Assembly (NCBI GenBank): GCA_019912395.1
Contig: JAIOIH010000040.1
Location: forward strand, 62,001 to 126,000
Source: Flavobacteriales bacterium
GTDB lineage: Bacteria > Bacteroidota > Bacteroidia > Flavobacteriales_F > PHOS-HE28
DNA length: 64,000 nt
Direction of reading: 5' to 3'
The first letter of the stretch is position 1, and each line of letters starts with the position of its first letter. The translations under genes and the position numbers were made by a program. Under the pieces are notes generated by a model. The model worked only from the letters and a program-made list of their open reading frames with translations. It was not told the DNA's origin and made no database searches. Shown piece by piece: positions 1 to 64,000 of this stretch.

Positions 1-773
1 TCGGCGTGGCCATGGGCAAGCGCGGCAGCGAACTGGCCAAGGAGGCCGCCTCCCTGGTGCTCACCGACGACGACCTGGCCGGCATGGTACACGGGGTGGC
101 AATGGGACGCAGGATCTACGACAACCTGAAGAAGGCGGTGCAGTACATCATCGCCATCCACATCCCGATCATCCTCACGGTAGCGCTCCCGCTGTTCCTG
201 GGCTGGAAGTTCCCCAACATCTTCACGCCGATGCACGTGATCTTCCTGGAGCTGATCATGGGCCCCACGTGCAGCATCGCCTACGAGAGCGAGCCGCTGG
301 AACCGGGCGGCATGCAGCGCCCGCCACGTCCGTTGGACAAGACCTTCCTCTCTTGGGGGGAGATCCAGATCAGCCTCTGGCAGGGGCTGGTGATCACCAT
401 CGGCACCTTGGCCAGCTACCAGATCGGTGTTCAACAGGGCTTCCAGGAAGAGCTGGTCCGCAGCCTGGTCTTCAGCACCTTGATCATGGCCAACATCGGC
501 CTCACCTTCGTGGACCGCTCCTTCACGCGTTCCTTCATCGCAGCGGCCAAGAACAAGAATGCGGTGCTGCGCATCGTGGTGCTGGCCACCCTGCTGGCCC
601 TGGGCATCACCCTCTACGTGCCACCAGTGGCCCGCCTGTTCGACCTGGCACCGCTCACCTTCGGGCAATTAACCCTTTCCGCTTTGATCGGTTTTGCTTC
701 CGTGGCTTGGTTCGAAGTGTACAAATGGGCGAAGCGGAGGCCGCGCGCAGGGGTGCTGGCGGCAGCGGAATAG
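1..773 (+). CDS. P-type cation-translocating ATPase, C-terminal part (5' end outside window)
   Basis: Only the last 256 residues or so are inside the window; the frame is open to the left edge. It begins in the P-domain hinge (GVAMGKRG followed by AKEAA), the conserved loop that coordinates magnesium and phosphate in P-type ATPases. It then runs through the C-terminal membrane bundle, including the segment FLELIMGPTCSIAYESEP typical of the Ca2+/heavy-cation P2A-like group. At least five further hydrophobic stretches follow and the protein ends in a basic tail. Family knowledge says such pumps move cations across the inner membrane using ATP. The ion cannot be fixed here because the first half, with the phosphorylated DKTGT motif, is missing. 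Confidence 0.9.
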   Translation, partial: GVAMGKRGSELAKEAASLVLTDDDLAGMVHGVAMGRRIYDNLKKAVQYIIAIHIPIILTVALPLFLGWKFPNIFTPMHVIFLELIMGPTCSIAYESEPLEPGGMQRPPRPLDKTFLSWGEIQISLWQGLVITIGTLASYQIGVQQGFQEELVRSLVFSTLIMANIGLTFVDRSFTRSFIAAAKNKNAVLRIVVLATLLALGITLYVPPVARLFDLAPLTFGQLTLSALIGFASVAWFEVYKWAKRRPRAGVLAAAE

Positions 774-780
774 GCCCGGA

Positions 781-1074
781 CCATCGGATCCCATGCGCCC
801 GTTGGGCGCGGCTCTCCTTGATAAGGACAGGAATGCCCGACGGGCGTGCGGACCGTGATGGTTTGGTCCGATATGTATCGGACCACGGATGGACGCGGAT
901 CCGTGGTTCTCCTCTTTGGACCGACCGCGCCGCCCTTCGACAAGCTCAGGGCAGGCCGGGTGTGGCCGGAAGCCTGATAGCCCACGGAATAGGGTCTTCG
1001 GCACTAAAAACAGGACTTCCCCGTTACTTTGGCCGTCCCCTTATAGAAGCCCCGGCCCCCTCCGTGATCCCTGC
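781..1074 (+). other. Intergenic region with a short repeat and a weak promoter-like element
   Basis: This 294-base gap separates the ATPase stop from the chosen ATG of the TonB receptor. Open frames cross it on both strands, but none shows a recognisable protein or a sensible start. It contains the 19-base element at 933-951 (separate entry). A TACTTTGG box at 1025-1032 matches the TAnnTTTG promoter element with one change and is a candidate promoter for the receptor. No other structure was seen. Confidence 0.45.
933..951 (+). repeat. CCCTTCGACAAGCTCAGGG short interspersed element
   Basis: The 19 bases form an imperfect inverted repeat with outer arms CCCT and AGGG. From memory, this word recurs in intergenic regions of many unrelated bacterial genomes, where it produces spurious peptides containing SLSKG or PELVEG; both peptides occur here on the minus strand. 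Only one copy is present in this window, so its repeat status rests on recall. Confidence 0.4.
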
Positions 1075-3585
1075 ATGAGGCGTTCCCTCCTCTTCCTTCT
1101 GCTCCTGCTCCCGTTCCTGCTCGCGGCACAAACGGCCACGGTGTCCGGCACGGTGCGCGACGATGAGAACCGCCCCCTGCCGGATGCCAGCATCGCGGTG
1201 GTGGGGCACGCCACCACAAGTTCCAATGCCACTGGCGGCTATTCGATCACGGTACCCGCTGAGCAGGAGATCGTGCTGCGTTTTGTCTATCCCGGCGCGG
1301 ATGCCGTGGAACGCACCTTGGAACTGAAGGCCGGGGAAAAGCGGTCGCTGGACGTGATGATCCGGTCCACCACCATCGGTCCCGTCACCGTCACGGACGA
1401 TCGGCTGCGCGATGCGGGCCTGGACAAGCTGAATGCCCGAACCTCACACTTTCAACCCTCGCTGGGCGATGTGAACAGTTTGCTGCAAGGCAGCTTGGGC
1501 GTGATGACGCGCAACGAGCTCAGCAGTGGCTACAACGTGCGCGGCGGCAACTTCGATGAGAACCTGGTGTACGTGAACGGCATCGAGGTGTACCGGCCGT
1601 TCCTGGTGCGGAGCGGCCAGCAGGAAGGCCTCAGCTTCCCCAACCCGGACATGATCGAGCGGATCCACTTCAGCTCCGGGGGCTGGGAGCCCCGCTACGG
1701 CGACAAGCTCAGCAGTGTGCTGGACATCACCTACAGACGCCCCCGGGAATTCGACGCCATCGCCAGCGCCAGCCTGATGGGCGGCTCCATCACCGTGGGC
1801 AGCGCCATGGCCCATCAGCGCCTTCGCCAGATCACCGGTTTCCGCTACCGTACGCTCAGCACCATCCTCAAGGGCCTCGATACACAGGGCGATTACGTCC
1901 CCACCTACACCGACCTGCAGAGCTATTGGACCTACGACCTTACCGACAAGGTGGAGCTGGGCTTCCTTGGCCTGTACTCGCGCAATCGCTATGATGTGAC
2001 CCCACAGGACCGCGAGACCGAGTTGGGCAACTTCAACCAGGCGCTGCGCTACACCGTCTATTTCGAAGGGCAGGAACGCACGGCCTACGAGACCTTCTCG
2101 GGTGCGCTCAGCCTCACCGCCCGCCCCTCCCGCCGCACGGTACTGAAATTCACCGGTAGCGCTTTCAACACCTATGAGACGGAGCGGATGGATATCCTCG
2201 GCGAGTACCGCTTGGGCGAGCTGGACCGCAACCTGGCCAGTGAACAGTTCGGCGAGGTGGTGCGCGACCTCGGGATCGGCGCCTACCTGGAACATGCCCG
2301 GAACAGCTTGGAGGCCACCGTGCTGAGCGCTACGCACACCGGATCCTTCTACCATGGACCCGGAAGCAACCTGCAGTGGGGCCTTGAAGTGCGCAGCGAA
2401 CGGATCAACGACCGCCTGAGCGAATGGTACATGCTGGACAGCGCGGGCTACAGCATCCCCCAAAGCAGCGGCGACGCGCTGGAGCTGAACACGAGCGTGA
2501 AGACACGGATCGATCTGGAAAGTGTGCGCACCTCCGCCTACGTGCAGAACGCATGGGAGTGGAAGACCGGCCCCAACCGCTCGTGGGCCTTGGTGGCGGG
2601 CGTGCGCGGGCAGAACTGGAGCTACAACGGCCAGACGGTGATCAGCCCGCGGGTGCGCTTGGCCTACCACCCCGGCTGGCGCAAGGTGGTGGCACCCGGC
2701 GATACCGTGCCGCGCGACTACAGCTTCTGGGTAGCCACCGGGGTGTACTACCAGCCTCCGTTCTACCGGGAACTGCGCGATTTCAACGGTGTGCTGAACC
2801 CGAATGTGATGGCCCAGAAGAGCATCCACTTCATCCTGGGCATGGACCGCCAGTTCAAGATCTGGGACCGCCCTTTCAAGTTCACCACCGAGGCCTACTA
2901 CAAGGCGTTGAGCAGCCTCAATCCTTATGAACTGGACAACGTCCGGATCCGCTACTACGCGGAGAACAATGCGAAGGGCTTTGCCACAGGCATCGACATG
3001 AAGCTCAACGGCGAGTTCATCCAGGGCGTGGAATCATGGGCCTCGCTGTCCGTGATGAAGACCATGGAGGACCTCGAAGGCGACTATTACTACCACACCT
3101 ACAATGCAGCCGGTGAGCGCACCGATGCGATCGACACCCGGGATCGCACACCCGTTGACAGCGTACGCGTGGAAGCGGGCTACATCCCCCGCCCCACCGA
3201 CCAACGCGTGAGCTTCGCCCTCTTCTTCCAGGATGAAATGCCCCGCTGGCCCACCTTCAAGGTCCACATGAACCTCGTCTTCGGCACGAGCCTTCCGTAC
3301 GGCCCACCCAACCAGCAGCGCTACGCGGACACGCTGCGCACCAGCCTCTACCGCCGGGTCGATATCGGCTTCAGCAAGCAGTTGCTCGGCGCACCCGGAC
3401 AGGAAAAGACCGGCGCGCTCCGCCATGTGAAGGACCTGTGGATCTCCTTGGAGGTCTTCAACCTGATCAACCTGAACAACACGGTGGACTACACGTGGGT
3501 ACAGGATGTGCAGGGCCGCTACTACGGGATCCCCGAATTCCTTACGCCGAGACGGATCAATTTGAAGGTGATCGCGCGGTTCTAG
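1075..3585 (+). CDS. TonB-dependent outer-membrane receptor with carboxypeptidase-regulatory-like domain
   Basis: An 836-residue protein starting at the ATG that gives a clean signal peptide (MRRSLLFLLLLLPFLLAAQ). Residues about 20-100 form a CarboxypepD_reg-like beta-sandwich common at the start of Bacteroidota receptors (VSGTVRDDENRPLPDASI). A plug domain follows at about 110-230 (SLLQGSLGVMTRNELSSGYNVRGGN). The rest is beta-barrel with alternating aromatic residues, ending in the terminal phenylalanine expected for BAM-assembled proteins. Such receptors import large ligands through the outer membrane with energy from TonB. No SusD-like partner is adjacent, so this is not a typical glycan-utilisation locus and the ligand is unknown. 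The frame stays open upstream to 889, but that stretch lacks a signal sequence. Confidence 0.9.
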   Translation: MRRSLLFLLLLLPFLLAAQTATVSGTVRDDENRPLPDASIAVVGHATTSSNATGGYSITVPAEQEIVLRFVYPGADAVERTLELKAGEKRSLDVMIRSTTIGPVTVTDDRLRDAGLDKLNARTSHFQPSLGDVNSLLQGSLGVMTRNELSSGYNVRGGNFDENLVYVNGIEVYRPFLVRSGQQEGLSFPNPDMIERIHFSSGGWEPRYGDKLSSVLDITYRRPREFDAIASASLMGGSITVGSAMAHQRLRQITGFRYRTLSTILKGLDTQGDYVPTYTDLQSYWTYDLTDKVELGFLGLYSRNRYDVTPQDRETELGNFNQALRYTVYFEGQERTAYETFSGALSLTARPSRRTVLKFTGSAFNTYETERMDILGEYRLGELDRNLASEQFGEVVRDLGIGAYLEHARNSLEATVLSATHTGSFYHGPGSNLQWGLEVRSERINDRLSEWYMLDSAGYSIPQSSGDALELNTSVKTRIDLESVRTSAYVQNAWEWKTGPNRSWALVAGVRGQNWSYNGQTVISPRVRLAYHPGWRKVVAPGDTVPRDYSFWVATGVYYQPPFYRELRDFNGVLNPNVMAQKSIHFILGMDRQFKIWDRPFKFTTEAYYKALSSLNPYELDNVRIRYYAENNAKGFATGIDMKLNGEFIQGVESWASLSVMKTMEDLEGDYYYHTYNAAGERTDAIDTRDRTPVDSVRVEAGYIPRPTDQRVSFALFFQDEMPRWPTFKVHMNLVFGTSLPYGPPNQQRYADTLRTSLYRRVDIGFSKQLLGAPGQEKTGALRHVKDLWISLEVFNLINLNNTVDYTWVQDVQGRYYGIPEFLTPRRINLKVIARF

Positions 3586-3590
3586 AATTC

Positions 3591-3620
3591 CATCAAGGTC
3601 TCACGTAGTGGACCTTGATG
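3591..3620 (+). terminator. Perfect 10-bp stem-loop after the TonB receptor gene
   Basis: CATCAAGGTC (3591-3600) is the exact reverse complement of GACCTTGATG (3611-3620), with a 10-base loop. It lies six bases after the receptor stop. There is no clear T-tract, so a role as terminator or 3' mRNA stabiliser is inferred. A similar sequence recurs at 9806-9873. Confidence 0.5.
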
Positions 3621-3725
3621 CCGCGTGAGGATGTGGTGCTTGTCCTCAGGGTCCGCCGTACGGTGGAGACCGCTGAGGGAGCAAAGAACCCTCCACCGGA
3701 CTAGCGTCCACAGCGAGAATTGCCC

Positions 3726-3733
3726 TAAATTGG
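3726..3733 (+). promoter_or_regulatory. Candidate -7 promoter element (TAAATTGG)
   Basis: Matches TAnnTTTG with one change and lies four bases before the lipoprotein ATG, which would give a near-leaderless transcript. No convincing TTG -33 box was seen. Confidence 0.3.
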
Positions 3734-3737
3734 CCGC

Positions 3738-4127
3738 ATGAACCGCTACCTCTTCCCGCTGGTTTGTTGCCTATTGATAGCGACAGGATGCTCCACCCAC
3801 AAGTTCGTGGCGAGCAAATATCCCAACGGTAAGCCCGAGGTGGTACTGTACCTGAAAGGTGAAGGCGAGGAAGCGGTGAAGGTGATGGAGAAGGTGTACT
3901 ACCCCAACGGCAAGCTCGATTACGTGGGCCGCTTTGAGAACGGCATGGAGCAGGGCGAGTGGAACTACTATTACGAGGACGGCACCCGCAAGTACACCGA
4001 GAACTGGGACAAAGGTCTGGAGCAAGGCGTGCAGATCGAGTACGCTCCTGACGGCCAGATCTACCTGGAGAAGTACTACGAGAAGGGCCAGTTGGTCCGT
4101 ACGGTGGACAAGTCAAAACGCCCGTGA
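3738..4127 (+). CDS. Small lipoprotein with YwqK/MORN-like repeats
   Basis: 129 residues. The N-terminus is a lipoprotein signal with lipobox IATGC (cysteine at residue 18), so the protein should be lipid-anchored in the envelope. The rest consists of short repeats such as YPNGK, YYEDGTRKY and YAPDG, spaced about 20-24 residues apart. This is the pattern of MORN-like repeats in proteins often named YwqK-family antitoxins in Bacteroidota. No toxin gene is adjacent, so that name should not be taken as function. It stands alone between the receptor and the convergent rocD gene. Its role is unknown. Confidence 0.75.
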   Translation: MNRYLFPLVCCLLIATGCSTHKFVASKYPNGKPEVVLYLKGEGEEAVKVMEKVYYPNGKLDYVGRFENGMEQGEWNYYYEDGTRKYTENWDKGLEQGVQIEYAPDGQIYLEKYYEKGQLVRTVDKSKRP

Positions 4128-4187
4128 GCGTACACCCAACACGGTTTCAGCTTTCAACTTTCCTGTTTCAGCTTTCACTTTTAAGCG

Positions 4188-5438
4188 TCAAGCTTGCGCA
4201 AACGCCTTCACGCTCTTGTGAATGATCGCGCAGCAGGCGTCGAGTTCCTCGCGGCGGATAGTGAGCGGCGGCGCGAAGCGGATGATGTCGCCATGTGTGG
4301 GCTTGGCCAGTAGGCCGTTCTCCGCCAGTAGTAGGCATAGGTCCCAGGCCGTACGACCGTCCTTACGCGGCTCGATGACCACGGCATTCAGCAGACCCTT
4401 GCCACGCACCAGCTTCACAAATTCGAATTCCTCCACCAGTTCCTGCATGGAATTGCGAAAAACCTCCCCGAGCTGCTCGGAATTCTCGGCGAGCTTCTCG
4501 TTCTTCACCACCTCCAAGGCGGCGATACCCACGCGGCCAGCAAGCGGGTTTCCGCCAAAAGTGCTGCCATGCTCACCGGGCTTGATGCAAAGCATGATCT
4601 CGTCATCCGCCAGCACAACGCTGAGTGGTAGCACGCCACCGCTGAGGGCTTTGCCCAAGATCAGCACGTCCGGGCGCACACCTTCGTGATCGCATGCCAA
4701 GAGCTTGCCCGTGCGAGCGATGCCGGTCTGCACTTCGTCGGCCATGAAGAGTACGTTGCGCGCCTTGCACGCCTCATAGGCTTCCTTGAGATAGCCATGA
4801 TGCGGGACCATCACACCGGCCTCTCCCTGGATCGGCTCCACCATGAAAGCAGCCACATGGGGATGCTCCAGCGCACGCTGTAGCGCGGGAATGTTGTCGT
4901 AAGGGATCACATCGATGCCCGGTGTGTACGGCCCGAAGTTCTTACGGCTGTCCGGATCGGTGCTGGCGCTGACGATGGTGATGGTGCGACCGTGGAAATT
5001 ACCTGCACACACGATGATGCGGGCCTGATCGCGGGGGATGCCCTTCTTCTCGTAGCCCCATTTGCGGGCGAGCTTGAGGGCGGTCTCAACGGCCTCGGCG
5101 CCGGTGTTCATCGGCAGTACTTTGTCGTAACCGAAGTAGCCGGTGATGTATTCCTCGAATTCGCCGAGCACATCGTTGAAGAAGGCTCGGCTGGTAAGGG
5201 TGAGCTTCTTCGCTTGGTTCGTGAGCGCCTCGATGATGTGCGGATGGCAGTGGCCTTGGTTCACGGCACTGTACGCGCTGAGGAAATCGTAGTAACGCTT
5301 GCCTTCCACATCCCAGAGGAAAACGCCTTCCCCCCGTTCCAGCACCACCGGCAGCGGATGGTAATTGTGCGCGCCGAAGCGGTCCTCAAGGCGGATGGCA
5401 CGTTGGCTGCGGGTCTCGTTGTGCTGGGTAGTGGGCAT
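4188..5438 (-). CDS. rocD: Ornithine--oxo-acid aminotransferase
   Basis: A 416-residue class III PLP-dependent aminotransferase. It converts ornithine and 2-oxoglutarate to glutamate semialdehyde and glutamate in the cytoplasm, linking arginine and ornithine breakdown to proline and glutamate. Visible family features are [17 protein letters not shown], the cofactor-site motif [15 protein letters not shown], the PLP-lysine segment [10 protein letters not shown] and [11 protein letters not shown]. The ATG at 5438 was chosen over one at 5468 because a perfect TACCTTTG box lies at 5466-5473, upstream of the first and overlapping the second. The gene is monocistronic and converges on the lipoprotein gene. 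Confidence 0.93.
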
Positions 5439-5465
5439 GGTGCGGATGGCTTTGTGAATGCGCGC

Positions 5466-5473
5466 CAAAGGTA
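5466..5473 (-). promoter_or_regulatory. -7 promoter element of rocD (TACCTTTG)
   Basis: On the minus strand the box is an exact match to the Bacteroidota TAnnTTTG consensus, 27 bases before the chosen start. It helps reject the longer reading frame. Confidence 0.6.
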
Positions 5474-5603
5474 CGGAATGGCGCGGGCGCAGGGCTTCGC
5501 GCAGGCGGGGGCACGCGCAGGCTCCACTATGTTTCGGAGATATCAGACTGGCGTGACCCTGCGCGGGCTCGGTGGGCGTGCCCCGTGGGAGCCGACTTCT
5601 TGC

Positions 5604-8600
5604 TCAATTCCGCATATCCAGCGGAACAGTGAGGGTTACCGGTACCGTGGCCGCCCGCTCCACCACGCTCTGGATCTTGGTGCGGATGTCCATTCGCGAG
5701 AGCTTCTTGTTGTCGGCATCGGGATAGACGCGGTTGCTGAGGAAGACATAGATGGTGCCGTTGGCCGGGTCGGACCAGACCATGGTCCCGGTGAAGCCGG
5801 TATGGCCATAGCTGGATGAACCGGCCTCGTCGCAGGCGGGCCCGGGCGTACCCGGTGCTTGGGGGCGGTCCCAGCCCAGCCCGCGGCGGTTGTCCTTTTT
5901 CGGATCGCCGGTGCAAAAGCGGCATGCGGTGAATTGCGCGATGGTCTTTTCCTTCAGGTAGCGCTTGCCGCCGTACGTGCCACCGTTCAAGAGCATCTGC
6001 ATGATGATGGCCAGGTCGTTCGCGTTGGAGAACAGCCCGGCATGCCCGGCCACACCGCCCATCATGGCGGCACCGGGGTCGTGTACGTCGCCGCGCACCA
6101 GTTCCCTCCGGAAGAGCGTATCGTTCTCCGTGGGCATGATGCGACCAATGGGGAAGCGGTCCAACGGGTTGAAGCCCATGGTGGCCAGGCCCAACGGCGC
6201 GTAAAAGTTGTTCTTCAGGAAAGTGTCGAACGGCATGCCGGACATGCGCTCCACCACCTGCATCAACAGGTACATGCCCATGTCGCTGTACACGTACTTG
6301 CCCCGCTCCGTGGTCGGTGTTTCAAGGACCCAGCGCACCAGCGAATCGCGATAGCTCCGGTTGATGTACATCCCGTCGGCCACGCGCATGTCGTGTACAT
6401 CATCGTCGTTGGTGGCCACCAGTCCGGGCTTCCACTTCTTCTTGTCCAACAGCCGCAGGTAGAACGGTGAATAGGGTCGCAGGCCCGCTTGGTGGGCCAG
6501 GATCTCGCTCAGCTTCAGCGAGGCATGGTAGGGGTATTTCCCAATCAGCTCCGGCAGGTAATCGCCGAGGGTCCGTTCCACATCCACCTTTCCTTCATCC
6601 ACCAATTTCATCAGCGCCAACGTGGTGCCGGCCACCTTGCTGATGCTGGCGAGATCGTAGATGTCATCGGTGCTCACCGGGCGATCCACTGTGTAGGTGG
6701 GCGAGCCGTAGGCCTTGTCCCAGATCACCATGCCGTTGCGGGCCACCAGCACTTGGCAGCCGGGATAGGCTTCGGCGGCCAACCCTTCCCGCACGATCGT
6801 ATCGATCCGCAGCAGGTCGTGCGTGTTCATGCCTTCCTCTTCCGGCAGGCCGTAGCGCAACCTGCCGTTCGAGGCCGTTTTTACACCTTGGCCGAAGCGG
6901 AAGAACGAGGAGGCCGTTACGGGCAAGGTGCCGGTGGCGGGCAGCGCCCCGAAGAGCATCTGTGCGGCAAGGTCCTGCGTGTCCTCGTTCTCCTCGTAGG
7001 CCACCACCACGGCATTCCAGCGCTGTGCGCCGTAGGCCGTTCCCATGCGGTACGGGTTCGCGAAGAGCACGAAGGCCATTCGTTGCTGGTCGTTCAAGCG
7101 GCGCAGGAAATCGAGCGTGAGCTGCGGCACGCCGAACTCCTTGTTCACGCGGACGGTGGTGTTGTGTACCGATGCGATCACCAGGTCGAATTGCTTCAGG
7201 CTGTCCAGCAGCGCCTTGGACTGTGCGGCGTTGAGGATCTTGTCGCAGCGCAGCTCCGTGATGTCCGCATAGCGCCCCAGTGCTTGCTGGAAGGGGTTGC
7301 GCAGCCCGTCACCGATCACCAGCGAGGCGATGCGCAGGGTGTCCACGGCCTGGACCGGCAGGGTGCCGTCGTTGAGGGCCAAGGTGAGCGAGCGTGCATA
7401 AAGTTCGCGGCGCAGGGCGAGGGCCTCCGTCGTGTTCAGGTCCTCGTACAGATGCTCCCGTTGGATCGGTTGGAGGTGATCCAGACCGGCCCATTCCTTG
7501 GCGCGGAGCACCTTCAGGCACTTGGCCTCGATCAGTTCGGACGAGACCAAACCGCTGTCCACCGCTTCGCGGATGCGCTGGATGGCCTTCACGGGATCCT
7601 GTGGAAAGAGCAGGACATCATTGCCGGCCAGCAGTGCGCGCAGTTCGATCTCGCCGGGCTTGGCCGCATTGGCGATGCCCTTCATGTTCAGCGCATCGGT
7701 GAAGACGAGCCCTTGGAAGCCCATTTTATCCTGCAACAGATCGGTAACGATGGGCTTGCTCATGGTGCTGGGCAGGCCGGGCGTGCTGTCCAGCGCGGGC
7801 ACTTCCAAGTGGGCCACCATCATCGCCCCCACCCCGGCATCGATCAGCCGTTGGAAGGGGACAAGTTCCACGGAATCCAGCCGGGCGGTGGAAGCGCTCA
7901 CCACGGGCAATGTCTTGTGGCTGTCCTGGTCCGTATCGCCGTGGCCGGGAAAGTGCTTGGCCGTTGCCATCACACCTCCTTCCTGCAATCCCTTCGCATA
8001 AGCGATGCCCTTGCGCCCCACCAGCGCCGGGTCCTCGCCGAAGCTCCGGTAGTTGATCACCGGATTGGCGGGATTGATGTTCACGTCCACGTCCGGGCTG
8101 AAGCTCACGTGTACGCCGATGCGCTTCATCTGCCGGGCGATCTCCAGCCCCATCCGCTCGATCGCGGCATCATCGTCCACGGCCCCCAACGTCATCTGGT
8201 GCGGGAACTTGATGGTGCTGTCCAAGCGCATCGCCAGGCCCCATTCCAGGTCCATGCCGATGAGCAGCGGCGTGCGTGCGGCGGCTTGGAAGCGATTGGT
8301 GAGATCGGCCTGCCGCACGGGCCCACCTTGGAAGAAGATGAGGCCGCCGATGTTGTACTTGCGCACCAGTTGCTCGATCTCCGCCGCGTGCTTCTCATCC
8401 TTGTTGCTGTAGGCAGCCACCATCATCAGCTGCGCGATGCGCTGATCGATGTCGAGGGTGGCGAGCACGGAATCGGCCCAAGGGCTGGGGTGGTCAAGGA
8501 AAGCGGGGAGCTTGCGATCGGCTTTGGAAATGGGCGGTCCCCCCCCGAGCGAGAGCAGGCCCAGCAGGATGGCAACGGAGAAAAGGGTCGTACGCTTCAT
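5604..8600 (-). CDS. Fused GH3 beta-N-acetylhexosaminidase (NagZ-like) and serine beta-lactamase-family hydrolase
   Basis: 998 residues with an N-terminal signal peptide, so it acts outside the cytoplasm. Residues about 40-370 are a glycoside hydrolase family 3 domain with the NagZ motif KHFPGHGDTDQDSH (215-228), whose His/Asp dyad acts as acid/base, and the nucleophile Asp302 in FTDALNM. A GH3 C-terminal-like linker follows. From about residue 600 there is a class C beta-lactamase/DD-peptidase fold with SxxK (Ser652, Lys655), Tyr771 in YSDMG and an HTG triad near the C-terminus. All catalytic residues of both halves look intact. NagZ-type enzymes remove GlcNAc from muropeptides and the second half may cleave peptide or ester bonds. 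A combined role in peptidoglycan turnover is likely but inferred. Confidence 0.9.
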   Translation of the reverse strand: MKRTTLFSVAILLGLLSLGGGPPISKADRKLPAFLDHPSPWADSVLATLDIDQRIAQLMMVAAYSNKDEKHAAEIEQLVRKYNIGGLIFFQGGPVRQADLTNRFQAAARTPLLIGMDLEWGLAMRLDSTIKFPHQMTLGAVDDDAAIERMGLEIARQMKRIGVHVSFSPDVDVNINPANPVINYRSFGEDPALVGRKGIAYAKGLQEGGVMATAKHFPGHGDTDQDSHKTLPVVSASTARLDSVELVPFQRLIDAGVGAMMVAHLEVPALDSTPGLPSTMSKPIVTDLLQDKMGFQGLVFTDALNMKGIANAAKPGEIELRALLAGNDVLLFPQDPVKAIQRIREAVDSGLVSSELIEAKCLKVLRAKEWAGLDHLQPIQREHLYEDLNTTEALALRRELYARSLTLALNDGTLPVQAVDTLRIASLVIGDGLRNPFQQALGRYADITELRCDKILNAAQSKALLDSLKQFDLVIASVHNTTVRVNKEFGVPQLTLDFLRRLNDQQRMAFVLFANPYRMGTAYGAQRWNAVVVAYEENEDTQDLAAQMLFGALPATGTLPVTASSFFRFGQGVKTASNGRLRYGLPEEEGMNTHDLLRIDTIVREGLAAEAYPGCQVLVARNGMVIWDKAYGSPTYTVDRPVSTDDIYDLASISKVAGTTLALMKLVDEGKVDVERTLGDYLPELIGKYPYHASLKLSEILAHQAGLRPYSPFYLRLLDKKKWKPGLVATNDDDVHDMRVADGMYINRSYRDSLVRWVLETPTTERGKYVYSDMGMYLLMQVVERMSGMPFDTFLKNNFYAPLGLATMGFNPLDRFPIGRIMPTENDTLFRRELVRGDVHDPGAAMMGGVAGHAGLFSNANDLAIIMQMLLNGGTYGGKRYLKEKTIAQFTACRFCTGDPKKDNRRGLGWDRPQAPGTPGPACDEAGSSSYGHTGFTGTMVWSDPANGTIYVFLSNRVYPDADNKKLSRMDIRTKIQSVVERAATVPVTLTVPLDMRN

Positions 8601-8610
8601 GGACAGCCGT

Positions 8611-8618
8611 CAAAACTA
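8611..8618 (-). promoter_or_regulatory. -7 promoter element (TAGTTTTG) of the GH3/beta-lactamase fusion gene
   Basis: Exact TAnnTTTG match on the minus strand, 10 bases before the ATG at 8600. No clear -33 TTG at standard spacing. Confidence 0.5.
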
Positions 8619-8721
8619 CCGGCACGTTCAAGGCAGTTGGCCCAAGAGCCGTGCCACTTCTCAACAGAACGGCGGGCATAGCCCGGATGTTGGACAGGGA
8701 ACGGGATCTGCATGGAGCGGG

Positions 8722-8729
8722 TACTTTCG
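8722..8729 (+). promoter_or_regulatory. -7 promoter element (TACTTTCG)
   Basis: Matches TAnnTTTG except for one base and lies 24 bases before the GTG start at 8754. An in-frame ATG at 8712 lies upstream of it and so would not be on the transcript. Confidence 0.5.
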
Positions 8730-8753
8730 CAAACCTTCCAACGTTCACAGCCC

Positions 8754-9599
8754 GTGATACGCTCCATTCTCCTTCTTGTTCTCCTTGCTCCGGCATTGCT
8801 CTTCGGCCAGGTAGCCGGGGGAAGCAACTATGCGAGCCTGACAGGCCACTTACGAGCGCTCGGTACCGGCAACGATGCGGCCCGCGATAGCGCCAGCGCC
8901 CTGCTGAAGCATGAACTGGGCTTGATCCTGGATTCCGACAGCGCCTTTACCGCCACCTTCGCCGATGTGCCGATCAGCCGCGTGGACGCCCCCGATGGTG
9001 ACTTCCGCCTGTTCACATGGAACGTGCGGCACAGCGACGGTTCCTTCCTGTATGAAGGATTTCTGCTGGTGAAGAAGGGCAGCAAGCACAACCTCTACGA
9101 GCTGCGGGACATGACGGACCACATCACCAAACCCGCGACGGCGCAGCTCAGTCCGGAGAATTGGTACGGTGCGGTGTATTACGAAGTGATCCCGGTGCAG
9201 CGCGGCAGCAAGACCTATTACACGCTGCTGGGCTGGAAAGGCTACAGCACGGTGGAGACGCGCAAGGTGATCGATGTGCTCAGCCTCGGCGGCTCCATGC
9301 CGAAGTTCGGTGCTCCCCTGTTCCCATCCGGCAGGCATCGGAACCAGCGGGAGGTCTTCGGCTTTACCGCACAAGGGAGCATGCAACTGAAGTGGATGCC
9401 GGCGCGCAAGGCGATCGTCATGGACCACCTCTCTCCCACCCGGCCCGAGTTCGCTGGCCAACCCGCCTTCATGGCCCCGGACTTTTCCTTCGACAGCTAT
9501 ACGTGGGACAAGGACCACTGGCGCTTGGACCGGGACATTGACCTGCGCGAGACCGGCAAGAGCAAGCCGTACAACGCGCCGCCCAAGGAGGAGCGATAA
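8754..9599 (+). CDS. Secreted protein of unknown function
   Basis: 281 residues from a GTG start that gives a clean signal peptide (MIRSILLLVLLAPALLFGQ). The alternative ATG at 8712 adds a polar leader upstream of a promoter element and was rejected. The mature part is mostly polar beta-rich sequence with aromatic pairs such as SPENWYGAVYYEVIPVQ and TYYTLLGWKGY. No catalytic motif, sorting domain or lipobox is visible. It resembles lone periplasmic or surface proteins common in this phylum, but I do not recognise a named family. It is flanked by a divergent GH3-fusion gene and the repeat-rich gap at 9600-9952. Confidence 0.75.
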   Translation: MIRSILLLVLLAPALLFGQVAGGSNYASLTGHLRALGTGNDAARDSASALLKHELGLILDSDSAFTATFADVPISRVDAPDGDFRLFTWNVRHSDGSFLYEGFLLVKKGSKHNLYELRDMTDHITKPATAQLSPENWYGAVYYEVIPVQRGSKTYYTLLGWKGYSTVETRKVIDVLSLGGSMPKFGAPLFPSGRHRNQREVFGFTAQGSMQLKWMPARKAIVMDHLSPTRPEFAGQPAFMAPDFSFDSYTWDKDHWRLDRDIDLRETGKSKPYNAPPKEER

Positions 9600-9618
9600 G
9601 GGTTCATTTGAGAGGTCA

Positions 9619-9736
9619 TCATGTCGAGCGTCAGAGGGTTGTCATGTCGAGCGCAGACGAGACACGACAACCCTCCCGTTAAATGCAGGACCCTTCAAGC
9701 ACTGGAATGTCCTTCTCGACTGGCGCTCGAAGTGAC
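9619..9736. repeat. Three copies of a GTCATGTCGAGCG-type intergenic repeat
   Basis: Copies TCATGTCGAGCG (9619-9630) and GTCATGTCGAGCG (9641-9653) are direct. CGCTCGAAGTGAC (9724-9736) is an inverted copy with two mismatches. The middle copy sits inside a perfect 10-bp inverted repeat (9634-9643 with 9666-9675). From memory, similar TGTCATTTCGAGCG words are abundant between genes of many environmental bacteria. Whether they are REP-like mobile elements is inference. Confidence 0.55.
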
Positions 9737-9805
9737 AGGACTCTTTACGTGCGGTCCATTTCCGGTTGCCACGACAACCCCCAGTGAGTCGTTACTGCTC
9801 CCTCA

Positions 9806-9830
9806 GTCTCACGAAGTGGACCCTGATGCC
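9806..9830 (+). repeat. 25-base dispersed repeat, second copy of the word at 3598-3622
   Basis: The bases at 9806-9830 match 3598-3622 with two substitutions (GTCTCACGAAGTGGACC versus GTCTCACGTAGTGGACC for the first 17). Both copies lie between genes and next to a CATCAAGG hairpin, so the two regions share an element. Confidence 0.55.
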
Positions 9831-9839
9831 CCGTGGAAA

Positions 9840-9873
9840 CATCAAGGTCTCCGCGAAGAGCGGAACCTTGATG
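9840..9873 (+). repeat. Long stem-loop (CATCAAGGT / ACCTTGATG with inner TCCGC / GCGGA stem)
   Basis: The outer 9-bp arms (9840-9848 and 9865-9873) and inner 5-bp arms (9850-9854 and 9860-9864) can pair with one bulged base and a five-base loop. The outer arms repeat those of the hairpin at 3591-3620. It ends 80 bases before the metallopeptidase ATG. Confidence 0.5.
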
Positions 9874-9901
9874 GAGCAAAAGACAGGAAAGCTCCACGCC
9901 A

Positions 9902-9909
9902 TACCTTTA
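9902..9909 (+). promoter_or_regulatory. Candidate -7 element (TACCTTTA) of the M4 peptidase gene
   Basis: One mismatch to TAnnTTTG, 43 bases before the chosen ATG. No good -33 TTG at normal spacing. Confidence 0.35.
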
Positions 9910-9952
9910 CTTCGCGTGGCCCCGATCCAAATTGCATCCATCCCGAACCAAC

Positions 9953-12900
9953 ATGAATTCCACTTTATCCAGAAGGCTACTGCTATTGATCCTGTTCGCT
10001 GGATCGTTGTTCTCCACCGGTCTTTTTGCCCAGCAGATCGCCTCCTCCACACGGCACGGAGCAAGTGAACTTCCGGATCGCATCACCTTCCATGAGGGCA
10101 TGACCGCCACCGCACTGGTACCTGTGCTGGAACAGGAGCTCGGCTGGCCGAAGGCTTACGGTCTCCATCCCAAAGGCCGACCGATCGAGGACAAGCTGGG
10201 CTGGACCCACCAGCGCTATCAGCAGCTCTATCAGGGCGTGCCGGTCTTTGGTGCCACCGTGGTGGTGCATGAACAGGAAGGCACTGTTCGATCGCTGAAC
10301 GGTGAACTGGCGATCGCGAGCACGGATGGCTCACCCACGCCCTCACTTTCCCCCGAGGCCGTGCTGGAAGCCGCCAAGCGATCCGTGGGTGCGCGATCCT
10401 ACATGTGGGAATCGCCCGAGATGGAGGCCTTCATCAAAAGGGAACGGAACGATCCGCTGGCCACGTTCCGCCCTGCACCGGAGCTGGTGTACTATCCGGT
10501 CGCATTCCCCCGGCTGGACGGGCAGATGCGCTTGGCGTACAAGCTGGACATCTATGCCATGGCACCGCGCTCGCGGCAGTATGTGCTGGTGGACGCGCTC
10601 AACGGCGAGGTGCTCAACACCATCTCGCGGATCCACGACATCAATGAGCCGGGCACCGCGCAGACGGCCTATAGCGGCACCCGCCCCATCATCACGTACC
10701 GCCCAGCGGCCAGCGGACCCTACGAACTGAAGGACCTTTCGCGCGGTGCCGGCATCATCACCTACGATTGCCAGAATACTGCGGACTACACCACGGCGGT
10801 GGTGCCCACGAGCCTTACGAACGACTGGGACTTGGGCAGCCTCTACGCCAACTCCATCCTGGACGCGCACTGGGGCACCGAGCAGACCTACGACTACTAC
10901 CTGGACGAACACAACTGGGACTCCTTCGACAACGAGGGTTCGCCGATGCTCAGCTATGCCCACTTCAACTTGATCGCCTATGGCTACCCCAGCAACAACA
11001 ACGCCTTTTGGGACGGTGAGCGGATGACCTACGGCGACGGCAACGGAACCAGCATGAACCCGCTCACCGCCATCGATGTGGCGGGGCACGAGATCACCCA
11101 TGGGGTAACGGAGTTTTCCGCCGGGCTGGTGTATCAGGATGAACCCGGTGCCCTGAACGAGAGCTTCAGCGATATCATGGGCAGCTGCATTGAATTCTTC
11201 GCCAAGCCGGAGGGCTTTTCCTGGATGCTGGGCAACGACATGAGCATCTCGGGCAGCGGCTTCCGCAACATGAGCGACCCCAACCTGTACGGCGATCCCG
11301 ATACCTACCACGGCAACTTCTGGGTGTTCGATGGCTCGGACAATGGCGGTGTACATACCAACAGCGGCGTGCAGAACTACTGGTTCTACCTGCTCACCGA
11401 GGGAGGCTCGGGCACCAACGACAACGGCGATGCATACAGTGTGCAGGGCATCGGCTTTGCCGATGCCGGGGCCATTGCCTTCCGCAACTTGACCGTCTAC
11501 CTGAACGTCAACTCGGACTATGCCGATGCCCGCGCGGGTGCCGTTCAAGCCGCCACCGACCTCTTCGGGGGGTGCTCCCCACAGGTGGTCGCCACCACCA
11601 ATGCATGGTATGCCGTGGGAGTGGGCCCCGCCTTCAACGATGCGGTGGTGGCCGGCTTCAGCGCCTCTTCCAACTACAGCTGCGAGGTTCCCGCGACCGT
11701 CCAGTTCACCAATACATCACTGAATGCCAGCACCTATCTGTGGGACCTGGGGGATGGCAACTCCAGCACCAGCGCGTCCCCGTCGCACACCTACGATGCG
11801 GTGGGCAGCTACACGGTCACCCTGGTCGCCACCGGCTCCACCGTGTGCAATACCACCGACACCCTGATCGCCCTGCAACCCATCGTGGTGGAGGACGATG
11901 GTGCCCTTGCCCCGGCGGCCTGCCAGCCTGCGGCAACGAGCCCCCCCTCCGATGCCGGCATCTTCGACTTCTCGTTCGCCGATATCCAGAAGTCCAGCAC
12001 CGGCGCGGTGGACGGCTACCAGGACTTCAGCTGCGAACAGGTCGCCGGGATCACCGAGGGGCTGAGCTATCCCTTGAACGTGATCCTGCACATCCCGGGC
12101 TATATCGCCCTGTGGATCGACCTCGATGATGACGGCGACTTCACGCCTGCGGAAATGGCGTACGCCTCCAACGGGGAGAGCATGGTCCACAACGCGGACG
12201 TGATCATTCCCGCACCCTCGGTGTTCGATGCCCGCCTGCGCATGCGGGTGATCGCGAGCACCCAGCCCATCACCTCGGCCTGCGCGGCAACCGGTGGGCA
12301 GGCGGAGGACTATTCCGTGCGGATCGGGGACAATACGGCGGCTCCCATCGCGGCCTTCACCGCAGATCCCGTCACGGTGCTCATCGGCTCGTCGGTCTCC
12401 TTCCAGGACCTGTCGCTGAACGTGCCCACCACGTGGGAATGGACGTTCGCGGGCGGTGACATCACGGCTTCCGCACAGCAGGCCCCGCAGGTGCAATACG
12501 CCACCGTGGGTGACTATGACGTGCAATTGATCGTCACGAACGCACATGGCAGCGATACGCTGCTCATCCCGGCGTTCATCCACGTGGTGAACTCCTTCAA
12601 CCTGTGCCAGGTGACAAGCACCACCGCTGCCACGGGCACCTTCCACGATACCGGCGGCGCCAATGGAAATTACAGTAATAACGAGACCTGCACCTTGCTG
12701 ATCGCACCCCCGTGCGCCGCGAGCGTCACGGTAACGTTCCATGCCTTCAACACGGAGAGCAACTGGGACTTCCTGCGCTTTTATGACGGCCCCAACGAGG
12801 CGGCACCTTCCCTCGGGCAGTTCAGTGGCAGCACCATCCCGGCGTCCTTCACCACCTCGGGAGGCCATTTGTTCGTGAAGTGGACCTCGGACCAATCCGT

Positions 12901-14683
12901 GAACAGGAGCGGGTTCGAGGTGGAATGGACCTCGCAGACCGGTTCCGAGGAGCCGATCACCGCGATCGCTTCCGCCGACGACCTCACCCCTGCCTTTGGC
13001 CAAGCCGTACAGTTCTCGGACAACAGCTTGGAAACCCCTTCAGCTTGGACATGGGACCTCGCGGATGGTACCACCAGCACCGAGCAGAACCCGATGCACG
13101 TCTACCTCACCAGCGGCCCTAAGACCGTGGTGCTCACCGCCAGCAACTGCGTGAGCACGGATACGGACACCTTGCACGTGCTGGTGGGTGAGCCCGGAGC
13201 GATCACACTGGCAACGGACACCCTGTACCTCGTCGGCAACACATGCACGGACAGCACGTACGGCAGCTTCAGCATACACAACAGCGGGAACGGTCCGTTG
13301 GCCTGGAGCTTGGGAAGCCGCTTGGACGACACCTTCGAGGGGGCCAACATCAACCCCGTGCTCTGGACGTCCTCCACCGGAGTGAGCTCAAGCGATTGCG
13401 GTGCCCACACCGGGACCCGCTCCCATCGCTTCTCCATGGACGGCATCCGTACGATCGTGACCCTCCCCTTGAACATCTTGCCGAACAGCCATTTCACCTT
13501 CTACCTCAAGTATGGCACCGGCGGATCGTGCGAGACCGTGGAGGCTGGCGAGTACGTCGTGATCGAGTATTCGTTGAACGGCACCACCTGGAACCCCGTG
13601 GCGAGCTTCCCCGACCTGTCCGCCTACGCCGATTGGGCACTGGTGGATGCGGAGCTGCCCCCTGCCGCGGTCAACAGCCAGAGCCAGTTGCGCATTCGGC
13701 AGGTCGCGCATAGCGGTTTCTCCTATGATGTATGGGCCATCGACGACGTGTCCTTGCAGGTGGGATACGCCGGCCCCCTCACCGTTGCGCCCTCGGAAGG
13801 CACCATCGCTTCCCTTGACAGCACCGAAGTGGCCGTTTCCGTGAGCACCTCCTCCTATCCTCCCGGCACCCATCAAGAGGAACTGGAGATCCACTCCACC
13901 GACCCCGGCCAGCCCGTGGTGACGGTCCCCGTGGTGATCACCATTGCCGACATGCCCTGTGCCCAATTCGATTTCACCTATCAGGGAGGCTGCCAAGAGG
14001 TGGTGCAGTTCAACAATGCCACGGTCAACGATGCGGGCATCTGGCACTGGGACTTCGGCGACGGCAGCAGCTCCGATGAGCAGTCGCCCACGCACGCCTA
14101 CACGGCCATGGGCGATTACACCGTGACCCTCACGGCAGGCACGCCCCCCTTGAGCACCACGTACACCCAGGTGGTGCATGCCGATCCCGTCTCCGCGCAG
14201 ATCGCGCACTCCGACGCGGACGCAGGCAACGGCACGGTGGTATTCCAGCCCAATTCCAACGGTGCGGTCCAATGGTTGTGGGACTTCGGTGATGGAAGCA
14301 CCTCCACCGATGAGGTCCCCACGCACACCTACGCGGCATGGGGCGGGTACACGGTGATCCTGGCCGCATGGAACGCCTCGGGCTGCGCCGCTATGGACAC
14401 GGTAATGGTGCTGTACGGACCGGTGGGTATCGCGGAGCCGTCCCCGGATGCCGTAGCGGTACTGCCCAACCCGAGCCAAGGGCACTTCACGGTGCGCCTG
14501 AAAGGCATGGCCGGTCCGGTACGGGCCTGGATACTGGACGATACCGGGCGGATGGTTTCCGGCGAGCAGCTCCTGCACAACGGCGACAACGCGATGGACA
14601 TCAGCGGGCTGGCCGATGGCATGTACATCCTGCGGCTAAGGCTGGGTGATGCATGGCAGCATGTGCGGATCAGCAAGCAATAG
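9953..14683 (+). CDS. Giant secreted M4 (thermolysin-family) metallopeptidase with PKD, GEVED, CUB-like and T9SS sorting domains
   Basis: 1576 residues. After the signal peptide (MNSTLSRRLLLLILFAGSLF) come a FTP/PepSY-like propeptide (about 40-230) and the peptidase. Zinc ligands are His379 and His383 in HEITH and Glu403 in NESFSD, with Glu380 as catalytic base, the exact thermolysin spacing. Then follow a PKD repeat (WDLGDGNSS), a GEVED domain (WIDLDDDGDFTPAE), another PKD (WEWTFAGG), a CUB-like segment (NWDFLRFYDGPNE), a PKD (WDLADGTTS), a jelly-roll segment (DDTFEGANINPVLW) and two PKD repeats. A type A T9SS sorting domain (LPNPSQGHFTVRL) ends the protein. It should be exported across the outer membrane and act on extracellular protein. 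The ATG at 9953 was preferred over 9932 because it directly precedes the signal peptide. Confidence 0.92.
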   Translation: MNSTLSRRLLLLILFAGSLFSTGLFAQQIASSTRHGASELPDRITFHEGMTATALVPVLEQELGWPKAYGLHPKGRPIEDKLGWTHQRYQQLYQGVPVFGATVVVHEQEGTVRSLNGELAIASTDGSPTPSLSPEAVLEAAKRSVGARSYMWESPEMEAFIKRERNDPLATFRPAPELVYYPVAFPRLDGQMRLAYKLDIYAMAPRSRQYVLVDALNGEVLNTISRIHDINEPGTAQTAYSGTRPIITYRPAASGPYELKDLSRGAGIITYDCQNTADYTTAVVPTSLTNDWDLGSLYANSILDAHWGTEQTYDYYLDEHNWDSFDNEGSPMLSYAHFNLIAYGYPSNNNAFWDGERMTYGDGNGTSMNPLTAIDVAGHEITHGVTEFSAGLVYQDEPGALNESFSDIMGSCIEFFAKPEGFSWMLGNDMSISGSGFRNMSDPNLYGDPDTYHGNFWVFDGSDNGGVHTNSGVQNYWFYLLTEGGSGTNDNGDAYSVQGIGFADAGAIAFRNLTVYLNVNSDYADARAGAVQAATDLFGGCSPQVVATTNAWYAVGVGPAFNDAVVAGFSASSNYSCEVPATVQFTNTSLNASTYLWDLGDGNSSTSASPSHTYDAVGSYTVTLVATGSTVCNTTDTLIALQPIVVEDDGALAPAACQPAATSPPSDAGIFDFSFADIQKSSTGAVDGYQDFSCEQVAGITEGLSYPLNVILHIPGYIALWIDLDDDGDFTPAEMAYASNGESMVHNADVIIPAPSVFDARLRMRVIASTQPITSACAATGGQAEDYSVRIGDNTAAPIAAFTADPVTVLIGSSVSFQDLSLNVPTTWEWTFAGGDITASAQQAPQVQYATVGDYDVQLIVTNAHGSDTLLIPAFIHVVNSFNLCQVTSTTAATGTFHDTGGANGNYSNNETCTLLIAPPCAASVTVTFHAFNTESNWDFLRFYDGPNEAAPSLGQFSGSTIPASFTTSGGHLFVKWTSDQSVNRSGFEVEWTSQTGSEEPITAIASADDLTPAFGQAVQFSDNSLETPSAWTWDLADGTTSTEQNPMHVYLTSGPKTVVLTASNCVSTDTDTLHVLVGEPGAITLATDTLYLVGNTCTDSTYGSFSIHNSGNGPLAWSLGSRLDDTFEGANINPVLWTSSTGVSSSDCGAHTGTRSHRFSMDGIRTIVTLPLNILPNSHFTFYLKYGTGGSCETVEAGEYVVIEYSLNGTTWNPVASFPDLSAYADWALVDAELPPAAVNSQSQLRIRQVAHSGFSYDVWAIDDVSLQVGYAGPLTVAPSEGTIASLDSTEVAVSVSTSSYPPGTHQEELEIHSTDPGQPVVTVPVVITIADMPCAQFDFTYQGGCQEVVQFNNATVNDAGIWHWDFGDGSSSDEQSPTHAYTAMGDYTVTLTAGTPPLSTTYTQVVHADPVSAQIAHSDADAGNGTVVFQPNSNGAVQWLWDFGDGSTSTDEVPTHTYAAWGGYTVILAAWNASGCAAMDTVMVLYGPVGIAEPSPDAVAVLPNPSQGHFTVRLKGMAGPVRAWILDDTGRMVSGEQLLHNGDNAMDISGLADGMYILRLRLGDAWQHVRISKQ

Positions 14684-14836
14684 ACGACCGCAAAGGATGG
14701 CCCTTCGGCTATAGTGGAAGGAGCCGCTCGGGATCGCGTTGTGCCATGGTGAAATGGAGAGGGCAGAGCGGTTTGCCGATCGGGGTTGCACCTTTTGGGT
14801 CGGAAAATCGCCAAGCCATGCCGTACTTCGCAGGCG

Positions 14837-16111
14837 ATGGAAGGAAGACGGCTATTGATCAAGAACGCGAAGGCACTGGTGGGCACGCATGCCGCCGGGG
14901 TGGAGCGCGTGGCAGGGGCCGCGATGCGTGAACTGCCGCAGGTGGAACAAGGCTGGCTGATGGCGGAGAACGGCATCATCACTGCCATGGGCAACGATGC
15001 GGATTGGCCCGGCATCACGGACTGGAACGGCCTGGAGGTGATCGATGCCACGGACCGCTATGTGCTGCCCGGCTGGTGCGATCCCCATACGCACACCGTG
15101 TTCGCCGCTTCACGGGAAGGCGAGTTCGTGGACCGCATCAACGGCTTGGGCTACCAGGAGATCGCCGCGAAGGGAGGCGGCATCCTCAACAGCGCGGCGA
15201 AGTTGCGGGCGATGAGCGAGGAGGAGCTCTACACGCAGGCCAGGGCGCGCGTGGAGGAACTGATGCGCCAAGGCACCGTGGCCGTGGAGATCAAGAGCGG
15301 ATACGGCCTCACCACCGATAGCGAGCTGAAGATGCTGCGCGTGGCCAAGCGCCTGAAGGAGGAACTCCCCCTGCAAGTGCGCACCACCCTGCTGGCCGCC
15401 CATGCCATTCCCCCGGAATACAAGGCCGATCGCAACGGCTACATGGACCTGATCGTCCAAGAGATCATGCCGCGCGTGGCGGAGGAAGGCCTGGCGCAAT
15501 ACGTGGACTGCTTCTGCGAGACCAACTACTTCACCGTGGCCGAGATGGAACGCCTGTTGGAGGCCGGTGCGGAGCATGGCCTGCTGGGCAAGGTGCATGT
15601 GAACCAGTTCACCAGCATCGGCGGCATCCAAGCGGCCGTGGCGAAGGGTGCCTTGAGCGTGGACCATTTGGAAATCATGGAGGATGCGGACATCCAAGCG
15701 TTGACCGGCACGGCGGTGATCCCGACCCTGCTTCCCTCCTGCTCCTTCTTCCTCGGCATCCCCTACGGTCCGGCGCGGCGCCTGATCGAGGCCGGGCTTC
15801 CAGTAGCCTTGGCCACCGACTTCAACCCCGGCACCACGCCCAGCGGCAACATGAACTTCGTGGTGGCCTTGGGCTGCATCAAGTTGCGCATGCTTCCGGA
15901 AGAGGCCATCAATGCGGCCACCCTGAACGCCGCCGCCGCCATGGGACTGCAGAACGAATTGGGAAGCATCACCGTGGGCAAGCGGGCCAGCTTCATCATC
16001 ACCAAGGCCGTGCCCTCGTTGGCCTATCTGCCCTATGCCTTCGGCCAGGACCATATCGATACCGTGATCATTGATGGAAGGACCGTCCGAACCGGAGAAG
16101 CCACGGATTGA
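14837..16111 (+). CDS. hutI: Imidazolonepropionase
   Basis: 424 residues from the first ATG; an upstream TTG at 14786 adds sequence unlike the family. The amidohydrolase opens the imidazolone ring, giving N-formimino-L-glutamate, the third step of histidine degradation. Metal-binding motifs are visible: DPHTHTVF near residue 80, HAIPPEYK, VNQFTSIGG with VDHLE, and ATDFNPGT. The product is the substrate of FtcD, encoded 0.9 kb downstream. hutH and hutU, for the first two steps, are not in the window. The stop codon lies inside the start of the following CPBP gene, so the two are probably co-transcribed. Confidence 0.93.
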   Translation: MEGRRLLIKNAKALVGTHAAGVERVAGAAMRELPQVEQGWLMAENGIITAMGNDADWPGITDWNGLEVIDATDRYVLPGWCDPHTHTVFAASREGEFVDRINGLGYQEIAAKGGGILNSAAKLRAMSEEELYTQARARVEELMRQGTVAVEIKSGYGLTTDSELKMLRVAKRLKEELPLQVRTTLLAAHAIPPEYKADRNGYMDLIVQEIMPRVAEEGLAQYVDCFCETNYFTVAEMERLLEAGAEHGLLGKVHVNQFTSIGGIQAAVAKGALSVDHLEIMEDADIQALTGTAVIPTLLPSCSFFLGIPYGPARRLIEAGLPVALATDFNPGTTPSGNMNFVVALGCIKLRMLPEEAINAATLNAAAAMGLQNELGSITVGKRASFIITKAVPSLAYLPYAFGQDHIDTVIIDGRTVRTGEATD

Positions 16112-16868
16112 GCCCACACTGCTGAGGCCGCCGGGGCTGGAGATGGCGCGGGGACTGCTCTACTTCGCCTTCATCTTCATGAGCTTCATGTTCGTGCAGA
16201 TGGTCTTGCTCATCTGGCGGGTGATCGCGCTCACGCCCGAACTGGCCAAGGAGGGCTTCTCCATGGCCATGCTGGACACGCCCGCCTTCCAGGAGCGATG
16301 GGTGGTACTGGCGGCCAACGGCGATGTGCTCTCCGTGGTCAGCCTGCTCTCCGGGGCCGCTGGCATGGCCTTGCTGCTCGTGTTCACCATCCGCTGGAAG
16401 CGGGCCCGCACCGGCTTCTTCCTGGCCTTGGGGTTCCCTAAGCTCAAGTCCTTCCTGATGTGGACGGGATTCTTCATCCTGCTCTTCGCCGCACTGGAGG
16501 CCATCGCCATGTTCCTTCCGGAAATGAACAGCGTGTTCATGCAGAAGGTCCTCTCCTCGGTGACCAACTATCCGATGCTCATCCTGGGATTGGGCGTGAT
16601 GCCGGCGCTGTTCGAGGAATTCCTTTTGCGCGGCCTGCTCTATGGGTCGCTGCGGCACCTGATGGACAAACATGTGTCGACCGCCATCGTAGCGGGCGTC
16701 TTCACCGTGGTCCACCAGCAGTACGACTGGTACATCCTGTTGCTCTACGTGCTGCCCTTGGGCGTCTTCCTCGGATACGCCCGCGCCAATTCCGGCTCCA
16801 TCTGGACCAGCGTGTTCCTGCACATGCTCAACAATTGTGCAAGCATGGTGTTGCCGCATGGACAATGA
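16074..16868 (+). CDS. CPBP-family intramembrane glutamic endopeptidase
   Basis: 264 residues with about seven or eight hydrophobic segments. The CPBP (CAAX protease/Abi) motifs are present: EEFLLRGLLYGSL with the paired glutamates and arginine, TVVHQQYDWY, and HMLNNCAS near the C-terminus. The family cleaves substrates within the membrane; bacterial substrates are mostly unknown. The ATG at 16074 overlaps hutI by 38 bases; an internal ATG at 16143 is the alternative. It sits between two histidine-degradation genes, but nothing in the sequence ties it to that pathway. Confidence 0.85.
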   Translation: MEGPSEPEKPRIEPTLLRPPGLEMARGLLYFAFIFMSFMFVQMVLLIWRVIALTPELAKEGFSMAMLDTPAFQERWVVLAANGDVLSVVSLLSGAAGMALLLVFTIRWKRARTGFFLALGFPKLKSFLMWTGFFILLFAALEAIAMFLPEMNSVFMQKVLSSVTNYPMLILGLGVMPALFEEFLLRGLLYGSLRHLMDKHVSTAIVAGVFTVVHQQYDWYILLLYVLPLGVFLGYARANSGSIWTSVFLHMLNNCASMVLPHGQ

Positions 16869-16870
16869 GC

Positions 16871-16902
16871 GATCAGATGATCAGACGATCAGACGATCAG
16901 AA
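16871..16902 (+). repeat. Four tandem 8-base units (GATCAGAT/GATCAGAC)
   Basis: Four consecutive units beginning GATCAGA, starting two bases after the CPBP stop. A pyrimidine-rich tract (CTTTCATCTTTCATCC) follows at about 16970-17010. Simple repeats of this kind can change copy number by slippage; no function is evident. Confidence 0.6.
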
Positions 16903-17044
16903 AAATTGAATGCCTTTCTCCGAATGAAAGCTGGTGACGGTTGAACCGTTTCAGCCTTCCCGTTTCGTCTTTCATCTTTCATCCTTCCAGTTTCACCTTT
17001 CCGCCTTCATCTTTGTCCTCCATCCATACTAAGAACCCTTCCCC

Positions 17045-18733
17045 ATGCCGATCATAGAATGTGTGCCGAACATCAGCGAAGGACGTGATGGCGCGAAGAT
17101 CGATGCCATCGCCTCCGTGGTGGAGACCGTGGAGGGCGTGCGCTTGTTGGACGTGGATCCCGGCAAGGCCACCAACCGCACGGTGATCACCTTCGTGGGT
17201 GAGCCGGGACCCGTGTGCGAGGCCGCGTTCCGCTTGGTGAAGAAGGCGCAGGAACTGATCGATATGAGCGTGCAGCACGGCGAACATCCCCGTTTCGGCG
17301 CGACCGATGTATGCCCCTTGGTGCCGATCAGCGGGATCACCGTGGAAGAGCTGGTGCCTTATGCCCACAAACTGGGTGAGCGCATCGGGACGGAACTCGG
17401 CATTCCTGTCTATGCCTACGAGGCCGCCGCACGCGAGGAAAAGCGACGCAACCTCGCCAACAACCGGGCCGGTGAGTATGAAGGGCTGGAGAAGAAGCTC
17501 GCGGACCCCGCATGGAAGCCGGACTTCGGCCCCGCCGCCTGGAACGAATCGGTAAAGCGTAGCGGGGCCACCGCCGTGGGTGCGCGCAAGATCCTGATCG
17601 CGTACAACATCAACCTCAACACCACCAGCATCCGCCGGGCCAACTCCATCGCTTTCGACCTGCGGGAAAGCGGCCGGGTGAAACGCGAAGGGGGTAGCCT
17701 TACCGGCAAGGTGATCACGGACGCGAACGGTGAGCCCGTGATCATCCCCGGCAAGCTGAAGGCCGTGAAAGGCATCGGCTGGTTCATCGAGGAATACGGC
17801 ATCGCGCAGCTCTCGCTGAACCTGAACGACATCGACGTCACCCCCGTCCATGTGGCCTTCGACGAGGCCTGCAAGAGCGCGGCGGAGCGGGGCATCCGCG
17901 TAACGGGCAGCGAACTCGTTGGCCTGATCCCCAAGCAGGCCCTGCTGGACACCGCTGATTTTTACCTGCGCAGGCAAAAGCGCAGCCTCGGCATTCCGGA
18001 GCGCGAGAAGATCACCATCGCCGTAAAGTCGCTCGGACTGGACGACCTCGCGCCCTTCGATCCCCGCAAGAAGATCATCGAATACCAATTGGAGGATCCC
18101 GCCACCAGTCCGTTGGTACACCTGAGCCTCACGCGCTTTACGGAGGAAACGGCACGCGAGTCGCCGGCGCCCGGAGGAGGGTCCGTGGCCGCCATCGTCG
18201 GCGCCATGGGCATTGCGCTGGGCGGCATGGTGGCCAACCTCAGCGCCAACAAGCGAGGCTGGGACGATCGCTGGGAGGAATTCAGCGCGTGGGCGGTGAA
18301 GGCCGAACGCTTCCGCACCCGGCTGTTGGAACTGGTGGACGAGGACACCCGTTCCTACGAAAGCATCATGCAGGCCATGCAATTGCCCAAGAACGGCCCC
18401 GAGGAGGTGGCGGCACGCAAGGCCGCGATCCACGAAGCCACCAAGGGGGCCATTCTGGTGCCCCTGGAGACCCTGCGCGTCTGCGTGGCCAGCATGGAGG
18501 TGGCACGGGCCATGGCGGATATCGGCATGCCCAGCAGCGTGAGCGATGTCGGCGTAGGTGTGATGTGCGCACGAACCGGTGCCTTGGCGGCCTACCTCAA
18601 CGTGCGCACCAACTTCAAGGGGTTTGATGATGCGGCTTTCCAGGAGACCGTGATGAAGGAGGCCGAGACCTTGAAGGCCCAGGCCGAAGCCATCGAGGTG
18701 GAGGTGATGAAGGCCACCTTGGCCAAACTTTGA
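17045..18733 (+). CDS. ftcD: Bifunctional glutamate formimidoyltransferase / formimidoyltetrahydrofolate cyclodeaminase
   Basis: 562 residues. Residues 1 to about 330 are the formiminotransferase domain (MPIIECVPNISEGRD, HGEHPRFGATDVCP, NINLNTTSIRRA). Residues about 355-562 are the cyclodeaminase (ESPAPGGGSVAAIVGAMG). The first domain moves the formimino group of formiminoglutamate to tetrahydrofolate and the second releases ammonia to give methenyl-THF. The fused form is also known from animals and other Bacteroidota. Together with hutI it forms the end of the histidine degradation route that yields glutamate and one-carbon units. Confidence 0.94.
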   Translation: MPIIECVPNISEGRDGAKIDAIASVVETVEGVRLLDVDPGKATNRTVITFVGEPGPVCEAAFRLVKKAQELIDMSVQHGEHPRFGATDVCPLVPISGITVEELVPYAHKLGERIGTELGIPVYAYEAAAREEKRRNLANNRAGEYEGLEKKLADPAWKPDFGPAAWNESVKRSGATAVGARKILIAYNINLNTTSIRRANSIAFDLRESGRVKREGGSLTGKVITDANGEPVIIPGKLKAVKGIGWFIEEYGIAQLSLNLNDIDVTPVHVAFDEACKSAAERGIRVTGSELVGLIPKQALLDTADFYLRRQKRSLGIPEREKITIAVKSLGLDDLAPFDPRKKIIEYQLEDPATSPLVHLSLTRFTEETARESPAPGGGSVAAIVGAMGIALGGMVANLSANKRGWDDRWEEFSAWAVKAERFRTRLLELVDEDTRSYESIMQAMQLPKNGPEEVAARKAAIHEATKGAILVPLETLRVCVASMEVARAMADIGMPSSVSDVGVGVMCARTGALAAYLNVRTNFKGFDDAAFQETVMKEAETLKAQAEAIEVEVMKATLAKL

Positions 18734-18811
18734 TGGATCGCGTATGAAGGGTCGGGGCGCTGCATTCCCCGACTATCTTGTCCGCATGCCATCCATTAGC
18801 CCGCCACAGCC

Positions 18812-21184
18812 ATGATCTCCAAGGCGCGATTCCGTCAGATCGTTGCGCGGGTGCTGTTCTTCTTCCCGTTCCAGCTCGTGGTGCTGCATTTCAAGAAGAA
18901 CCACTTGACCCTCTTGTCATGGCTGCTGCTCTTCGGGTACATCACCGAGAGCATCGGCCTGAAGTACGGGATCCCCTACGTGTTCCTCTACCCGGAATAT
19001 TTCGGGCATGCCAACGTGTGGTCCTTCCTGCTGCTGGGTTTCTCGTTCGGTGGCTTCATCACGGCCTTCAACCTGTTCACCTATACCTCCCACGCTTACC
19101 GCTTCCCCTTCGTGGCCACCCTGGCCCGCCCGTTCCTGAAGTTCAACATCAACAACGGGATCATCCCGGCGGCCTTCGTGCTCACCTACCTCTGGTGCTC
19201 GGCCCGGCTACAGATCCACAAGGAACTGGTGCCGGTGGGCACCACCATGCTCAACCTGTTGGGCTTCCTTATTGGTATCAGCCTTTTCCTGTTGATCGCG
19301 CTGCTCTACTTCACCCGCACCAACATCGACCTGCACAAGATCTTGGCGAAGGATGCCGATGCCTTCAGCCCCGAGCCGGTGATGGAGGACATCATGCCAC
19401 CCATTCCCCCGGTCCGGCAGCAGCAGCGCAAGGCGAGCCGGTGGCTCCGGCGCGAACAGCGCCTGCGGAAATGGCGCGTGGACACCTACCTCACCTGGCC
19501 GTTCCGCGTGAAGCTGGCCCGCAGCAGCACGCACTACCGCAAGGAACTGCTTCGGGCCGTGCTCTGGCAGAACCACATCAACGGCAGCATCTTCGAGGTG
19601 ATCGTGGTGGTCACCTTCATCGCCCTGGGGGCGTTCAGCAACGCCTCCTTCTTCGCCATCCCGGCCGGGGCCAGCATCTTCCTGCTGTTCACCATGCTGC
19701 TGATGCTTTTCAGCGCCTTCATCAGTTGGGTGAAGGGATGGATCGTAACGCTCCTCATCGTGGTGGTGGTCGCACTGAACGCCTTGAGCTTCCATACACA
19801 GGATTTTCTGTACGACACACAGGCCTATGGGCTGAATTATGACACGGTGCCCGCGAAATACGATCGCAATGCGATCGAGGCGTTGGCCATGGATACCGCA
19901 CAGGCCCGCCGCGATGCCGAAGCCCATCTGCCCGCCTTGGAGCAATGGTTGAGGAACAATCAGGCATTGCCGCACCACGGGGAGAAACCGCCCATGGTGA
20001 TCATCAACACCAGTGGCGGGGGTTCACGCGCGATGCTCTGGACCTTCCGCTGCCTCCAAGTGGCCGACAGCCTCCTCGGCGGGGAACTGATGACGCGCTC
20101 TGCCCTGATGACCGGTAGCAGCGGTGGCCTGATCGGGGCCACCTACTACCGCCAATTGGTGCTCAAGGGCAAACAGGGCGGCACGGCCGATCCCGCAGCG
20201 CCCCATCATCTGGAACAGATGGCATCGGACATCCTCAACCCCGTGATGTTCAGCCTGGTCACCAACGACATGTTCATCCGCTACCGCAAGGTGAGGGATG
20301 GTGACCGGAGCTACACGCTGGACCGCGGCTACGCCTTCGACCTGCGCTTGGACTCCCTTACCGGCGGGCTGCTCGATGTCCGGCTGAAGGAAATGGTGAA
20401 GGCCGAACAACGGGCGGAGGTTCCCATGTTGGTGATCACCCCCACCATCATCAATGATGGGCGCCGATTGATCATCAGTTCACAGCCTGTCTCCTACCTC
20501 ACCAACATCGGCCCGAAGCCGCCGGTTTTTGCCTCGACGGAACCCGAGTGCATCGAATACCAGCGCCTCTTCAAGGACCAGGACGCCTCCAACCTCAAGC
20601 TCTCCGGTGCCTTGCGCATGAACGCCACCTTCCCCTACATCACCCCGGTGGTCACCCTGCCGAGCGAGCCGAAGATGCGCGTGATGGACGCCGGCGTCAG
20701 GGACAACTACGGCTACCGCACCACCATGTCCTTCCTGTACACCTACCGGCATTGGCTGAAGGAGCATGTGGGGCGGGTGGTGATCATCCAGATGCGGGAC
20801 AAGCAGCGGGAGCTGGAGGTGAAGCCTGCGGGAGGCTCGCTCCTCGGAAGGCTGACGGACCCGGTGGGCAGCATCTATGGCAATTTCGTCAAGGTCCAGG
20901 ACCAGGACTACGATCTGGCGCTGAAGACCGCCGATGCGTGGATGCCGCTGCCGCTGGACGTGGTGGACCTCCAGTTGTGGCATGACGACGATGATGAGAT
21001 CAGCCTGAGCTGGCACCTTACCGCCGTGGAGAAAAAGCACGTGCTTTCCATGATCGACGCACGCCGGAACCAGCAGGCGCTCACGCTCCTGAAAAACCTG
21101 GTGGTCGGGGATTCCCTTGGCCCGTTGCGTTCGGCGCGTGATATTGCATCAACCCCTGAAGCGGGTCCCGCTCCACTGCGGTAA
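18812..21184 (+). CDS. Patatin-like phospholipase with N-terminal membrane domain
   Basis: 790 residues. Six or so transmembrane segments occupy residues 1 to about 330, in two blocks separated by a charged stretch. The C-terminal half is patatin-like: an oxyanion-loop sequence NTSGGGSRAML, the nucleophile elbow GSSGG (Ser437) and the dyad aspartate in DAGVRDNYG (Asp626). Patatin enzymes hydrolyse acyl esters of phospholipids. A membrane-anchored catalytic domain is inferred; its side of the membrane is not clear. Its 3' end overlaps the convergent kinase gene by 104 bases. The start is the first ATG, shortly after a TATCTTGT sequence. Confidence 0.82.
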   Translation: MISKARFRQIVARVLFFFPFQLVVLHFKKNHLTLLSWLLLFGYITESIGLKYGIPYVFLYPEYFGHANVWSFLLLGFSFGGFITAFNLFTYTSHAYRFPFVATLARPFLKFNINNGIIPAAFVLTYLWCSARLQIHKELVPVGTTMLNLLGFLIGISLFLLIALLYFTRTNIDLHKILAKDADAFSPEPVMEDIMPPIPPVRQQQRKASRWLRREQRLRKWRVDTYLTWPFRVKLARSSTHYRKELLRAVLWQNHINGSIFEVIVVVTFIALGAFSNASFFAIPAGASIFLLFTMLLMLFSAFISWVKGWIVTLLIVVVVALNALSFHTQDFLYDTQAYGLNYDTVPAKYDRNAIEALAMDTAQARRDAEAHLPALEQWLRNNQALPHHGEKPPMVIINTSGGGSRAMLWTFRCLQVADSLLGGELMTRSALMTGSSGGLIGATYYRQLVLKGKQGGTADPAAPHHLEQMASDILNPVMFSLVTNDMFIRYRKVRDGDRSYTLDRGYAFDLRLDSLTGGLLDVRLKEMVKAEQRAEVPMLVITPTIINDGRRLIISSQPVSYLTNIGPKPPVFASTEPECIEYQRLFKDQDASNLKLSGALRMNATFPYITPVVTLPSEPKMRVMDAGVRDNYGYRTTMSFLYTYRHWLKEHVGRVVIIQMRDKQRELEVKPAGGSLLGRLTDPVGSIYGNFVKVQDQDYDLALKTADAWMPLPLDVVDLQLWHDDDDEISLSWHLTAVEKKHVLSMIDARRNQQALTLLKNLVVGDSLGPLRSARDIASTPEAGPAPLR

Positions 21185-21965
21185 GGTGCATCCCGCGCTG
21201 AGCCAATGCGTCGCGCAGCAACTCCCTGAAGCCGAACGCCACCGATCCGCTGGCCCTCACCTGCTGGAGTTCCCGCGCGGAGAAGAAGCGCGCCAGTAAA
21301 CGGGTGAGCGCGAAGAAGCGCGACACCACAAGGTCATGCACGTAGGTGTCGTGGACATGCTCGGCCAACGGTGCGGTGAACGAGGCCACGTACCGTTGGG
21401 GACCCGGCATCCGATAGGTGGACTCCAACACGGCCCCAAGGTCCATTCCCTTCGAAAAAAGCGCTGTTTGAAGGTGCCCGGGAACCAGTCCGTACAAGGC
21501 ATCGCGCAGCAGGTGCTTGCCGATGTCCGCCCCGCTTCCTTCATCCCCCAGGATGTAGCCCAACGAAGGCATCGGGGCATGGAGGAATTCGCCATCGTAA
21601 TGGCCTACGTTCATCCCGGTGCCCAGGACCAGGACCAATCCGTCATCGTGACCATACAGGCCGCGCGCGGCGCCCAACAGGTCGCTTTCCACCTCTATCC
21701 GGGCCTTCGGCCACACTTCGGCCAAGGCTGCGCGCAACCGTTCGGCGCGCACCTTGGTGCCGCAGCCCGCCCCGTACGCGATCACCTCCAGCGACCCCTC
21801 ATCCGGAACGGCGACGGTCCCGCGCAAAGCCTCCTGCAACGCCAGTGGATCGCCCATCACCGGGTTGAATCCGGGAAGTGTACGGGGGAGCGGCGAGGTC
21901 GCCTTGCCGTCCAGGAGCGCCCAACGTGAGCTGCTGCCTCCGATATCACCGATCAATAGGGCCAT
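21081..21965 (-). CDS. N-acetylglucosamine kinase-like BadF/BadG-family ATPase
   Basis: 294 residues of the ASKHA fold. The N-terminal phosphate-1 loop is LIGDIGGSSSRWAL, the adenosine/phosphate-2 region is VLVLGTGMNVG and the sequence LGDEGSGADIGKHLL is characteristic of bacterial GlcNAc kinase-like proteins. The end RDPLQGLMQYH agrees with the family's usual C-terminus, so the 104-base overlap with the patatin gene is not an artefact of a missed stop. It would phosphorylate amino sugars released from peptidoglycan or chitin, and could serve with the NagZ-like enzyme at 5.6-8.6 kb. That link is inferred. Confidence 0.85.
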   Translation of the reverse strand: MALLIGDIGGSSSRWALLDGKATSPLPRTLPGFNPVMGDPLALQEALRGTVAVPDEGSLEVIAYGAGCGTKVRAERLRAALAEVWPKARIEVESDLLGAARGLYGHDDGLVLVLGTGMNVGHYDGEFLHAPMPSLGYILGDEGSGADIGKHLLRDALYGLVPGHLQTALFSKGMDLGAVLESTYRMPGPQRYVASFTAPLAEHVHDTYVHDLVVSRFFALTRLLARFFSARELQQVRASGSVAFGFRELLRDALAQRGMHLTAVERDPLQGLMQYHAPNATGQGNPRPPGFSGA

Positions 21966-22013
21966 GGAGCGTGCTTGGGAAACCGCACCCCAGGTTTACC
22001 CGGCGGCTACGGC

Positions 22014-22688
22014 CTACGAATTAAAGAGGAATTTATTGGGACTTACCAATCCGTTCTTCACAGCATAAAGGACCAACGCGGCCGTATTGTTCACGCCCAG
22101 CTTCTGCATGATGTTCTTGCGGTGGGTCGTCACGGTGTGGGCGCTGAGGCAGAGGCGGTCGGCGATGCAGGTGTAGGAGCATCCCTCGGCGATCAAGGAG
22201 ATGATCTCCGATTCGCGGTCGCTCACCGTGATCGGCTCGCAATCCATGGCATGGTCGAACAGAGAGTCCACATCCAACGAGGCCGCTTGAATGGCGCGAA
22301 GGATCTTTCCGCAGAAGAACTTCTGGCCATCACCCGTATGCAGCACGGCATCAATGATCTCCTTGCGGCTGCAATCCTTCTTGATGTAACTGGCCACGCC
22401 CGCCCTCAGCGCGCTCAGGAGCGCCAATTGGGAGGGGTCGGGCGTGATGGCAATGAATTTCGTTCGGCCGGAACGGCGCAGGCCATCGCGTATGGCTTCC
22501 GCACCGAAACCTTCCGCCGTATGATCGATCAGCACGACGTCCGGATGCAGCTCCGCGATCTTTCCGTGCATGTCGGCAGCGTCTCGTGCCTCCCCGACGA
22601 TCGCAATGCGGTGCACCGACGATAGGATGGTCCGCAGCCCCACCAGTGCGAGTTCACTGCGGTCGGCGAGCAAGGTCTTGATCCGCAT
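22014..22688 (-). CDS. NarL/LuxR-type response regulator
   Basis: 224 residues. The N-terminal receiver domain (1 to about 120) has the phospho-acceptor aspartate in VVLIDHT (about residue 55) and the conserved lysine in ASYIKKD. A LuxR-type helix-turn-helix lies at about 150-212 (ITVSDRESEIISLIAEG, LSAHTVTTHRKNIMQKL). It should bind DNA on phosphorylation. No histidine kinase is next to it, so it is an orphan in this window. A TACATTCG promoter box lies at 22719-22726. Confidence 0.9.
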   Translation of the reverse strand: MRIKTLLADRSELALVGLRTILSSVHRIAIVGEARDAADMHGKIAELHPDVVLIDHTAEGFGAEAIRDGLRRSGRTKFIAITPDPSQLALLSALRAGVASYIKKDCSRKEIIDAVLHTGDGQKFFCGKILRAIQAASLDVDSLFDHAMDCEPITVSDRESEIISLIAEGCSYTCIADRLCLSAHTVTTHRKNIMQKLGVNNTAALVLYAVKNGLVSPNKFLFNS

Positions 22689-22718
22689 GGCTTGTTTAGA
22701 ATGATCCTAAATGAGCCG

Positions 22719-22726
22719 CGAATGTA
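22719..22726 (-). promoter_or_regulatory. -7 promoter element (TACATTCG) of the response regulator
   Basis: One change from TAnnTTTG on the minus strand, 30 bases before the ATG at 22688. Confidence 0.45.
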
Positions 22727-22822
22727 GTGGTCAGCTGTTTGGCACTCCTCCGAAATCCAAGGCCATCGGCGCTTGTATTTCTCCCCCCCCACAGTGGGGA
22801 ACCCAAGTATGGAATTTTCCTT

Positions 22823-22852
22823 CCGCAGGGTCTTCGCTTCGGGACCCTGCGG
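22823..22852 (-). terminator. Perfect 10-bp stem-loop downstream of rnz
   Basis: CCGCAGGGTC (22823-22832) pairs exactly with GACCCTGCGG (22843-22852) around a 10-base loop. It begins eight bases after the rnz stop on the minus strand. There is no strong T-run, so the terminator role is probable rather than certain. Confidence 0.55.
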
Positions 22853-22860
22853 TAGCGAAG

Positions 22861-23787
22861 TCAGCCCTGCACGCCGGTCTCTCCTACCTCGTACGTATCC
22901 CCCTCCCGTGCGAGAATGGTGTTCGGGAAATATTCCACTGCTTCCGCCAGCAGCACCGATACGTCCTTGTACCGGGAGCTGAAGTGGCCCAACATCAACT
23001 GCCCCACTTGGGCATCGCGCGCCAAGGTGGCCGCCTGTTTCGCCGTGCTGTGCATGGTTTCCTTGGCTCTTCCGGCCAGCGATTCGGTGAACGTGGCCTC
23101 GTGATAGAGCAGGTCCACCCCATGGAGGAAGGGGGCCAGGTCGGGCACCTGGGCAGTGTCCGAGCAATAGGCATAGCTGCGCGGAGGTGTAGGAGGCTCG
23201 GTCAATTCCGCATTGGGCACGATGCGCCCGTCGGGAAGCAACAGGTCCTCCCCCAACTTCACCGCACGGCGGGCATAGTGCGGAATGATGTCCACCCGTT
23301 CCTTGATCAATTTCCGCGGTCGTGGCGCTTCGCGGAAAAGGAAACCCGTGCTTTGGACCCGGTGCTTGAGGGCCAGTTCGGTCACTTCCACGCGATCATC
23401 CTTCATCACCAGCGCCCCGCTTGTGTGCTGCACGGGATAAAAATGCAGCGGGAACCGCAAGTAGGTCCCCGACACGCGCAATTGCAGCTCGATCACTTCC
23501 CGCAGTTCCGCAGGGCCGTGAACGTGGAGCGCCATGTTGCGGCCCAACAGGTGCATGCTGCTGATCAGGCCCATCAGGCCCAGGTAATGGTCGCCGTGCA
23601 TGTGGCTGATGAACACCCGGGCGATGCGGCCCAGGTTCACCTGTGCCATGCGCAGGCGCTCCTGCGTTCCCTCGCCGCAATCCATCAGGAAAAGCCGCTC
23701 GCGAATGTTGAGCAACTGCGCCGAAGGATAACGGCCGCGCGCCGGGAGGGCCGCACCGGTGCCCAGTGTGGTCACCGCGAACCGCAT
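22861..23787 (-). CDS. rnz: Ribonuclease Z
   Basis: 308 residues of the metallo-beta-lactamase fold. The zinc motif HMHGDH lies at 62-67 after the glycine-rich LGTGAALP strand, and later ligands are in CSDTAQV, YHEATF and GHFSSRY. The enzyme trims the 3' trailer of tRNA precursors. The ATG at 23787 was chosen over 23805 because the longer start lies against a stem-loop terminator at 23806-23825 and adds residues outside the conserved fold. Confidence 0.93.
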   Translation of the reverse strand: MRFAVTTLGTGAALPARGRYPSAQLLNIRERLFLMDCGEGTQERLRMAQVNLGRIARVFISHMHGDHYLGLMGLISSMHLLGRNMALHVHGPAELREVIELQLRVSGTYLRFPLHFYPVQHTSGALVMKDDRVEVTELALKHRVQSTGFLFREAPRPRKLIKERVDIIPHYARRAVKLGEDLLLPDGRIVPNAELTEPPTPPRSYAYCSDTAQVPDLAPFLHGVDLLYHEATFTESLAGRAKETMHSTAKQAATLARDAQVGQLMLGHFSSRYKDVSVLLAEAVEYFPNTILAREGDTYEVGETGVQG

Positions 23788-23805
23788 CACCGGGTGAAAG
23801 AACAA

Positions 23806-23825
23806 GCCCCCGCGATCACGGGGGC
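23806..23825 (-). terminator. Intrinsic-type terminator after the T9SS cargo gene
   Basis: GCCCCCG (23806-23812) and CGGGGGC (23819-23825) form a 7-bp GC stem with a six-base loop. On the minus strand it is followed by TTGTTCTTT. It separates the STAS/T9SS operon from rnz. Confidence 0.65.
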
Positions 23826-23850
23826 CCGTCCAGCAAGAGCAAGCTTCATG

Positions 23851-24609
23851 TCAACGGTTCACCATCATCCGGCCCGTGTAGGTGGTACCGGCCGCTTCCA
23901 CGTGGTAGATGTAAATGCCGTTCTCCAGTTCGTTCACCTCGAAAGGCACGCGGTTTATTCCGGCCTTGGCCTGCACCGTCCTGCTCCACAGCTTCTCGCC
24001 GACCAGGTTGAACACCTGGATCTTCGCGGTGGATGCCTTCGACAGCCCGAACTCGATCATCGTACGGTCGGCAAAGGGATTGGGCACGTTCTGTACCCGG
24101 CCCAGCTTGGCGGGGTCGTTGTTCTCCACAGCGACCGTATTGTCCGCAATGGTGATGGAGTAGCCGACGAATGTTTGAGGCACCGCCTGGGTCGTACCGA
24201 AGATCCGGGCATAGGCCGTCACCTCGATCGTGATGTCGAAGGTGCCCGTCTGGGTGGGCACACCCTCCAGGAGGCCACAGCCTACTTGACTGGCCAAGTA
24301 GGTGCAGGCAGCAGTTGTTTGCGAGTTGCAGGTGACCGTGATGCCTGGAGGCAGACCGGTCAGTTGCACCAAGGCGACGGAGTCAATGTCGAATCCCGAG
24401 AAAAGCGGATTGATCAAGCCGGCATCCGTGGGAACAAGGACATTCAACGTATCCGAGTAGGGTGCGCCGACCATGCCGCCGATGAAGTTCTCCGTGGTGT
24501 CCGGCCATACGCCGTACACGCTGTCCGCGTACAACTGGTTGGGGATGCACTGGGAGAAAGCGTTGATGCTGGCCGCCGCGAGGGTGGCGAGGAGTAGGGT
24601 TCTCATCAT
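23851..24609 (-). CDS. Secreted protein with T9SS type A sorting domain
   Basis: 252 residues with a signal peptide (MMRTLLLATLAAASINAFSQ). The mature part (20 to about 165) has Ig-like beta content with several cysteines (CNSQTTAACTYLASQVGCG). A sorting domain begins at about 170: VQNVPNPFADRTMIEFGLS, then IQVFNLVGEKLW and LENGIYIYHVEAAG. Export through T9SS to the cell surface is expected. The start lies two bases after the STAS gene stop, so the two are co-transcribed, an odd pairing of a regulator with a surface protein. Function of the mature part is unknown. Confidence 0.86.
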   Translation of the reverse strand: MMRTLLLATLAAASINAFSQCIPNQLYADSVYGVWPDTTENFIGGMVGAPYSDTLNVLVPTDAGLINPLFSGFDIDSVALVQLTGLPPGITVTCNSQTTAACTYLASQVGCGLLEGVPTQTGTFDITIEVTAYARIFGTTQAVPQTFVGYSITIADNTVAVENNDPAKLGRVQNVPNPFADRTMIEFGLSKASTAKIQVFNLVGEKLWSRTVQAKAGINRVPFEVNELENGIYIYHVEAAGTTYTGRMMVNR

Positions 24610-24611
24610 GC

Positions 24612-24986
24612 TCAGTCTTCTTTGTTGACGTCCTTCTCGATCTCCTCCATGTACAACAGGTCCACGGCCTCCTCCACCGTGGGGGTGATGGAGAGCACAC
24701 TTTCCAGCTGGCTGATCTGCACCAGCTTCATCACCGGCTCCTGCAAGGCACAGATAACCAAGGTGCCGTTCACCCCTTTGCAGAGGCGGTTGGCCACCAG
24801 CAGCGCACTCAGCCCGGAGCTGTCACAGTAGCGCGTCCTGCCCATGTCGATGATGATGTTGCGCACGTCGGTCTTGTTCAAATAGACCAGTTCGCTCTTC
24901 AATTCCGGCGCACACGTCGTGTCCAGCTTGTCCACGTTGGAAACAACGAGGGTGTACTTGTCCTTGTTGGTTATGGTAAAGTTCAT
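24612..24986 (-). CDS. STAS-domain anti-sigma factor antagonist
   Basis: 124 residues from the ATG giving MNFTITNKDKY; an in-frame ATG six codons upstream is possible but closer to the promoter. The STAS fold contains DSSGLSALL, where the serine is the usual phosphorylation site in SpoIIAA/RsbV proteins. Unphosphorylated STAS proteins bind anti-sigma kinases. No anti-sigma kinase is adjacent. A SpoIIE-type phosphatase that could dephosphorylate such a protein is at 35.7 kb and a SpoIIAA-like protein at 45.5 kb. Confidence 0.88.
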   Translation of the reverse strand: MNFTITNKDKYTLVVSNVDKLDTTCAPELKSELVYLNKTDVRNIIIDMGRTRYCDSSGLSALLVANRLCKGVNGTLVICALQEPVMKLVQISQLESVLSITPTVEEAVDLLYMEEIEKDVNKED

Positions 24987-25014
24987 GTGCGTTGCTTTTT
25001 GCAAGCGTTGCCGT

Positions 25015-25022
25015 CAAAGATA
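25015..25022 (-). promoter_or_regulatory. -7 promoter element (TATCTTTG) of the STAS/T9SS operon
   Basis: Exact TAnnTTTG match on the minus strand, 28 bases before the ATG at 24986. Confidence 0.6.
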
Positions 25023-25049
25023 ATCAGCCACATGGATGGGAAACATGGT

Positions 25050-25078
25050 CCCCATCGATTTATCCCGGATCGATGGGG
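25050..25078 (-). terminator. Stem-loop after pyrB
   Basis: CCCCATCGA (25050-25058) pairs exactly with TCGATGGGG (25070-25078) around an 11-base loop. It lies 73 bases past the pyrB stop and before the STAS promoter, a suitable place for a terminator. No T-tract is seen. Confidence 0.5.
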
Positions 25079-25151
25079 GATAATTTTCAAGGGCCAAAGG
25101 GGTTTTCCTGCCGCGATCGGGGACCAGGGCGAACGCGGCGCGCTTTCCGGT

Positions 25152-26105
25152 TCACGCCCGCCCGGCACGGTCCAGCCCGCCAGCGAGCAGGAAGAGCACC
25201 GCCATCCTTATGGCCACGCCGTTCTCCACCTGGTCCAGGATGATGCTGCTCGCGCTGTCGGCCATCTCGCTGGTGATCTCCACTCCCCGGTTGATCGGCC
25301 CCGGGTGCATGATCACCACGTCCTTGCCGATGGCCCCGTAGCGCTTCCGGTCCAGCCCGAACAGCATGGCGTATTCCCGCAGCGAAGGGAAGTTCGCCAC
25401 GCCATCGCTGCCCTGGCGCTCCAGTTGGATCCGCAGCATGTTCGCCACATCGCACCAGCGCAGCGCCTCGTTCAGGTCGTGCGTCACCTGCACGCCCAGC
25501 TCCTTGGCATAGCGCGGCATCAGCGTGGTGGGGCCGCAGAGCATTACCTCCGCACCCAGTTTCCGCAGGCACAGGATGTTGCTCAAGGCGACCCGCGAAT
25601 GCAGGATGTCGCCCACGATCGCCACCTTCACACCACTCACCTTGCCCAGCTTCTCGCGGATGCTGTACGCATCCAGCAACGCCTGCGTAGGGTGCTCGTG
25701 CGTGCCGTCGCCCGCGTTCACGATGCGCGAGTCCACATGGCGGCTCAGGAATACCGCCGCGCCGGGGTCCGGGTGCCGCATCACCACCATGTCCACCTTC
25801 ATGGACAGGATGTTGTTCACCGTGTCGACCAGCGTCTCCCCTTTCTTGGTGCTGCTGCCGCTGCTGCTGAAGTTCACCACGTCCGCGCTCAGGCGCTTTT
25901 CCGCCAGCTCGAAGCTGATGCGGGTGCGCGTGCTGTTCTCGAAAAAGAGGTTGGCGATGGTGATGTCGCGCAGCGAAGGCACTTTCTTGATCGGCCGCGA
26001 GAGCACTTCCTTGAAGCCGTCCGCCGTGCGGAAGATCAATTCGATGTCCGCAGCGGTGAGGTCGTCGATCCCCAGGAGATGGCCGGTGCTCAGCAGATCG
26101 CTCAT
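25152..26105 (-). CDS. pyrB: Aspartate carbamoyltransferase catalytic subunit
   Basis: 317 residues. The carbamoyl-phosphate motif FENSTRTRISFE, the segment THEHPTQALLDAYS and the terminal MHPGPINRGVEI are all present. It condenses carbamoyl phosphate with aspartate, the first committed step of pyrimidine synthesis. The ATG at 26105 overlaps the pyrR stop as ATGA, giving translational coupling; a longer open frame upstream reads through pyrR out of frame and was rejected. No pyrI regulatory subunit is adjacent. Confidence 0.95.
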   Translation of the reverse strand: MSDLLSTGHLLGIDDLTAADIELIFRTADGFKEVLSRPIKKVPSLRDITIANLFFENSTRTRISFELAEKRLSADVVNFSSSGSSTKKGETLVDTVNNILSMKVDMVVMRHPDPGAAVFLSRHVDSRIVNAGDGTHEHPTQALLDAYSIREKLGKVSGVKVAIVGDILHSRVALSNILCLRKLGAEVMLCGPTTLMPRYAKELGVQVTHDLNEALRWCDVANMLRIQLERQGSDGVANFPSLREYAMLFGLDRKRYGAIGKDVVIMHPGPINRGVEITSEMADSASSIILDQVENGVAIRMAVLFLLAGGLDRAGRA

Positions 26106-26647
26106 CGGGCCACCTGTTTCAGGGATACGCGGTCCACGCCATCGCTCTCCTCCCACTCCACCGTTACGTGCTGCCCGTCGATGCTGTCCACCGAGCGGCC
26201 CACGAAGTCCGGCTGGATGGGCAGCTCCCGGCTGAAGCGGCGGTCGATGAAGACCATCAGCTCCACCGAACACGGCCGGCCGAAGGCCAGCATGGCATCC
26301 AGCCCGGCACGGATGGTACGGCCCGTGTAGAGCACATCGTCGATCAGCACCACCCGGCGACCGTCCAGACTGAAATTCAGTTCCGTGGTTGCGGGTATCG
26401 CCGTCACTGCGCGTTCGCGGAAGTCATCGCGGTGAAAGGTGATGTCCAGCTCGCCGTAGGTGATGTCCGTATCCCCGGTGATCCGCGCCAGTTCATTGCG
26501 CAGGCGCCGTGCGAAGAACACGCCGCGAGGCTGGAGACCGATCAAGGCCGTTTCACCCAAATGCCCGCGGTCCTCGATCAATTGATGGCACAGGCGCTGC
26601 ACCGTGAGGTCGAAAGCGGTGGACTCCAGGATGGTGAGCGCCTGCAT
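26102..26647 (-). CDS. pyrR: Bifunctional pyr operon regulator / uracil phosphoribosyltransferase
   Basis: 181 residues of the type I phosphoribosyltransferase fold, with the PRPP-binding loop VVLIDDVLYTGRTIRAG. PyrR proteins bind UMP and pyr mRNA in Firmicutes to attenuate transcription and also convert uracil to UMP. In Bacteroidota the regulatory role is less established. The first gene of the pyrR-pyrB pair, it has TATCTTCG at 26653-26660, only five bases before the ATG, so transcription may be nearly leaderless. That leaves no room for a classic PyrR leader here. Confidence 0.92.
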   Translation of the reverse strand: MQALTILESTAFDLTVQRLCHQLIEDRGHLGETALIGLQPRGVFFARRLRNELARITGDTDITYGELDITFHRDDFRERAVTAIPATTELNFSLDGRRVVLIDDVLYTGRTIRAGLDAMLAFGRPCSVELMVFIDRRFSRELPIQPDFVGRSVDSIDGQHVTVEWEESDGVDRVSLKQVAR

Positions 26648-26769
26648 GGCGGCGAAGATAGCGGACAGCCGCAGCAGGGAGAAAGGCCCCCTTTGCGGAT
26701 CGGGACATCAGCCTCTTAAAGAAAGGTGTTGGTTGGTTCGTGTCCCAAAAAAGATGGAGTGTTGATGCA

Positions 26770-28368
26770 CTACTGCACCACCACCCGCTCATAACACACG
26801 CCCTCCCGGCTCGATACGCGCACCACATACGTGCCCTTGGCGAAACGTGAAAGATCGATCTCCGCGCTCTCCGTTCCTTTTGCCAAGGGCCGCTGGAAAA
26901 GCAGCCTGCCCGTGGCATCATACACGGAATAGAAACTATCCACGGTTAGCGGATCAGGGAAGTCCAAGGTGAAATGGCCCGTGTTGGGGTTGGGGTGGAT
27001 GGTGGGCTTCCTTGGTCGTATCGGGTCGGGCATGGCTGTGACGATCGCGCAGAGGTCTTCCGCCGTGATCGGATCGAAGATCGTATCCCGGAACGAGACC
27101 GGGTAGGCCACTGCACCACTGGATGCCGGGGTAAGGGTGAAGGCACTGTCCACGGGGAAGAGGTCGATTACTTGCACCGGGTAGCTCTGGTCGCCGCAGG
27201 GGAAATGCCCGAGCGGATCGGTTTTGAAAAGGGCATACATGCCACCGTACTGGGGATTATATACGGCCATGGACAGCGTGTAGCCTCCATCACTACCTCC
27301 TACCAGATCGATCGGCTCATAGCGATGCCCGGGCGTATTGGATGTTCGGGTCCATAACGTGTCGCCATTGATGTCGGCCTTCAACAAAACGGGCAGATAA
27401 CCGATATTGCTGGCGGAGGCCGCATTGGCCATCAGTATATAGCCCATATCGGATGCACCTACCGTCTGCTGTCCGTTGCGGGCGTACCACAGATCAGCCC
27501 CTTCGTAACCTTTACACCACTGCACTTCGCCTTCACCGTTCAGTTTCATCAGGAACAACTTAGGGTCGTACCCCACTGGTAGCGGCTCCAGCGGGTTTAC
27601 GGAACCGGTGCTGTCGGTATAGCCAGTGATCACGAAAGAATCGTCCGATTCCACCACGGCATCATGTACGATCCCTCTGGGGCGGATGTAGCTCTTGCAC
27701 CAAAGCATATTCCCATTGGCATCCAGTCGGGCCACTGCGGCACCTGCTGTGTCCATGTTTATCCCTGCCAACAGGTCGCCTCCCGGAAGCTCTTTCACGA
27801 ACTGGAAACTGCCGTTGTGGTTATAAAAGTGGGACCATTGATGTGCCAAGTCCGGCTGGGCCTTGAGGATATAGAATCCATCAAGCCCATGCCTGCTCCA
27901 GATCACAGCCCCTTGATCCTCAGTCACGGTCAGGTCACTAGCAAAATAGGTGCAGGCAGCACCGATGACATAGCGATTGGCTTCCATTATTTCACCAGCG
28001 GAATCCAAGTGGCAAAGCACGAGTTGGCTGTGAACACCTATCGTGTCACCTGGTCGATCACATCCTTCGCCTCTATAGCCCCATACGGAATAGAAGGAAT
28101 TCTCGCTGCGCTTGGCCACGGATAGCGGACCAGTCATGATCGACGCTTCATTGCTCCATTTATACTTGGTCCAGATCACTGTTCCAAGGCTATCGAGTAT
28201 GGTGACCCCGGGGCCCCAACCCATCGAAGCCAAGGTCCTTCCATTGTCCAAGTCATCAATTTTAAAGGACCCAACGGCCTGATAACCTACCCCGTACGTC
28301 GTCTGGGATCGTGCTGTAGAAGAACAGAGCACCAAGGCCATCACCATGGGGAGTAGCAACTTTTTCAT
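26770..28368 (-). CDS. Secreted protein with T9SS type A sorting domain
   Basis: 532 residues with signal peptide (MKKLLLPMVMALVLCSSTARS). The central part resembles the beta-propeller style surface proteins of this phylum that recite repeated blades such as TIGVHSQLVLCHLDSAGEI and GDTLWTRTSNTPGHRYEP. The last 75 residues are a sorting domain: IHPNPNTGHFTLDF, YSVYDATGRLLFQ and FAKGTYVVRVSS. It should be placed on or released from the cell surface. It follows the split glycosidase-like gene by three bases and closes the three-gene minus-strand unit. Its GC content looks lower than that of the surrounding housekeeping genes. Function unknown. Confidence 0.82.
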   Translation of the reverse strand: MKKLLLPMVMALVLCSSTARSQTTYGVGYQAVGSFKIDDLDNGRTLASMGWGPGVTILDSLGTVIWTKYKWSNEASIMTGPLSVAKRSENSFYSVWGYRGEGCDRPGDTIGVHSQLVLCHLDSAGEIMEANRYVIGAACTYFASDLTVTEDQGAVIWSRHGLDGFYILKAQPDLAHQWSHFYNHNGSFQFVKELPGGDLLAGINMDTAGAAVARLDANGNMLWCKSYIRPRGIVHDAVVESDDSFVITGYTDSTGSVNPLEPLPVGYDPKLFLMKLNGEGEVQWCKGYEGADLWYARNGQQTVGASDMGYILMANAASASNIGYLPVLLKADINGDTLWTRTSNTPGHRYEPIDLVGGSDGGYTLSMAVYNPQYGGMYALFKTDPLGHFPCGDQSYPVQVIDLFPVDSAFTLTPASSGAVAYPVSFRDTIFDPITAEDLCAIVTAMPDPIRPRKPTIHPNPNTGHFTLDFPDPLTVDSFYSVYDATGRLLFQRPLAKGTESAEIDLSRFAKGTYVVRVSSREGVCYERVVVQ

Positions 28369-28371
28369 GGT

Positions 28372-29907
28372 TCAGCGTTTGATCAGCAGTTTGGTCTTTA
28401 CCGTGATTCCGGATGTGGCCCGTATGCTATAGGCACCGGACACCAAGGTCTTCAGGTCCAATTGGTGCATTCCTCCGGGTAGCCCGACCAAGTTCAATAC
28501 CAGACGCCCTGTCACGTCCGTGATCGCAAGGTCCACAGATGGTCCATCCGGTAAAAGCACGCGCAATTCCCCGGTATTGGGATTGGGGTACAGAACGATA
28601 TCCCAATCTGGGTCGGTGGGTGCGCGTTCATCCATAGCGATCGGGACCATTCGATGCTCCGGTATGGGCTGGATCAGAAAAGCGTAGTCGCTCCTCAGGG
28701 TATCCAAGTTGTCGTTCGCAGGCCAAGAATGGATGCCGTTAAATGGCAGCGAGGACAGGTCCAAGGTGACCGTTCCGGTCTGTGTCCCATCATCCTGGTC
28801 AGTGGGCAATGCGGTCATGTTCATTCGCGTGGGGTACCAGTTCACCCGGTAATCCACCCCGGACTGCAGACCTTCCAAGGCGATGGATTGTGCGCCGGGA
28901 GAATCACAACCCAAGTAGTTCTCATGCTGGTTATTCACGTAATAGTGGTTCTCCCAATAGGCATTCAGGTTGTGAATCCAGCCTATGACCATGGTTTGGT
29001 CCTCATTCAGCAGGTAATAGCACTCCAGTTGGCCATCCGCATCATATACTTTATGGGGCGTATGGGGTTGATCTAAGAAATCGCCCTGACCGAGCGCTAC
29101 ATCGTTCAAGAAATCCGATAGGGGTTTGAAATGGTGGTAGAGTGTGCGATTCTCGACAAGAAGTGGATCTTGAAGGCCCGGAATGTCCATTGCATTTACC
29201 CCATGCAATACAGCGGTTGGGGGATAGGTGGCTTGATGTGGATTGTTCGCGTCCAGCAGGGGACGGCTTTTGGGAATATCCCTTATCCACCAGAACACGC
29301 GTTCCTTTTGCCAAGTGCTCGCTGCCGCGAAATTCCCGAAGAAGGTGCTGGCCCAGATCTCGTTGTGGAAGGAGACGTCGTAGTTATCGAAATACATGGC
29401 CGCGTCCTTCCAATCCTCAACCGTGTCGTTTGGGTCAATGTCAACATACTGGTAGTAATTGGACTCTCCTTGGTGGAAAGGTTTTTTATATGTGTCGCCA
29501 TCAACTGTACTTGTGTACTCCTCCCGAAAATCCTGACTCTCGTTGAAACTATTCGAAAATTCTCCTTCGCCCCAGTACATGCCGCGGTGCGCATCGATCA
29601 GGTCCACATCGGGATTGAAGAAAGGTGCATAGTATTGGTCGCCTCCGTTCAGGTTCGGTTCGGAGCGGGCATAGCTCATAAGGAAGAGCTTCTTATCATA
29701 TCCGAGCGCGGAGGTGGAAGGGTGGTCCAGGTCCGCATCACCGCGTACAAACTGCGAAATGTCCGAGACCCATTGGCTGATGGTCCCGGGCAAGGCCGGA
29801 TCAGCGGGCCAGAACAAATTGTTCTCCGCACAATTATTGTCATAATCAGGGTCGGTCATGTACTGTACTGTATGTGAGCATCTGGTCGATCTCGTTGAAG
29901 GGCTCAA
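28372..29907 (-). CDS. Glycosidase-like T9SS cargo, C-terminal fragment downstream of a frameshift
   Basis: This frame continues the protein that begins at 31420. Its first residues (to about TVQ) are an out-of-frame reading of the upstream gene, so real homologous sequence begins at YMTDPDYDNN. It carries the second half of a (beta/alpha)8-like domain, including DVSFHNEIWASTFFG followed by FWWIRD, then a beta-sandwich. A T9SS sorting domain ends it (VLYPNPNTGELRVLLP, ITDVTGRLVLNL, LVSGAYSIRATSG). It has no signal peptide of its own and would be useless alone. See the finding on the 5-bp repeat at 29861-29872. Confidence 0.75.
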   Translation of the reverse strand: MSPSTRSTRCSHTVQYMTDPDYDNNCAENNLFWPADPALPGTISQWVSDISQFVRGDADLDHPSTSALGYDKKLFLMSYARSEPNLNGGDQYYAPFFNPDVDLIDAHRGMYWGEGEFSNSFNESQDFREEYTSTVDGDTYKKPFHQGESNYYQYVDIDPNDTVEDWKDAAMYFDNYDVSFHNEIWASTFFGNFAAASTWQKERVFWWIRDIPKSRPLLDANNPHQATYPPTAVLHGVNAMDIPGLQDPLLVENRTLYHHFKPLSDFLNDVALGQGDFLDQPHTPHKVYDADGQLECYYLLNEDQTMVIGWIHNLNAYWENHYYVNNQHENYLGCDSPGAQSIALEGLQSGVDYRVNWYPTRMNMTALPTDQDDGTQTGTVTLDLSSLPFNGIHSWPANDNLDTLRSDYAFLIQPIPEHRMVPIAMDERAPTDPDWDIVLYPNPNTGELRVLLPDGPSVDLAITDVTGRLVLNLVGLPGGMHQLDLKTLVSGAYSIRATSGITVKTKLLIKR

Positions 29908-31420
29908 TGATGGGGATGTTCACCGACCAGCCCCAGCGGGAAAGAATATACTTATACTTACGCTTCCAGTAGTAGAAGGCGCTGCCCGGCTGGGCTGCAG
30001 TGGCCGGGTCGCCGTTGGAATAGAAGTAGCGCTTCATGTCGTACAGGCCGGTTGTAGGGTCACGGGGCGCGACGAAACCAAGTAGGTAGGGGTCATGCTT
30101 CCAAGCCCACGGTTCATAGGCAACGATGGGAGGATAGGGAACTATGCAGAGCTGGATGTAAATGCCATCCTGCCGGGCTTGGTCCAGCAATTGGTCAAAC
30201 ACCCAGGAATTGTATTGCGCGTTACCACGGACAACAGGAGTACAAGGGACAATTGTCTCCCCACCGCATTGTAACAGTTCCCGAAAACCGTCATATACTC
30301 CGAGATTCACATTTTCCGGGGCAAAGCTTTTGTTCATTAGGAAGATACGCGAGTAATTTGCACCTACCGTATGCAACTTTCCCATCCCTTGGCTCATATT
30401 CACGTAGCTGTTCCAAACCAAGCGGTAGCCGTTCGGGTCGGCCCATGAAGTGCCCGGGCCGCACGCAGGCACGCTCACTCCATATCCGGAATTCTCATTA
30501 TTTAGGCCCAAGCCGAAGAACGGCGTGCCATCTTCAAACCGCAGGGTACGGCGGTTGCTGGTGTTCACTTCCAATGGGCCATGATTGTCCGGCAACGGAG
30601 GGTCGCACATGAATGCAAAGCCCGTGCAGAGAACGGCTGAAAGAGGACTGTCTGCCAGTGTGGAAGTGTTCGGGGTCTTCAGTGAAAGGGTGAATTGCCA
30701 AGGTCCCTCCATATCCGGTGCAATACGGAACCGAATATGGTACGAGTGCAGGGGATCATCCGGGTCCTCCACGGGCAGCGAAGTATTGTCAGTGCCTTCC
30801 CACTTGGCCTCCCGCATGAAAAAGCCCCATTTCAAAGTTTGCGCACCATCAGGCTTGGTCAGCGTCATCACCAATTGCAGGGAATCGTCCGCGTAGGGGT
30901 TCAGGTCATGCACCGGGTCCACATTTCCCGGTGTAGATACAAACGGGTCTATCGGATCGGCGTAGTAATGTGTGAAAAACCGATCGATGGCATCCTGTAG
31001 TTCTTGGGGCGGTCGTACACCGATCTCCAGCTTCTCCCATTTGTTCACGTGCAGCACGTTGTCCGTAATGTGAGTGGCGGGTTCTGGAGCGATCACCACC
31101 ACATCGACCGGCGCACCGTGGCTCTCATCGATGTACGCATGGAAATGGCCATCATTGTGGAAGTCTCCTGCGTGGAAGCCTTCGGTCAAATGCACCTGCG
31201 TGCCGGAAACGAATTCCGCGTCGGCCGTGCCCGTTATGGTCACTGGTTCAGAAGGCGCCCCCGGTGAAAGGATCTTCTGGGTTACCGCGTAGTGATGCAC
31301 GCCGCTATGCCAGTTCACGTTCTGGATCACCAGGTCCGGGTATGCGGTCTGTGACATTGCAAGGGAAGACAGCAGCATGCCGCCGAACGCTGCCTTGAAG
31401 TGGTTGGCGCAGATATCCAT
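29846..31420 (-). CDS. Glycosidase-like secreted protein, N-terminal fragment ending at a frameshift
   Basis: 524 residues from the ATG that gives a signal-like sequence (MDICANHFKAAFGGMLLSSL); a longer open frame to 31684 overlaps the upstream gene and was rejected. An N-terminal beta-sandwich (GPWQFTLSLKTPNTS, LRFEDGTPFFGLGLNNEN) resembles the DUF5060/DUF4038 N-terminal modules that precede glycoside hydrolase barrels. A barrel follows and includes PFNEID, an Asn-Glu pair like the acid/base of clan GH-A. Soon after that motif the frame shifts and stops. The substrate is unknown. The gene starts two bases after the SprB-repeat gene stop. Confidence 0.75.
   Translation of the reverse strand: MDICANHFKAAFGGMLLSSLAMSQTAYPDLVIQNVNWHSGVHHYAVTQKILSPGAPSEPVTITGTADAEFVSGTQVHLTEGFHAGDFHNDGHFHAYIDESHGAPVDVVVIAPEPATHITDNVLHVNKWEKLEIGVRPPQELQDAIDRFFTHYYADPIDPFVSTPGNVDPVHDLNPYADDSLQLVMTLTKPDGAQTLKWGFFMREAKWEGTDNTSLPVEDPDDPLHSYHIRFRIAPDMEGPWQFTLSLKTPNTSTLADSPLSAVLCTGFAFMCDPPLPDNHGPLEVNTSNRRTLRFEDGTPFFGLGLNNENSGYGVSVPACGPGTSWADPNGYRLVWNSYVNMSQGMGKLHTVGANYSRIFLMNKSFAPENVNLGVYDGFRELLQCGGETIVPCTPVVRGNAQYNSWVFDQLLDQARQDGIYIQLCIVPYPPIVAYEPWAWKHDPYLLGFVAPRDPTTGLYDMKRYFYSNGDPATAAQPGSAFYYWKRKYKYILSRWGWSVNIPIIEPFNEIDQMLTYSTVHDRP
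29861..29872 (-). repeat. 5-bp tandem repeat (TACTG)2 at the frameshift
   Basis: Two TACTG units followed by TA on the plus strand. Adding one more 5-base unit restores a single reading frame through both halves of the glycosidase-like gene (continuous sequence TYSTVQYMTDPDYD). The repeat is therefore the most likely site of the missing bases, by slippage in the cell or during assembly. Confidence 0.7.
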
Positions 31421-31422
31421 GG

Positions 31423-32811
31423 CTATCTGTGTTGAGCGGTCTCCAGTGCCTTCAACCGTTGTTCCAATTGCGTTTGTCTCTCCTCCAATTGCAGGATGTA
31501 CAGCGCCTGCTCCTCCACCACTTTCAACATGCGGGCTTGGAGGTCGCCCACTTCCACGCCTTGCTTGGCCTCCAATTCGGCGGCGGAGGGGATGCCGGGC
31601 AGGTGCTTGTTGATGCGGAGGTATTGGCGCATCGCATCCATGGGCATCAGCGCATAGTTGGGCTGGAACACATAGTCCGGCCAATCACCCATCTTCACCA
31701 GTACATCGCGGCACACGATGCCATCCTCCACGAAGAGGCGGTAATCACCTACCGCACCACTAGGGGGGTTGGTGCCGATACCCACCGCGCCATTGCGGGT
31801 GATGCGCATGCGCTGTTCGCCGTTGGTGACAATGTTCAAGTCCATGTTGCTCAAGGTGCCCAACACGGGCCGAGGTTCGTTGGGGCAGAGATGGGTGAAG
31901 TCATTCCCAATGGTCAGCCAAAAGGGTCTCGAACTCATCAAAAAGCATTTGGATGGTGGCCAGACGGGAAGGTCGGGACCTACCCCCATTTTTAGGGTAC
32001 CGTCGTAATCACGATACAACGGACCTGTAGTGGTGTCCGCACCCCAAAGACCAATGCCTCCATTGCTCATTATCCTCAGTCGCTCTTGCCCATTGCTCTT
32101 GAGCACCACATCCTTATTGTCCGGCGTACCGATGTATTGCGGACCGGGCGTGGTACCGGGGTTCCCGCTCATGCTCCAATCGCTGCGGTCGGGGCCGCGC
32201 AGGTAGATGGTGGTGGAAGTACCCGCGCATCCATTGGCATCGGCGGCGGTGATCTTATAGTCCTTGGCGGCGAGATTGTAGCGATCTGCACCGATCGGGC
32301 CGTCGCTCCAAGTGATCGTAAAGGGTGGCGCACCACCCAGCACGACCACGGATGCATTCCCATTGCTGCATTGGTAACAGCTAATGTTGTAACCGTTCGA
32401 GTACTCATAGACGTCCACATCCAGTTTCATGGCCAAGGGCTGGTCCAAGGTGACCTCCTTTGTCACCCGCTGCCCGTCGTTGTCCAGCACATCCACCTTG
32501 TAGTAACCGGCGGCAAGCTCCGTGAGGTCCTGGTCGTTGGAGCCATTGCTCCATTCGTAGTGGTATGGCGGCTGACCGCCACTCACGGAGAGGTCGATCC
32601 AGCCATCCTTACTTCCGAAGCAACTGACCTGATAGCCATTGTAATTGCTGACCTGAAGCGAGACCACGAGGGTGTCAGCGGCGCTGGTGGAGATGCCCGA
32701 CAAGATCATGAACGCGAGAACATTCCGTCGTAAGAACTTTCCTTGTTCCGGCAAAAAGCAACGCTTAAAATGAGCTGTAGGTGAATGTGAAGGGTGGTAT
32801 AATGGGCTCAT
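31423..32811 (-). CDS. Secreted protein with two SprB-type repeats and a C-terminal coiled coil
   Basis: 462 residues. Two SprB-like repeats (about residues 55-115 and 125-185; VSCFGSKDGWIDLSVSGG and ISCYQCSNGNASVVVLGG) resemble the repeats of the flavobacterial gliding adhesin. The middle reads like a trimeric fibre head (GIGLWGADTTTG, AVGIGTNPPSGAVGDYRLFVEDG). The end (LRINKHLPGIPSAAELEAK, then a coiled coil of about 35 residues) matches many phage tail-fibre or intramolecular-chaperone-like Bacteroidota proteins. No sorting domain is seen. The start is uncertain: the hydrophobic leader lies at residues 24-44 and only the ATG at 32811 covers it. First gene of the unit, opposite an XRE regulator. 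Confidence 0.72.
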   Translation of the reverse strand: MSPLYHPSHSPTAHFKRCFLPEQGKFLRRNVLAFMILSGISTSAADTLVVSLQVSNYNGYQVSCFGSKDGWIDLSVSGGQPPYHYEWSNGSNDQDLTELAAGYYKVDVLDNDGQRVTKEVTLDQPLAMKLDVDVYEYSNGYNISCYQCSNGNASVVVLGGAPPFTITWSDGPIGADRYNLAAKDYKITAADANGCAGTSTTIYLRGPDRSDWSMSGNPGTTPGPQYIGTPDNKDVVLKSNGQERLRIMSNGGIGLWGADTTTGPLYRDYDGTLKMGVGPDLPVWPPSKCFLMSSRPFWLTIGNDFTHLCPNEPRPVLGTLSNMDLNIVTNGEQRMRITRNGAVGIGTNPPSGAVGDYRLFVEDGIVCRDVLVKMGDWPDYVFQPNYALMPMDAMRQYLRINKHLPGIPSAAELEAKQGVEVGDLQARMLKVVEEQALYILQLEERQTQLEQRLKALETAQHR

Positions 32812-32891
32812 GGCGGTACATTATTGGTTGGCAGGTATGGAATGAACGACCCGGACAAAAGGATCCACTCCCAAATACATTACCAAACCAC

Positions 32892-32928
32892 TTTTTGCAT
32901 AACTGCATGCATTTTTTGCATAGCTTCG
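32892..32928 (+). promoter_or_regulatory. Phased TTTTTGCATA repeats and -7 box upstream of the XRE regulator
   Basis: TTTTTGCATA occurs at 32892-32901 and 32913-32922, 21 bases apart, about two helical turns. The palindrome TGCATGCA lies between them at 32904-32911. The second copy overlaps TAGCTTCG (32921-32928), one change from TAnnTTTG. The layout fits an operator over a promoter for the regulator at 32946 and possibly the divergent genes. Binding is inferred. Confidence 0.5.
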
Positions 32929-32945
32929 ATTCAAACCCTACCGCC

Positions 32946-33335
32946 ATGCTTCACCAAAAAATCCGCCAGTTGCGTGAGCAGCACCATTTACGCGATGAGG
33001 ACATGGCCGAACGGCTGTGTATGTCACAAAGTGCATATAGCAGGCTCGAAACGGGCGTGACCAAGATGGACGTGGAGCGGTTGCGAAAGATCGCCGAGGT
33101 ACTGGAGGTTCAGCTGGATGACCTGTTCATCCCGGTACTGGGCGCTATTCAGCCGGATACGAGCGGGCAAGAGTCCGTGTTTGCCGATCCAACGCCGAGG
33201 TCAAGCAGGCAGGCACTTCTGCAAAGGATCGTGGACCTGTATACGGAGCAGATGGAGGAGGTGCAGGCCGTGAATGCCCGCTATGCCCGGATGACCGTGC
33301 GTATTCTGGCATTGCTGAGGAAGGCTGAGGGATAG
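32946..33335 (+). CDS. XRE-family helix-turn-helix regulator
   Basis: 129 residues. The helix-turn-helix spans about residues 5-60 (LREQHHLRDEDMAERLCMSQSAYSRLETG), as in Cro/CI-type repressors. The rest ends in a possible coiled coil (VDLYTEQMEEVQAVNARYARM). The ATG at 32946 was chosen because it begins the domain and lies after the promoter-like repeat. It is divergent from the secreted-protein unit at 26.8-32.8 kb, a common place for a gene that controls its neighbours. Target and signal are unknown. Confidence 0.85.
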   Translation: MLHQKIRQLREQHHLRDEDMAERLCMSQSAYSRLETGVTKMDVERLRKIAEVLEVQLDDLFIPVLGAIQPDTSGQESVFADPTPRSSRQALLQRIVDLYTEQMEEVQAVNARYARMTVRILALLRKAEG

Positions 33336-33475
33336 GATTGCAAGTGGTACCGCGCAGCGTGCTGCAGATGCCTATGCGGGCTTGCCTACCGTAGATGCGG
33401 ATCGCTTTGTAGTGCGGGGATAGGGAAGTATACTTCTATCAATTCCATTCCCGCCAGAACCCGGTTCTTTGCACC

Positions 33476-33955
33476 ATGGCTTCTCCCCCGAAAAAGATCC
33501 TGCTTGTTTGCCTCGGCAACATCTGCCGCTCGCCCATGGCCGAGGGGCTGCTGCGCGAAATGGCCAAGCAGCGCGGGCTCCGGATACGGACCGATTCCGC
33601 CGGCACGGGCGATTCGCACATCGGCCAAGCGCCGGACCCCCGTGCCCAGACCGAAATGCGCAGGCATGGCATCCGCATCAGCGACCTGCGTGCCCGGCAA
33701 TTCACCCGCGCCGATTTTGAACGCTTCGACCTGCTGCTGGCGATGGACCAGCATAACCTGAGGGATATGCAGCGCCTCGCACCCTCGCCGGAACTGGCGG
33801 CCAAGGCGCGCTTGATGCTGGACTGGTCCTCCGACCGCAAGGGCGGTGATGTCCCGGACCCTTGGTATGGTGGAAGCGAAGGCTTCGGCCCGGTACACAA
33901 CATGCTGAGGGAGGCCCTTGAAACGCTGCTGGACGAATTGGAGCATGCAGGCTGA
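33476..33955 (+). CDS. Low-molecular-weight protein-tyrosine-phosphatase
   Basis: 159 residues. The P-loop CLGNICRS contains the nucleophile Cys12 and Arg18, and the general-acid aspartate is in DPWYGG near residue 127. The enzyme removes phosphate from tyrosines; bacterial targets include exopolysaccharide kinases, none of which is seen here. It overlaps the next gene by 11 bases, so the two are likely translated together. A TTCTTTGC sequence lies just upstream. Confidence 0.92.
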   Translation: MASPPKKILLVCLGNICRSPMAEGLLREMAKQRGLRIRTDSAGTGDSHIGQAPDPRAQTEMRRHGIRISDLRARQFTRADFERFDLLLAMDQHNLRDMQRLAPSPELAAKARLMLDWSSDRKGGDVPDPWYGGSEGFGPVHNMLREALETLLDELEHAG

Positions 33956-34658
33956 AGGCGTGCTCTACCTGCTTCCCGTTTGGCTGGGCGAGGCCGGCGG
34001 CATCGAACTTTTGCCTCCGGCGAACATCGCCATCGCGGAGCGGGTGAAGCTGTTCTTCTGTGAGAATGAACGCACCGCCCGGCGGATGCTGCGGAGGATG
34101 TCCAAGGCGATCGATCTGGACGCGATCGAACTTCACCTCTTGAACAAGGACAGCACGGCAGCGGACATCGCGGAGTTCGGGATCCTGCTGGGCACGCGGG
34201 ATGCGGCGATCATCAGCGAAGCCGGGATGCCCTGCATCGCCGACCCCGGGGCGCGCTTGGTGGCGGAGGCGCACCGCAGGAATGTCCGCGTGGTGCCGCT
34301 CACCGGCCCCTCCTCCCTCCTGCTCGCCCTGGCGGCCTCGGGCCTGAACGGCCAGCAATTCACTTTTCACGGATACCTGCCACGGGAGAGCACGCAGCGC
34401 AAGCAGCAGGTCAAAAAGCTGGAGCAGGAAGCCCAGCGCACGGGCGGCGCGCAGCTTTTCATCGAGACGCCCTACCGCAATGATGCCCTGCTGGCGGACC
34501 TGCTTGCTGCCTGCGCGGGCAATACCCGCCTGTGCGTCGCCATCGACCTGGAGCAGCCCGGCGGCAGCGTGATCACTCGGACCGTAGCGGCCTGGCGCAA
34601 GGGCGCACCTGCACTGGGCAAGCGGCCCTGCGTGTTCATCCTCGGGGCGGAAGGTTGA
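33945..34658 (+). CDS. SAM-dependent methyltransferase of the tetrapyrrole-methylase fold (RsmI-like)
   Basis: 237 residues. Motifs include the N-terminal YLLPVWLGEAG, SEAGMPCIADPGARLV and VVPLTGPSSLLLALAASGL, the signature of RsmI, which 2'-O-methylates cytidine 1402 of 16S rRNA. The protein is shorter than E. coli RsmI (about 286 residues) and lacks the C-terminal extension, as in many Bacteroidota paralogues. Direct rRNA methylation is therefore likely but not certain. The ATG at 33945 lies within the phosphatase gene. Confidence 0.82.
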   Translation: MQAEGVLYLLPVWLGEAGGIELLPPANIAIAERVKLFFCENERTARRMLRRMSKAIDLDAIELHLLNKDSTAADIAEFGILLGTRDAAIISEAGMPCIADPGARLVAEAHRRNVRVVPLTGPSSLLLALAASGLNGQQFTFHGYLPRESTQRKQQVKKLEQEAQRTGGAQLFIETPYRNDALLADLLAACAGNTRLCVAIDLEQPGGSVITRTVAAWRKGAPALGKRPCVFILGAEG

Positions 34659-34732
34659 TCGCGTGTCTCATGGCATGATCGATCTCCTCCCTCCACACCG
34701 CCCCCGTTCTTCAAGCTCCGCCAACGGCAGGT

Positions 34733-34752
34733 CGGAAGGACCGGTCCTTCCG
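34733..34752. repeat. Perfect 20-bp palindrome CGGAAGGACCGGTCCTTCCG
   Basis: All ten base pairs match around the centre 34742/34743, in the 212-base gap before the enoyl-CoA hydratase gene. There is no loop, so it is a protein-binding palindrome rather than a hairpin terminator by appearance. It lies about 118 bases before the next ATG. Confidence 0.6.
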
Positions 34753-34870
34753 GAAAAGTCGGTTGGTGTTCCTTCCCTTCCAGGCGGCCGACACCGTGAC
34801 GATGGCAGCGTAGAGTTCCTGCTCGTCTAAACCTGGATCACGATCTTCGCGACCGCAAATACCGCAAGCC

Positions 34871-35641
34871 ATGACCGAAGCCTTTGTGAAGACCGCGATC
34901 GCGGACGGGATCGCCACCGTCACCTTTCATCACCCCAAGAGCAACAGCCTGCCCGCGGACATCCTCGCCGCGTTGGCCGGGAACATCGAGCAAGCGGGTG
35001 CGGACAGGAATGTGCGCATGATCGTGCTGCGGAGCGAAGGCGAAAAGGCATTCTGCGCAGGGGCCAGTTTCGATGAGCTGGTGGCGATCGATAGCGAGGC
35101 GGCCGGCCTGTCCTTCTTCAACGGCTTTGCGTTGGTGATCAACGCGATCCGCACGGTGCCCTGCTTCGTGATCGGTCGCGTGCAAGCGAAGGCCGTGGGC
35201 GGTGGCGTGGGCTTGGCGGCCGCAGTGGACGTATGCTATGCGCACGAAAGCGCTTCGGTGAAACTGAGCGAACTGGCCATCGGGATCGGTCCGTTCGTGG
35301 TGGGCCCGGCGGTGGAACGCAAGCTGGGAACCGCGTCCTTCGGGCTGATGAGCGCCACCCCGGCCGCTTGGCGCACGGCGAAATGGGCCGAGCAGAAAGG
35401 CCTTTATGCCGAGGTGTTCAACACGCAGGAAAAACTGGATGCGGCCGTGGAAGCCCATGCCAAGGAATTGAGCGCTTACAGTCCCGAGGCCATGGCCGAA
35501 CTGAAACGGATCCTATGGCGCGGCACGGAGGACTGGGACAGTCTGCTGCCGGAACGGGCAGCCGTGAGCGGCCGATTGGTGCTCTCCGAATTCACGCGGA
35601 GCGCCATCGCCGAGTTCAAGCGGAAGGCCGCAAGCCGATAG
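34871..35641 (+). CDS. Enoyl-CoA hydratase/isomerase family protein
   Basis: 256 residues of the crotonase fold. The oxyanion-hole segments are CAGASFDEL and AKAVGGGVGLAAAVD, and the acid/base region is SELAIGIGP. It may be a methylglutaconyl-CoA hydratase of leucine degradation, as similar short proteins in Bacteroidota often are, but no leu-catabolic genes are adjacent to confirm it. It stands alone between the methyltransferase and phosphatase genes. Confidence 0.85.
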   Translation: MTEAFVKTAIADGIATVTFHHPKSNSLPADILAALAGNIEQAGADRNVRMIVLRSEGEKAFCAGASFDELVAIDSEAAGLSFFNGFALVINAIRTVPCFVIGRVQAKAVGGGVGLAAAVDVCYAHESASVKLSELAIGIGPFVVGPAVERKLGTASFGLMSATPAAWRTAKWAEQKGLYAEVFNTQEKLDAAVEAHAKELSAYSPEAMAELKRILWRGTEDWDSLLPERAAVSGRLVLSEFTRSAIAEFKRKAASR

Positions 35642-35715
35642 GCCGAACGGGGAACCCCACGCTGTTTTCTTCGTAGGAACGCGGGCCTGTCCCCCATGCG
35701 GACGGGCACGCCAAC

Positions 35716-37182
35716 GTGAAGAAGTATTTCGCATCCACCTCCCGCAAGGTCCTTTTGCTGCTCTACGGCGCATCGCTATTGATCGGCGTGGCCATCATCA
35801 TCCGCTCCCACCGGGGTGAGAAGGAGGCGTTGAAGGAGCAGACCATGGCACGGCTGGCAGGGGTCACGGGTACGCTCTCCACGCAATTGGACGGGGGCCG
35901 CATCACGCGTTTGCTGAAGACCTACGATTCGCGCGGCATGCTGGTGAAGAACACCCAGGATGCCTGGTACTACGTGCAGCACGGCGCGCTGGAGAAAAGC
36001 GCCCATGCCGCGGGCCTCACCACTCCGTTGCTCATCGTGGCCTACGATGCCGGGAAGCAGGAACTGCAAACCGTGATCACCTCCGCCGAACGCCCCGAGC
36101 TGCGCAATGCGTACACCGGTCCGGGAGCCAGGGAGATCAGGAACTATCTCCAGCGGGCGGAGGGCCAGCCCATGCGCATCAGCAGTGCTGGCGAACTGCT
36201 GGCCGTTGACGCGGTGCGCGACGCGCAAGGACAGATCGTCGCCGCGCTCGTGGCACGTTCCCCGTTGGCCCTGCTTCGCACCGACTCCAATGCCGAACTG
36301 GTCCGGGAGATCGGGTTCACCGCGCTGTTGTTCGCGCTGGTCGGCCTGTTGCTCTTCCGCCGTGTGGGGCGCCTGGTGCGCCATGAGGAAGAGGAGCGCA
36401 ACGACCTGCAGGTCCGGCACGACGGCATCACGGACAGCATCGCCTACGCCGGCAAGATCCAATCCGCCCTGATCCCCTCGCCGGAGCGCTTCCGCGAGCA
36501 GTTCGATGATTTCTTCGTGCTGAACCGCCCTCGCGATGTGGTGAGCGGCGACTTCCATTGGTACCATCGGATCAGCGCACATGAATGCCTGGTGGCCGCA
36601 GCGGATTGCACGGGGCACGGACTTCCGGGCGCCATGATGGCGGCCATTGCCTGCTCGTTGCTGAACGACCTGGTCCGCGATGGATCGGACGGCGATCCCG
36701 CGGAACTGCTGGCCGAGCTGAACCGCCGCCTGATCAATACGCTGAACCAGGAAGGCCGCCGCTCCGGCGCGGGCGATGGGCTGGACATCGCGCTTTGCCG
36801 GATCGATCGCAACGCGCAGGAGATCCTCTTTGCCGGAGCCTTCCGCCCGCTGTACTGGATGCACGAGGGGCAGCTCACGGTGATCAACGGTGATCGCAAG
36901 CCCGTGGGCGGATCGCAACACGGGGCCGACCGGAAGTTCAGCGTACACCGCATCGCCTATCACGCAGGCGACAGCATCTACCTTTTCAGCGACGGCTATG
37001 TGGACCAGTTCGGTGGTCCGGAGCGAAAGAAGTTCATGACCACGCGGTTCAGCGAGATCCTGTTGGCCAACCACGGGATGCCCATGGCCATGCAGGCCGA
37101 AGCGCTCGATCGGGCGTTCAACGAATGGAAGGGAACGCAGCCCCAGGTGGACGATGTCTGCGTGCTGGGCATTGCGGTATAG
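35716..37182 (+). CDS. Membrane-anchored SpoIIE-type (PP2C-like) serine phosphatase
   Basis: 488 residues from a GTG start that gives the first membrane helix (KVLLLLYGASLLIGVAIII). A periplasmic sensor region of about 150 residues and a second helix (EIGFTALLFALVGLLLF) follow. The cytoplasmic half is a SpoIIE phosphatase: DVVSGDFHWY, AADCTGHGLPGAMMA, LFSDGYVDQFGG and the terminal VDDVCVLGIAV, holding the metal-binding aspartates. It probably dephosphorylates a STAS protein in a partner-switch pathway. The STAS gene at 24.6 kb and the SpoIIAA-like gene at 45.5 kb are candidate partners. Confidence 0.88.
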   Translation: MKKYFASTSRKVLLLLYGASLLIGVAIIIRSHRGEKEALKEQTMARLAGVTGTLSTQLDGGRITRLLKTYDSRGMLVKNTQDAWYYVQHGALEKSAHAAGLTTPLLIVAYDAGKQELQTVITSAERPELRNAYTGPGAREIRNYLQRAEGQPMRISSAGELLAVDAVRDAQGQIVAALVARSPLALLRTDSNAELVREIGFTALLFALVGLLLFRRVGRLVRHEEEERNDLQVRHDGITDSIAYAGKIQSALIPSPERFREQFDDFFVLNRPRDVVSGDFHWYHRISAHECLVAAADCTGHGLPGAMMAAIACSLLNDLVRDGSDGDPAELLAELNRRLINTLNQEGRRSGAGDGLDIALCRIDRNAQEILFAGAFRPLYWMHEGQLTVINGDRKPVGGSQHGADRKFSVHRIAYHAGDSIYLFSDGYVDQFGGPERKKFMTTRFSEILLANHGMPMAMQAEALDRAFNEWKGTQPQVDDVCVLGIAV

Positions 37183-37258
37183 TCGCTCCACCGCGCCTTT
37201 TTTCCAACGCCGCGCACGTGCATATCGGATCATCCGCGCCCGGCAAACTTGAGCCTTC

Positions 37259-37266
37259 TATATTTG
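37259..37266 (+). promoter_or_regulatory. -7 promoter element (TATATTTG) of the DUF349 gene
   Basis: Exact TAnnTTTG match 39 bases before the ATG at 37306. An open frame from 37249 begins upstream of it and was rejected. Confidence 0.6.
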
Positions 37267-37305
37267 GTCGCTCGGTCCAGCCCAACGGACCGGCACCTGC
37301 ACAGC

Positions 37306-39153
37306 ATGGCAACGAAAAGCGAGTTGATCGCCAAGATGGAGGAATTGCTCCAGCAACCGGACGTGGAACGCTCGTCCGAGGCGGTGGAGACCCTGAAGGA
37401 AACGTATGAGGACATTGTAGCGGTGGAGAAGGCCGAGGCCGAGGCCAAGGCTGCCGAGGAGGCCCGGGACGAGGAGGCCGCGCCACCGCCCGAGGAGGAG
37501 GTGGAGGCGGTGGGTCCCCCGCCTGCTGCCGAACCGAAGGTGCCCCACCAACCGATCGAATCCGCACCGCTCGCCGATGAGGACGACAAGAAGTTCAAGC
37601 AACTGCTGGACGCCTTCAACACCAAGGTGAACGACATCCGGCGGAAACGCCAGAAGGAGGAGAACGACAACCTTGCGGCCAAGCAGGAACTAATGACCGA
37701 ACTGCGGGCCCTGATCGCCAACGAGGAGAACATCGGCAATGCCTTCCAGCGCTTCACCGAGATCGGCGAGCTCTGGAAGAACATCGGCCCGATCCCCCAG
37801 CAGAGCTACCGCGAACTGCAGCACGAGTACAGCCAGTTGCGCGAGGAGTTCTTCTACCACATCCGGATCTACAAGGAGCTACGCGACCATGACCTGCGCA
37901 AGAACACCGCGCTGAAGCAGGCCCTGGTGGCGGACATGGAAGCGGTGCAGCGCGTGGACAGCGTGCGCGATGCGGAGCGCCTGGTGAAGGAGTACCAGGA
38001 CAAGTGGCACCAGATCGGCCCCGTGGTGAAGGAGGACCGCGAAGCGGTGAGCGAAGCGTTCTGGAACGCCACCCGCGTGGTGTACGACCGCATCAACGAC
38101 CACTACAAGGCCCGCCGTGCCGAGCACGAGGCGAACCTGGACTCGAAGCAGGCCCTGGTGGAAAAGGTGACCGAGCTGGGGAAACAGGCCGAGAACCTCT
38201 CCTCGAACGAGTGGAAGGCCCTCACCGAACAAGTGCTGGAGCTCCAGAACGCCTGGAAGAGCATCGGCTTCGCCACGAAGAAGGACAACGAGCGGGTATG
38301 GAAGGAATTCCGCAATGCCTGCAATGTGTTCTTCGATCGGAAGAACGCGCACTACGCGGCGGTGAAGGACCAGTACAAGGCCATGCGCGAGAAGAAGGAG
38401 GCCCTGATCGCCGAGGCCACCGCGCTGAAGGATAGCACCGCATGGCGCCAGACCGCGGACAAGTTGAAGGCCCTTCAACAGCAATGGAAGGAAGTGGGAA
38501 GCGCGGGTCAACGGGACGAGCACAAGCTTTGGGGCCGGTTCCGCGATGCGTGCGACGCCTTCTTCAAGGCGCGCAGTGCCGCATTCGAGCAGCAGGATGC
38601 CGAGCAGGCCGAGCACGCCAAGGCCAAGGAGGAGCTGATCGGGGAGATCGAGGCCTTCAGCCTCACGGGCGACCGCCAAGCGGACATGGAAAGCCTCAAG
38701 GCCTTCAGTGCACGCTGGCTCAGTGGCGGCCGCATTTCACCCAAGCAGTACGACCGGTTGAGCGCACGCTACCGGGCCGCATTGGACAAGCAGTACGGGC
38801 AATTGAAGCTCAACGACGGGGAGCGGCGCAAGATGTCGTTCCAGAACCGCGTGCAGGACCTGGCCTCCGCACCGGACGGCAAGGAGCGCATCGAGAAGGA
38901 GAGCCGCTTCGTGAAGCGCAAGATCGAGGAGCTGGAGACGGAGCTTCGCCAAGGCGAGGAGAACATGGGCAAGTTCAACTTCAAGAGCGCGGCCGGCGCG
39001 GCGATGAAGCAGGAGATGGAGAAGAACCTGGAGCGGACCCGCCAGGAGATCGAGCGACTACAGGCACAGCACAAGCAACTTCACGCCGAATTGCGGGCCA
39101 TGCAACCGCAACCCCAAGAGGCGGTGGATCCCTCTGCCGCAGGTGGCGCATGA
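37306..39153 (+). CDS. DUF349-repeat protein
   Basis: 615 residues, highly charged and helical. At least five DUF349-like repeats of about 70 residues are marked by a tryptophan-glycine motif: LWKNIGPIPQ, KWHQIGPVVK, AWKSIGFATK, QWKEVGSAGQ and RWLSGGRISP. An acidic, proline-containing N-terminus (30-110) precedes them and a coiled coil with Gln/Ala-rich tail ends the protein. DUF349 proteins are widespread in Bacteroidota and their function is not established as far as I know. It has its own promoter. Confidence 0.88.
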   Translation: MATKSELIAKMEELLQQPDVERSSEAVETLKETYEDIVAVEKAEAEAKAAEEARDEEAAPPPEEEVEAVGPPPAAEPKVPHQPIESAPLADEDDKKFKQLLDAFNTKVNDIRRKRQKEENDNLAAKQELMTELRALIANEENIGNAFQRFTEIGELWKNIGPIPQQSYRELQHEYSQLREEFFYHIRIYKELRDHDLRKNTALKQALVADMEAVQRVDSVRDAERLVKEYQDKWHQIGPVVKEDREAVSEAFWNATRVVYDRINDHYKARRAEHEANLDSKQALVEKVTELGKQAENLSSNEWKALTEQVLELQNAWKSIGFATKKDNERVWKEFRNACNVFFDRKNAHYAAVKDQYKAMREKKEALIAEATALKDSTAWRQTADKLKALQQQWKEVGSAGQRDEHKLWGRFRDACDAFFKARSAAFEQQDAEQAEHAKAKEELIGEIEAFSLTGDRQADMESLKAFSARWLSGGRISPKQYDRLSARYRAALDKQYGQLKLNDGERRKMSFQNRVQDLASAPDGKERIEKESRFVKRKIEELETELRQGEENMGKFNFKSAAGAAMKQEMEKNLERTRQEIERLQAQHKQLHAELRAMQPQPQEAVDPSAAGGA

Positions 39154-39196
39154 TCCTCATCCGTACACATTACGATCAAACCAAAACAGGAACTAC

Positions 39197-39625
39197 ATGG
39201 GCATGATGAAGGAGTTCAAGGAGTTCGCGATGAAGGGCAACCTTGTTGACATCGCGGTGGGTTTCGTGATGGGCGCCGCCTTCACGCGCCTGGTCACCTC
39301 GTTCACCGGAGGTATCGTCACGCCGTTGATCAGCATGATCACCGGTGATGTGAAGTTCGACAACCTCAAATGGGTGCTTCGCGCCAGTGTGCCGGAAATA
39401 AAGGATGCCGCCGGTGCCGTCACGGTGCCGGGCGCTGCCGAAGTGGCGGTGCTGTACGGTGCTTTCCTGGAAGCGACAATTGATTTCCTGATCGTGGCCT
39501 TCGTGATGTTCATGGTGGTGAAGGCCGTGAACAAGATGAAGAAGCCTGAACCTGCGGCAGCTCCTGCAGGTCCCACGGATGACCAGAAATTGCTGATGGA
39601 GATCCGCGACCTGCTGAAGAAGTAG
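39197..39625 (+). CDS. mscL: Large-conductance mechanosensitive channel
   Basis: 142 residues. The N-terminal helix and first membrane segment match MscL (FKEFAMKGNLVDIAVGFVMGAAF), a periplasmic loop follows and the second segment is FLIVAFVMFMVVKAVNKMKK. A C-terminal bundle (TDDQKLLMEIRDLLK) is typical. Homopentamers open under membrane tension and release solutes during osmotic downshock. An ATG two codons later is also possible. Confidence 0.94.
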   Translation: MGMMKEFKEFAMKGNLVDIAVGFVMGAAFTRLVTSFTGGIVTPLISMITGDVKFDNLKWVLRASVPEIKDAAGAVTVPGAAEVAVLYGAFLEATIDFLIVAFVMFMVVKAVNKMKKPEPAAAPAGPTDDQKLLMEIRDLLKK

Positions 39626-39644
39626 GGTTGCACTCCCGCATCTG

Positions 39645-39672
39645 AAAAGCCTCGGCGCATGCCGGGGCTTTT
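39645..39672. terminator. Bidirectional terminator between mscL and the ABC importer genes
   Basis: AAAAGCCTCGGC (39645-39656) pairs over 12 positions (one G-U) with GCCGGGGCTTTT (39661-39672) around a GCAT loop, with flanking A and T tracts. It can stop transcription from mscL on the plus strand and from the importer operon on the minus strand. Confidence 0.85.
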
Positions 39673-39676
39673 CGTT

Positions 39677-40456
39677 TCAGGGCACGAAGCGGTGCGTGCC
39701 GTTGGACGGGTCGAACCGCACGCCACTTCCGTGGAAGGCCCGCCCCAGTTCTCCGGAGGCGATGGCTTCCTGCGGGGTTCCTTGCCAGGGTCCCTCCCCG
39801 CTCCGCATCAGCAGCATGCGATCGCACAGGTCCACGGCAAGCTGGAGGTCATGGGTGCTGAAGAGCACGGCCTTGGATCCCCCGTGCGCGATGGAGCGCA
39901 ATACCCGCACGATCTCCGCACGGTTGGGCAGGTCCAGAAAGGCAGTGGGCTCGTCCAGCAACAGCACGGGCGTCGCCTGCGCAAGGGCGCGGGCCACCAG
40001 CACCTTTTGGCACTCCCCATCGCTGCACGTGGCCACCTGCCGGTGGCGCAGGTGCAATGCACCCACCCGTTCCAAGGCGTCGTCCACGGCCGCACGGTCC
40101 TTCGGTGTCGATCGGCCCCAGCGGTCGGTCCACGGCTGCCTTCCCAACCCCACCAAGGTTTCCACGTCCAAAATGCCCGTCGGTGGGCGGCCGGTCAGTA
40201 CCACGGCGATGGACCGTGCGCGATCCGTGGCGGAAAGCGCGTGGACATTCCTGCCGTCCAGCCAAACGCCGCCTTCCACCGGCGGCTGCAGCCCGGCGAG
40301 GGTGCGGATCAGGGTGCTTTTTCCGATGCCGTTGATGCCGAGCAACGCGGTGAGGCTCCCGGCAGGGAGGTCCAGCTCGATGTTGCGCATCAGCGGCTTT
40401 CGCCCGTACCCGACGGACAGGTTCCCGGTGTGGAGCAGGCTTTTCATGGTCTTCAT
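39677..40456 (-). CDS. FecE-type ABC transporter ATP-binding protein
   Basis: 259 residues. Walker A is LLGINGIGKSTL, the signature is SDGECQKV (SDGE in place of LSGGE, a usual variant in this subfamily) and Walker B is VLLLDEPTAFLD, followed by the switch histidine in FSTHD. With the FecCD-type permease it forms an importer for iron-siderophore, haem or cobalamin. The start overlaps the permease stop as ATGA, so they are coupled; upstream in-frame ATGs exist in the permease end. No substrate-binding protein gene is in the window. Confidence 0.88.
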   Translation of the reverse strand: MKTMKSLLHTGNLSVGYGRKPLMRNIELDLPAGSLTALLGINGIGKSTLIRTLAGLQPPVEGGVWLDGRNVHALSATDRARSIAVVLTGRPPTGILDVETLVGLGRQPWTDRWGRSTPKDRAAVDDALERVGALHLRHRQVATCSDGECQKVLVARALAQATPVLLLDEPTAFLDLPNRAEIVRVLRSIAHGGSKAVLFSTHDLQLAVDLCDRMLLMRSGEGPWQGTPQEAIASGELGRAFHGSGVRFDPSNGTHRFVP

Positions 40457-41463
40457 CTTCCGGCCCATCTTCTTCCGCTGAGCAACACCCACAGCACCAC
40501 GGGAACGCCCAGCAAACTGGTTACCGCATTGAGGGGCAATGCAGCACCCGTCCATGCCGCGCGAACGATCAGGTCGCAGCCCAACGCGAGCGCTGCACCG
40601 AGGAGGATCGTGCCCGGCATCAACAGGCGGTGGTCCGCGCTGCGCAGGAATGCGCGGGCCACATGGGGCACCGCCAAGCCGAGGAAAGCGATGGGGCCGC
40701 AGAACGCGGTGACGGTGCCCGCGAGCAGCCCGGTGATCCAGATGGCACGCCGCCGCACTTGCACCACGTCCACGCCCATGCTGCGCGCATGGTCGTCCCC
40801 GATCAGCATCGCGTTCAAGGGCTTCACCATGGTCAACGCAAACAACAGCCCGATGGACACGGGCACCATGATCCAGGGCAGGCGCGCCAATTCCATCCCT
40901 GCGAAGGAGCCCATGCCCCACAGCACGAAACCCTTCAACGCGCGCGCTTCACTGGTGGCCTGCAGCACGCTTACCAAGGCCGTACACAGGTAGCCGACCA
41001 TCAGTCCGAGGATGAGGAGGGTGACACCGCCGCCCACCCGCCGGTCCGCTGCGGTGATCAGCAGAAGCACGGCGATGGCGCCGATCAAGGCCGCCCCGGT
41101 GATCAGCAGGTCATCCGGCACCGGCATCATTGTCCAGATCGGCTGGGCGAGCATCACCAAGGCCACGCCAAGCGCCGCACCGCCGGTCATGCCCAGAACA
41201 CCGGGCCCCGCGAGCGGGTTGTGGAATATGGTCTGCATCAGGAGGCCCGCCGCGGCCAAGCCCGATCCGGCGGCGGCGGCGGTAAGGATCTCCGGTAGGC
41301 GGACCTGGCGCACGATCACGGCATGCGCTCCTCCATCGGCGTGGAACAGCGCTCCCCATACCTGCGGCAAGGGCACGTTCACCGTTCCCGAGGCCAGCCC
41401 GAGCAGTGCGAGCAACACCCCCAGCACCGCGAACGCCACCAACCACCAGCCTTTGCCCCGCAT
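40453..41463 (-). CDS. FecCD-family ABC transporter permease
   Basis: 336 residues with about ten hydrophobic segments, the normal length and pattern for the family. Recognisable motifs are LPQVWGALF, LPEILTAAAAGSGLAAAGLLMQTIFHNPLA (shown in part), and FCGPIAFLGLAVPHVAR. It forms the membrane channel for iron-siderophore, haem or vitamin B12 import. A TAAGTTTG promoter lies at 41468-41475 and the downstream ATPase is coupled to it. Confidence 0.9.
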   Translation of the reverse strand: MRGKGWWLVAFAVLGVLLALLGLASGTVNVPLPQVWGALFHADGGAHAVIVRQVRLPEILTAAAAGSGLAAAGLLMQTIFHNPLAGPGVLGMTGGAALGVALVMLAQPIWTMMPVPDDLLITGAALIGAIAVLLLITAADRRVGGGVTLLILGLMVGYLCTALVSVLQATSEARALKGFVLWGMGSFAGMELARLPWIMVPVSIGLLFALTMVKPLNAMLIGDDHARSMGVDVVQVRRRAIWITGLLAGTVTAFCGPIAFLGLAVPHVARAFLRSADHRLLMPGTILLGAALALGCDLIVRAAWTGAALPLNAVTSLLGVPVVLWVLLSGRRWAGR

Positions 41464-41467
41464 CCGG

Positions 41468-41475
41468 CAAACTTA
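41468..41475 (-). promoter_or_regulatory. -7 promoter element (TAAGTTTG) of the importer operon
   Basis: Exact match to TAnnTTTG, five bases before the ATG at 41463. A TTG lies 16 bases further upstream, one short of the usual 17-23 spacing. Confidence 0.5.
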
Positions 41476-41572
41476 TACGGCGGGGCCGAAGCAACCCCAC
41501 GGATCACGCCCCTGCCGTCGTTGCCCACCCATGACCGATGTGTGGGCACAAAAGGCGACCTTCGCGGCCACT

Positions 41573-41863
41573 ATGAACGAACATGCTCCCGTGATCCGGC
41601 GGTTCCGCTGGGTGGCCATCCTTGAAGGCATCAGCTTTTTGGTACTGCTATTCATTGCGATGCCACTGAAATACCTGGCGGACATGCCCTTGGCCGTGAA
41701 GTATGTGGGCTGGGCGCATGGCATTTTGTTCATCGGCTATATCGTATTGGCCATTCCCCTGTTCACCCGGTTGAAATGGCCGATCGAACGGGTGTATGGC
41801 GTGGGCATCGCCTCGCTCCTCCCCTTCGGCACCTTCGTGTTGGAGCGCCGTTGGCTCCGCTGA
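41573..41863 (+). CDS. DUF3817 small membrane protein
   Basis: 96 residues with three hydrophobic segments. The pattern RRFRWVAILEGISFLVLLF, then MPLKYLAD and VGWAHGILFIGYIVLA, is that of DUF3817 proteins (YdzA-like), whose function is unknown. The ATG at 41573 was chosen to fit the family length; an ATG at 41531 would add 14 residues. It lies between the convergent LysM gene and the divergent importer operon. Confidence 0.8.
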   Translation: MNEHAPVIRRFRWVAILEGISFLVLLFIAMPLKYLADMPLAVKYVGWAHGILFIGYIVLAIPLFTRLKWPIERVYGVGIASLLPFGTFVLERRWLR

Positions 41864-41873
41864 TCGCCATCGC

Positions 41874-43649
41874 TCACTTCGCCCGGAAGATCCCTTCCGG
41901 GAGGTATTGGAGCATCACCGCGCTGGAGTTGCTCCATCCGTTCTCGGGCCCCAGCTTGGCCATGCGGAAGTCCAGATGGAGCGGCTTGGCCCTGACCGTG
42001 GCATAATGCGCGGGGAAGTTGCGCCCGTACTGCATCTCGGCCTGCAGGAAATAGAGCGCCACGTCATAGCCGAGGAAGGCATAGTCGCCGGGCTCGTTGT
42101 GGAAGCGGGCCCGATAGGCGGTAACGAAGGCATTCACCGCCGGCAGGCTGTAGTCGATGAATCCGTTGGCGGGCAGGTGTAGGTTCAGTTTCACCATGGC
42201 CGAGACGTCCAAGGTGTTCATGTTCGTCCACGAATCCAGGCCGAACACGGTGATGGCATACTTCGTCCGAAGACCGGAGAACTTGTTCAGGACGGTGGTG
42301 ACGAACTCAACATCCTCGCTGGGGACCACCAGGATGTTCGGCCGGGACGCGTCCAGCTTCGAGATCACCGCCCCCACATCACGACGGGCACAGGGCACCA
42401 CCAGGAGCGAATCCCGGAGCTTGCCCGTTACCGGTGCCAGGGCTTGCTGCAGTTCGCGAGCCATCAGGTCCTGCACGTCGCGCTCGCTGAAGATATCGGG
42501 CTTCAGTAGGATGATGTTCTTGCTGCCGTGGTTGAAGGCCACGTAGCGTGCCATCAACTTCAGCCGGTCCGAACGTCCGCCCAGGGCCTTGCTCACGGTG
42601 GGATTGCCCAGGATCACCTTGTTGCTCTGCGGAACCGGACAAATGATGGGGGCATTGCCGGCCACTTTCACCAGGCTCTCGATGGCCGACCGGTGAAAAG
42701 GCCCGATGTAGAGGTCCATGCCCCGAATGGCATCGCTCCTGAACAGCGGGTCCCATTGGGCAGGCTTCATGCCGGTATCGAACACCTGCACATCGGCGTT
42801 CAGCCCCTTGGCCTGCAACGTGTCCAAGGCCATGGCCAGTCCAGCCCGGAACTCCACGGCGGCATCCGTCACGGAACTGTTCCTGTATTCCTCGTCCGTG
42901 GCGGCCAGGGAGTCGCTTGTGGCGGAGGTAAAGGGCAGCAGGACGGCAATGCGGCGACGCACGCTCAGTGGAGGCCGAACGATGGTATCCGCCACTTCAA
43001 GGCTGTCGACCAAGGCACTCTCGGCGGAACGCGGGATCCGCACGTAGGTACCCGCCTTCAGCCCCTCGGGCAGCCCTCCATTGGCTTCCTTGATCGCCTC
43101 GGCGGGCAGGCCGTAGCGCTGCCCCAGGGAATACAGGGTTTCGCCGGGGAGCACCTGATGGAATTCATCACTGTCCATCACGGCCGGTTGAACGGCCAGT
43201 GGCGGTGCAGCCGTGCTTGCGGCGAGCTGGACGCGCAATACCATGCCCACACGAAGGCCGTATGTAAGGTCCGGGTTCAAGCGTCGCAGGTCCTCCTGGG
43301 TGACCCCGTATTTCCGTGCGATGCCATAGATGGTCTCCTTCTTGGTGACGGTATGAAGCAGCTCTCCATCGCCGAGCTGGGGAGCGTGTTTCAGTTCCTT
43401 CCTTGATTGGGCCTTCACCGGGATCAGGATCACCTGCCCGATGCTCAGTCCCTCCGCCGCACTTGGGTTGGACTCCGTGATCGCTGCCAGCGGCACCGCG
43501 TAGTGCCTGCTGAGGCCGAAAAGCGTCTCCCCCGCCTCCACGGCATGCACGATGTACTTTTCGCCATCCACGGTGCGCACTTCCTGGCCACGCACGGTGA
43601 GTGCGAACGCCCCCACGAGAAGCAGGGTGAGGAGCACGTTGCGGATCAT
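41874..43649 (-). CDS. LysM-repeat protein fused to a periplasmic-binding-protein-like domain
   Basis: 591 residues with a signal peptide ([21 protein letters not shown]). Three LysM domains (about 32-78, 97-141 and 161-206; for example [19 protein letters not shown]) should bind peptidoglycan. From about residue 230 there is a type 1 periplasmic-binding, amino-acid-receptor-like fold ([15 protein letters not shown], then [13 protein letters not shown]). The start overlaps the guaA stop as ATGA, so translation is coupled to guanine nucleotide synthesis, an association seen in many Bacteroidota. The ligand of the C-terminal domain and the reason for the coupling are unknown. The longer frame to 43769 reads through guaA out of frame and was rejected. 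Confidence 0.88.
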
Positions 43650-45181
43650 TCCCATTCGATGGTGGCGGGCGGTTTGCTGCTGATGTCGTACACCACGCGG
43701 TTCACCCCTTTCACTTTGTTGATGATGGTGTTCGAGATCCGTGCCAGAACCTCGTAGGGCAGGTGGCACCAGTCTGCCGTCATGCCGTCCGTGCTGGTGA
43801 CGGCACGCAGGGCCACGGCGTTCTCATAGGTGCGTTCGTCGCCCATCACCCCCACACTGCGCACGGGCAAGAGAATGGCGCCCGCTTGCCACACTTCGTC
43901 GTAGAGGCCCGCATCGCGCAGCGCCTGGATGAAAATATGGTCCACCTCCTGCAGAAGGGCCACTTTCTCCGCCGTGATGTCGCCCAGTATGCGGATGGCC
44001 AGCCCAGGCCCGGGGAACGGATGCCTGCCGAGAATGGCGGGGTCGAGCCCGAGGGCCTTGCCCACCCGGCGCACTTCATCCTTGAAGAGCGAGCGCAATG
44101 GCTCCACCACCTTCAGCTTCATGTGCGCCGGAAGACCGCCCACATTGTGGTGGCTCTTGATGGTGACGCTTGGCCCGTGTACGCTTACGCTCTCGATCAC
44201 GTCCGGATAGATCGTGCCCTGCGCCAACCATGCGATGTTGCTGATGCGCTTGGCCTCGGTATCGAACACCTCGATGAAGGTGCGCCCGATGGCCTTGCGT
44301 TTGGCCTCCGGGTCCACCACCCCTTTCAGTGCGGTGAGGAAACGCTCGCGCGCATCCACCCCTTTGATGTTGAGCCCCATGTGCCGGTAGCTCTCCAGCA
44401 CTTGGGCATATTCTCCCTTCCGCAACAGGGCGTTGTCCACGAAGATGCAGTGCAGGCGGTCGCCGATGGCCCGTTGCAGCAGCATGGCCGCCACGGAACT
44501 GTCCACGCCACCGCTGAGGGCCAGTACTACATGGTCCTCGCCGAGCTGTTCGCGCAAAGCCGCCACGGTCTCTTCCACGAAGGCTTTTGGCGTGTGGTCG
44601 GCGGTGCATCCGCAGATATCGATGATGAAATTCCGCAGGAGCTGCAGGCCATCCGTGGTATGGAACACCTCCGGGTGGAACTGCACGCCGAAGCTGTCCT
44701 CGCCTTTCAGCCGAAAGGCGGCAACGGGCACGCTCCGCGTACCCGCCAGCACGTCCATCGTGTCCGATGCGGCCACAATGCTGTCCCCGTGGCTCATCCA
44801 GACCTGTGTGCCCGGATGGACCTCCTTGAACAGTGGCTGCGCGATGAAAATGTTGTCCAAAAAGACGCGGCCATATTCCCGTGCGTCACTGCGGACCACT
44901 TCACCCCCGGCCCGCTTGGCCAGGAGCTGGGCACCGTAGCAGACCCCCAGGACCGGGACTTTGCCTTGCAGTCCGCGCAGGTCCGTGTCCGGTGCGCCGC
45001 TGTCGAAGACGGAAGCCGGACTGCCGCTGAGGATCACGCCCTTCACCGATGGGTCATCGGCAAAGTGGCCGGCGGAGCTGAAGGGATGGATCTCGCAGTA
45101 CACATCAAGTTCGCGCACGCGGCGTGCCAACAGCTGTGTGTATTGCGAGCCGTGGTCGAGGATGAGGATCTTGGTCTGCAA
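43646..45181 (-). CDS. guaA: GMP synthase (glutamine-hydrolysing)
   Basis: 511 residues in the expected order: class I glutamine amidotransferase (nucleophile Cys in [10 protein letters not shown], with the later HPEVFHT), the ATP pyrophosphatase with P-loop [15 protein letters not shown], and the C-terminal dimerisation domain ending in IEWE. It aminates XMP to GMP using glutamine and ATP. A candidate promoter (TACCTTTA at 45202-45209) is upstream. Confidence 0.97.
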
Positions 45182-45201
45182 GGTGATGGGGATATGGGCC
45201 G

Positions 45202-45209
45202 TAAAGGTA
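45202..45209 (-). promoter_or_regulatory. Candidate -7 element (TACCTTTA) of guaA
   Basis: One change from TAnnTTTG, 20 bases before the guaA ATG on the minus strand. Confidence 0.4.
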
Positions 45210-45349
45210 TTGGGATGGGCGGTACGCGACGGTCCGGGGATCGAAAGGAACGATCGGACCCACGTTGCTTTTGTTGATCGGGCCTGAGCCGGTCACACGG
45301 AACGCATGGCGGACATCCTGCCGGATCACCCGGAAAGGCTCACTGGGAA

Positions 45350-45382
45350 TTGAAATTCAGGACTTCGCTTGTTGTACCTTTA
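45350..45382 (+). promoter_or_regulatory. Candidate two-part promoter (TTG, 22 bases, TACCTTTA)
   Basis: TTG at 45350-45352 and TACCTTTA at 45375-45382 are separated by 22 bases, within the Bacteroidota range of TTG-N17-23-TAnnTTTG. It is 75 bases upstream of the SpoIIAA-like gene. Confidence 0.45.
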
Positions 45383-45457
45383 GCATCCATCCACCGGTTC
45401 ACGGGTCCGGCCGGTCGGTGTTCCCATTGACGGACCGAAGAAGCATCCTTGCGTTAC

Positions 45458-45895
45458 ATGCCAGAACAGACTCGATCCCGGAACCAGGTCTTGCTGGATG
45501 AACCTTTTCTCACATTGGAGCATCTGCCGGCACGAAAGATGGTGCGGCTAACATGGAAGGGCCACGCCCGCGGCGACCAGTACCGCAAGGGCCTCTCCCT
45601 TGCCTTGGAGGTCTTGCGGAAGAACGATGTGCGTTATTGGCTGGCCGACCTCCGGGGCATGACGGCCATTATGCGCGACGATGAAAGATGGGCCAACGAG
45701 GTTTGGTTCCCGCAATTGTTCGCCACCGGTCTTCGGCGCATGGCCATCATCGAGTCGAACGACTACTTCAACCAGACCAGTGTGGAGCGTTCCTTCACGG
45801 CCGTGAACGGCAAGCTGACCTTCGAGGTGGCCTGGTTCCGATCGCCCGAAAAGGCCTCCGCATGGCTGGAGCGGGACCAAGCCAAGAGCGCGTAA
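45458..45895 (+). CDS. SpoIIAA-like (STAS-related) small protein
   Basis: 145 residues. Sequence such as MVRLTWKGHARGDQYRKGLSLALEVLR, then NDVRYWLADLRGMTAIMRDDERW (both quoted in part), resembles the SpoIIAA-like fold found as lone proteins in Bacteroidota. The DSSG phosphorylation motif of true anti-sigma antagonists is absent. It may respond to cell state in a partner-switching network, but this is only a suggestion. The first ATG is used; a TTG three codons earlier is possible. Confidence 0.6.
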   Translation: MPEQTRSRNQVLLDEPFLTLEHLPARKMVRLTWKGHARGDQYRKGLSLALEVLRKNDVRYWLADLRGMTAIMRDDERWANEVWFPQLFATGLRRMAIIESNDYFNQTSVERSFTAVNGKLTFEVAWFRSPEKASAWLERDQAKSA

Positions 45896-46121
45896 GGCTC
45901 GGGTGTTCTTGCACCGGTTCCTAGCCCGGGTCAATCCACAGTTGAACTGGGCTTGGAGGTGATTTAAGTGCGTGGGAGCACACGTTTGGTAAACCTTGGC
46001 CGGAGGTGGCCAGAGGCCAGTGAAGACCAGGGCACTCGGGAAATACCCGGGCGCCGGGTGATTATCCTTGATCACATTCGGAAGCGTACGGGCCGTAACT
46101 CGCAGTACGGTGCTGCCCGCA

Positions 46122-47015
46122 CTAGACCTTGCTGGACTTCGTCACGACGCTACGCTCCACGAAGCCGATGATCTCGCCGGCAATGTCCTTTCCCGTGGCC
46201 TTTTCGATGCCTTCCAGTCCGGGTGAGGCGTTCACCTCAAGGATCAACGGCCCCCTGGTGCTTTGCAGCATGTCCACTCCCGCCACCCGCAGGCCTAGCG
46301 CCCGTGTGGCGTGTCTGGCGATCTCCTCCTCTTCCGGGGAAAGCTCGATCAGCTCCGCTGCACCGCCGCGATGCAGGTTGCTCCGGAACTCCCCCTCCTT
46401 GCCCCTGCGCCTCATGGCCCCCACGATCACCCCGTCCACCACGAAGGCGCGGATATCCACTCCGCGGGCCTCCTGAATGAACTCCTGTACGATCACCCGG
46501 GCCTTGAGACTATTAAAGGCCTCGATCACCGCCACTGCCGCCTTGCGGCTTTCCGCCAGGACCACGCCCAGCCCCTGGGTGCCCTCCAGCAACTTGATGA
46601 TGCAGGGAGCACCGCCCACGCGCTCCACGGCACCGGCCACGTCCTTGCTGTAGTTGGTAAATACCGTGCGGGGCATGTCCACGCCGGCCTTGCTGAGGAT
46701 CTGCAGGCTGCGGAGCTTGTCGCGGCTGCGGACCAGGGACTGGCTCTCCACGGTGGTGAAGACCTTCATCGCCTCGAACTGCCGGACCACCGAGGCACCA
46801 TAGAACGTAACGCTGGCCCCGATGCGGGGAATGATGGCATCCACCTGCCGCAAGCGCTCGCCGTTGTGTACCACATGCGGGTCCTTCCGGGCGATCACCA
46901 GGTCGCACTTCACATGGTCCACCACGCTGATGTCGTGCCCCCGGGCACGTCCCGCCTCCACGATACGGCGCGTTGAATACAGCTTGCTGTCGCGGGAAAG
47001 GACCAGGATGTTCAT
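46122..47015 (-). CDS. rimK: RimK-family alpha-L-glutamate ligase
   Basis: 297 residues of the ATP-grasp fold. It begins MNILVLSRDSKLYSTRRIVEA, typical of RimK, and has the grasp residues in PCIIKLLEGTQGLGVVLAE and the metal-binding VAGVDMLQSTRGPLILEVNASPG (in part). RimK adds glutamates to ribosomal protein S6; Bacteroidota have several related ligases with other targets, so S6 as substrate is probable but not certain. The start at 47015 follows a TAGCTTTG promoter with TTG at 21-base spacing. An in-frame ATG at 47057 is upstream of it and was rejected. Confidence 0.85.
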   Translation of the reverse strand: MNILVLSRDSKLYSTRRIVEAGRARGHDISVVDHVKCDLVIARKDPHVVHNGERLRQVDAIIPRIGASVTFYGASVVRQFEAMKVFTTVESQSLVRSRDKLRSLQILSKAGVDMPRTVFTNYSKDVAGAVERVGGAPCIIKLLEGTQGLGVVLAESRKAAVAVIEAFNSLKARVIVQEFIQEARGVDIRAFVVDGVIVGAMRRRGKEGEFRSNLHRGGAAELIELSPEEEEIARHATRALGLRVAGVDMLQSTRGPLILEVNASPGLEGIEKATGKDIAGEIIGFVERSVVTKSSKV

Positions 47016-47033
47016 CGGGAATATGGAAGGGTG

Positions 47034-47065
47034 CAAAGCTAACCGGTGCAAACGCATGGGATCAA
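47034..47065 (-). promoter_or_regulatory. Two-part promoter of the RimK gene (TTG, 21 bases, TAGCTTTG)
   Basis: On the minus strand, TTG (47065-47063) and the exact TAnnTTTG match TAGCTTTG (47041-47034) are 21 bases apart. This is the clearest full Bacteroidota promoter in the window. Confidence 0.65.
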
Positions 47066-47112
47066 ACTGAAAACCTTTGCAGGGTAATGATCCGATCTAA
47101 CCAAGTCTCGCC

Positions 47113-47120
47113 TACTTTCG
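47113..47120 (+). promoter_or_regulatory. -7 element (TACTTTCG) of the phytanoyl-CoA dioxygenase gene
   Basis: One change from TAnnTTTG, 21 bases before the GTG at 47142. No standard -33 TTG. Confidence 0.45.
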
Positions 47121-47141
47121 TCGCTCCATAACACAGCGCAC

Positions 47142-47951
47142 GTGGCACGCATCATTGAATCCAGTTCCCCCTTGGGGACGCAGTTGACGGCGGATCAGAA
47201 GCAGTCCTTCGCCGAGCACGGCACCATTCATTTTCCGGGTTTCATCACGCGCGAGACGGTGGCGGAGATCTGGCGTGCCATTGAGACCGTCCAGGAGAAA
47301 TGGATCGGGGAGGGCCGGGAAAAAGTGAACGGTGTCCCCATTAAATACGGGAATGATGTGGACGGCAAGCGGATCGTGCAGCGCTTCGCCTTCGCCAACC
47401 AGCACAGCCCTGTACTGGCGGAATTCCTCAAGGATCCCCGTTTTGAAACCCTGCTGGGCTTCGTTGGGCCAAATGCCCGCCTGGGCATCAATGAAAAGGA
47501 CGGCCTGGTGGTGAACCATTATGTGAACACCGATGCCAGCAAGTTCACCCAAATGGGCTGGCATACGGATAGCGTGCGCGACATTTTCCTGGGGAAGAAG
47601 ATCCTGCCGATGCTGAACGTGGGCATCCACCTGGACGATCAGGACCCGCGCAATGGCGGATTGCGCCTATTGCCCGGCACCCACAAGCAGAACATGTGGA
47701 ACATGCTGTTCCGCAAGAAGAATTTCCTGGACAACGAACCCGATGAACGCGAGGTGGCCTTCAATATCAAGGCGGGCGACCTCACGGTACACGATGGCCG
47801 GTGCTGGCATCGGGTGGAGCGGAGCGTCCTTACCGGTGAAGCAAGTCGACGGCGCGTGATGTACATCCCGATCATCGCCGGGAAGTACACCCCGAAATCG
47901 GAGAAGAGCCCGACACCGTTCTACCACCGCTTCCAGCACTTGGTGAAATAG
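47142..47951 (+). CDS. Phytanoyl-CoA dioxygenase family protein
   Basis: 269 residues from a GTG start. The Fe(II) motif HxD is His141/Asp143 in MGWHTDSV and the distal ligand is His217 or His223 in LTVHDGRCWHRVERS. The 2-oxoglutarate-binding arginine is probably in the R-rich SRRRVMY near residue 240. These enzymes hydroxylate diverse small molecules. The substrate is unknown. It is divergent from rimK, and the two promoters are about 50 bases apart. Confidence 0.88.
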   Translation: MARIIESSSPLGTQLTADQKQSFAEHGTIHFPGFITRETVAEIWRAIETVQEKWIGEGREKVNGVPIKYGNDVDGKRIVQRFAFANQHSPVLAEFLKDPRFETLLGFVGPNARLGINEKDGLVVNHYVNTDASKFTQMGWHTDSVRDIFLGKKILPMLNVGIHLDDQDPRNGGLRLLPGTHKQNMWNMLFRKKNFLDNEPDEREVAFNIKAGDLTVHDGRCWHRVERSVLTGEASRRRVMYIPIIAGKYTPKSEKSPTPFYHRFQHLVK

Positions 47952-48030
47952 GCATCGGCCCTGCTCCCATCACGCCAGGAGGCCGTGGACGTACAGCCCG
48001 GCCCCAGGTGCGGGCCGATCACAGGGACCG

Positions 48031-48831
48031 ATGAACGAAGACCGCGGATATGCATTGATCACGGGTGCCAGCCAAGGGCTGGGCGCCGCGATCGCCCTTG
48101 AATTGGCACGGCACGGCTTCGGCGTGCTGCTCGTGGCCCGGTCCGAAGAGTCCTTGCGGCGCGTGGCGGAGGAAGCTGCGGCGCTGAACGGAGGGCGGGC
48201 ACGGACCTTCGTGGCGGACCTCTTCGCACCCGATGCCACGGAGGCCATCGTTGAATGGACCCGATCGTTGAACCTGTCCCTTACCTGCCTGGTGAACAAC
48301 GCGGGCCAAGGACTCTGGGGCCTGTTCGATGAACTGCCGCTGGACGAGCAACTGCGCATGATGCACCTGAACATGGATGTTCCGGTGAAGTTGACCCACC
48401 GGCTCCTACCCCATCTGAAACGGGCCCAGCGGTCCTACGTGCTGAACATCTCCAGCATGACGGCCTATTCCGCCATGGCCAGCCTTGCGGTGTATGGCGG
48501 CAGCAAGACGTTCCTGCTCCGTTGGTCGCGCTCCCTGCGGGTGGAACTGAAGAACGGGCCGGTTTCCGTGACCGCCGTATGCCCCGGCAGCATCATTACC
48601 GGTTTCACGGAGCGTGCGGGCATGATGGCGATGGATGATCTGGCACGGAAATTCGGCACCGGCCCGGAACCTGTGGCCAAGGCCGCAGTGAGGGCCATGC
48701 TGCGGGGAAAGGCCGAAGTGGTTCCCGGATTGCTCAATCGGATCACGGCCACCGTGCAGGGTTTGATGCCCAAAGGCCTGAATGAGAAGGTCGCCAGCGG
48801 CATCTACCTCAAGCGCCTTCCGAAGAAATAG
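48031..48831 (+). CDS. Short-chain dehydrogenase/reductase family oxidoreductase
   Basis: 266 residues. Nucleotide-binding motif TGASQGLG at 11-18, NNAGQG near 90, and the catalytic serine (ISSMTAYS) with Tyr-Lys in YGGSK. It reduces or oxidises an unidentified hydroxyl/keto substrate using NAD(P). Its 3' end overlaps the convergent PAP2 gene by 23 bases. Confidence 0.9.
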   Translation: MNEDRGYALITGASQGLGAAIALELARHGFGVLLVARSEESLRRVAEEAAALNGGRARTFVADLFAPDATEAIVEWTRSLNLSLTCLVNNAGQGLWGLFDELPLDEQLRMMHLNMDVPVKLTHRLLPHLKRAQRSYVLNISSMTAYSAMASLAVYGGSKTFLLRWSRSLRVELKNGPVSVTAVCPGSIITGFTERAGMMAMDDLARKFGTGPEPVAKAAVRAMLRGKAEVVPGLLNRITATVQGLMPKGLNEKVASGIYLKRLPKK

Positions 48832-49474
48832 GCAGGCCGGTGTACCGGAGCACTGCACCGGCCGCCCGCCACGCGATCCACGCTGCGGGCAGGGCAGCCA
48901 GTACGTCCACGGTCCAATGCACGTGCTGCACCAACACCAACGCCCCCACGATCGCGGTGCCGATCCCCGCCAGCCAGCGCACCGCCCGCGCGCGTGCCAG
49001 CAGTACCATCAATGCAAGCGTGGCCGTGTGGCCCGAAAAGAACAGGTCCTTCAGAAAGGGCGTGTTTCCCGGATAGAATCCTTGGGTGAAGGGATCGACA
49101 AGCGGTATGATGTTCGGCGGAGGTTCCAAGGTGAAGAAGGCCATGGCCCCCATGCGCAACAGCACCATCAGGATGTACGCGTACGCACCGCGCAGAACGA
49201 TCAACGGAAAGCGGGCAATGGTCGCGAGCACGATCAGCAAGGTGCCGTACAGCACGGCGAAGGTGGCGTTGGATACCTCCAGGGGACCCCACCGCGCCAG
49301 CACCGGGTCTCTCACCAGCACCCCCGGCCTCCCTTCGATCCACTGAAAGAAATGCGGCAAGGCCACCACCAAGGCCACGCCCGCCAACACGGCCACGAGC
49401 AAGGCGCGCAGGAAGAGCGGCCGTGCCAATGCTTGGCGCCATGAAAGCGGCTGGGATGAGCTCAATTGGGGCAT
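48809..49474 (-). CDS. PAP2-superfamily membrane phosphatase
   Basis: 221 residues with about six membrane segments. The catalytic motifs are SGHTATLAL (PAP2 domain 2) and HVHWTVDVLAALPAAW (domain 3, His and Asp), as in sphingomyelin-synthase-related PAP2 proteins. It probably removes phosphate from a lipid such as undecaprenyl diphosphate or phosphatidate. The ATG at 49474 lies about six bases after a TACTTTCG box, so the transcript is nearly leaderless. A start at 49522 would be upstream of it and was rejected. Confidence 0.85.
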   Translation of the reverse strand: MPQLSSSQPLSWRQALARPLFLRALLVAVLAGVALVVALPHFFQWIEGRPGVLVRDPVLARWGPLEVSNATFAVLYGTLLIVLATIARFPLIVLRGAYAYILMVLLRMGAMAFFTLEPPPNIIPLVDPFTQGFYPGNTPFLKDLFFSGHTATLALMVLLARARAVRWLAGIGTAIVGALVLVQHVHWTVDVLAALPAAWIAWRAAGAVLRYTGLPISSEGA

Positions 49475-49480
49475 GGTGGC

Positions 49481-49488
49481 CGAAAGTA
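49481..49488 (-). promoter_or_regulatory. -7 element (TACTTTCG) of the PAP2 gene
   Basis: One change from TAnnTTTG on the minus strand, six bases before the ATG, implying a leaderless mRNA. Confidence 0.5.
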
Positions 49489-49573
49489 GCGGATGCTCCA
49501 CAGTGCCCGTGATGCCGTCCATGGCTATTTTGCCCCCGTGAGCAGCACGGACATCAAGGGGATATCGGCCAGC

Positions 49574-51067
49574 ATGAAGCAGCGACCGCTGTTCTGGCTC
49601 ACGTTGATCGCCCTCATTCCCCGGTTACTGGCGGCCTTCTTCTCCGGCGGCTATTTCGCGCAGGACGATCACTTCCTCATGATCGAGGCGGCCCAAAGCT
49701 GGGTGGACGGCTTCGACTACAACAACTGGCTGCCATGGAACCAAGGTGCGGACCCCGTACCCACGGGCCACATGATGCTCTATCCGGGGTTCCACTACCT
49801 GCTGTTCAAGCTGTGCAGCCTGGTGGGCCTGTCCGACCCCACATGGAAGATGGTGCTGGTGCGCCTCCTCCACGCCTTGTGGAGCTTGATCACGGTGCGC
49901 ATCGGCTACCGGATCGCCTTGCGCCTTTCCAACCCGGAGGTGGCATGGCGCTGTGGGCTGCTGCTCGCCCTGTTCTTCTTCATGCCCTTCCTATCGGTGC
50001 GCAATCTGGTGGAGACGGTGAGCATACCACCGGTGATGCTCAGTGCCTGGTGGCTGATCCGAAGAGATGCGCACCCCGGGATCAAGGACGTGCTGATCGC
50101 GGGCATGTTCGCGGGGCTGGCCATCGACCTGCGCTTCCAAACGGCCTTCTTCGGCTGTGGCGCCGGCCTCGCCCTGTTGCTGCTTCGCGACGTGCGCGGG
50201 GCGGTGGTGTTCGGCTTGGGCATGTTGCTACCGGTGGTGCTGGTGCAAGCGGGCGTGGACCTGGTGATCTGGGGCCGTCCCTTCGCGGAAATGACCGAGT
50301 ACGTGCGCTACAACCTGGCGAACTCCACCACCTATTTCGATCAGCCTTGGTACAATTTCCTGCTCGTGCTCGCGGGCATTTTCATCCCGCCGTTCTCCTT
50401 GGCCGTGCTGTTCGGTTTCTTCAAGCGGCCCAAGCCGTTGTTGGTCTGGCTCCCGGTCTTCAGCTTCCTCTTTTTCCACTCGCTGTTCCCGAACAAGCAG
50501 GAGCGCTTCATCTTCACCATCGTTCCCTTGGTGTTCATCCTGGGCTACACCGCTTGGGAAGCCTTCCGGGAACGGAGCGCATGGTGGCAGCGGCATCGCG
50601 GTCTTTGGCGGGGCGTGATGGCATGGACCTGGGGGCTGAACATCCTCCTGCTCGTCCCCCTGACCATCAGCGACAGCAAACGGGAGCGCGTGGAGGCCAT
50701 GCTGATGCTGCGCGATCGCACGGTGCCGGGCATCATCATCGAGGATACGGAAGAGCAAGATCCACCGATGATGCCGCTCTTCTACCTGGGCCAATGGGGA
50801 ATTACGCAGCAATACCTCACGGATCCATCCGCCGATATCCGGGCCATGGCAGATGCCCCTTCCCCGGAGCACCGGGCTAATGTGGTGCTCTTCATCGGCA
50901 CTGAGAACTTGGACGAACGGGTGCAGCGCGTGCAGAACGCCCTGGGACCGCTGAAGCTGATCGGTGCGGCCGAACCGGGCCTGCTGGACCGGTTGGTGCA
51001 TTGGCTGAACCCGGTGAACCGGAACGTGACGATCACCATATATGCGATCGGTGCGGATGGAAGCTGA
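49574..51067 (+). CDS. Multi-membrane-span mannosyltransferase-like glycosyltransferase (GT22-like)
   Basis: 497 residues, about ten transmembrane segments. The N-terminal loop YFAQDDHF carries the acidic pair expected after the first helix, and FPNKQERFIF matches the conserved HKExRF-type motif of GT22 (GPI/ALG9-like) enzymes. These use polyprenyl-phosphate sugars on the outer face of the membrane. The acceptor is unknown. The ATG at 49574 was preferred to GTG 49538 because a TATTTTG box lies just upstream of the latter. Confidence 0.78.
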   Translation: MKQRPLFWLTLIALIPRLLAAFFSGGYFAQDDHFLMIEAAQSWVDGFDYNNWLPWNQGADPVPTGHMMLYPGFHYLLFKLCSLVGLSDPTWKMVLVRLLHALWSLITVRIGYRIALRLSNPEVAWRCGLLLALFFFMPFLSVRNLVETVSIPPVMLSAWWLIRRDAHPGIKDVLIAGMFAGLAIDLRFQTAFFGCGAGLALLLLRDVRGAVVFGLGMLLPVVLVQAGVDLVIWGRPFAEMTEYVRYNLANSTTYFDQPWYNFLLVLAGIFIPPFSLAVLFGFFKRPKPLLVWLPVFSFLFFHSLFPNKQERFIFTIVPLVFILGYTAWEAFRERSAWWQRHRGLWRGVMAWTWGLNILLLVPLTISDSKRERVEAMLMLRDRTVPGIIIEDTEEQDPPMMPLFYLGQWGITQQYLTDPSADIRAMADAPSPEHRANVVLFIGTENLDERVQRVQNALGPLKLIGAAEPGLLDRLVHWLNPVNRNVTITIYAIGADGS

Positions 51068-51097
51068 TCAATTTCCTGCGGCTATCGTGCAGCCCGG

Positions 51098-51105
51098 TAA
51101 ATTCG
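51098..51105 (+). promoter_or_regulatory. -7 element (TAAATTCG) of the TerC gene
   Basis: One change from TAnnTTTG, 16 bases before the ATG at 51122. Confidence 0.45.
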
Positions 51106-51121
51106 CACCCTTCATCCTGCC

Positions 51122-51874
51122 ATGATCGATCCCCAACTGTTCGACTTTTCCATCTTCCTCACCTCGCAAGGGTGGGTGCAGTTGCTGACGCTCACGGCCC
51201 TGGAGATCGTGCTGGGCATCGACAATATCGTGATGATCAGCATCCTCAGCGGCGAATTGCCGAAGGAGCAACAAGCCCGCGCGCGTCGGCTGGGCCTGGC
51301 CTTCGCGCTGATCACGCGGATCATGCTGCTCTTCACCCTCAGCTTCATCATGCGGCTGGTGGAGCCGCTGTTCCACATGGGATCGCTGGCGGTGACGGGT
51401 AAGGACCTCGTACTGATCTCGGGCGGTCTCTTCCTGATCTGGAAGGCCTCGCTGGAGATCTGGCACAAGGTGGATTTCATCAAGGAAGAGGATGCCCAAA
51501 CCCGCGTGGCAAGCTCGATGGCCATGGTGATCTTTCAGATCGTGATGCTCGACATCGTCTTCTCCCTGGACTCGGTGATCACCGCCGTAGGCATGAGCAA
51601 TGAGCTGCTGATCATGGTGCTGGCCGTAATGATCGCGGTGCTGGTGATGCTGTTGGCGGCCGAAGTGATCAGCGCGTTCGTGAACCGACATTCCACCGTA
51701 AAGGTGCTTGCGCTGGCCTTCCTCGTGATGGTCGGGGTTGTGCTCCTCCTCGACGGCTTCGGCGTTCATATCGACAAGAACTACATCTATGCGGCCATGG
51801 CGTTCTGCGTGCTCGTGGAGGCCCTGAACCTCCGGATGCGCAAGAATGCCAAGCGGCTGGGTCGCGAGGAGTGA
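51122..51874 (+). CDS. TerC-family integral membrane protein
   Basis: 250 residues with seven or so membrane helices. The conserved sequences are LEIVLGIDNIVMISIL and MLDIVFSLDSVITAVGM, each with acidic residues inside a helix, as in the TerC/YceF family that exports manganese or calcium and supports secreted enzymes. The charged segment KEEDAQTRV lies between the two halves. The exact ion is not determinable here. Confidence 0.92.
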   Translation: MIDPQLFDFSIFLTSQGWVQLLTLTALEIVLGIDNIVMISILSGELPKEQQARARRLGLAFALITRIMLLFTLSFIMRLVEPLFHMGSLAVTGKDLVLISGGLFLIWKASLEIWHKVDFIKEEDAQTRVASSMAMVIFQIVMLDIVFSLDSVITAVGMSNELLIMVLAVMIAVLVMLLAAEVISAFVNRHSTVKVLALAFLVMVGVVLLLDGFGVHIDKNYIYAAMAFCVLVEALNLRMRKNAKRLGREE

Positions 51875-51890
51875 CGCTCCCCGACGGGGA

Positions 51891-53966
51891 TCATGGAATG
51901 GTCCCGACGCGCTGTCCGGTGGGCAAGGAACCGATGTTGAGCAGCAGGGGGTCGCGATCGTTGTCGGTTCCGGTATATTTCACCTCACCGTCCAGATTGA
52001 TGTCCTCCGGCGCGTAGCCGCTTACCACTGACGTGGGAATAGCCCCACCGATGCCGAGGATAATGGGATCCCGGTCGTTCGCGGTCCCGGTATAACGCAC
52101 CACGTTGTCCCTGTTCACATCGCCGGACCACATGCAGCGCACCCCTCCGATATCCTTGGTGGCCGCGGCTCCCCCCAGCAGCGGAGTGGATCCATCGGTG
52201 AGGTCCAGCAAGGAAGCATCGGAGGAAAGGGGCCGGGCCGTGGCGGTCATGATGCCCAGATGGTTCCGGTGCCGCACCGCCACGTAGTACTGGTCGGCAG
52301 GTAGGCCGGAAAAGGTCACGGCGCTCGTACCGTCGGCATCCACGATGGTGCCATTCTTCCGCAATATCGCTGAACGTGAAGCGAGCACGGCGGAGCCATC
52401 ATTCTTGTCCCGCAGTTCAACCACCACCCAATCCACCACTTCATTCACACCACCCACGTTCAGGACGTCCTGGATGGTGGTCTCGCCGCCGCCGTTTCCG
52501 GCATGGATGTAATCGAGGCCCGTGTAGGGTTCCGTCAAGGGAACGAAAGTGCTATCGTTAAGGGCAGTGGACATCATTCCCGTTCCCGCCACATAGGGTC
52601 CTTCAAGCATGGCCTTCAAGCGGATGCGAACCGCTACGGGAGAAAGGCCATTGGGGTCATAACCATCCATGGCCATGGTGGTGTTTGCCGGGTCGAGCCA
52701 ATCCCGCATGCGGGTACCGGGCGTGGGGCCGTCCCAGTTCGCGCTGAACTTGGCGGCGTCCGTGGTCCCCGTCATCAAGGTCTCGCAGGTTTGTTGGCCG
52801 TCCACCATGTGCCCGACCACCCTCCTGTTCTGGTCGAAGAGCGGCGCACCGCTGGCTTCCGAAAGGCCACTGTACCAGTAATTCTGCCAGCTGGGTGCAT
52901 TCGTGACGTCGGCGATCACGGAGGTGGCCGGGGTATTGTAGAAGGCGATCTTCTTCACATCGGTGTCGGGATTGGAGATGCAGGCCCCGCTCTGCGGCGG
53001 TGTCCCGCTGCGATCCCATCCGGCATAGTACGGGCCAAAGCTGGCCGGCGGCAGGTCGTTCAGCTCCATCAGGTCGAAGTCCCCTTGATAGGTGCCCGCC
53101 CGGTGAACCGCACCCAGAAGGGTTTGGGCGGTCTGGCCGGTATCACCAATGCAGGCGGGGCTCTGGTAGTTGAAGTAGAAGATCCATTGGCTTTCCGTGG
53201 GCTGGTAGCAATGGTGGGCGATGAGCACGTATGGCGTACCGTCCTGCGCGGTGTTGTTCAACAGCGTGCCATTGCACGCGCCCCCATTGGGCCGCAGGAA
53301 CAAGACCACCGACCGGGTCTCGTCCTGCCAGTCCTCGGCGATCGGACAGACGACATTGGTGTGGCACCATGAACTCTGATACCCGGGGTCGATGTCGCGC
53401 TCCACCTCCGGCCCCTGCGCGAAGATGTTCCGCCATGCATGCGTGATGCTGGCCATGTGGAGCTGGGCATCCGCGGCACCGGGAGGTTCCTGATATTCGA
53501 TCGTCAACACGTTTCCGGGAATCAGGGCCGTTGCGAAGTCACCGGTCGGTTGCTCGTTCTCATGCGTGAACGCACCCAGGAAGGTGGTGCGCGCGGCATC
53601 ATGGACGAACACCTTCCCGCCAACAGGCAGATCGAATTCATCAAATTGAACGCTCAGCATGGCCGCACCGGGACTGGTTACGGTGTACCTGCAGATGCGC
53701 CCGCCACCCGGGACATCCTGCCAGAGTCCATTGGCCAGAATATCCACCGGCACCATCCGTTGCTCGCCGTACCGGAAACCGCCCGGCACATCCGATGCCA
53801 TGGCTGATGCCTCCGCGGAAGGGTCGATCGCCGGTAATGTGGTGGCCGGTGCGGGTTCGAAGTGGCCGGCAGGAGCGCCCCAGCCGTACGGTTCACCTCC
53901 ATGGGACAATTGCGCCTGGGCGTTCAGTGAGAACACTGCGGCAAGAACTGCAAGACTTCGCATCAT
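51891..53966 (-). CDS. Secreted trypsin-like serine peptidase with C-terminal YTGTxNDRDP repeats
   Basis: 691 residues with a signal peptide (MMRSLAVLAAVFSLNAQA). A beta-rich propeptide (about 50-190) precedes a chymotrypsin-fold domain like bacterial lysyl endopeptidases: catalytic His in YVLIAHHCYQ, Asp in GDFDLMELN, Ser in EASGAPLFDQ, and several cysteines that suggest disulfides. A following beta domain (about 440-600) leads to a C-terminus with two copies of a DxNxDxxVxYTGTxNDRDPxxLxIG unit. That tail looks calcium-binding or dockerin-like and replaces the usual T9SS sorting motif. TACCTTCA at 53971-53978 is a weak promoter candidate. Confidence 0.85.
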   Translation of the reverse strand: MMRSLAVLAAVFSLNAQAQLSHGGEPYGWGAPAGHFEPAPATTLPAIDPSAEASAMASDVPGGFRYGEQRMVPVDILANGLWQDVPGGGRICRYTVTSPGAAMLSVQFDEFDLPVGGKVFVHDAARTTFLGAFTHENEQPTGDFATALIPGNVLTIEYQEPPGAADAQLHMASITHAWRNIFAQGPEVERDIDPGYQSSWCHTNVVCPIAEDWQDETRSVVLFLRPNGGACNGTLLNNTAQDGTPYVLIAHHCYQPTESQWIFYFNYQSPACIGDTGQTAQTLLGAVHRAGTYQGDFDLMELNDLPPASFGPYYAGWDRSGTPPQSGACISNPDTDVKKIAFYNTPATSVIADVTNAPSWQNYWYSGLSEASGAPLFDQNRRVVGHMVDGQQTCETLMTGTTDAAKFSANWDGPTPGTRMRDWLDPANTTMAMDGYDPNGLSPVAVRIRLKAMLEGPYVAGTGMMSTALNDSTFVPLTEPYTGLDYIHAGNGGGETTIQDVLNVGGVNEVVDWVVVELRDKNDGSAVLASRSAILRKNGTIVDADGTSAVTFSGLPADQYYVAVRHRNHLGIMTATARPLSSDASLLDLTDGSTPLLGGAAATKDIGGVRCMWSGDVNRDNVVRYTGTANDRDPIILGIGGAIPTSVVSGYAPEDINLDGEVKYTGTDNDRDPLLLNIGSLPTGQRVGTIP

Positions 53967-54041
53967 GACGTGAAGGTAATTCCACGGATCACCTCTGTGC
54001 TCCTTCCTGCAACATGAATATCCACCGAAGGGTGGGGATGA

Positions 54042-56150
54042 TCAGCGGGACATGATCACGAAGGCGGTCCTCCGGTTCTCCGCCCGACCCGCCTCGGTGG
54101 TGTTGGATGCGATGGGCTGGGATGGGCCAAAGCCCTTGCTGGTGAGCCTGCCTGGGGCCACTCCGTTGGTGATCAGGTATTCCAGCACGGTATGGGCGCG
54201 GTCCCGGCTCAGCGTCATATTGCTCTCCAGGTCGCCCACGTTGTCCGTGTGCCCTTGCACCTCGATGCGCACCGTGGGGTTCTCCTTCAGGAAGGTGATC
54301 AATTCGTCCAGGATGTAACGGCTGGCCCCGGTGATCTCCGCACTGTTGGTGGCATACTTGATGTCGTTCACGCGGTAGCTCTTCCCCACCTCGATCTTTT
54401 CCAGCTTCATGTCCACGGCGGCAACGCCCCCCCGAACGGTATCCTCCAGGCTGAAGGATCGGCTGTCGAACACGTGGTCTTCCTTCTTCACCGTAACGAT
54501 CACGTCCGAGCCGGCCTTCAGCCTCACCACCGTGGCGTACTTGCCGTCGATCGAGTCCACTTTCAGCACTTCGGTCTTGCGGGTATCCATGTAGGTGATC
54601 GAGACCGTGGCATCGGATACCGCCTTTCCGGCCCCGTCGGTCACATCACCTTTTACGATCAGGATGTCCTGCGGCCGCGCTTCCGCAGGCAGGGCGAAGC
54701 CGTAGATGTCCAATCCGCCCACGCCCTTGAAGCGGCTGCTGGCGAAGTAGGCTGTCCGGCCGTCGGCGCTCACGATCAGCCCGTGCTCATCCTGCGGGGT
54801 GTTGAAGGGATTGCCCAGGTTCTTCGGCATGGACCAAGTGCCATCATCGTGCATGCGGCTGTAGAAGATGTCGTAGCCGCCTATCCCGCGATGGCCCGCA
54901 CGAAAGTCCTCGCTCCCCTGTTCGTCGCGCGGGGGGCGGGCCGCGAAATAGAGCGTGCGGCTATCGCTGTGCATGAAAGGGGCCTTTTCATCGCCGTCCG
55001 TGTTGATGGGCGGCGGCAGTGGCTCGGCCTGGCCCCACTCGCCCTTATCACTGCGGTGGCTGGTGTAGATGTCCGTGCCCTTGCTCCCGCGACGTATGGT
55101 GGCGAAGTACAGCGTGCGCCCGTCCGAGCTGAGGGAGGGCTGGCTCTCCCAACCGTCATCGGTGTTGATGGTCGGCCCGAGGTTGACGAGTTCGCTCCAC
55201 ACGAAGACCTGTTCTCCGGTGCGGAAGTCCATCTTGGTGGTGTAGTGCGTGCTGTAGATGTCGCAGTTCTTGTATTCCGAGGTCACGGGTTTGCACACCG
55301 TAACGAAAAGTTCCTTGTTGTTCAGGCTCACCGTGACGCCTCCGTAGCTGTCGCCCATGTTGAACGGCGGCGGCAGTGGCTTTCCCTTGTCGAAGTCGTC
55401 CTTCACGGTCTCCCTCCTTGCCTCGGTCAGTTCCTCCACATCCCTCGGAAAGCGGTCTCCCTTTGCCTGGTACTTGCTCAACCGGGTGAAAAAGAGCCGT
55501 TCGTTGTCCGGGGAGAACATGGGCAGGTACTCATCGGCCGGGCTGCTCACGCCGGCCAGCACGTGGGGCTCCAGCGGGCGTTGGTCCTTGTAGAAGTCGT
55601 TGTAGAAGGCGAGTTCCGGCATGATCCGCTCCACATCGGCGATGCGCCGGTCCACGTCCGCGCCGATCTTGGCAGGGTCGTCGGTGGGAAAATCCAGGAA
55701 CTTCCGGAAGGCGGCGGTCGCCTCGGCATAGCGGTCCTGGGCGTAGTACATGTTGCCGAGGTAGAAGTAGAGGTCGCTGTGGTAGTCCGGGCAGCGGTCC
55801 TTCAGGTTTTCCAGGTAGGTGATGCTGGTGGAGAAGCTGCCTGCACCGGCCTTGGCCCGCTGGTAGGCGCTTTCGCCCGTGCGATAGAGGCATTCCGCGC
55901 ATTCGGGGTTCTCCTCCATCAAGGTCTTCAGCTTTTGGTGGCGCTCCGTGGGGTTCCGGGTGTTCCCGGCATCGTCCAGCCGCTTCACCAGTTTTTTGTC
56001 CGTCGGCTTGTCGCAAGGTCCGGCGTCCTCCTGTGCCATCACGGTGCCAAAGGCCATCAGCACCCCGATCGCACCGGCCAAGCCACGCCGCACCCGGCCG
56101 TGCCATGCTCTCCCTTCCCCTAATGCGGGACGAACCCTGTACACCCCCAT
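54042..56150 (-). CDS. PorE-like T9SS accessory protein: TPR, WD40-like propeller, CarboxypepD_reg-like and OmpA domains
   Basis: 702 residues (683 if the GTG at 56093, which gives a shorter signal peptide, is used). Order: TPR helices (about 45-195; DLYFYLGNMYYAQDRYAEA), PD40/WD40-like beta-propeller blades (about 200-480; DGRTLYFATIRRGSKGTDIY, GGYDIFYSRMHDDGTW), a CarboxypepD_reg-like module (about 490-575) and an OmpA peptidoglycan-binding domain (about 590-702; VQGHTDNVG, LSRDRAHTVLEYL, NRRTAFVI). This is the architecture of Porphyromonas PorE, an outer-membrane T9SS component that anchors to peptidoglycan. Proteins with the same order also exist outside T9SS, so the role is probable. It starts four bases after the AsmA gene stop. 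Confidence 0.85.
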   Translation of the reverse strand: MGVYRVRPALGEGRAWHGRVRRGLAGAIGVLMAFGTVMAQEDAGPCDKPTDKKLVKRLDDAGNTRNPTERHQKLKTLMEENPECAECLYRTGESAYQRAKAGAGSFSTSITYLENLKDRCPDYHSDLYFYLGNMYYAQDRYAEATAAFRKFLDFPTDDPAKIGADVDRRIADVERIMPELAFYNDFYKDQRPLEPHVLAGVSSPADEYLPMFSPDNERLFFTRLSKYQAKGDRFPRDVEELTEARRETVKDDFDKGKPLPPPFNMGDSYGGVTVSLNNKELFVTVCKPVTSEYKNCDIYSTHYTTKMDFRTGEQVFVWSELVNLGPTINTDDGWESQPSLSSDGRTLYFATIRRGSKGTDIYTSHRSDKGEWGQAEPLPPPINTDGDEKAPFMHSDSRTLYFAARPPRDEQGSEDFRAGHRGIGGYDIFYSRMHDDGTWSMPKNLGNPFNTPQDEHGLIVSADGRTAYFASSRFKGVGGLDIYGFALPAEARPQDILIVKGDVTDGAGKAVSDATVSITYMDTRKTEVLKVDSIDGKYATVVRLKAGSDVIVTVKKEDHVFDSRSFSLEDTVRGGVAAVDMKLEKIEVGKSYRVNDIKYATNSAEITGASRYILDELITFLKENPTVRIEVQGHTDNVGDLESNMTLSRDRAHTVLEYLITNGVAPGRLTSKGFGPSQPIASNTTEAGRAENRRTAFVIMSR

Positions 56151-56154
56151 TGGT

Positions 56155-58995
56155 CTACTTCACCGTGGTATCCGTGCTTTCGGCCTTCTCGATCAGCTGA
56201 TCGCCTTGCTTCCTGGCGGCATCCACCAGACCGTCCGCGCGCTTGTCGGCCTCGGCGATGAACTTCCGTTCCTGTTCATCGGCGGTCTGTTTCGCTTTGT
56301 CCGCGGCGATCTTGGCCCCGGCCTTGGCCAACGGATTGGTTGTTTGCGCCACCAGGTCATCCGCTGCCTTGTAGGCTTGTGCCTTGGCGTTCGCGGCCTC
56401 GGCCCGGGCCTTGGCCTTGATGTCAGCGGCCTGCTTCTGGGCTTCGGCCACCAGTTTGTCGGCTTCCGCACGCGCCCTCGCAATGGCCTCCTCCTTGGCC
56501 TTGTCGATCTGAATGTTCAGCTGCTCCTTCACCTCTTCCTTCACCGTCTCCTTCAGATCGCCACCCGCGAACACCGGCTTTACCACCGGCTTGTTCACCG
56601 TGCCGGTGATCCTGGCCGTAAGGTCCAGTTCCGCGGGTAGTTTGGCACTGCTGCCCAGGGTCTTGTTCAGTTGGCCCATCAGCCCGCTCACCAGTTGCCC
56701 GGCATCCGCCCCGAACATGTCCGTGGGCACCTTGGCCTTCATGGTGTAGTCGATGGCCTGGTCCTCGAAGGCGGTACTGCCGCTCACCGTGGCCTTCATG
56801 CGGTCGATCTTCACATCGAAGGGCTTGGTGATCATCTTCCCGTCCTGGATCTCGTAGCTGAAGTCGAGGTCCTGGATGTCAACGGAGGCCAAGTGGGGCA
56901 TCTTCAATACGTTGCTGATCTCCACCAGCGGCTTGAAATCCTTGATGGCGATCTTCTTGGTCTTCAGCACACCGTGCCCCGCAAGGGAGCTCATTACCGG
57001 CGACATCTGTTGGTCCAGTTCGCCGTCCAGCTTCAGGGTGGTGGTGATGCGGCCCACACAGTTCTTCGCGATCGGCGCCATGTTCCGGATCATCTCCATG
57101 TTGTCCACCAGTTGCTTGATGTCCACATCGGTCACCTTCAGGTCCATGTCGAATTTCGGATGGTCCTTCTCCCGCGTGCTGTAGGAGCCGTCCATGCCCA
57201 CCCGGCCGTCGAACATGTTGAAGCCCATTCCGCGCAGGTCCACCCGCTCGTCATGTATGCGCAAGCTGCCTTTCGCATCGGTCAATGCCATCTTGTCGTA
57301 GAGCACTTCCTTCGCCGCGGCGGTCAGGGTGAAGTCCACGTTCTTCGGCACTTCGATCAGGCTCATGGCTGCCGTGTCCGCCGGTGCGGTATCCGCGCTG
57401 GCCGTGGTCTCCGAGGAAGGTCCCATCAGTTCGTTCAGGTCGAAGCGATCGCTTTTCACGTCGAAGGTGCCGGTGAGGGTGCTGTCCTTCAACCACCACT
57501 GCAGGTAGTTGTCCATGCGACCGCTGGCCCGGATATCGCTCGTGCCGATGTTGCCATCGAAGCTGGAGAGCGCGAGGAATCTCGGATTGAAGTCAAAGAT
57601 CAACGACCGGATCAGCACATCATACGGCAGCGAATCGCTCTTGTAGTCCATGCCGCTGAGGGCCAACTGGCCTTGGGCCTTGAACTTCTCGTAGCGCCCG
57701 GCATCCACATCGCTCATGCGGCCGGCCATCTGCACGTCCGCCACCACCTTTCCGCTCAGGTCATCACCCTTGGGCATCGGTACCACCTGCTTCACGCTGG
57801 CCAGGTCCAGGTTGGCCTTGAGCGCTGCATCCACATTGGGGTCGCTGATGGGCGTGGACAGGTGCATGCGCGCCTCCACCGGATTGCCGGCCATGTTCAT
57901 GGCGAAGCGCTTCAGGTCCACCACCAAGCCGTCCATATCCTTGCCTTGCGGGCTTTGGATGTTGCAGTCCACGAAGATGCCTTCCACCGATGCGGGGAGG
58001 TCGGGGTACTTGAAGCGGCCGTTGTCCACATTGATGTTCACCCCGAAGCCGGGCATGGTGGTCTCGTTGTAGGTGCCCTTCACATGGCCGGTGAAGGCGG
58101 CCTTGCCGCTCATGTCCACCCCCTTCATGTCGCTGGCGAATTCCGCGGGGACCAGCGAGAGAAGCGCACCGATGTCGCTCTTCTTCATCTTCCACGTCAG
58201 GTCCATGTCGATGTCGTCCGTGGGCATCGCGAGCCAGCCGTCCAGGCCCAGCTCCAGCCGGTTCACCTTGATGTTGTTGTCCTTGAACGTGAATTTCATG
58301 TTCGGCATGTCCATGTCCAGGTCCGCTTGGACCTCGGCCTTCACGCTCTTCAGGTACTTCACCCCATCAAACACCACGGTCACCTTTTCGGCAGCGGTTT
58401 GCGTGCTCAGGGTGAAGAGGTCCTGGGTGAAGTCGCCCTTGCCCGTGTGCTCCACGTTCTCCAGGTCCATCAGCATGGGCAGGCTCTCATCGTCGTAGAT
58501 GATGCGCCCCTTGGTGATGCTGTACTTCCTCAGGGCCACATTGAACTGGGTGGTGCCGGTGTCCGTGGCCAGTTCCGCAGTGGTGCTGTCGGGGATGGCT
58601 ATGTCCCAGTTGGCCTGCCCGTCCTTCAGCACCTTCACATGGACAATGGGTTCCCGAAGCGCCACGTCCTTTACCAATACCTGATCGCCGAAGAGGCTCA
58701 TCAGGCCGATGGTGATCCGCACCTGGCCGATATCGGCCAGGCAGATGCCTTCGAACGGGGCCTTGTTGCACACGCGTACGTTATCCACAGAAACGCTGGC
58801 GTTGGGGAAGCTCCGGAGGATCCCGATGTCCCAATCACTCCACTCCACCGTCGCGTTCACGCTTTCGTTCACCTGCTGCTTCACCGCCGCCTCGATCTTG
58901 TCCTTGTAGAGGATGGGGATCAGCACCGCCGCCACCAGCAGCAGCACGATGAGCATTCCGATAACGAGGAGGATGCGCTTGGTCCACTTGGCCAT
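56155..58995 (-). CDS. AsmA-family protein
   Basis: 946 residues from the ATG giving MAKWTKRILLVIGMLIVLLL, a single N-terminal membrane anchor. The AsmA N-domain (DWDIGILRSFPNASVSVDNV) is followed by a very long beta-taco like repeat region with many AsmA motifs (FDVKIDRMKATVSGSTAFED) and an Ala/Lys-rich helical tail of about 150 residues (KAKARAEAANAKAQAYKAAD). AsmA-like proteins bridge the membranes and are thought to move phospholipids to the outer membrane. The helical tail is an unusual addition for this family. A TTG-N16-TACCTTCA promoter candidate lies upstream. Confidence 0.87.
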   Translation of the reverse strand: MAKWTKRILLVIGMLIVLLLVAAVLIPILYKDKIEAAVKQQVNESVNATVEWSDWDIGILRSFPNASVSVDNVRVCNKAPFEGICLADIGQVRITIGLMSLFGDQVLVKDVALREPIVHVKVLKDGQANWDIAIPDSTTAELATDTGTTQFNVALRKYSITKGRIIYDDESLPMLMDLENVEHTGKGDFTQDLFTLSTQTAAEKVTVVFDGVKYLKSVKAEVQADLDMDMPNMKFTFKDNNIKVNRLELGLDGWLAMPTDDIDMDLTWKMKKSDIGALLSLVPAEFASDMKGVDMSGKAAFTGHVKGTYNETTMPGFGVNINVDNGRFKYPDLPASVEGIFVDCNIQSPQGKDMDGLVVDLKRFAMNMAGNPVEARMHLSTPISDPNVDAALKANLDLASVKQVVPMPKGDDLSGKVVADVQMAGRMSDVDAGRYEKFKAQGQLALSGMDYKSDSLPYDVLIRSLIFDFNPRFLALSSFDGNIGTSDIRASGRMDNYLQWWLKDSTLTGTFDVKSDRFDLNELMGPSSETTASADTAPADTAAMSLIEVPKNVDFTLTAAAKEVLYDKMALTDAKGSLRIHDERVDLRGMGFNMFDGRVGMDGSYSTREKDHPKFDMDLKVTDVDIKQLVDNMEMIRNMAPIAKNCVGRITTTLKLDGELDQQMSPVMSSLAGHGVLKTKKIAIKDFKPLVEISNVLKMPHLASVDIQDLDFSYEIQDGKMITKPFDVKIDRMKATVSGSTAFEDQAIDYTMKAKVPTDMFGADAGQLVSGLMGQLNKTLGSSAKLPAELDLTARITGTVNKPVVKPVFAGGDLKETVKEEVKEQLNIQIDKAKEEAIARARAEADKLVAEAQKQAADIKAKARAEAANAKAQAYKAADDLVAQTTNPLAKAGAKIAADKAKQTADEQERKFIAEADKRADGLVDAARKQGDQLIEKAESTDTTVK

Positions 58996-59077
58996 GATGT
59001 TCGCTGTTGAAATTGAATGAAGGTAATGCCGATCGGCCATGCAAAGACCATGCGCGATCACCGCACGGGCACAAAGA

Positions 59078-60532
59078 TCATGCGGCCCTCAGCTTTTCCT
59101 TGTCCGTGAACAGTTTTTCACCTTGGGTGTGGGCCACCACGGAGCACACGGCGGCATCGCCGGTCACGTTCACCACCGTGCGCATCATGTCCAAGGGCCG
59201 GTCGATGGTGAAGACGATGGCCACCCATGCGGGATCGAGCCCCAACGAGGAAAGCACCACCACCATCAGCATCATCCCACCGCTGGGAATGGCGGCCGCG
59301 CCGATGCTGGCCAAGGTGGCCGTGAGCACAATGGTGAGCTGCTGCCCCATGGTGAGGTCCACCATGTGCAATTGCGCCAGGAAGATCACCGCCACGGCCT
59401 GCATCAGGCTGGTGCCGTCCATGTTCACCGTGGCGCCCACCGGCAGCACGAAACCCGCCGTGGACTTGCTCACGCCGATGTTCTGCTCCACGCAGCGGAT
59501 GGTGGCCGGTAGCGTGGCCGCACTGCTGCTGGTGCTGAAGGCGAGCAACTGGGCCGGACTGACGGCCCGCAGGAATTCCCTGTACACGTTGCGCCGCATC
59601 AGCAGGCTCATCATCCCGGGGTAGATCACCAGGACGATCAGCGCCAACCCCAGCACCACCGATATCGCGTAGCCTACCAGGCCCTTGAACAGTTCGCCTA
59701 CCGCGGCAATATCATCCCCGGCCATGCGCGCCACCACACCGGTCATCAGTGCAAAGACGAACCACGGTGCCGCCAGCATGATCACGTCCACCATCTTGAT
59801 GAACACCTCGTTGCAGGCGTTCATGAAGGTGTTCAGCGGGGTGGCATGCTTGGGGTCCACCAGGAGCAGCATGATGCCGAAGAAGATGGCGAAGAAGATC
59901 ACCTGCAACATCAGCATCTCGTTCAGGCTCTCGAAGATGTTGTCCGGCACCAGGTCCACCAGGAATTGCAGGGGGCCTGTCTCGCTGCGTTTTTCAGCTG
60001 TGCGCCCGGCGGCCTGGCTCCACTCGTTCGGTTGCAGCGTGCCGCGCACCCCGGCGATGGAGTCCCGCAAGGCGGCATGGGCCGGATCGCACGCCAGGCA
60101 TTTGCCGTCCAGGGGAGCTTGCACCTGCGCGGTCTCCTGCACCCAGAGTTCGTAGTTGATGCGGTTGGCCTCTCGCTTCGCGTCGTTGCCCCATTCACCG
60201 GGCTTCAGGGTGTTCACCAGCAGGAGGCCGATCGACACGGCCATCACCGTGGTGAGCAGGTAGAGGCCCAAGGTGCGCAGGCCCAACGAGCCCAAGCGCC
60301 GCACCTCGCCCATGCCGGCCACGCCGCTGATGATGCTGAAGAGCACCAAGGGCACGGCCACCAGCTTCAGCAGGTTGACGAAGATGGTGCCGAAGGGATC
60401 GATCCAGTCCAGGTTGAACCGGCTCCAGCCCATGAAGCTGCTGAGCAGGGCCCATGCCACGCCCGCGGCCATTCCGATGAGGATGCGGACGTGCAGGGGC
60501 AATTTCCCGGGTACGGTGGAGGGGCGGGTCAT
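59078..60532 (-). CDS. Dicarboxylate/amino acid:cation symporter (DAACS family)
   Basis: 484 residues, about nine membrane helices plus two re-entrant loops. The signature regions are AFSTSSSAATLP (first loop), VLPVGATVNMDGTSLMQAVAVIFLAQ (in part, second loop) and the PSGGMMLMVVV segment. It couples uptake of glutamate, aspartate or dicarboxylates to sodium or protons. A hydrophilic insertion at about 110-190, with the cysteines of GKCLACDPAH, lies in a periplasmic loop and is larger than in the archetype. It starts seven bases after the neighbouring gene's stop and is probably co-transcribed. Confidence 0.9.
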   Translation of the reverse strand: MTRPSTVPGKLPLHVRILIGMAAGVAWALLSSFMGWSRFNLDWIDPFGTIFVNLLKLVAVPLVLFSIISGVAGMGEVRRLGSLGLRTLGLYLLTTVMAVSIGLLLVNTLKPGEWGNDAKREANRINYELWVQETAQVQAPLDGKCLACDPAHAALRDSIAGVRGTLQPNEWSQAAGRTAEKRSETGPLQFLVDLVPDNIFESLNEMLMLQVIFFAIFFGIMLLLVDPKHATPLNTFMNACNEVFIKMVDVIMLAAPWFVFALMTGVVARMAGDDIAAVGELFKGLVGYAISVVLGLALIVLVIYPGMMSLLMRRNVYREFLRAVSPAQLLAFSTSSSAATLPATIRCVEQNIGVSKSTAGFVLPVGATVNMDGTSLMQAVAVIFLAQLHMVDLTMGQQLTIVLTATLASIGAAAIPSGGMMLMVVVLSSLGLDPAWVAIVFTIDRPLDMMRTVVNVTGDAAVCSVVAHTQGEKLFTDKEKLRAA

Positions 60533-60539
60533 GGAAGGA

Positions 60540-63500
60540 TCACTGCTCGGTGTTCACCGACCAGATCTGCTCGCTGATGCTTTGCCCGTTCTTGAAATAG
60601 AAGGTGCCCCACTTGGCGATCACCTTGCTGTACTCATCGGCCTTGTTGCCCTGTACCAGCACCCGGCGGATGATCACCTTGTTGCCCTCGGTATAGCTTT
60701 CCTCGGTCACCCCCTGGGGGTATTGGGAGGCCAATTCATTGCGTGTGTAGTCCGCGAAGGAGCGCTGCTGGTTGGGGGAGATCTTGTCGATCCGCTCCTT
60801 TTCGCTCATCTCCCGGTCCTTGGAGCTGGACCTCAGCTGCCTTTCCCGTGCCTCGAGCTGCTGCTTCATCCGCTCCACCTCCTCGCGCTGCCGCTCCACC
60901 AATGTGTTGCTGCGCTGTTGCATGGCCTGTAGGTCTTGCTCCTGCTCCACCACCTGCTTCCTCGCTTGATCGGCCCGCTGCTGGCCGGCATCGGCGATCC
61001 GGTCCATGTACGCGGCCCAGGTCTGTTGTTCCGCAGGGATCCCCTGCGTCCTGGCCGCATGGTCATCCCTGAGGGTTGATTCCCGCTGCTGGATGTCGCT
61101 CGCCTGGTTCATCGTGGAGTTCAGCGCCTGTTCGCTGTCCCGCACGCCGCGTTCCTTCAGGTCGCGTTCCCGCTGGGCCAAGGCTTCGCGGAATGCCTCC
61201 AGCTCGGCGGCGTTGCGCTTGCGCATGGCCTCGCTGCCCTGGTACATCCGCTCGGAACCCTGCACATAGTCCTCGTTCCGCAGGGCGGCATCGGCATGAC
61301 GTTCCTGCGCGTTGGCCGCACGATCTTCCTTCTGCTGTTCCACGGAGGCCTTCAGGCGTTTGATCTTGCCGTACTTCTCCACCTCCTCGCGTTCCCGCGC
61401 TTCCCGCATGAATTCCTCCGCCTCCTGCTCCTTGCGATTGTCCAGGCTACTGGAGCTGGGCACCGGGGGCCGTGCCTCCGCTACCTGCTGCTCGGCCATT
61501 TCCCGTTCCCGCTCCCGGCGTTCCTGTTCCGCGATCAGCATGTCGATCTGGTCCATCTTCACCTGGGGATAGGTCTCGTTGGGCTTCACATCAAGCGCTT
61601 GGGCATAGAGATCACGGGCAGCCGGATAGTCCTTGTCCGCCATGGTGTTGTCCGCGTCCAGGATGATCCGGGCGTAGCGGGCATCCAGGGCCTCCTGCCC
61701 TTCACGCTCCTGCCGGACCCGCTCCAAGGCGGCCTTTAGCGAATCGGCTTCTGCTGCTTCCCTGCGAAGCCGTTCCTGCTCGGCCAGGCGCTCGGCATCC
61801 GCAGCAGCGGCGGAGTCCTGTTCGGCCTTCAAGCGCTCGGCGATGGCCTTGTCAATGGCCAGGAGCTGGTCCTTCGGATAACGCTCCTTGGGCTTGATGG
61901 CGATCGCCTCGTTGTAGCCCTCGCGTGCCAGGTCGTACGCGCCGTTCCGGAAGGCTGCGTCCGCCTTGAGGATGGCATCGTCATACCGCGCCTGCGTCTC
62001 GGCTTCCGATTCCGCCTTGCGGCGGCGCTCCTCCTCCAAGCGCGCCTCTTCCGCCGCCTTCAAGCTATCCGCAGCAGCCTGCGCGGCCAGCAGCTTCTGG
62101 ATCTCGGCCAGCCGGTCGGCCGGATGTCGCTCCTCCGGCTTCACCTCCAGGGCCGAAGTATACCCCGAGGCCGCCGCATCGTAGCTCTTCGCCTTGAAGT
62201 CCTTGTCCGCTTGGGCCACCAACGCGTTGTACTGCTTGTCCTTCTCCTGTCGCTCGCGTTCCAGGCGCTCCTTCTCCGCCTGTTCCTTGGCCTTGGCGTC
62301 CAGCAGCTCGTTGATGGCCGCGATCCGGTCCTTCGGATATTGTTCATCCGGCTTTAGCTGGGAGGCATCCTTGTAATCGTTCAGGGCATCGCTGTTCTTC
62401 TTCGTGTCGTACTTCCTGTCCGCGCTGGCGATCAGGGCGGTGTACTTGGCATCCAGCTCGTCCTGCTTCCTCTTTTCCTCCGCCAGGCGTGCGATCTCGG
62501 CCAGCTTGGCATCGATCTCCACGATCCGTTCCTTCGGCAGGGCCTCATCGGGCTTCACTCCCAGGGCGGCTTGGTACTGGCCCTTGGCCTCCTCGTACTT
62601 GTCCTTGCCGAAGAAGCCTTCCGCCTTTTCGATGAAGGCGAGGTACCTGGCTTCCCGCTCCTGCGCTTGCTTCTCCTCTTCCGCCTGCCTGGCCAGGTCA
62701 GCCAAGGTCTTTGCGATGGCGGCCAACTGGTCCACCGGGTATTTCTCCTTCGGCTTCAGCTTCAGCGCCTCGGTGTACTTCGCCTTCGCAGCGTCATAGT
62801 CCGTGCCCTGCAAGGCGGCGTCCGCTGCGGCGATCACGGCCTGGTACTGGGCGTCCAGTTCCTTCGCCTTCTTCTCCTCCTCAGCCTTTGCGGCCAGTTC
62901 CGCCAGCTTCTTGTCGATGGCCGTCAATTGGCCCGCAGGGTATTTCTCCTTCGGCTTCACGCCCAGCGCATCGTTGTACTTGGTCCGCGCCTCTTCATAA
63001 TTCGCGCTCTGGAAGGCCGCGTCCGCCGCTTGGATGGCTGCTTGGTAGCGGGCTTCGAGCTCCGCGGCCTGTTTCTCCTCCTCGGCCTTTGCGGCCAGTT
63101 CCGCCAGCTTCTTGTCGATGGCCGCCAATTGGTCCGTGGGGTACTTTTCCTTGGGCTTCACGTCCAGCGCTTCGTTGTACTTGGTCCGCGCCTCCTCGTA
63201 TTTCCCGCCCTTGAAGGCCGCATCGGCGGCCGCGATGGCGGCCTGGTAATTCGCTTCAAGTTCCTTGGCCGCCTTGTCCGCCTCGGCCTGCTTGGCCAGC
63301 TCATCCAGCTTGGCCGCGATCGCCGCCAATTGTTGCGGGGGATACTTCTCCTCCGGCTTCAGGCCGGCCGCATCCGTGAACTTTGCATGGGCCTCATCAT
63401 ACTTGGCCGCCTTGAACGCCGCATCGCCCGCAGCCACTGCCGCGTTGTACTTATCGTTCAGCTCCTTGGCCTTCCTGTCGGCCTCCGCCTTCTTGGCCAG

Positions 63501-64000
63501 GTCGGCGATGAAGGCATCGCATTCCTTGATCTTCTGCTTCGGGTATGGCGCTTCCTCCTTCATCGCCAATGCCGCAACGTACTTGGCCTTGGCATCGTCG
63601 TAGCTCTTCTTGACGAACAGGCCGTCCGCCTCCTTGATCAGGTCCGCGTACTGCTTCTCCAGCTTTTCCGCCTGTTCCAGTTCGTTGAGCTTGATCCGTG
63701 CATCGCTCAGCTTTGCCGTGGCGATGGGATCCCCCGCCTTCAGGCCCAAGGCGTCCGTGAAGCTCTGCACCGCCTTCTTGAAGTCCTTCCCCGCCATGGC
63801 CGCGGTGCCCTGCTCCATCAACTTGTTGAAGGCCTCGTCCGCACTGGCCTCCCGCTTCTTCCGGTCGTCGTATTCCTTCTGCAACCGGTTCAGCTCCGCC
63901 CGCATCTGCTCGGTGTATTCCAGGTCCCACGCCAGCATGCTGGTGGCCGGGTCGTACTTGGATTTGCCGATGGGCTGCTGCAGGATCGAGTAGTCGATGC
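60540..64000 (-). CDS. Large TPR-like repeat protein, 3' part (5' end outside window)
   Basis: At least 1152 residues; the frame is open to the right edge (beginning IDYSILQQPIGKSKYDPATS), so the ATG at 63938 is probably internal. Eleven repeats of about 60-95 residues, mostly 66, follow the pattern ADxAFxxxxYxxAxxKYxxALxxKPxEKYPxxQL and a charged Ala/Glu/Lys helix (61490-63830). The C-terminus has long coiled coils (QREEVERMKQQLEARERQL) and a conserved-looking end YPQGVTEESYTEGNK through KWGTFYFKNGQSISEQIW. No catalytic motif is visible. It could be a scaffold at the envelope; proteins with the same tail occur in many Bacteroidota, by memory. Confidence 0.8.
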   Translation of the reverse strand, partial: IDYSILQQPIGKSKYDPATSMLAWDLEYTEQMRAELNRLQKEYDDRKKREASADEAFNKLMEQGTAAMAGKDFKKAVQSFTDALGLKAGDPIATAKLSDARIKLNELEQAEKLEKQYADLIKEADGLFVKKSYDDAKAKYVAALAMKEEAPYPKQKIKECDAFIADLAKKAEADRKAKELNDKYNAAVAAGDAAFKAAKYDEAHAKFTDAAGLKPEEKYPPQQLAAIAAKLDELAKQAEADKAAKELEANYQAAIAAADAAFKGGKYEEARTKYNEALDVKPKEKYPTDQLAAIDKKLAELAAKAEEEKQAAELEARYQAAIQAADAAFQSANYEEARTKYNDALGVKPKEKYPAGQLTAIDKKLAELAAKAEEEKKAKELDAQYQAVIAAADAALQGTDYDAAKAKYTEALKLKPKEKYPVDQLAAIAKTLADLARQAEEEKQAQEREARYLAFIEKAEGFFGKDKYEEAKGQYQAALGVKPDEALPKERIVEIDAKLAEIARLAEEKRKQDELDAKYTALIASADRKYDTKKNSDALNDYKDASQLKPDEQYPKDRIAAINELLDAKAKEQAEKERLERERQEKDKQYNALVAQADKDFKAKSYDAAASGYTSALEVKPEERHPADRLAEIQKLLAAQAAADSLKAAEEARLEEERRRKAESEAETQARYDDAILKADAAFRNGAYDLAREGYNEAIAIKPKERYPKDQLLAIDKAIAERLKAEQDSAAAADAERLAEQERLRREAAEADSLKAALERVRQEREGQEALDARYARIILDADNTMADKDYPAARDLYAQALDVKPNETYPQVKMDQIDMLIAEQERREREREMAEQQVAEARPPVPSSSSLDNRKEQEAEEFMREAREREEVEKYGKIKRLKASVEQQKEDRAANAQERHADAALRNEDYVQGSERMYQGSEAMRKRNAAELEAFREALAQRERDLKERGVRDSEQALNSTMNQASDIQQRESTLRDDHAARTQGIPAEQQTWAAYMDRIADAGQQRADQARKQVVEQEQDLQAMQQRSNTLVERQREEVERMKQQLEARERQLRSSSKDREMSEKERIDKISPNQQRSFADYTRNELASQYPQGVTEESYTEGNKVIIRRVLVQGNKADEYSKVIAKWGTFYFKNGQSISEQIWSVNTEQ
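61490..63830 (-). repeat. Eleven tandem coding repeats, near-identical over one 201-base step
   Basis: The DNA of adjacent units is similar; one word ending GGCCAGTTCCGCCAGCTTCT recurs about 201 bases apart near 62890 and 63090. This indicates fairly recent duplication of some units. See the gene entry for the protein repeat. Confidence 0.7.

Follow-up and report, generated by a model that had tools for sequence, protein, structure and literature searches.

A Conserved Tandem Repeat Upstream of an XRE-Family Gene Is a Probable Autoregulatory Operator Array in a Flavobacteriales Bacterium

A repeated block that precedes a gene for an XRE-family regulator in the window (the whole stretch of DNA that was analysed, 64,000 nucleotides) is most probably an autoregulatory operator array of the protein encoded just downstream and, as far as can be judged from sequence, perhaps also controls the neighbouring, divergent surface-protein gene. 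We observed the block itself, its conservation at the level of DNA, its association with the XRE gene and with the recognition helix of the XRE protein, and a pitch of 20-21 bp that recurs at other XRE genes. As a repeated predicted operator, which overlaps the predicted promoter of its own gene and is conserved at orthologues, the block would belong to the class of tandem operators of autoregulated XRE genes; for specific, cooperative binding by the encoded protein the helix and the pitch are indirect indications.

Results

The Repeat Pair and the Putative Operators

The decamer TTTTTGCATA was found twice on the plus strand, 21 bp from start to start. A sequence-only reading had placed the two copies two helical turns apart on the same DNA face and the downstream one across a -7-like box, TAGCTTCG; both the pitch and the overlap are borne out by the positions (Table 1). 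The decamers lie within a longer direct repeat of 16 nt with 14 of 16 bases identical, and the palindrome TGCATGCA (32904-32911) is half of a dyad, TGCA-N8-TGCA. This dyad, made up of copy 1 and the palindrome, a weaker third copy and the divergent surface-protein gene go beyond that earlier reading. As dyads, O2 and O0 are poor.

Table 1. Features of the predicted operator array and of the flanking genes, with positions in the window.
Feature	Position	Strand	Remark
Candidate divergent -7 box	32856..32863	-	conserved CAAAnnRA; CAAAAGGA from 32856, TCCTTTTG on the other strand
O0, weak third copy TACATTACCAAACCAC	32876..32891	+	ungapped alignment of five loci; 20 bp upstream of O1
16-nt direct repeat, copy 1	32889..32904	+	holds TTTTTGCATA at 32892-32901
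O1, putative dyad operator TGCATAACTGCATGCA	32896..32911		TGCA-N8-TGCA; right half within TGCATGCA
16-nt direct repeat, copy 2	32910..32925	+	holds TTTTTGCATA at 32913-32922
O2, putative second operator	32917..32932	+	one clear half-site, TGCATA, entering the -7-like box
TAGCTTCG, candidate xre -7 box	32921..32928	+	5 of 6 specified bases of TAnnTTTG
XRE-family regulator, 129 aa	32946..33335	+	ATG at 32946; HTH_3 at residues 6-60
Divergent SprB-repeat protein, 462 aa	31423..32811	-	PF13573, E 8.4e-19

In the 4.13-Mb genome TTTTTGCATA occurs four times, two being the pair in the window; the remaining two, judged by sight, lie at the end of a gene and in a terminator-like hairpin, and the pair spaced by 21 bp is a single occurrence. 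Dinucleotide shuffles of the 134-nt intergenic region produced an exact 10-mer pair at a lag of 10-40 in 6 of 1000 cases and an equally good 16-mer repeat in 1 of 300. Exact 10-mer pairs at lags of 10-30 number 16 in the whole 64-kb window, at nine places, with the TTTTTGCATA pair among them, so the repeat by itself is not decisive; its conservation makes it so.

The start context of both divergent genes contains TACCGCCATG, at 32809-32818 and 32939-32948, which form a perfect 10-nt inverted repeat.

Conservation at XRE Genes of the Same Genus

Relatives of the XRE protein were sought in 98 genomes and found at E<=1e-8 in 10, nine of them of the same genus. Within the genus sample (45 genomes, own included) the gene is patchy, with matches at E<=1e-8 in 9 of 45 genomes, making 10 loci; more distant XRE genes of the genus, in G008, G020, G022 and G032, were picked up by the alignment search alone. 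A lack of conservation near orthologues would have refuted the sequence-only reading, which proposed cooperative binding of the XRE protein; conservation was found, and that reading is supported as far as sequence can tell: the element is present at six of the 10 loci, the window counted, and its 21-bp pitch is kept at five further XRE genes (G043, G031, G006, G017 and contig 14 of G002). These five relatives share an ungapped layout of YGCA-N8-TGCR, 5 bp, TGCAT and then a TAnnTT box, with YGCA-N8-TGCR at the place that matches O1 of the window. The third copy is clearer, as YGCATAWCCAACCC, in G043, G031/G006 and G017; the window and G002 have it in degenerate form. At G017 (L009/L019) the operator block is intact but the XRE frame is broken about 90 residues in, which may reflect a pseudogene or an assembly error.

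When 32856-32925 was divided into seven 10-nt blocks, six of them showed a pairwise identity of 0.58-0.71, and the remaining one (32866-32875), with 0.27, was not conserved; identity was 0.42 in 32926-32935 and 0.19-0.35 further out. Between the window and each of four relatives, 41 of the 71 core positions agree, compared with 15-23 of 70 positions in the upstream flank. The alignments omit L007 (G006), its 200-nt upstream region being identical to that of L006 (G031). Leave-one-out matrices of 41 nt, built like the alignment from five loci chosen for showing the element, gave 35.9 bits for the window site, with a runner-up of 16.0 in 64 kb, and 25.9-43.7 bits for the four relatives, whose own loci otherwise reach no more than 10.7 and the window no more than 16.9.

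Model R1 reached at least 57 bits in 6 of 45 family genomes, always at an XRE gene, five of these six genomes having been training sequences and G006 having an upstream region identical to that of G031. Among the sites listed (E<=1) no other exceeded 17.2 bits, and R1 found no second strong site in the own genome. The exact pair at a spacing of 21 was found in the window only among the 45 family genomes; since relatives carry TTCC or TTTC for TTTT, the exact pattern is too strict, and matrices were used instead. Upstream of nine more distant XRE genes the two-copy element was not found by eye, and two of the more distant genes (L022 and L023) have single dyads.

The XRE Protein and Its Recognition Helix

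The protein matches PF01381 with E 5.7e-15 (55.5 bits, cut-off 23), which identifies a Cro/C1-type HTH, and its predicted helices (residues 2-12, 17-23, 28-36, 43-53 and 57-60) form the five-helix arrangement of this type. In a structure model of fair quality, made as a monomer (pLDDT 75, pTM 0.41, linker below 50), the HTH of residues 2-60 is followed by a low-confidence linker and a long C-terminal helix (85-128). DdrO, SinR, P22 c2, 434 Cro, C.BclI and C.AhdI are near folds of this model; by sequence, the nearest solved structure is that of DdrO. An identity as RstR phage repressor (NF041951) was rejected, at 41.2 bits and a curated cut-off of 80. Models of type II antitoxins (HipB/MqsA/PezA-like) scored far under their cut-offs on the XRE protein. 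The own genome holds two weak XRE paralogues, with 27% and 38% identity.

All genus loci that carry the element encode the recognition helix SQS[AT]YSR, and the helix is SPSTYQR in G002a, EPSAYNR in G018 and RQNSYSL in G024 and G041, where the element is absent. G002a and G018 were scored apart, and G024 and G041 by model R1 and by eye. The G002a protein is 42-46% identical, yet its gene lacks the element. Neither the G002a nor the G018 XRE promoter yielded a site with the element matrix: the best score at the G002a locus was 7.4 bits, and the maximum at the G018 locus, 15.2 bits, lay about 600 nt away from the XRE gene. G018 has a repeat of its own, TGCGTTGTGTGCAA/TGCGTTCTGTGCAA, at lag 20, with a TTGC-N7-GCAA dyad.

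Outside the genus, a TGCA/GCAT dyad was found upstream of 3 of 13 XRE genes with the same helix and of 3 of 87 others (p 0.028), so that a link between helix and dyad beyond the genus is only suggestive. At a Chryseobacterium locus (L022), GCATAATTTATGC lies between a TACCTTTG box and the start.

Promoter Elements and the Divergent Gene

Promoters of this group of bacteria are of the -33/-7 type, and a scan of 32700-33480 for sigma-70 promoters and terminators found none. The sigma-A -7 consensus of Flavobacterium psychrophilum is given as TAnnTTTG (PMC9723704). This exact motif stands upstream of 3 of 20 genes in the window, shuffles giving an expectation of 0.135. TAGCTTCG departs from it, and of 20 other window genes none is preceded by the TAnnTTCG form. 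A clearly conserved -33 box of xre was not found in the aligned loci.

The conserved block begins with CAAAAGGA and runs out on TAGCTTCG. On the divergent side, TCCTTTTG is an imperfect candidate box that agrees with TAnnTTTG at 5 of its 6 specified bases, and a CAAA at 32884-32887, 20 bp from it, is a candidate -33 box. In the five aligned loci columns A3-A5 and A9 of CAAAnnRA are invariant, and identity is 0.69 in 32856-32865 versus 0.32 just outside. We consider TCCTTTTG and CAAA together a candidate promoter of the divergent gene.

The divergent SprB-repeat protein is presumably located at the surface. Such a gene is divergent to the XRE gene at five of the eight loci read (the window, G002 contig 14, G006, G031 and G017); the divergent protein has no Pfam match in G043 and G018 and is a DNA methylase in G002a. 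The downstream neighbour of xre is a phosphatase-like ORF, named by sight. At E<=1e-20, 40 of 45 genomes have SprB-repeat matches, many of which are partial or lie in giant proteins.

Near the starts of SprB-repeat paralogues, poly-G/C runs of 7-19 were seen at 21 of 39 loci examined (L067, L068, L070-L074, L076, L079-L081, L083, L085, L086, L090 and L099-L104). The span examined began 400 nt upstream of the mature start and ended 60 nt downstream of it, and was below 200 nt at three loci; L073 and L103 are one place, and L067 is XRE-linked. As a background, runs of at least 7 number four in the 64-kb window and five in 34.7 kb of XRE loci. Several copies with a tract have no in-frame upstream ATG, and the same holds for the tract-free L069, L075 and L096 (among the matches listed). 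From their sequences, the tracts of this family look like slipped-strand phase variation. The SprB-repeat copy beside the XRE gene of G002 also has a C8 tract. A literature search found no paper on the SprB repeat with phase variation or helix-turn-helix, and the titles and abstract openings retrieved on homopolymer phase variation (10 of 100 in one case) describe no such system.

A Pitch of 20-21 bp Upstream of XRE Genes in Bacteroidia

For direct repeats, 86 upstream regions of XRE-family genes were analysed (L110-L197, among the matches listed; 88 minus two near-duplicates), several of which come from one genome (e.g., G328 and G319). In these 86 regions among the matches listed, which include the 28 loci where the peak was first noticed, the combined z peaked at lag 20 (9.5), was still 4.9 at lag 21 and did not exceed 2.7 at lags 10-19 and 22-40. 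Control genes were drawn from 20-kb stretches in 20 of these genomes; of 311, we kept the 178 with at least 80 nt free upstream, a filter that was applied to the controls and not to the XRE set. A repeat of at least 11 of 14 bases at lag 20/21 was present in 26 of the 86 XRE regions (among the matches listed) versus a fraction of 0.08 of the 178 controls, and at lag 25/26 in 0.02 of either set. The mean z at lag 20 was 1.01 versus 0.20 (Mann-Whitney p 1.7e-6), and 2000 draws of 86 controls reached a maximum of 5.5. No strong repeat at lag 20/21 was found in 60 of the 86 regions. The controls (n=178) show a small excess at lags 18-21, with a combined z of 1.7-3.0, so the lag signal may in part be a general promoter property. 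The repeat sequences differ from locus to locus, as is expected if every regulator has its own operator.

Discussion

Proposed Mechanism and Alternatives

From the arrangement of the sites we infer how the protein would bind, cooperate and fill the sites in turn, and that it would repress its own gene and control the divergent one. XRE dimers would bind sites of about 16 bp that lie 20-21 bp apart, a spacing that would put neighbouring dimers on one face of the DNA, able to touch. The strong dyad O1 would most likely be occupied first, and a dimer on O2, covering the xre -7 box, would lead to autorepression; by analogy with C.Esp1396I, the dimers on O1 and O2 would help each other in closing the xre promoter. 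A dimer on O0 would cover CAAA, the -33 candidate of the divergent SprB-repeat gene, and may similarly close that promoter, so that both genes would probably be set by one array.

By another analogy, the array might activate first and repress later, with an upstream dimer recruiting RNA polymerase and the filling of O2 then repressing, which would make a delayed or bistable switch. We regard this as rather unlikely, even with a fold like that of C.AhdI and C.BclI, with O1 at about the place of the xre -33 box and O2 on the -7 box, with no good conserved -33 box in relatives, as expected of an activated promoter, and with a DNA methylase gene adjoining the relative in G002a. The long C-terminal helix, which short C proteins are not known to have, counts against it, and O1, the better dyad, also spans the -33 candidate region, so that a dimer on it may do no more than block.

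That another, global regulator binds the block and controls both the regulator gene and the surface-protein gene is less probable still. Binding by the XRE protein is a prediction, and the divergent gene is common to five of the eight loci as well; against this, the block was found at XRE loci only, despite SprB-repeat matches in 40 of the 45 genomes, and within the genus it is missing or different where the XRE recognition helix differs. A chance repeat in an AT-rich intergenic region, or merely the -33/-7 boxes of two promoters, would agree with the 10-mer pairs (lag 10-30) at eight other places of the window and with the control excess at lags 18-21, but is highly improbable given the conservation of the same pitch in relatives and a pair that is unique in the genome. 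Equally improbable is a coding element with the true XRE start further up: the open XRE frame does extend upstream in the window (ORF from 32781) and in several relatives, but the element is separated from the ATG by 50, 55, 57, 56 and 49 nt at the five aligned loci, so that it stands in varying frames to the ATG, the read-through peptides are unlike among loci and G017 has a stop; the variation in frame means that DNA, and no peptide, is what is conserved.

Comparison With Known Systems

The predicted autoregulatory array resembles those of lambdoid repressors (CI/Cro, 434, P22 c2), which share the Cro/C1-family HTH, with P22 c2 and 434 Cro as near folds; lambdoid operators consist of several tandem dyads of similar size that lie between divergent promoters. 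Unlike these phage systems, the array has a chromosomal setting, a pitch of 20-21 bp and a surface-protein partner gene, and the window XRE has a linker and a long C-terminal helix where lambdoid repressors have a peptidase-like C-domain. DdrO and SinR-type repressors, compared here as proteins, are similar in that DdrO is closest by sequence and DdrO and SinR-DNA are among the closest folds, and differ in that the match is mostly to the HTH, the C-terminal part being different.

The C proteins of restriction-modification systems (C.Esp1396I, C.Csp231I) are likewise small HTH proteins with two operators upstream of their own gene. A dimer of C.Esp1396I bound at OL raises the affinity for OR by two orders of magnitude (PMC3758141), and the C.Csp231I site is described as a 5-N5-5 dyad, with sites separated by 18 bp compared with about 4 bp for other C proteins (PMC4321490). 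The window, in contrast, has 5 bp between its 16-bp sites, and its core is TGCA, whereas C proteins have GACT/AGTC or CTAAG. A role as restriction-modification controller was rejected, the adjacent genes being the SprB-repeat and phosphatase-like ones and a methylase neighbour being present at G002a only, among the adjacent genes read. The titles and abstract openings retrieved on XRE autorepression or direct-repeat operators in Bacteroidetes/Flavobacter describe no such system.

Tandem XRE operators are an ordinary, known type of switch; the points of interest here are the pitch of 20-21 bp as a wider regularity and the recurrent surface-protein partner, which hints that surface variation is under regulation. 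For a regulator whose target was unknown, in a genus of environmental Flavobacteriales, an operator, a partner gene and a mechanism can now be predicted, and the lag signal suggests a simple operator prediction for the large XRE family. A joint reading of these sequences, which we put forward as speculative and doubtful, is that a portable cassette of XRE gene and operator takes over single surface-protein copies, the two-turn architecture being common to the small XREs of Bacteroidia. Many paralogues may then be switched by slippage and a few be placed under a divergent XRE as a bistable, tunable switch; and since the operator sequence would drift with the recognition helix, operators could be read from genomes without experiments.

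Two further arrangements were seen at other XRE genes. At L131, also of Bacteroidia, dense TGCA dyads (TGCATACAGTGCA, TGCAAAAAAATTGCA and TGCACGGTATGCA, lag 20) lie about 75-110 nt upstream of the XRE gene, even though the recognition helix is a different one. Three loci, L027, L030 and L034 (Thermoflexibacter and two Cytophagales), share roughly GTGGGTAAnTnTAAnCAAAATTnGGGTATGAAA at and just upstream of a probable XRE start, perhaps another conserved operator or leader.
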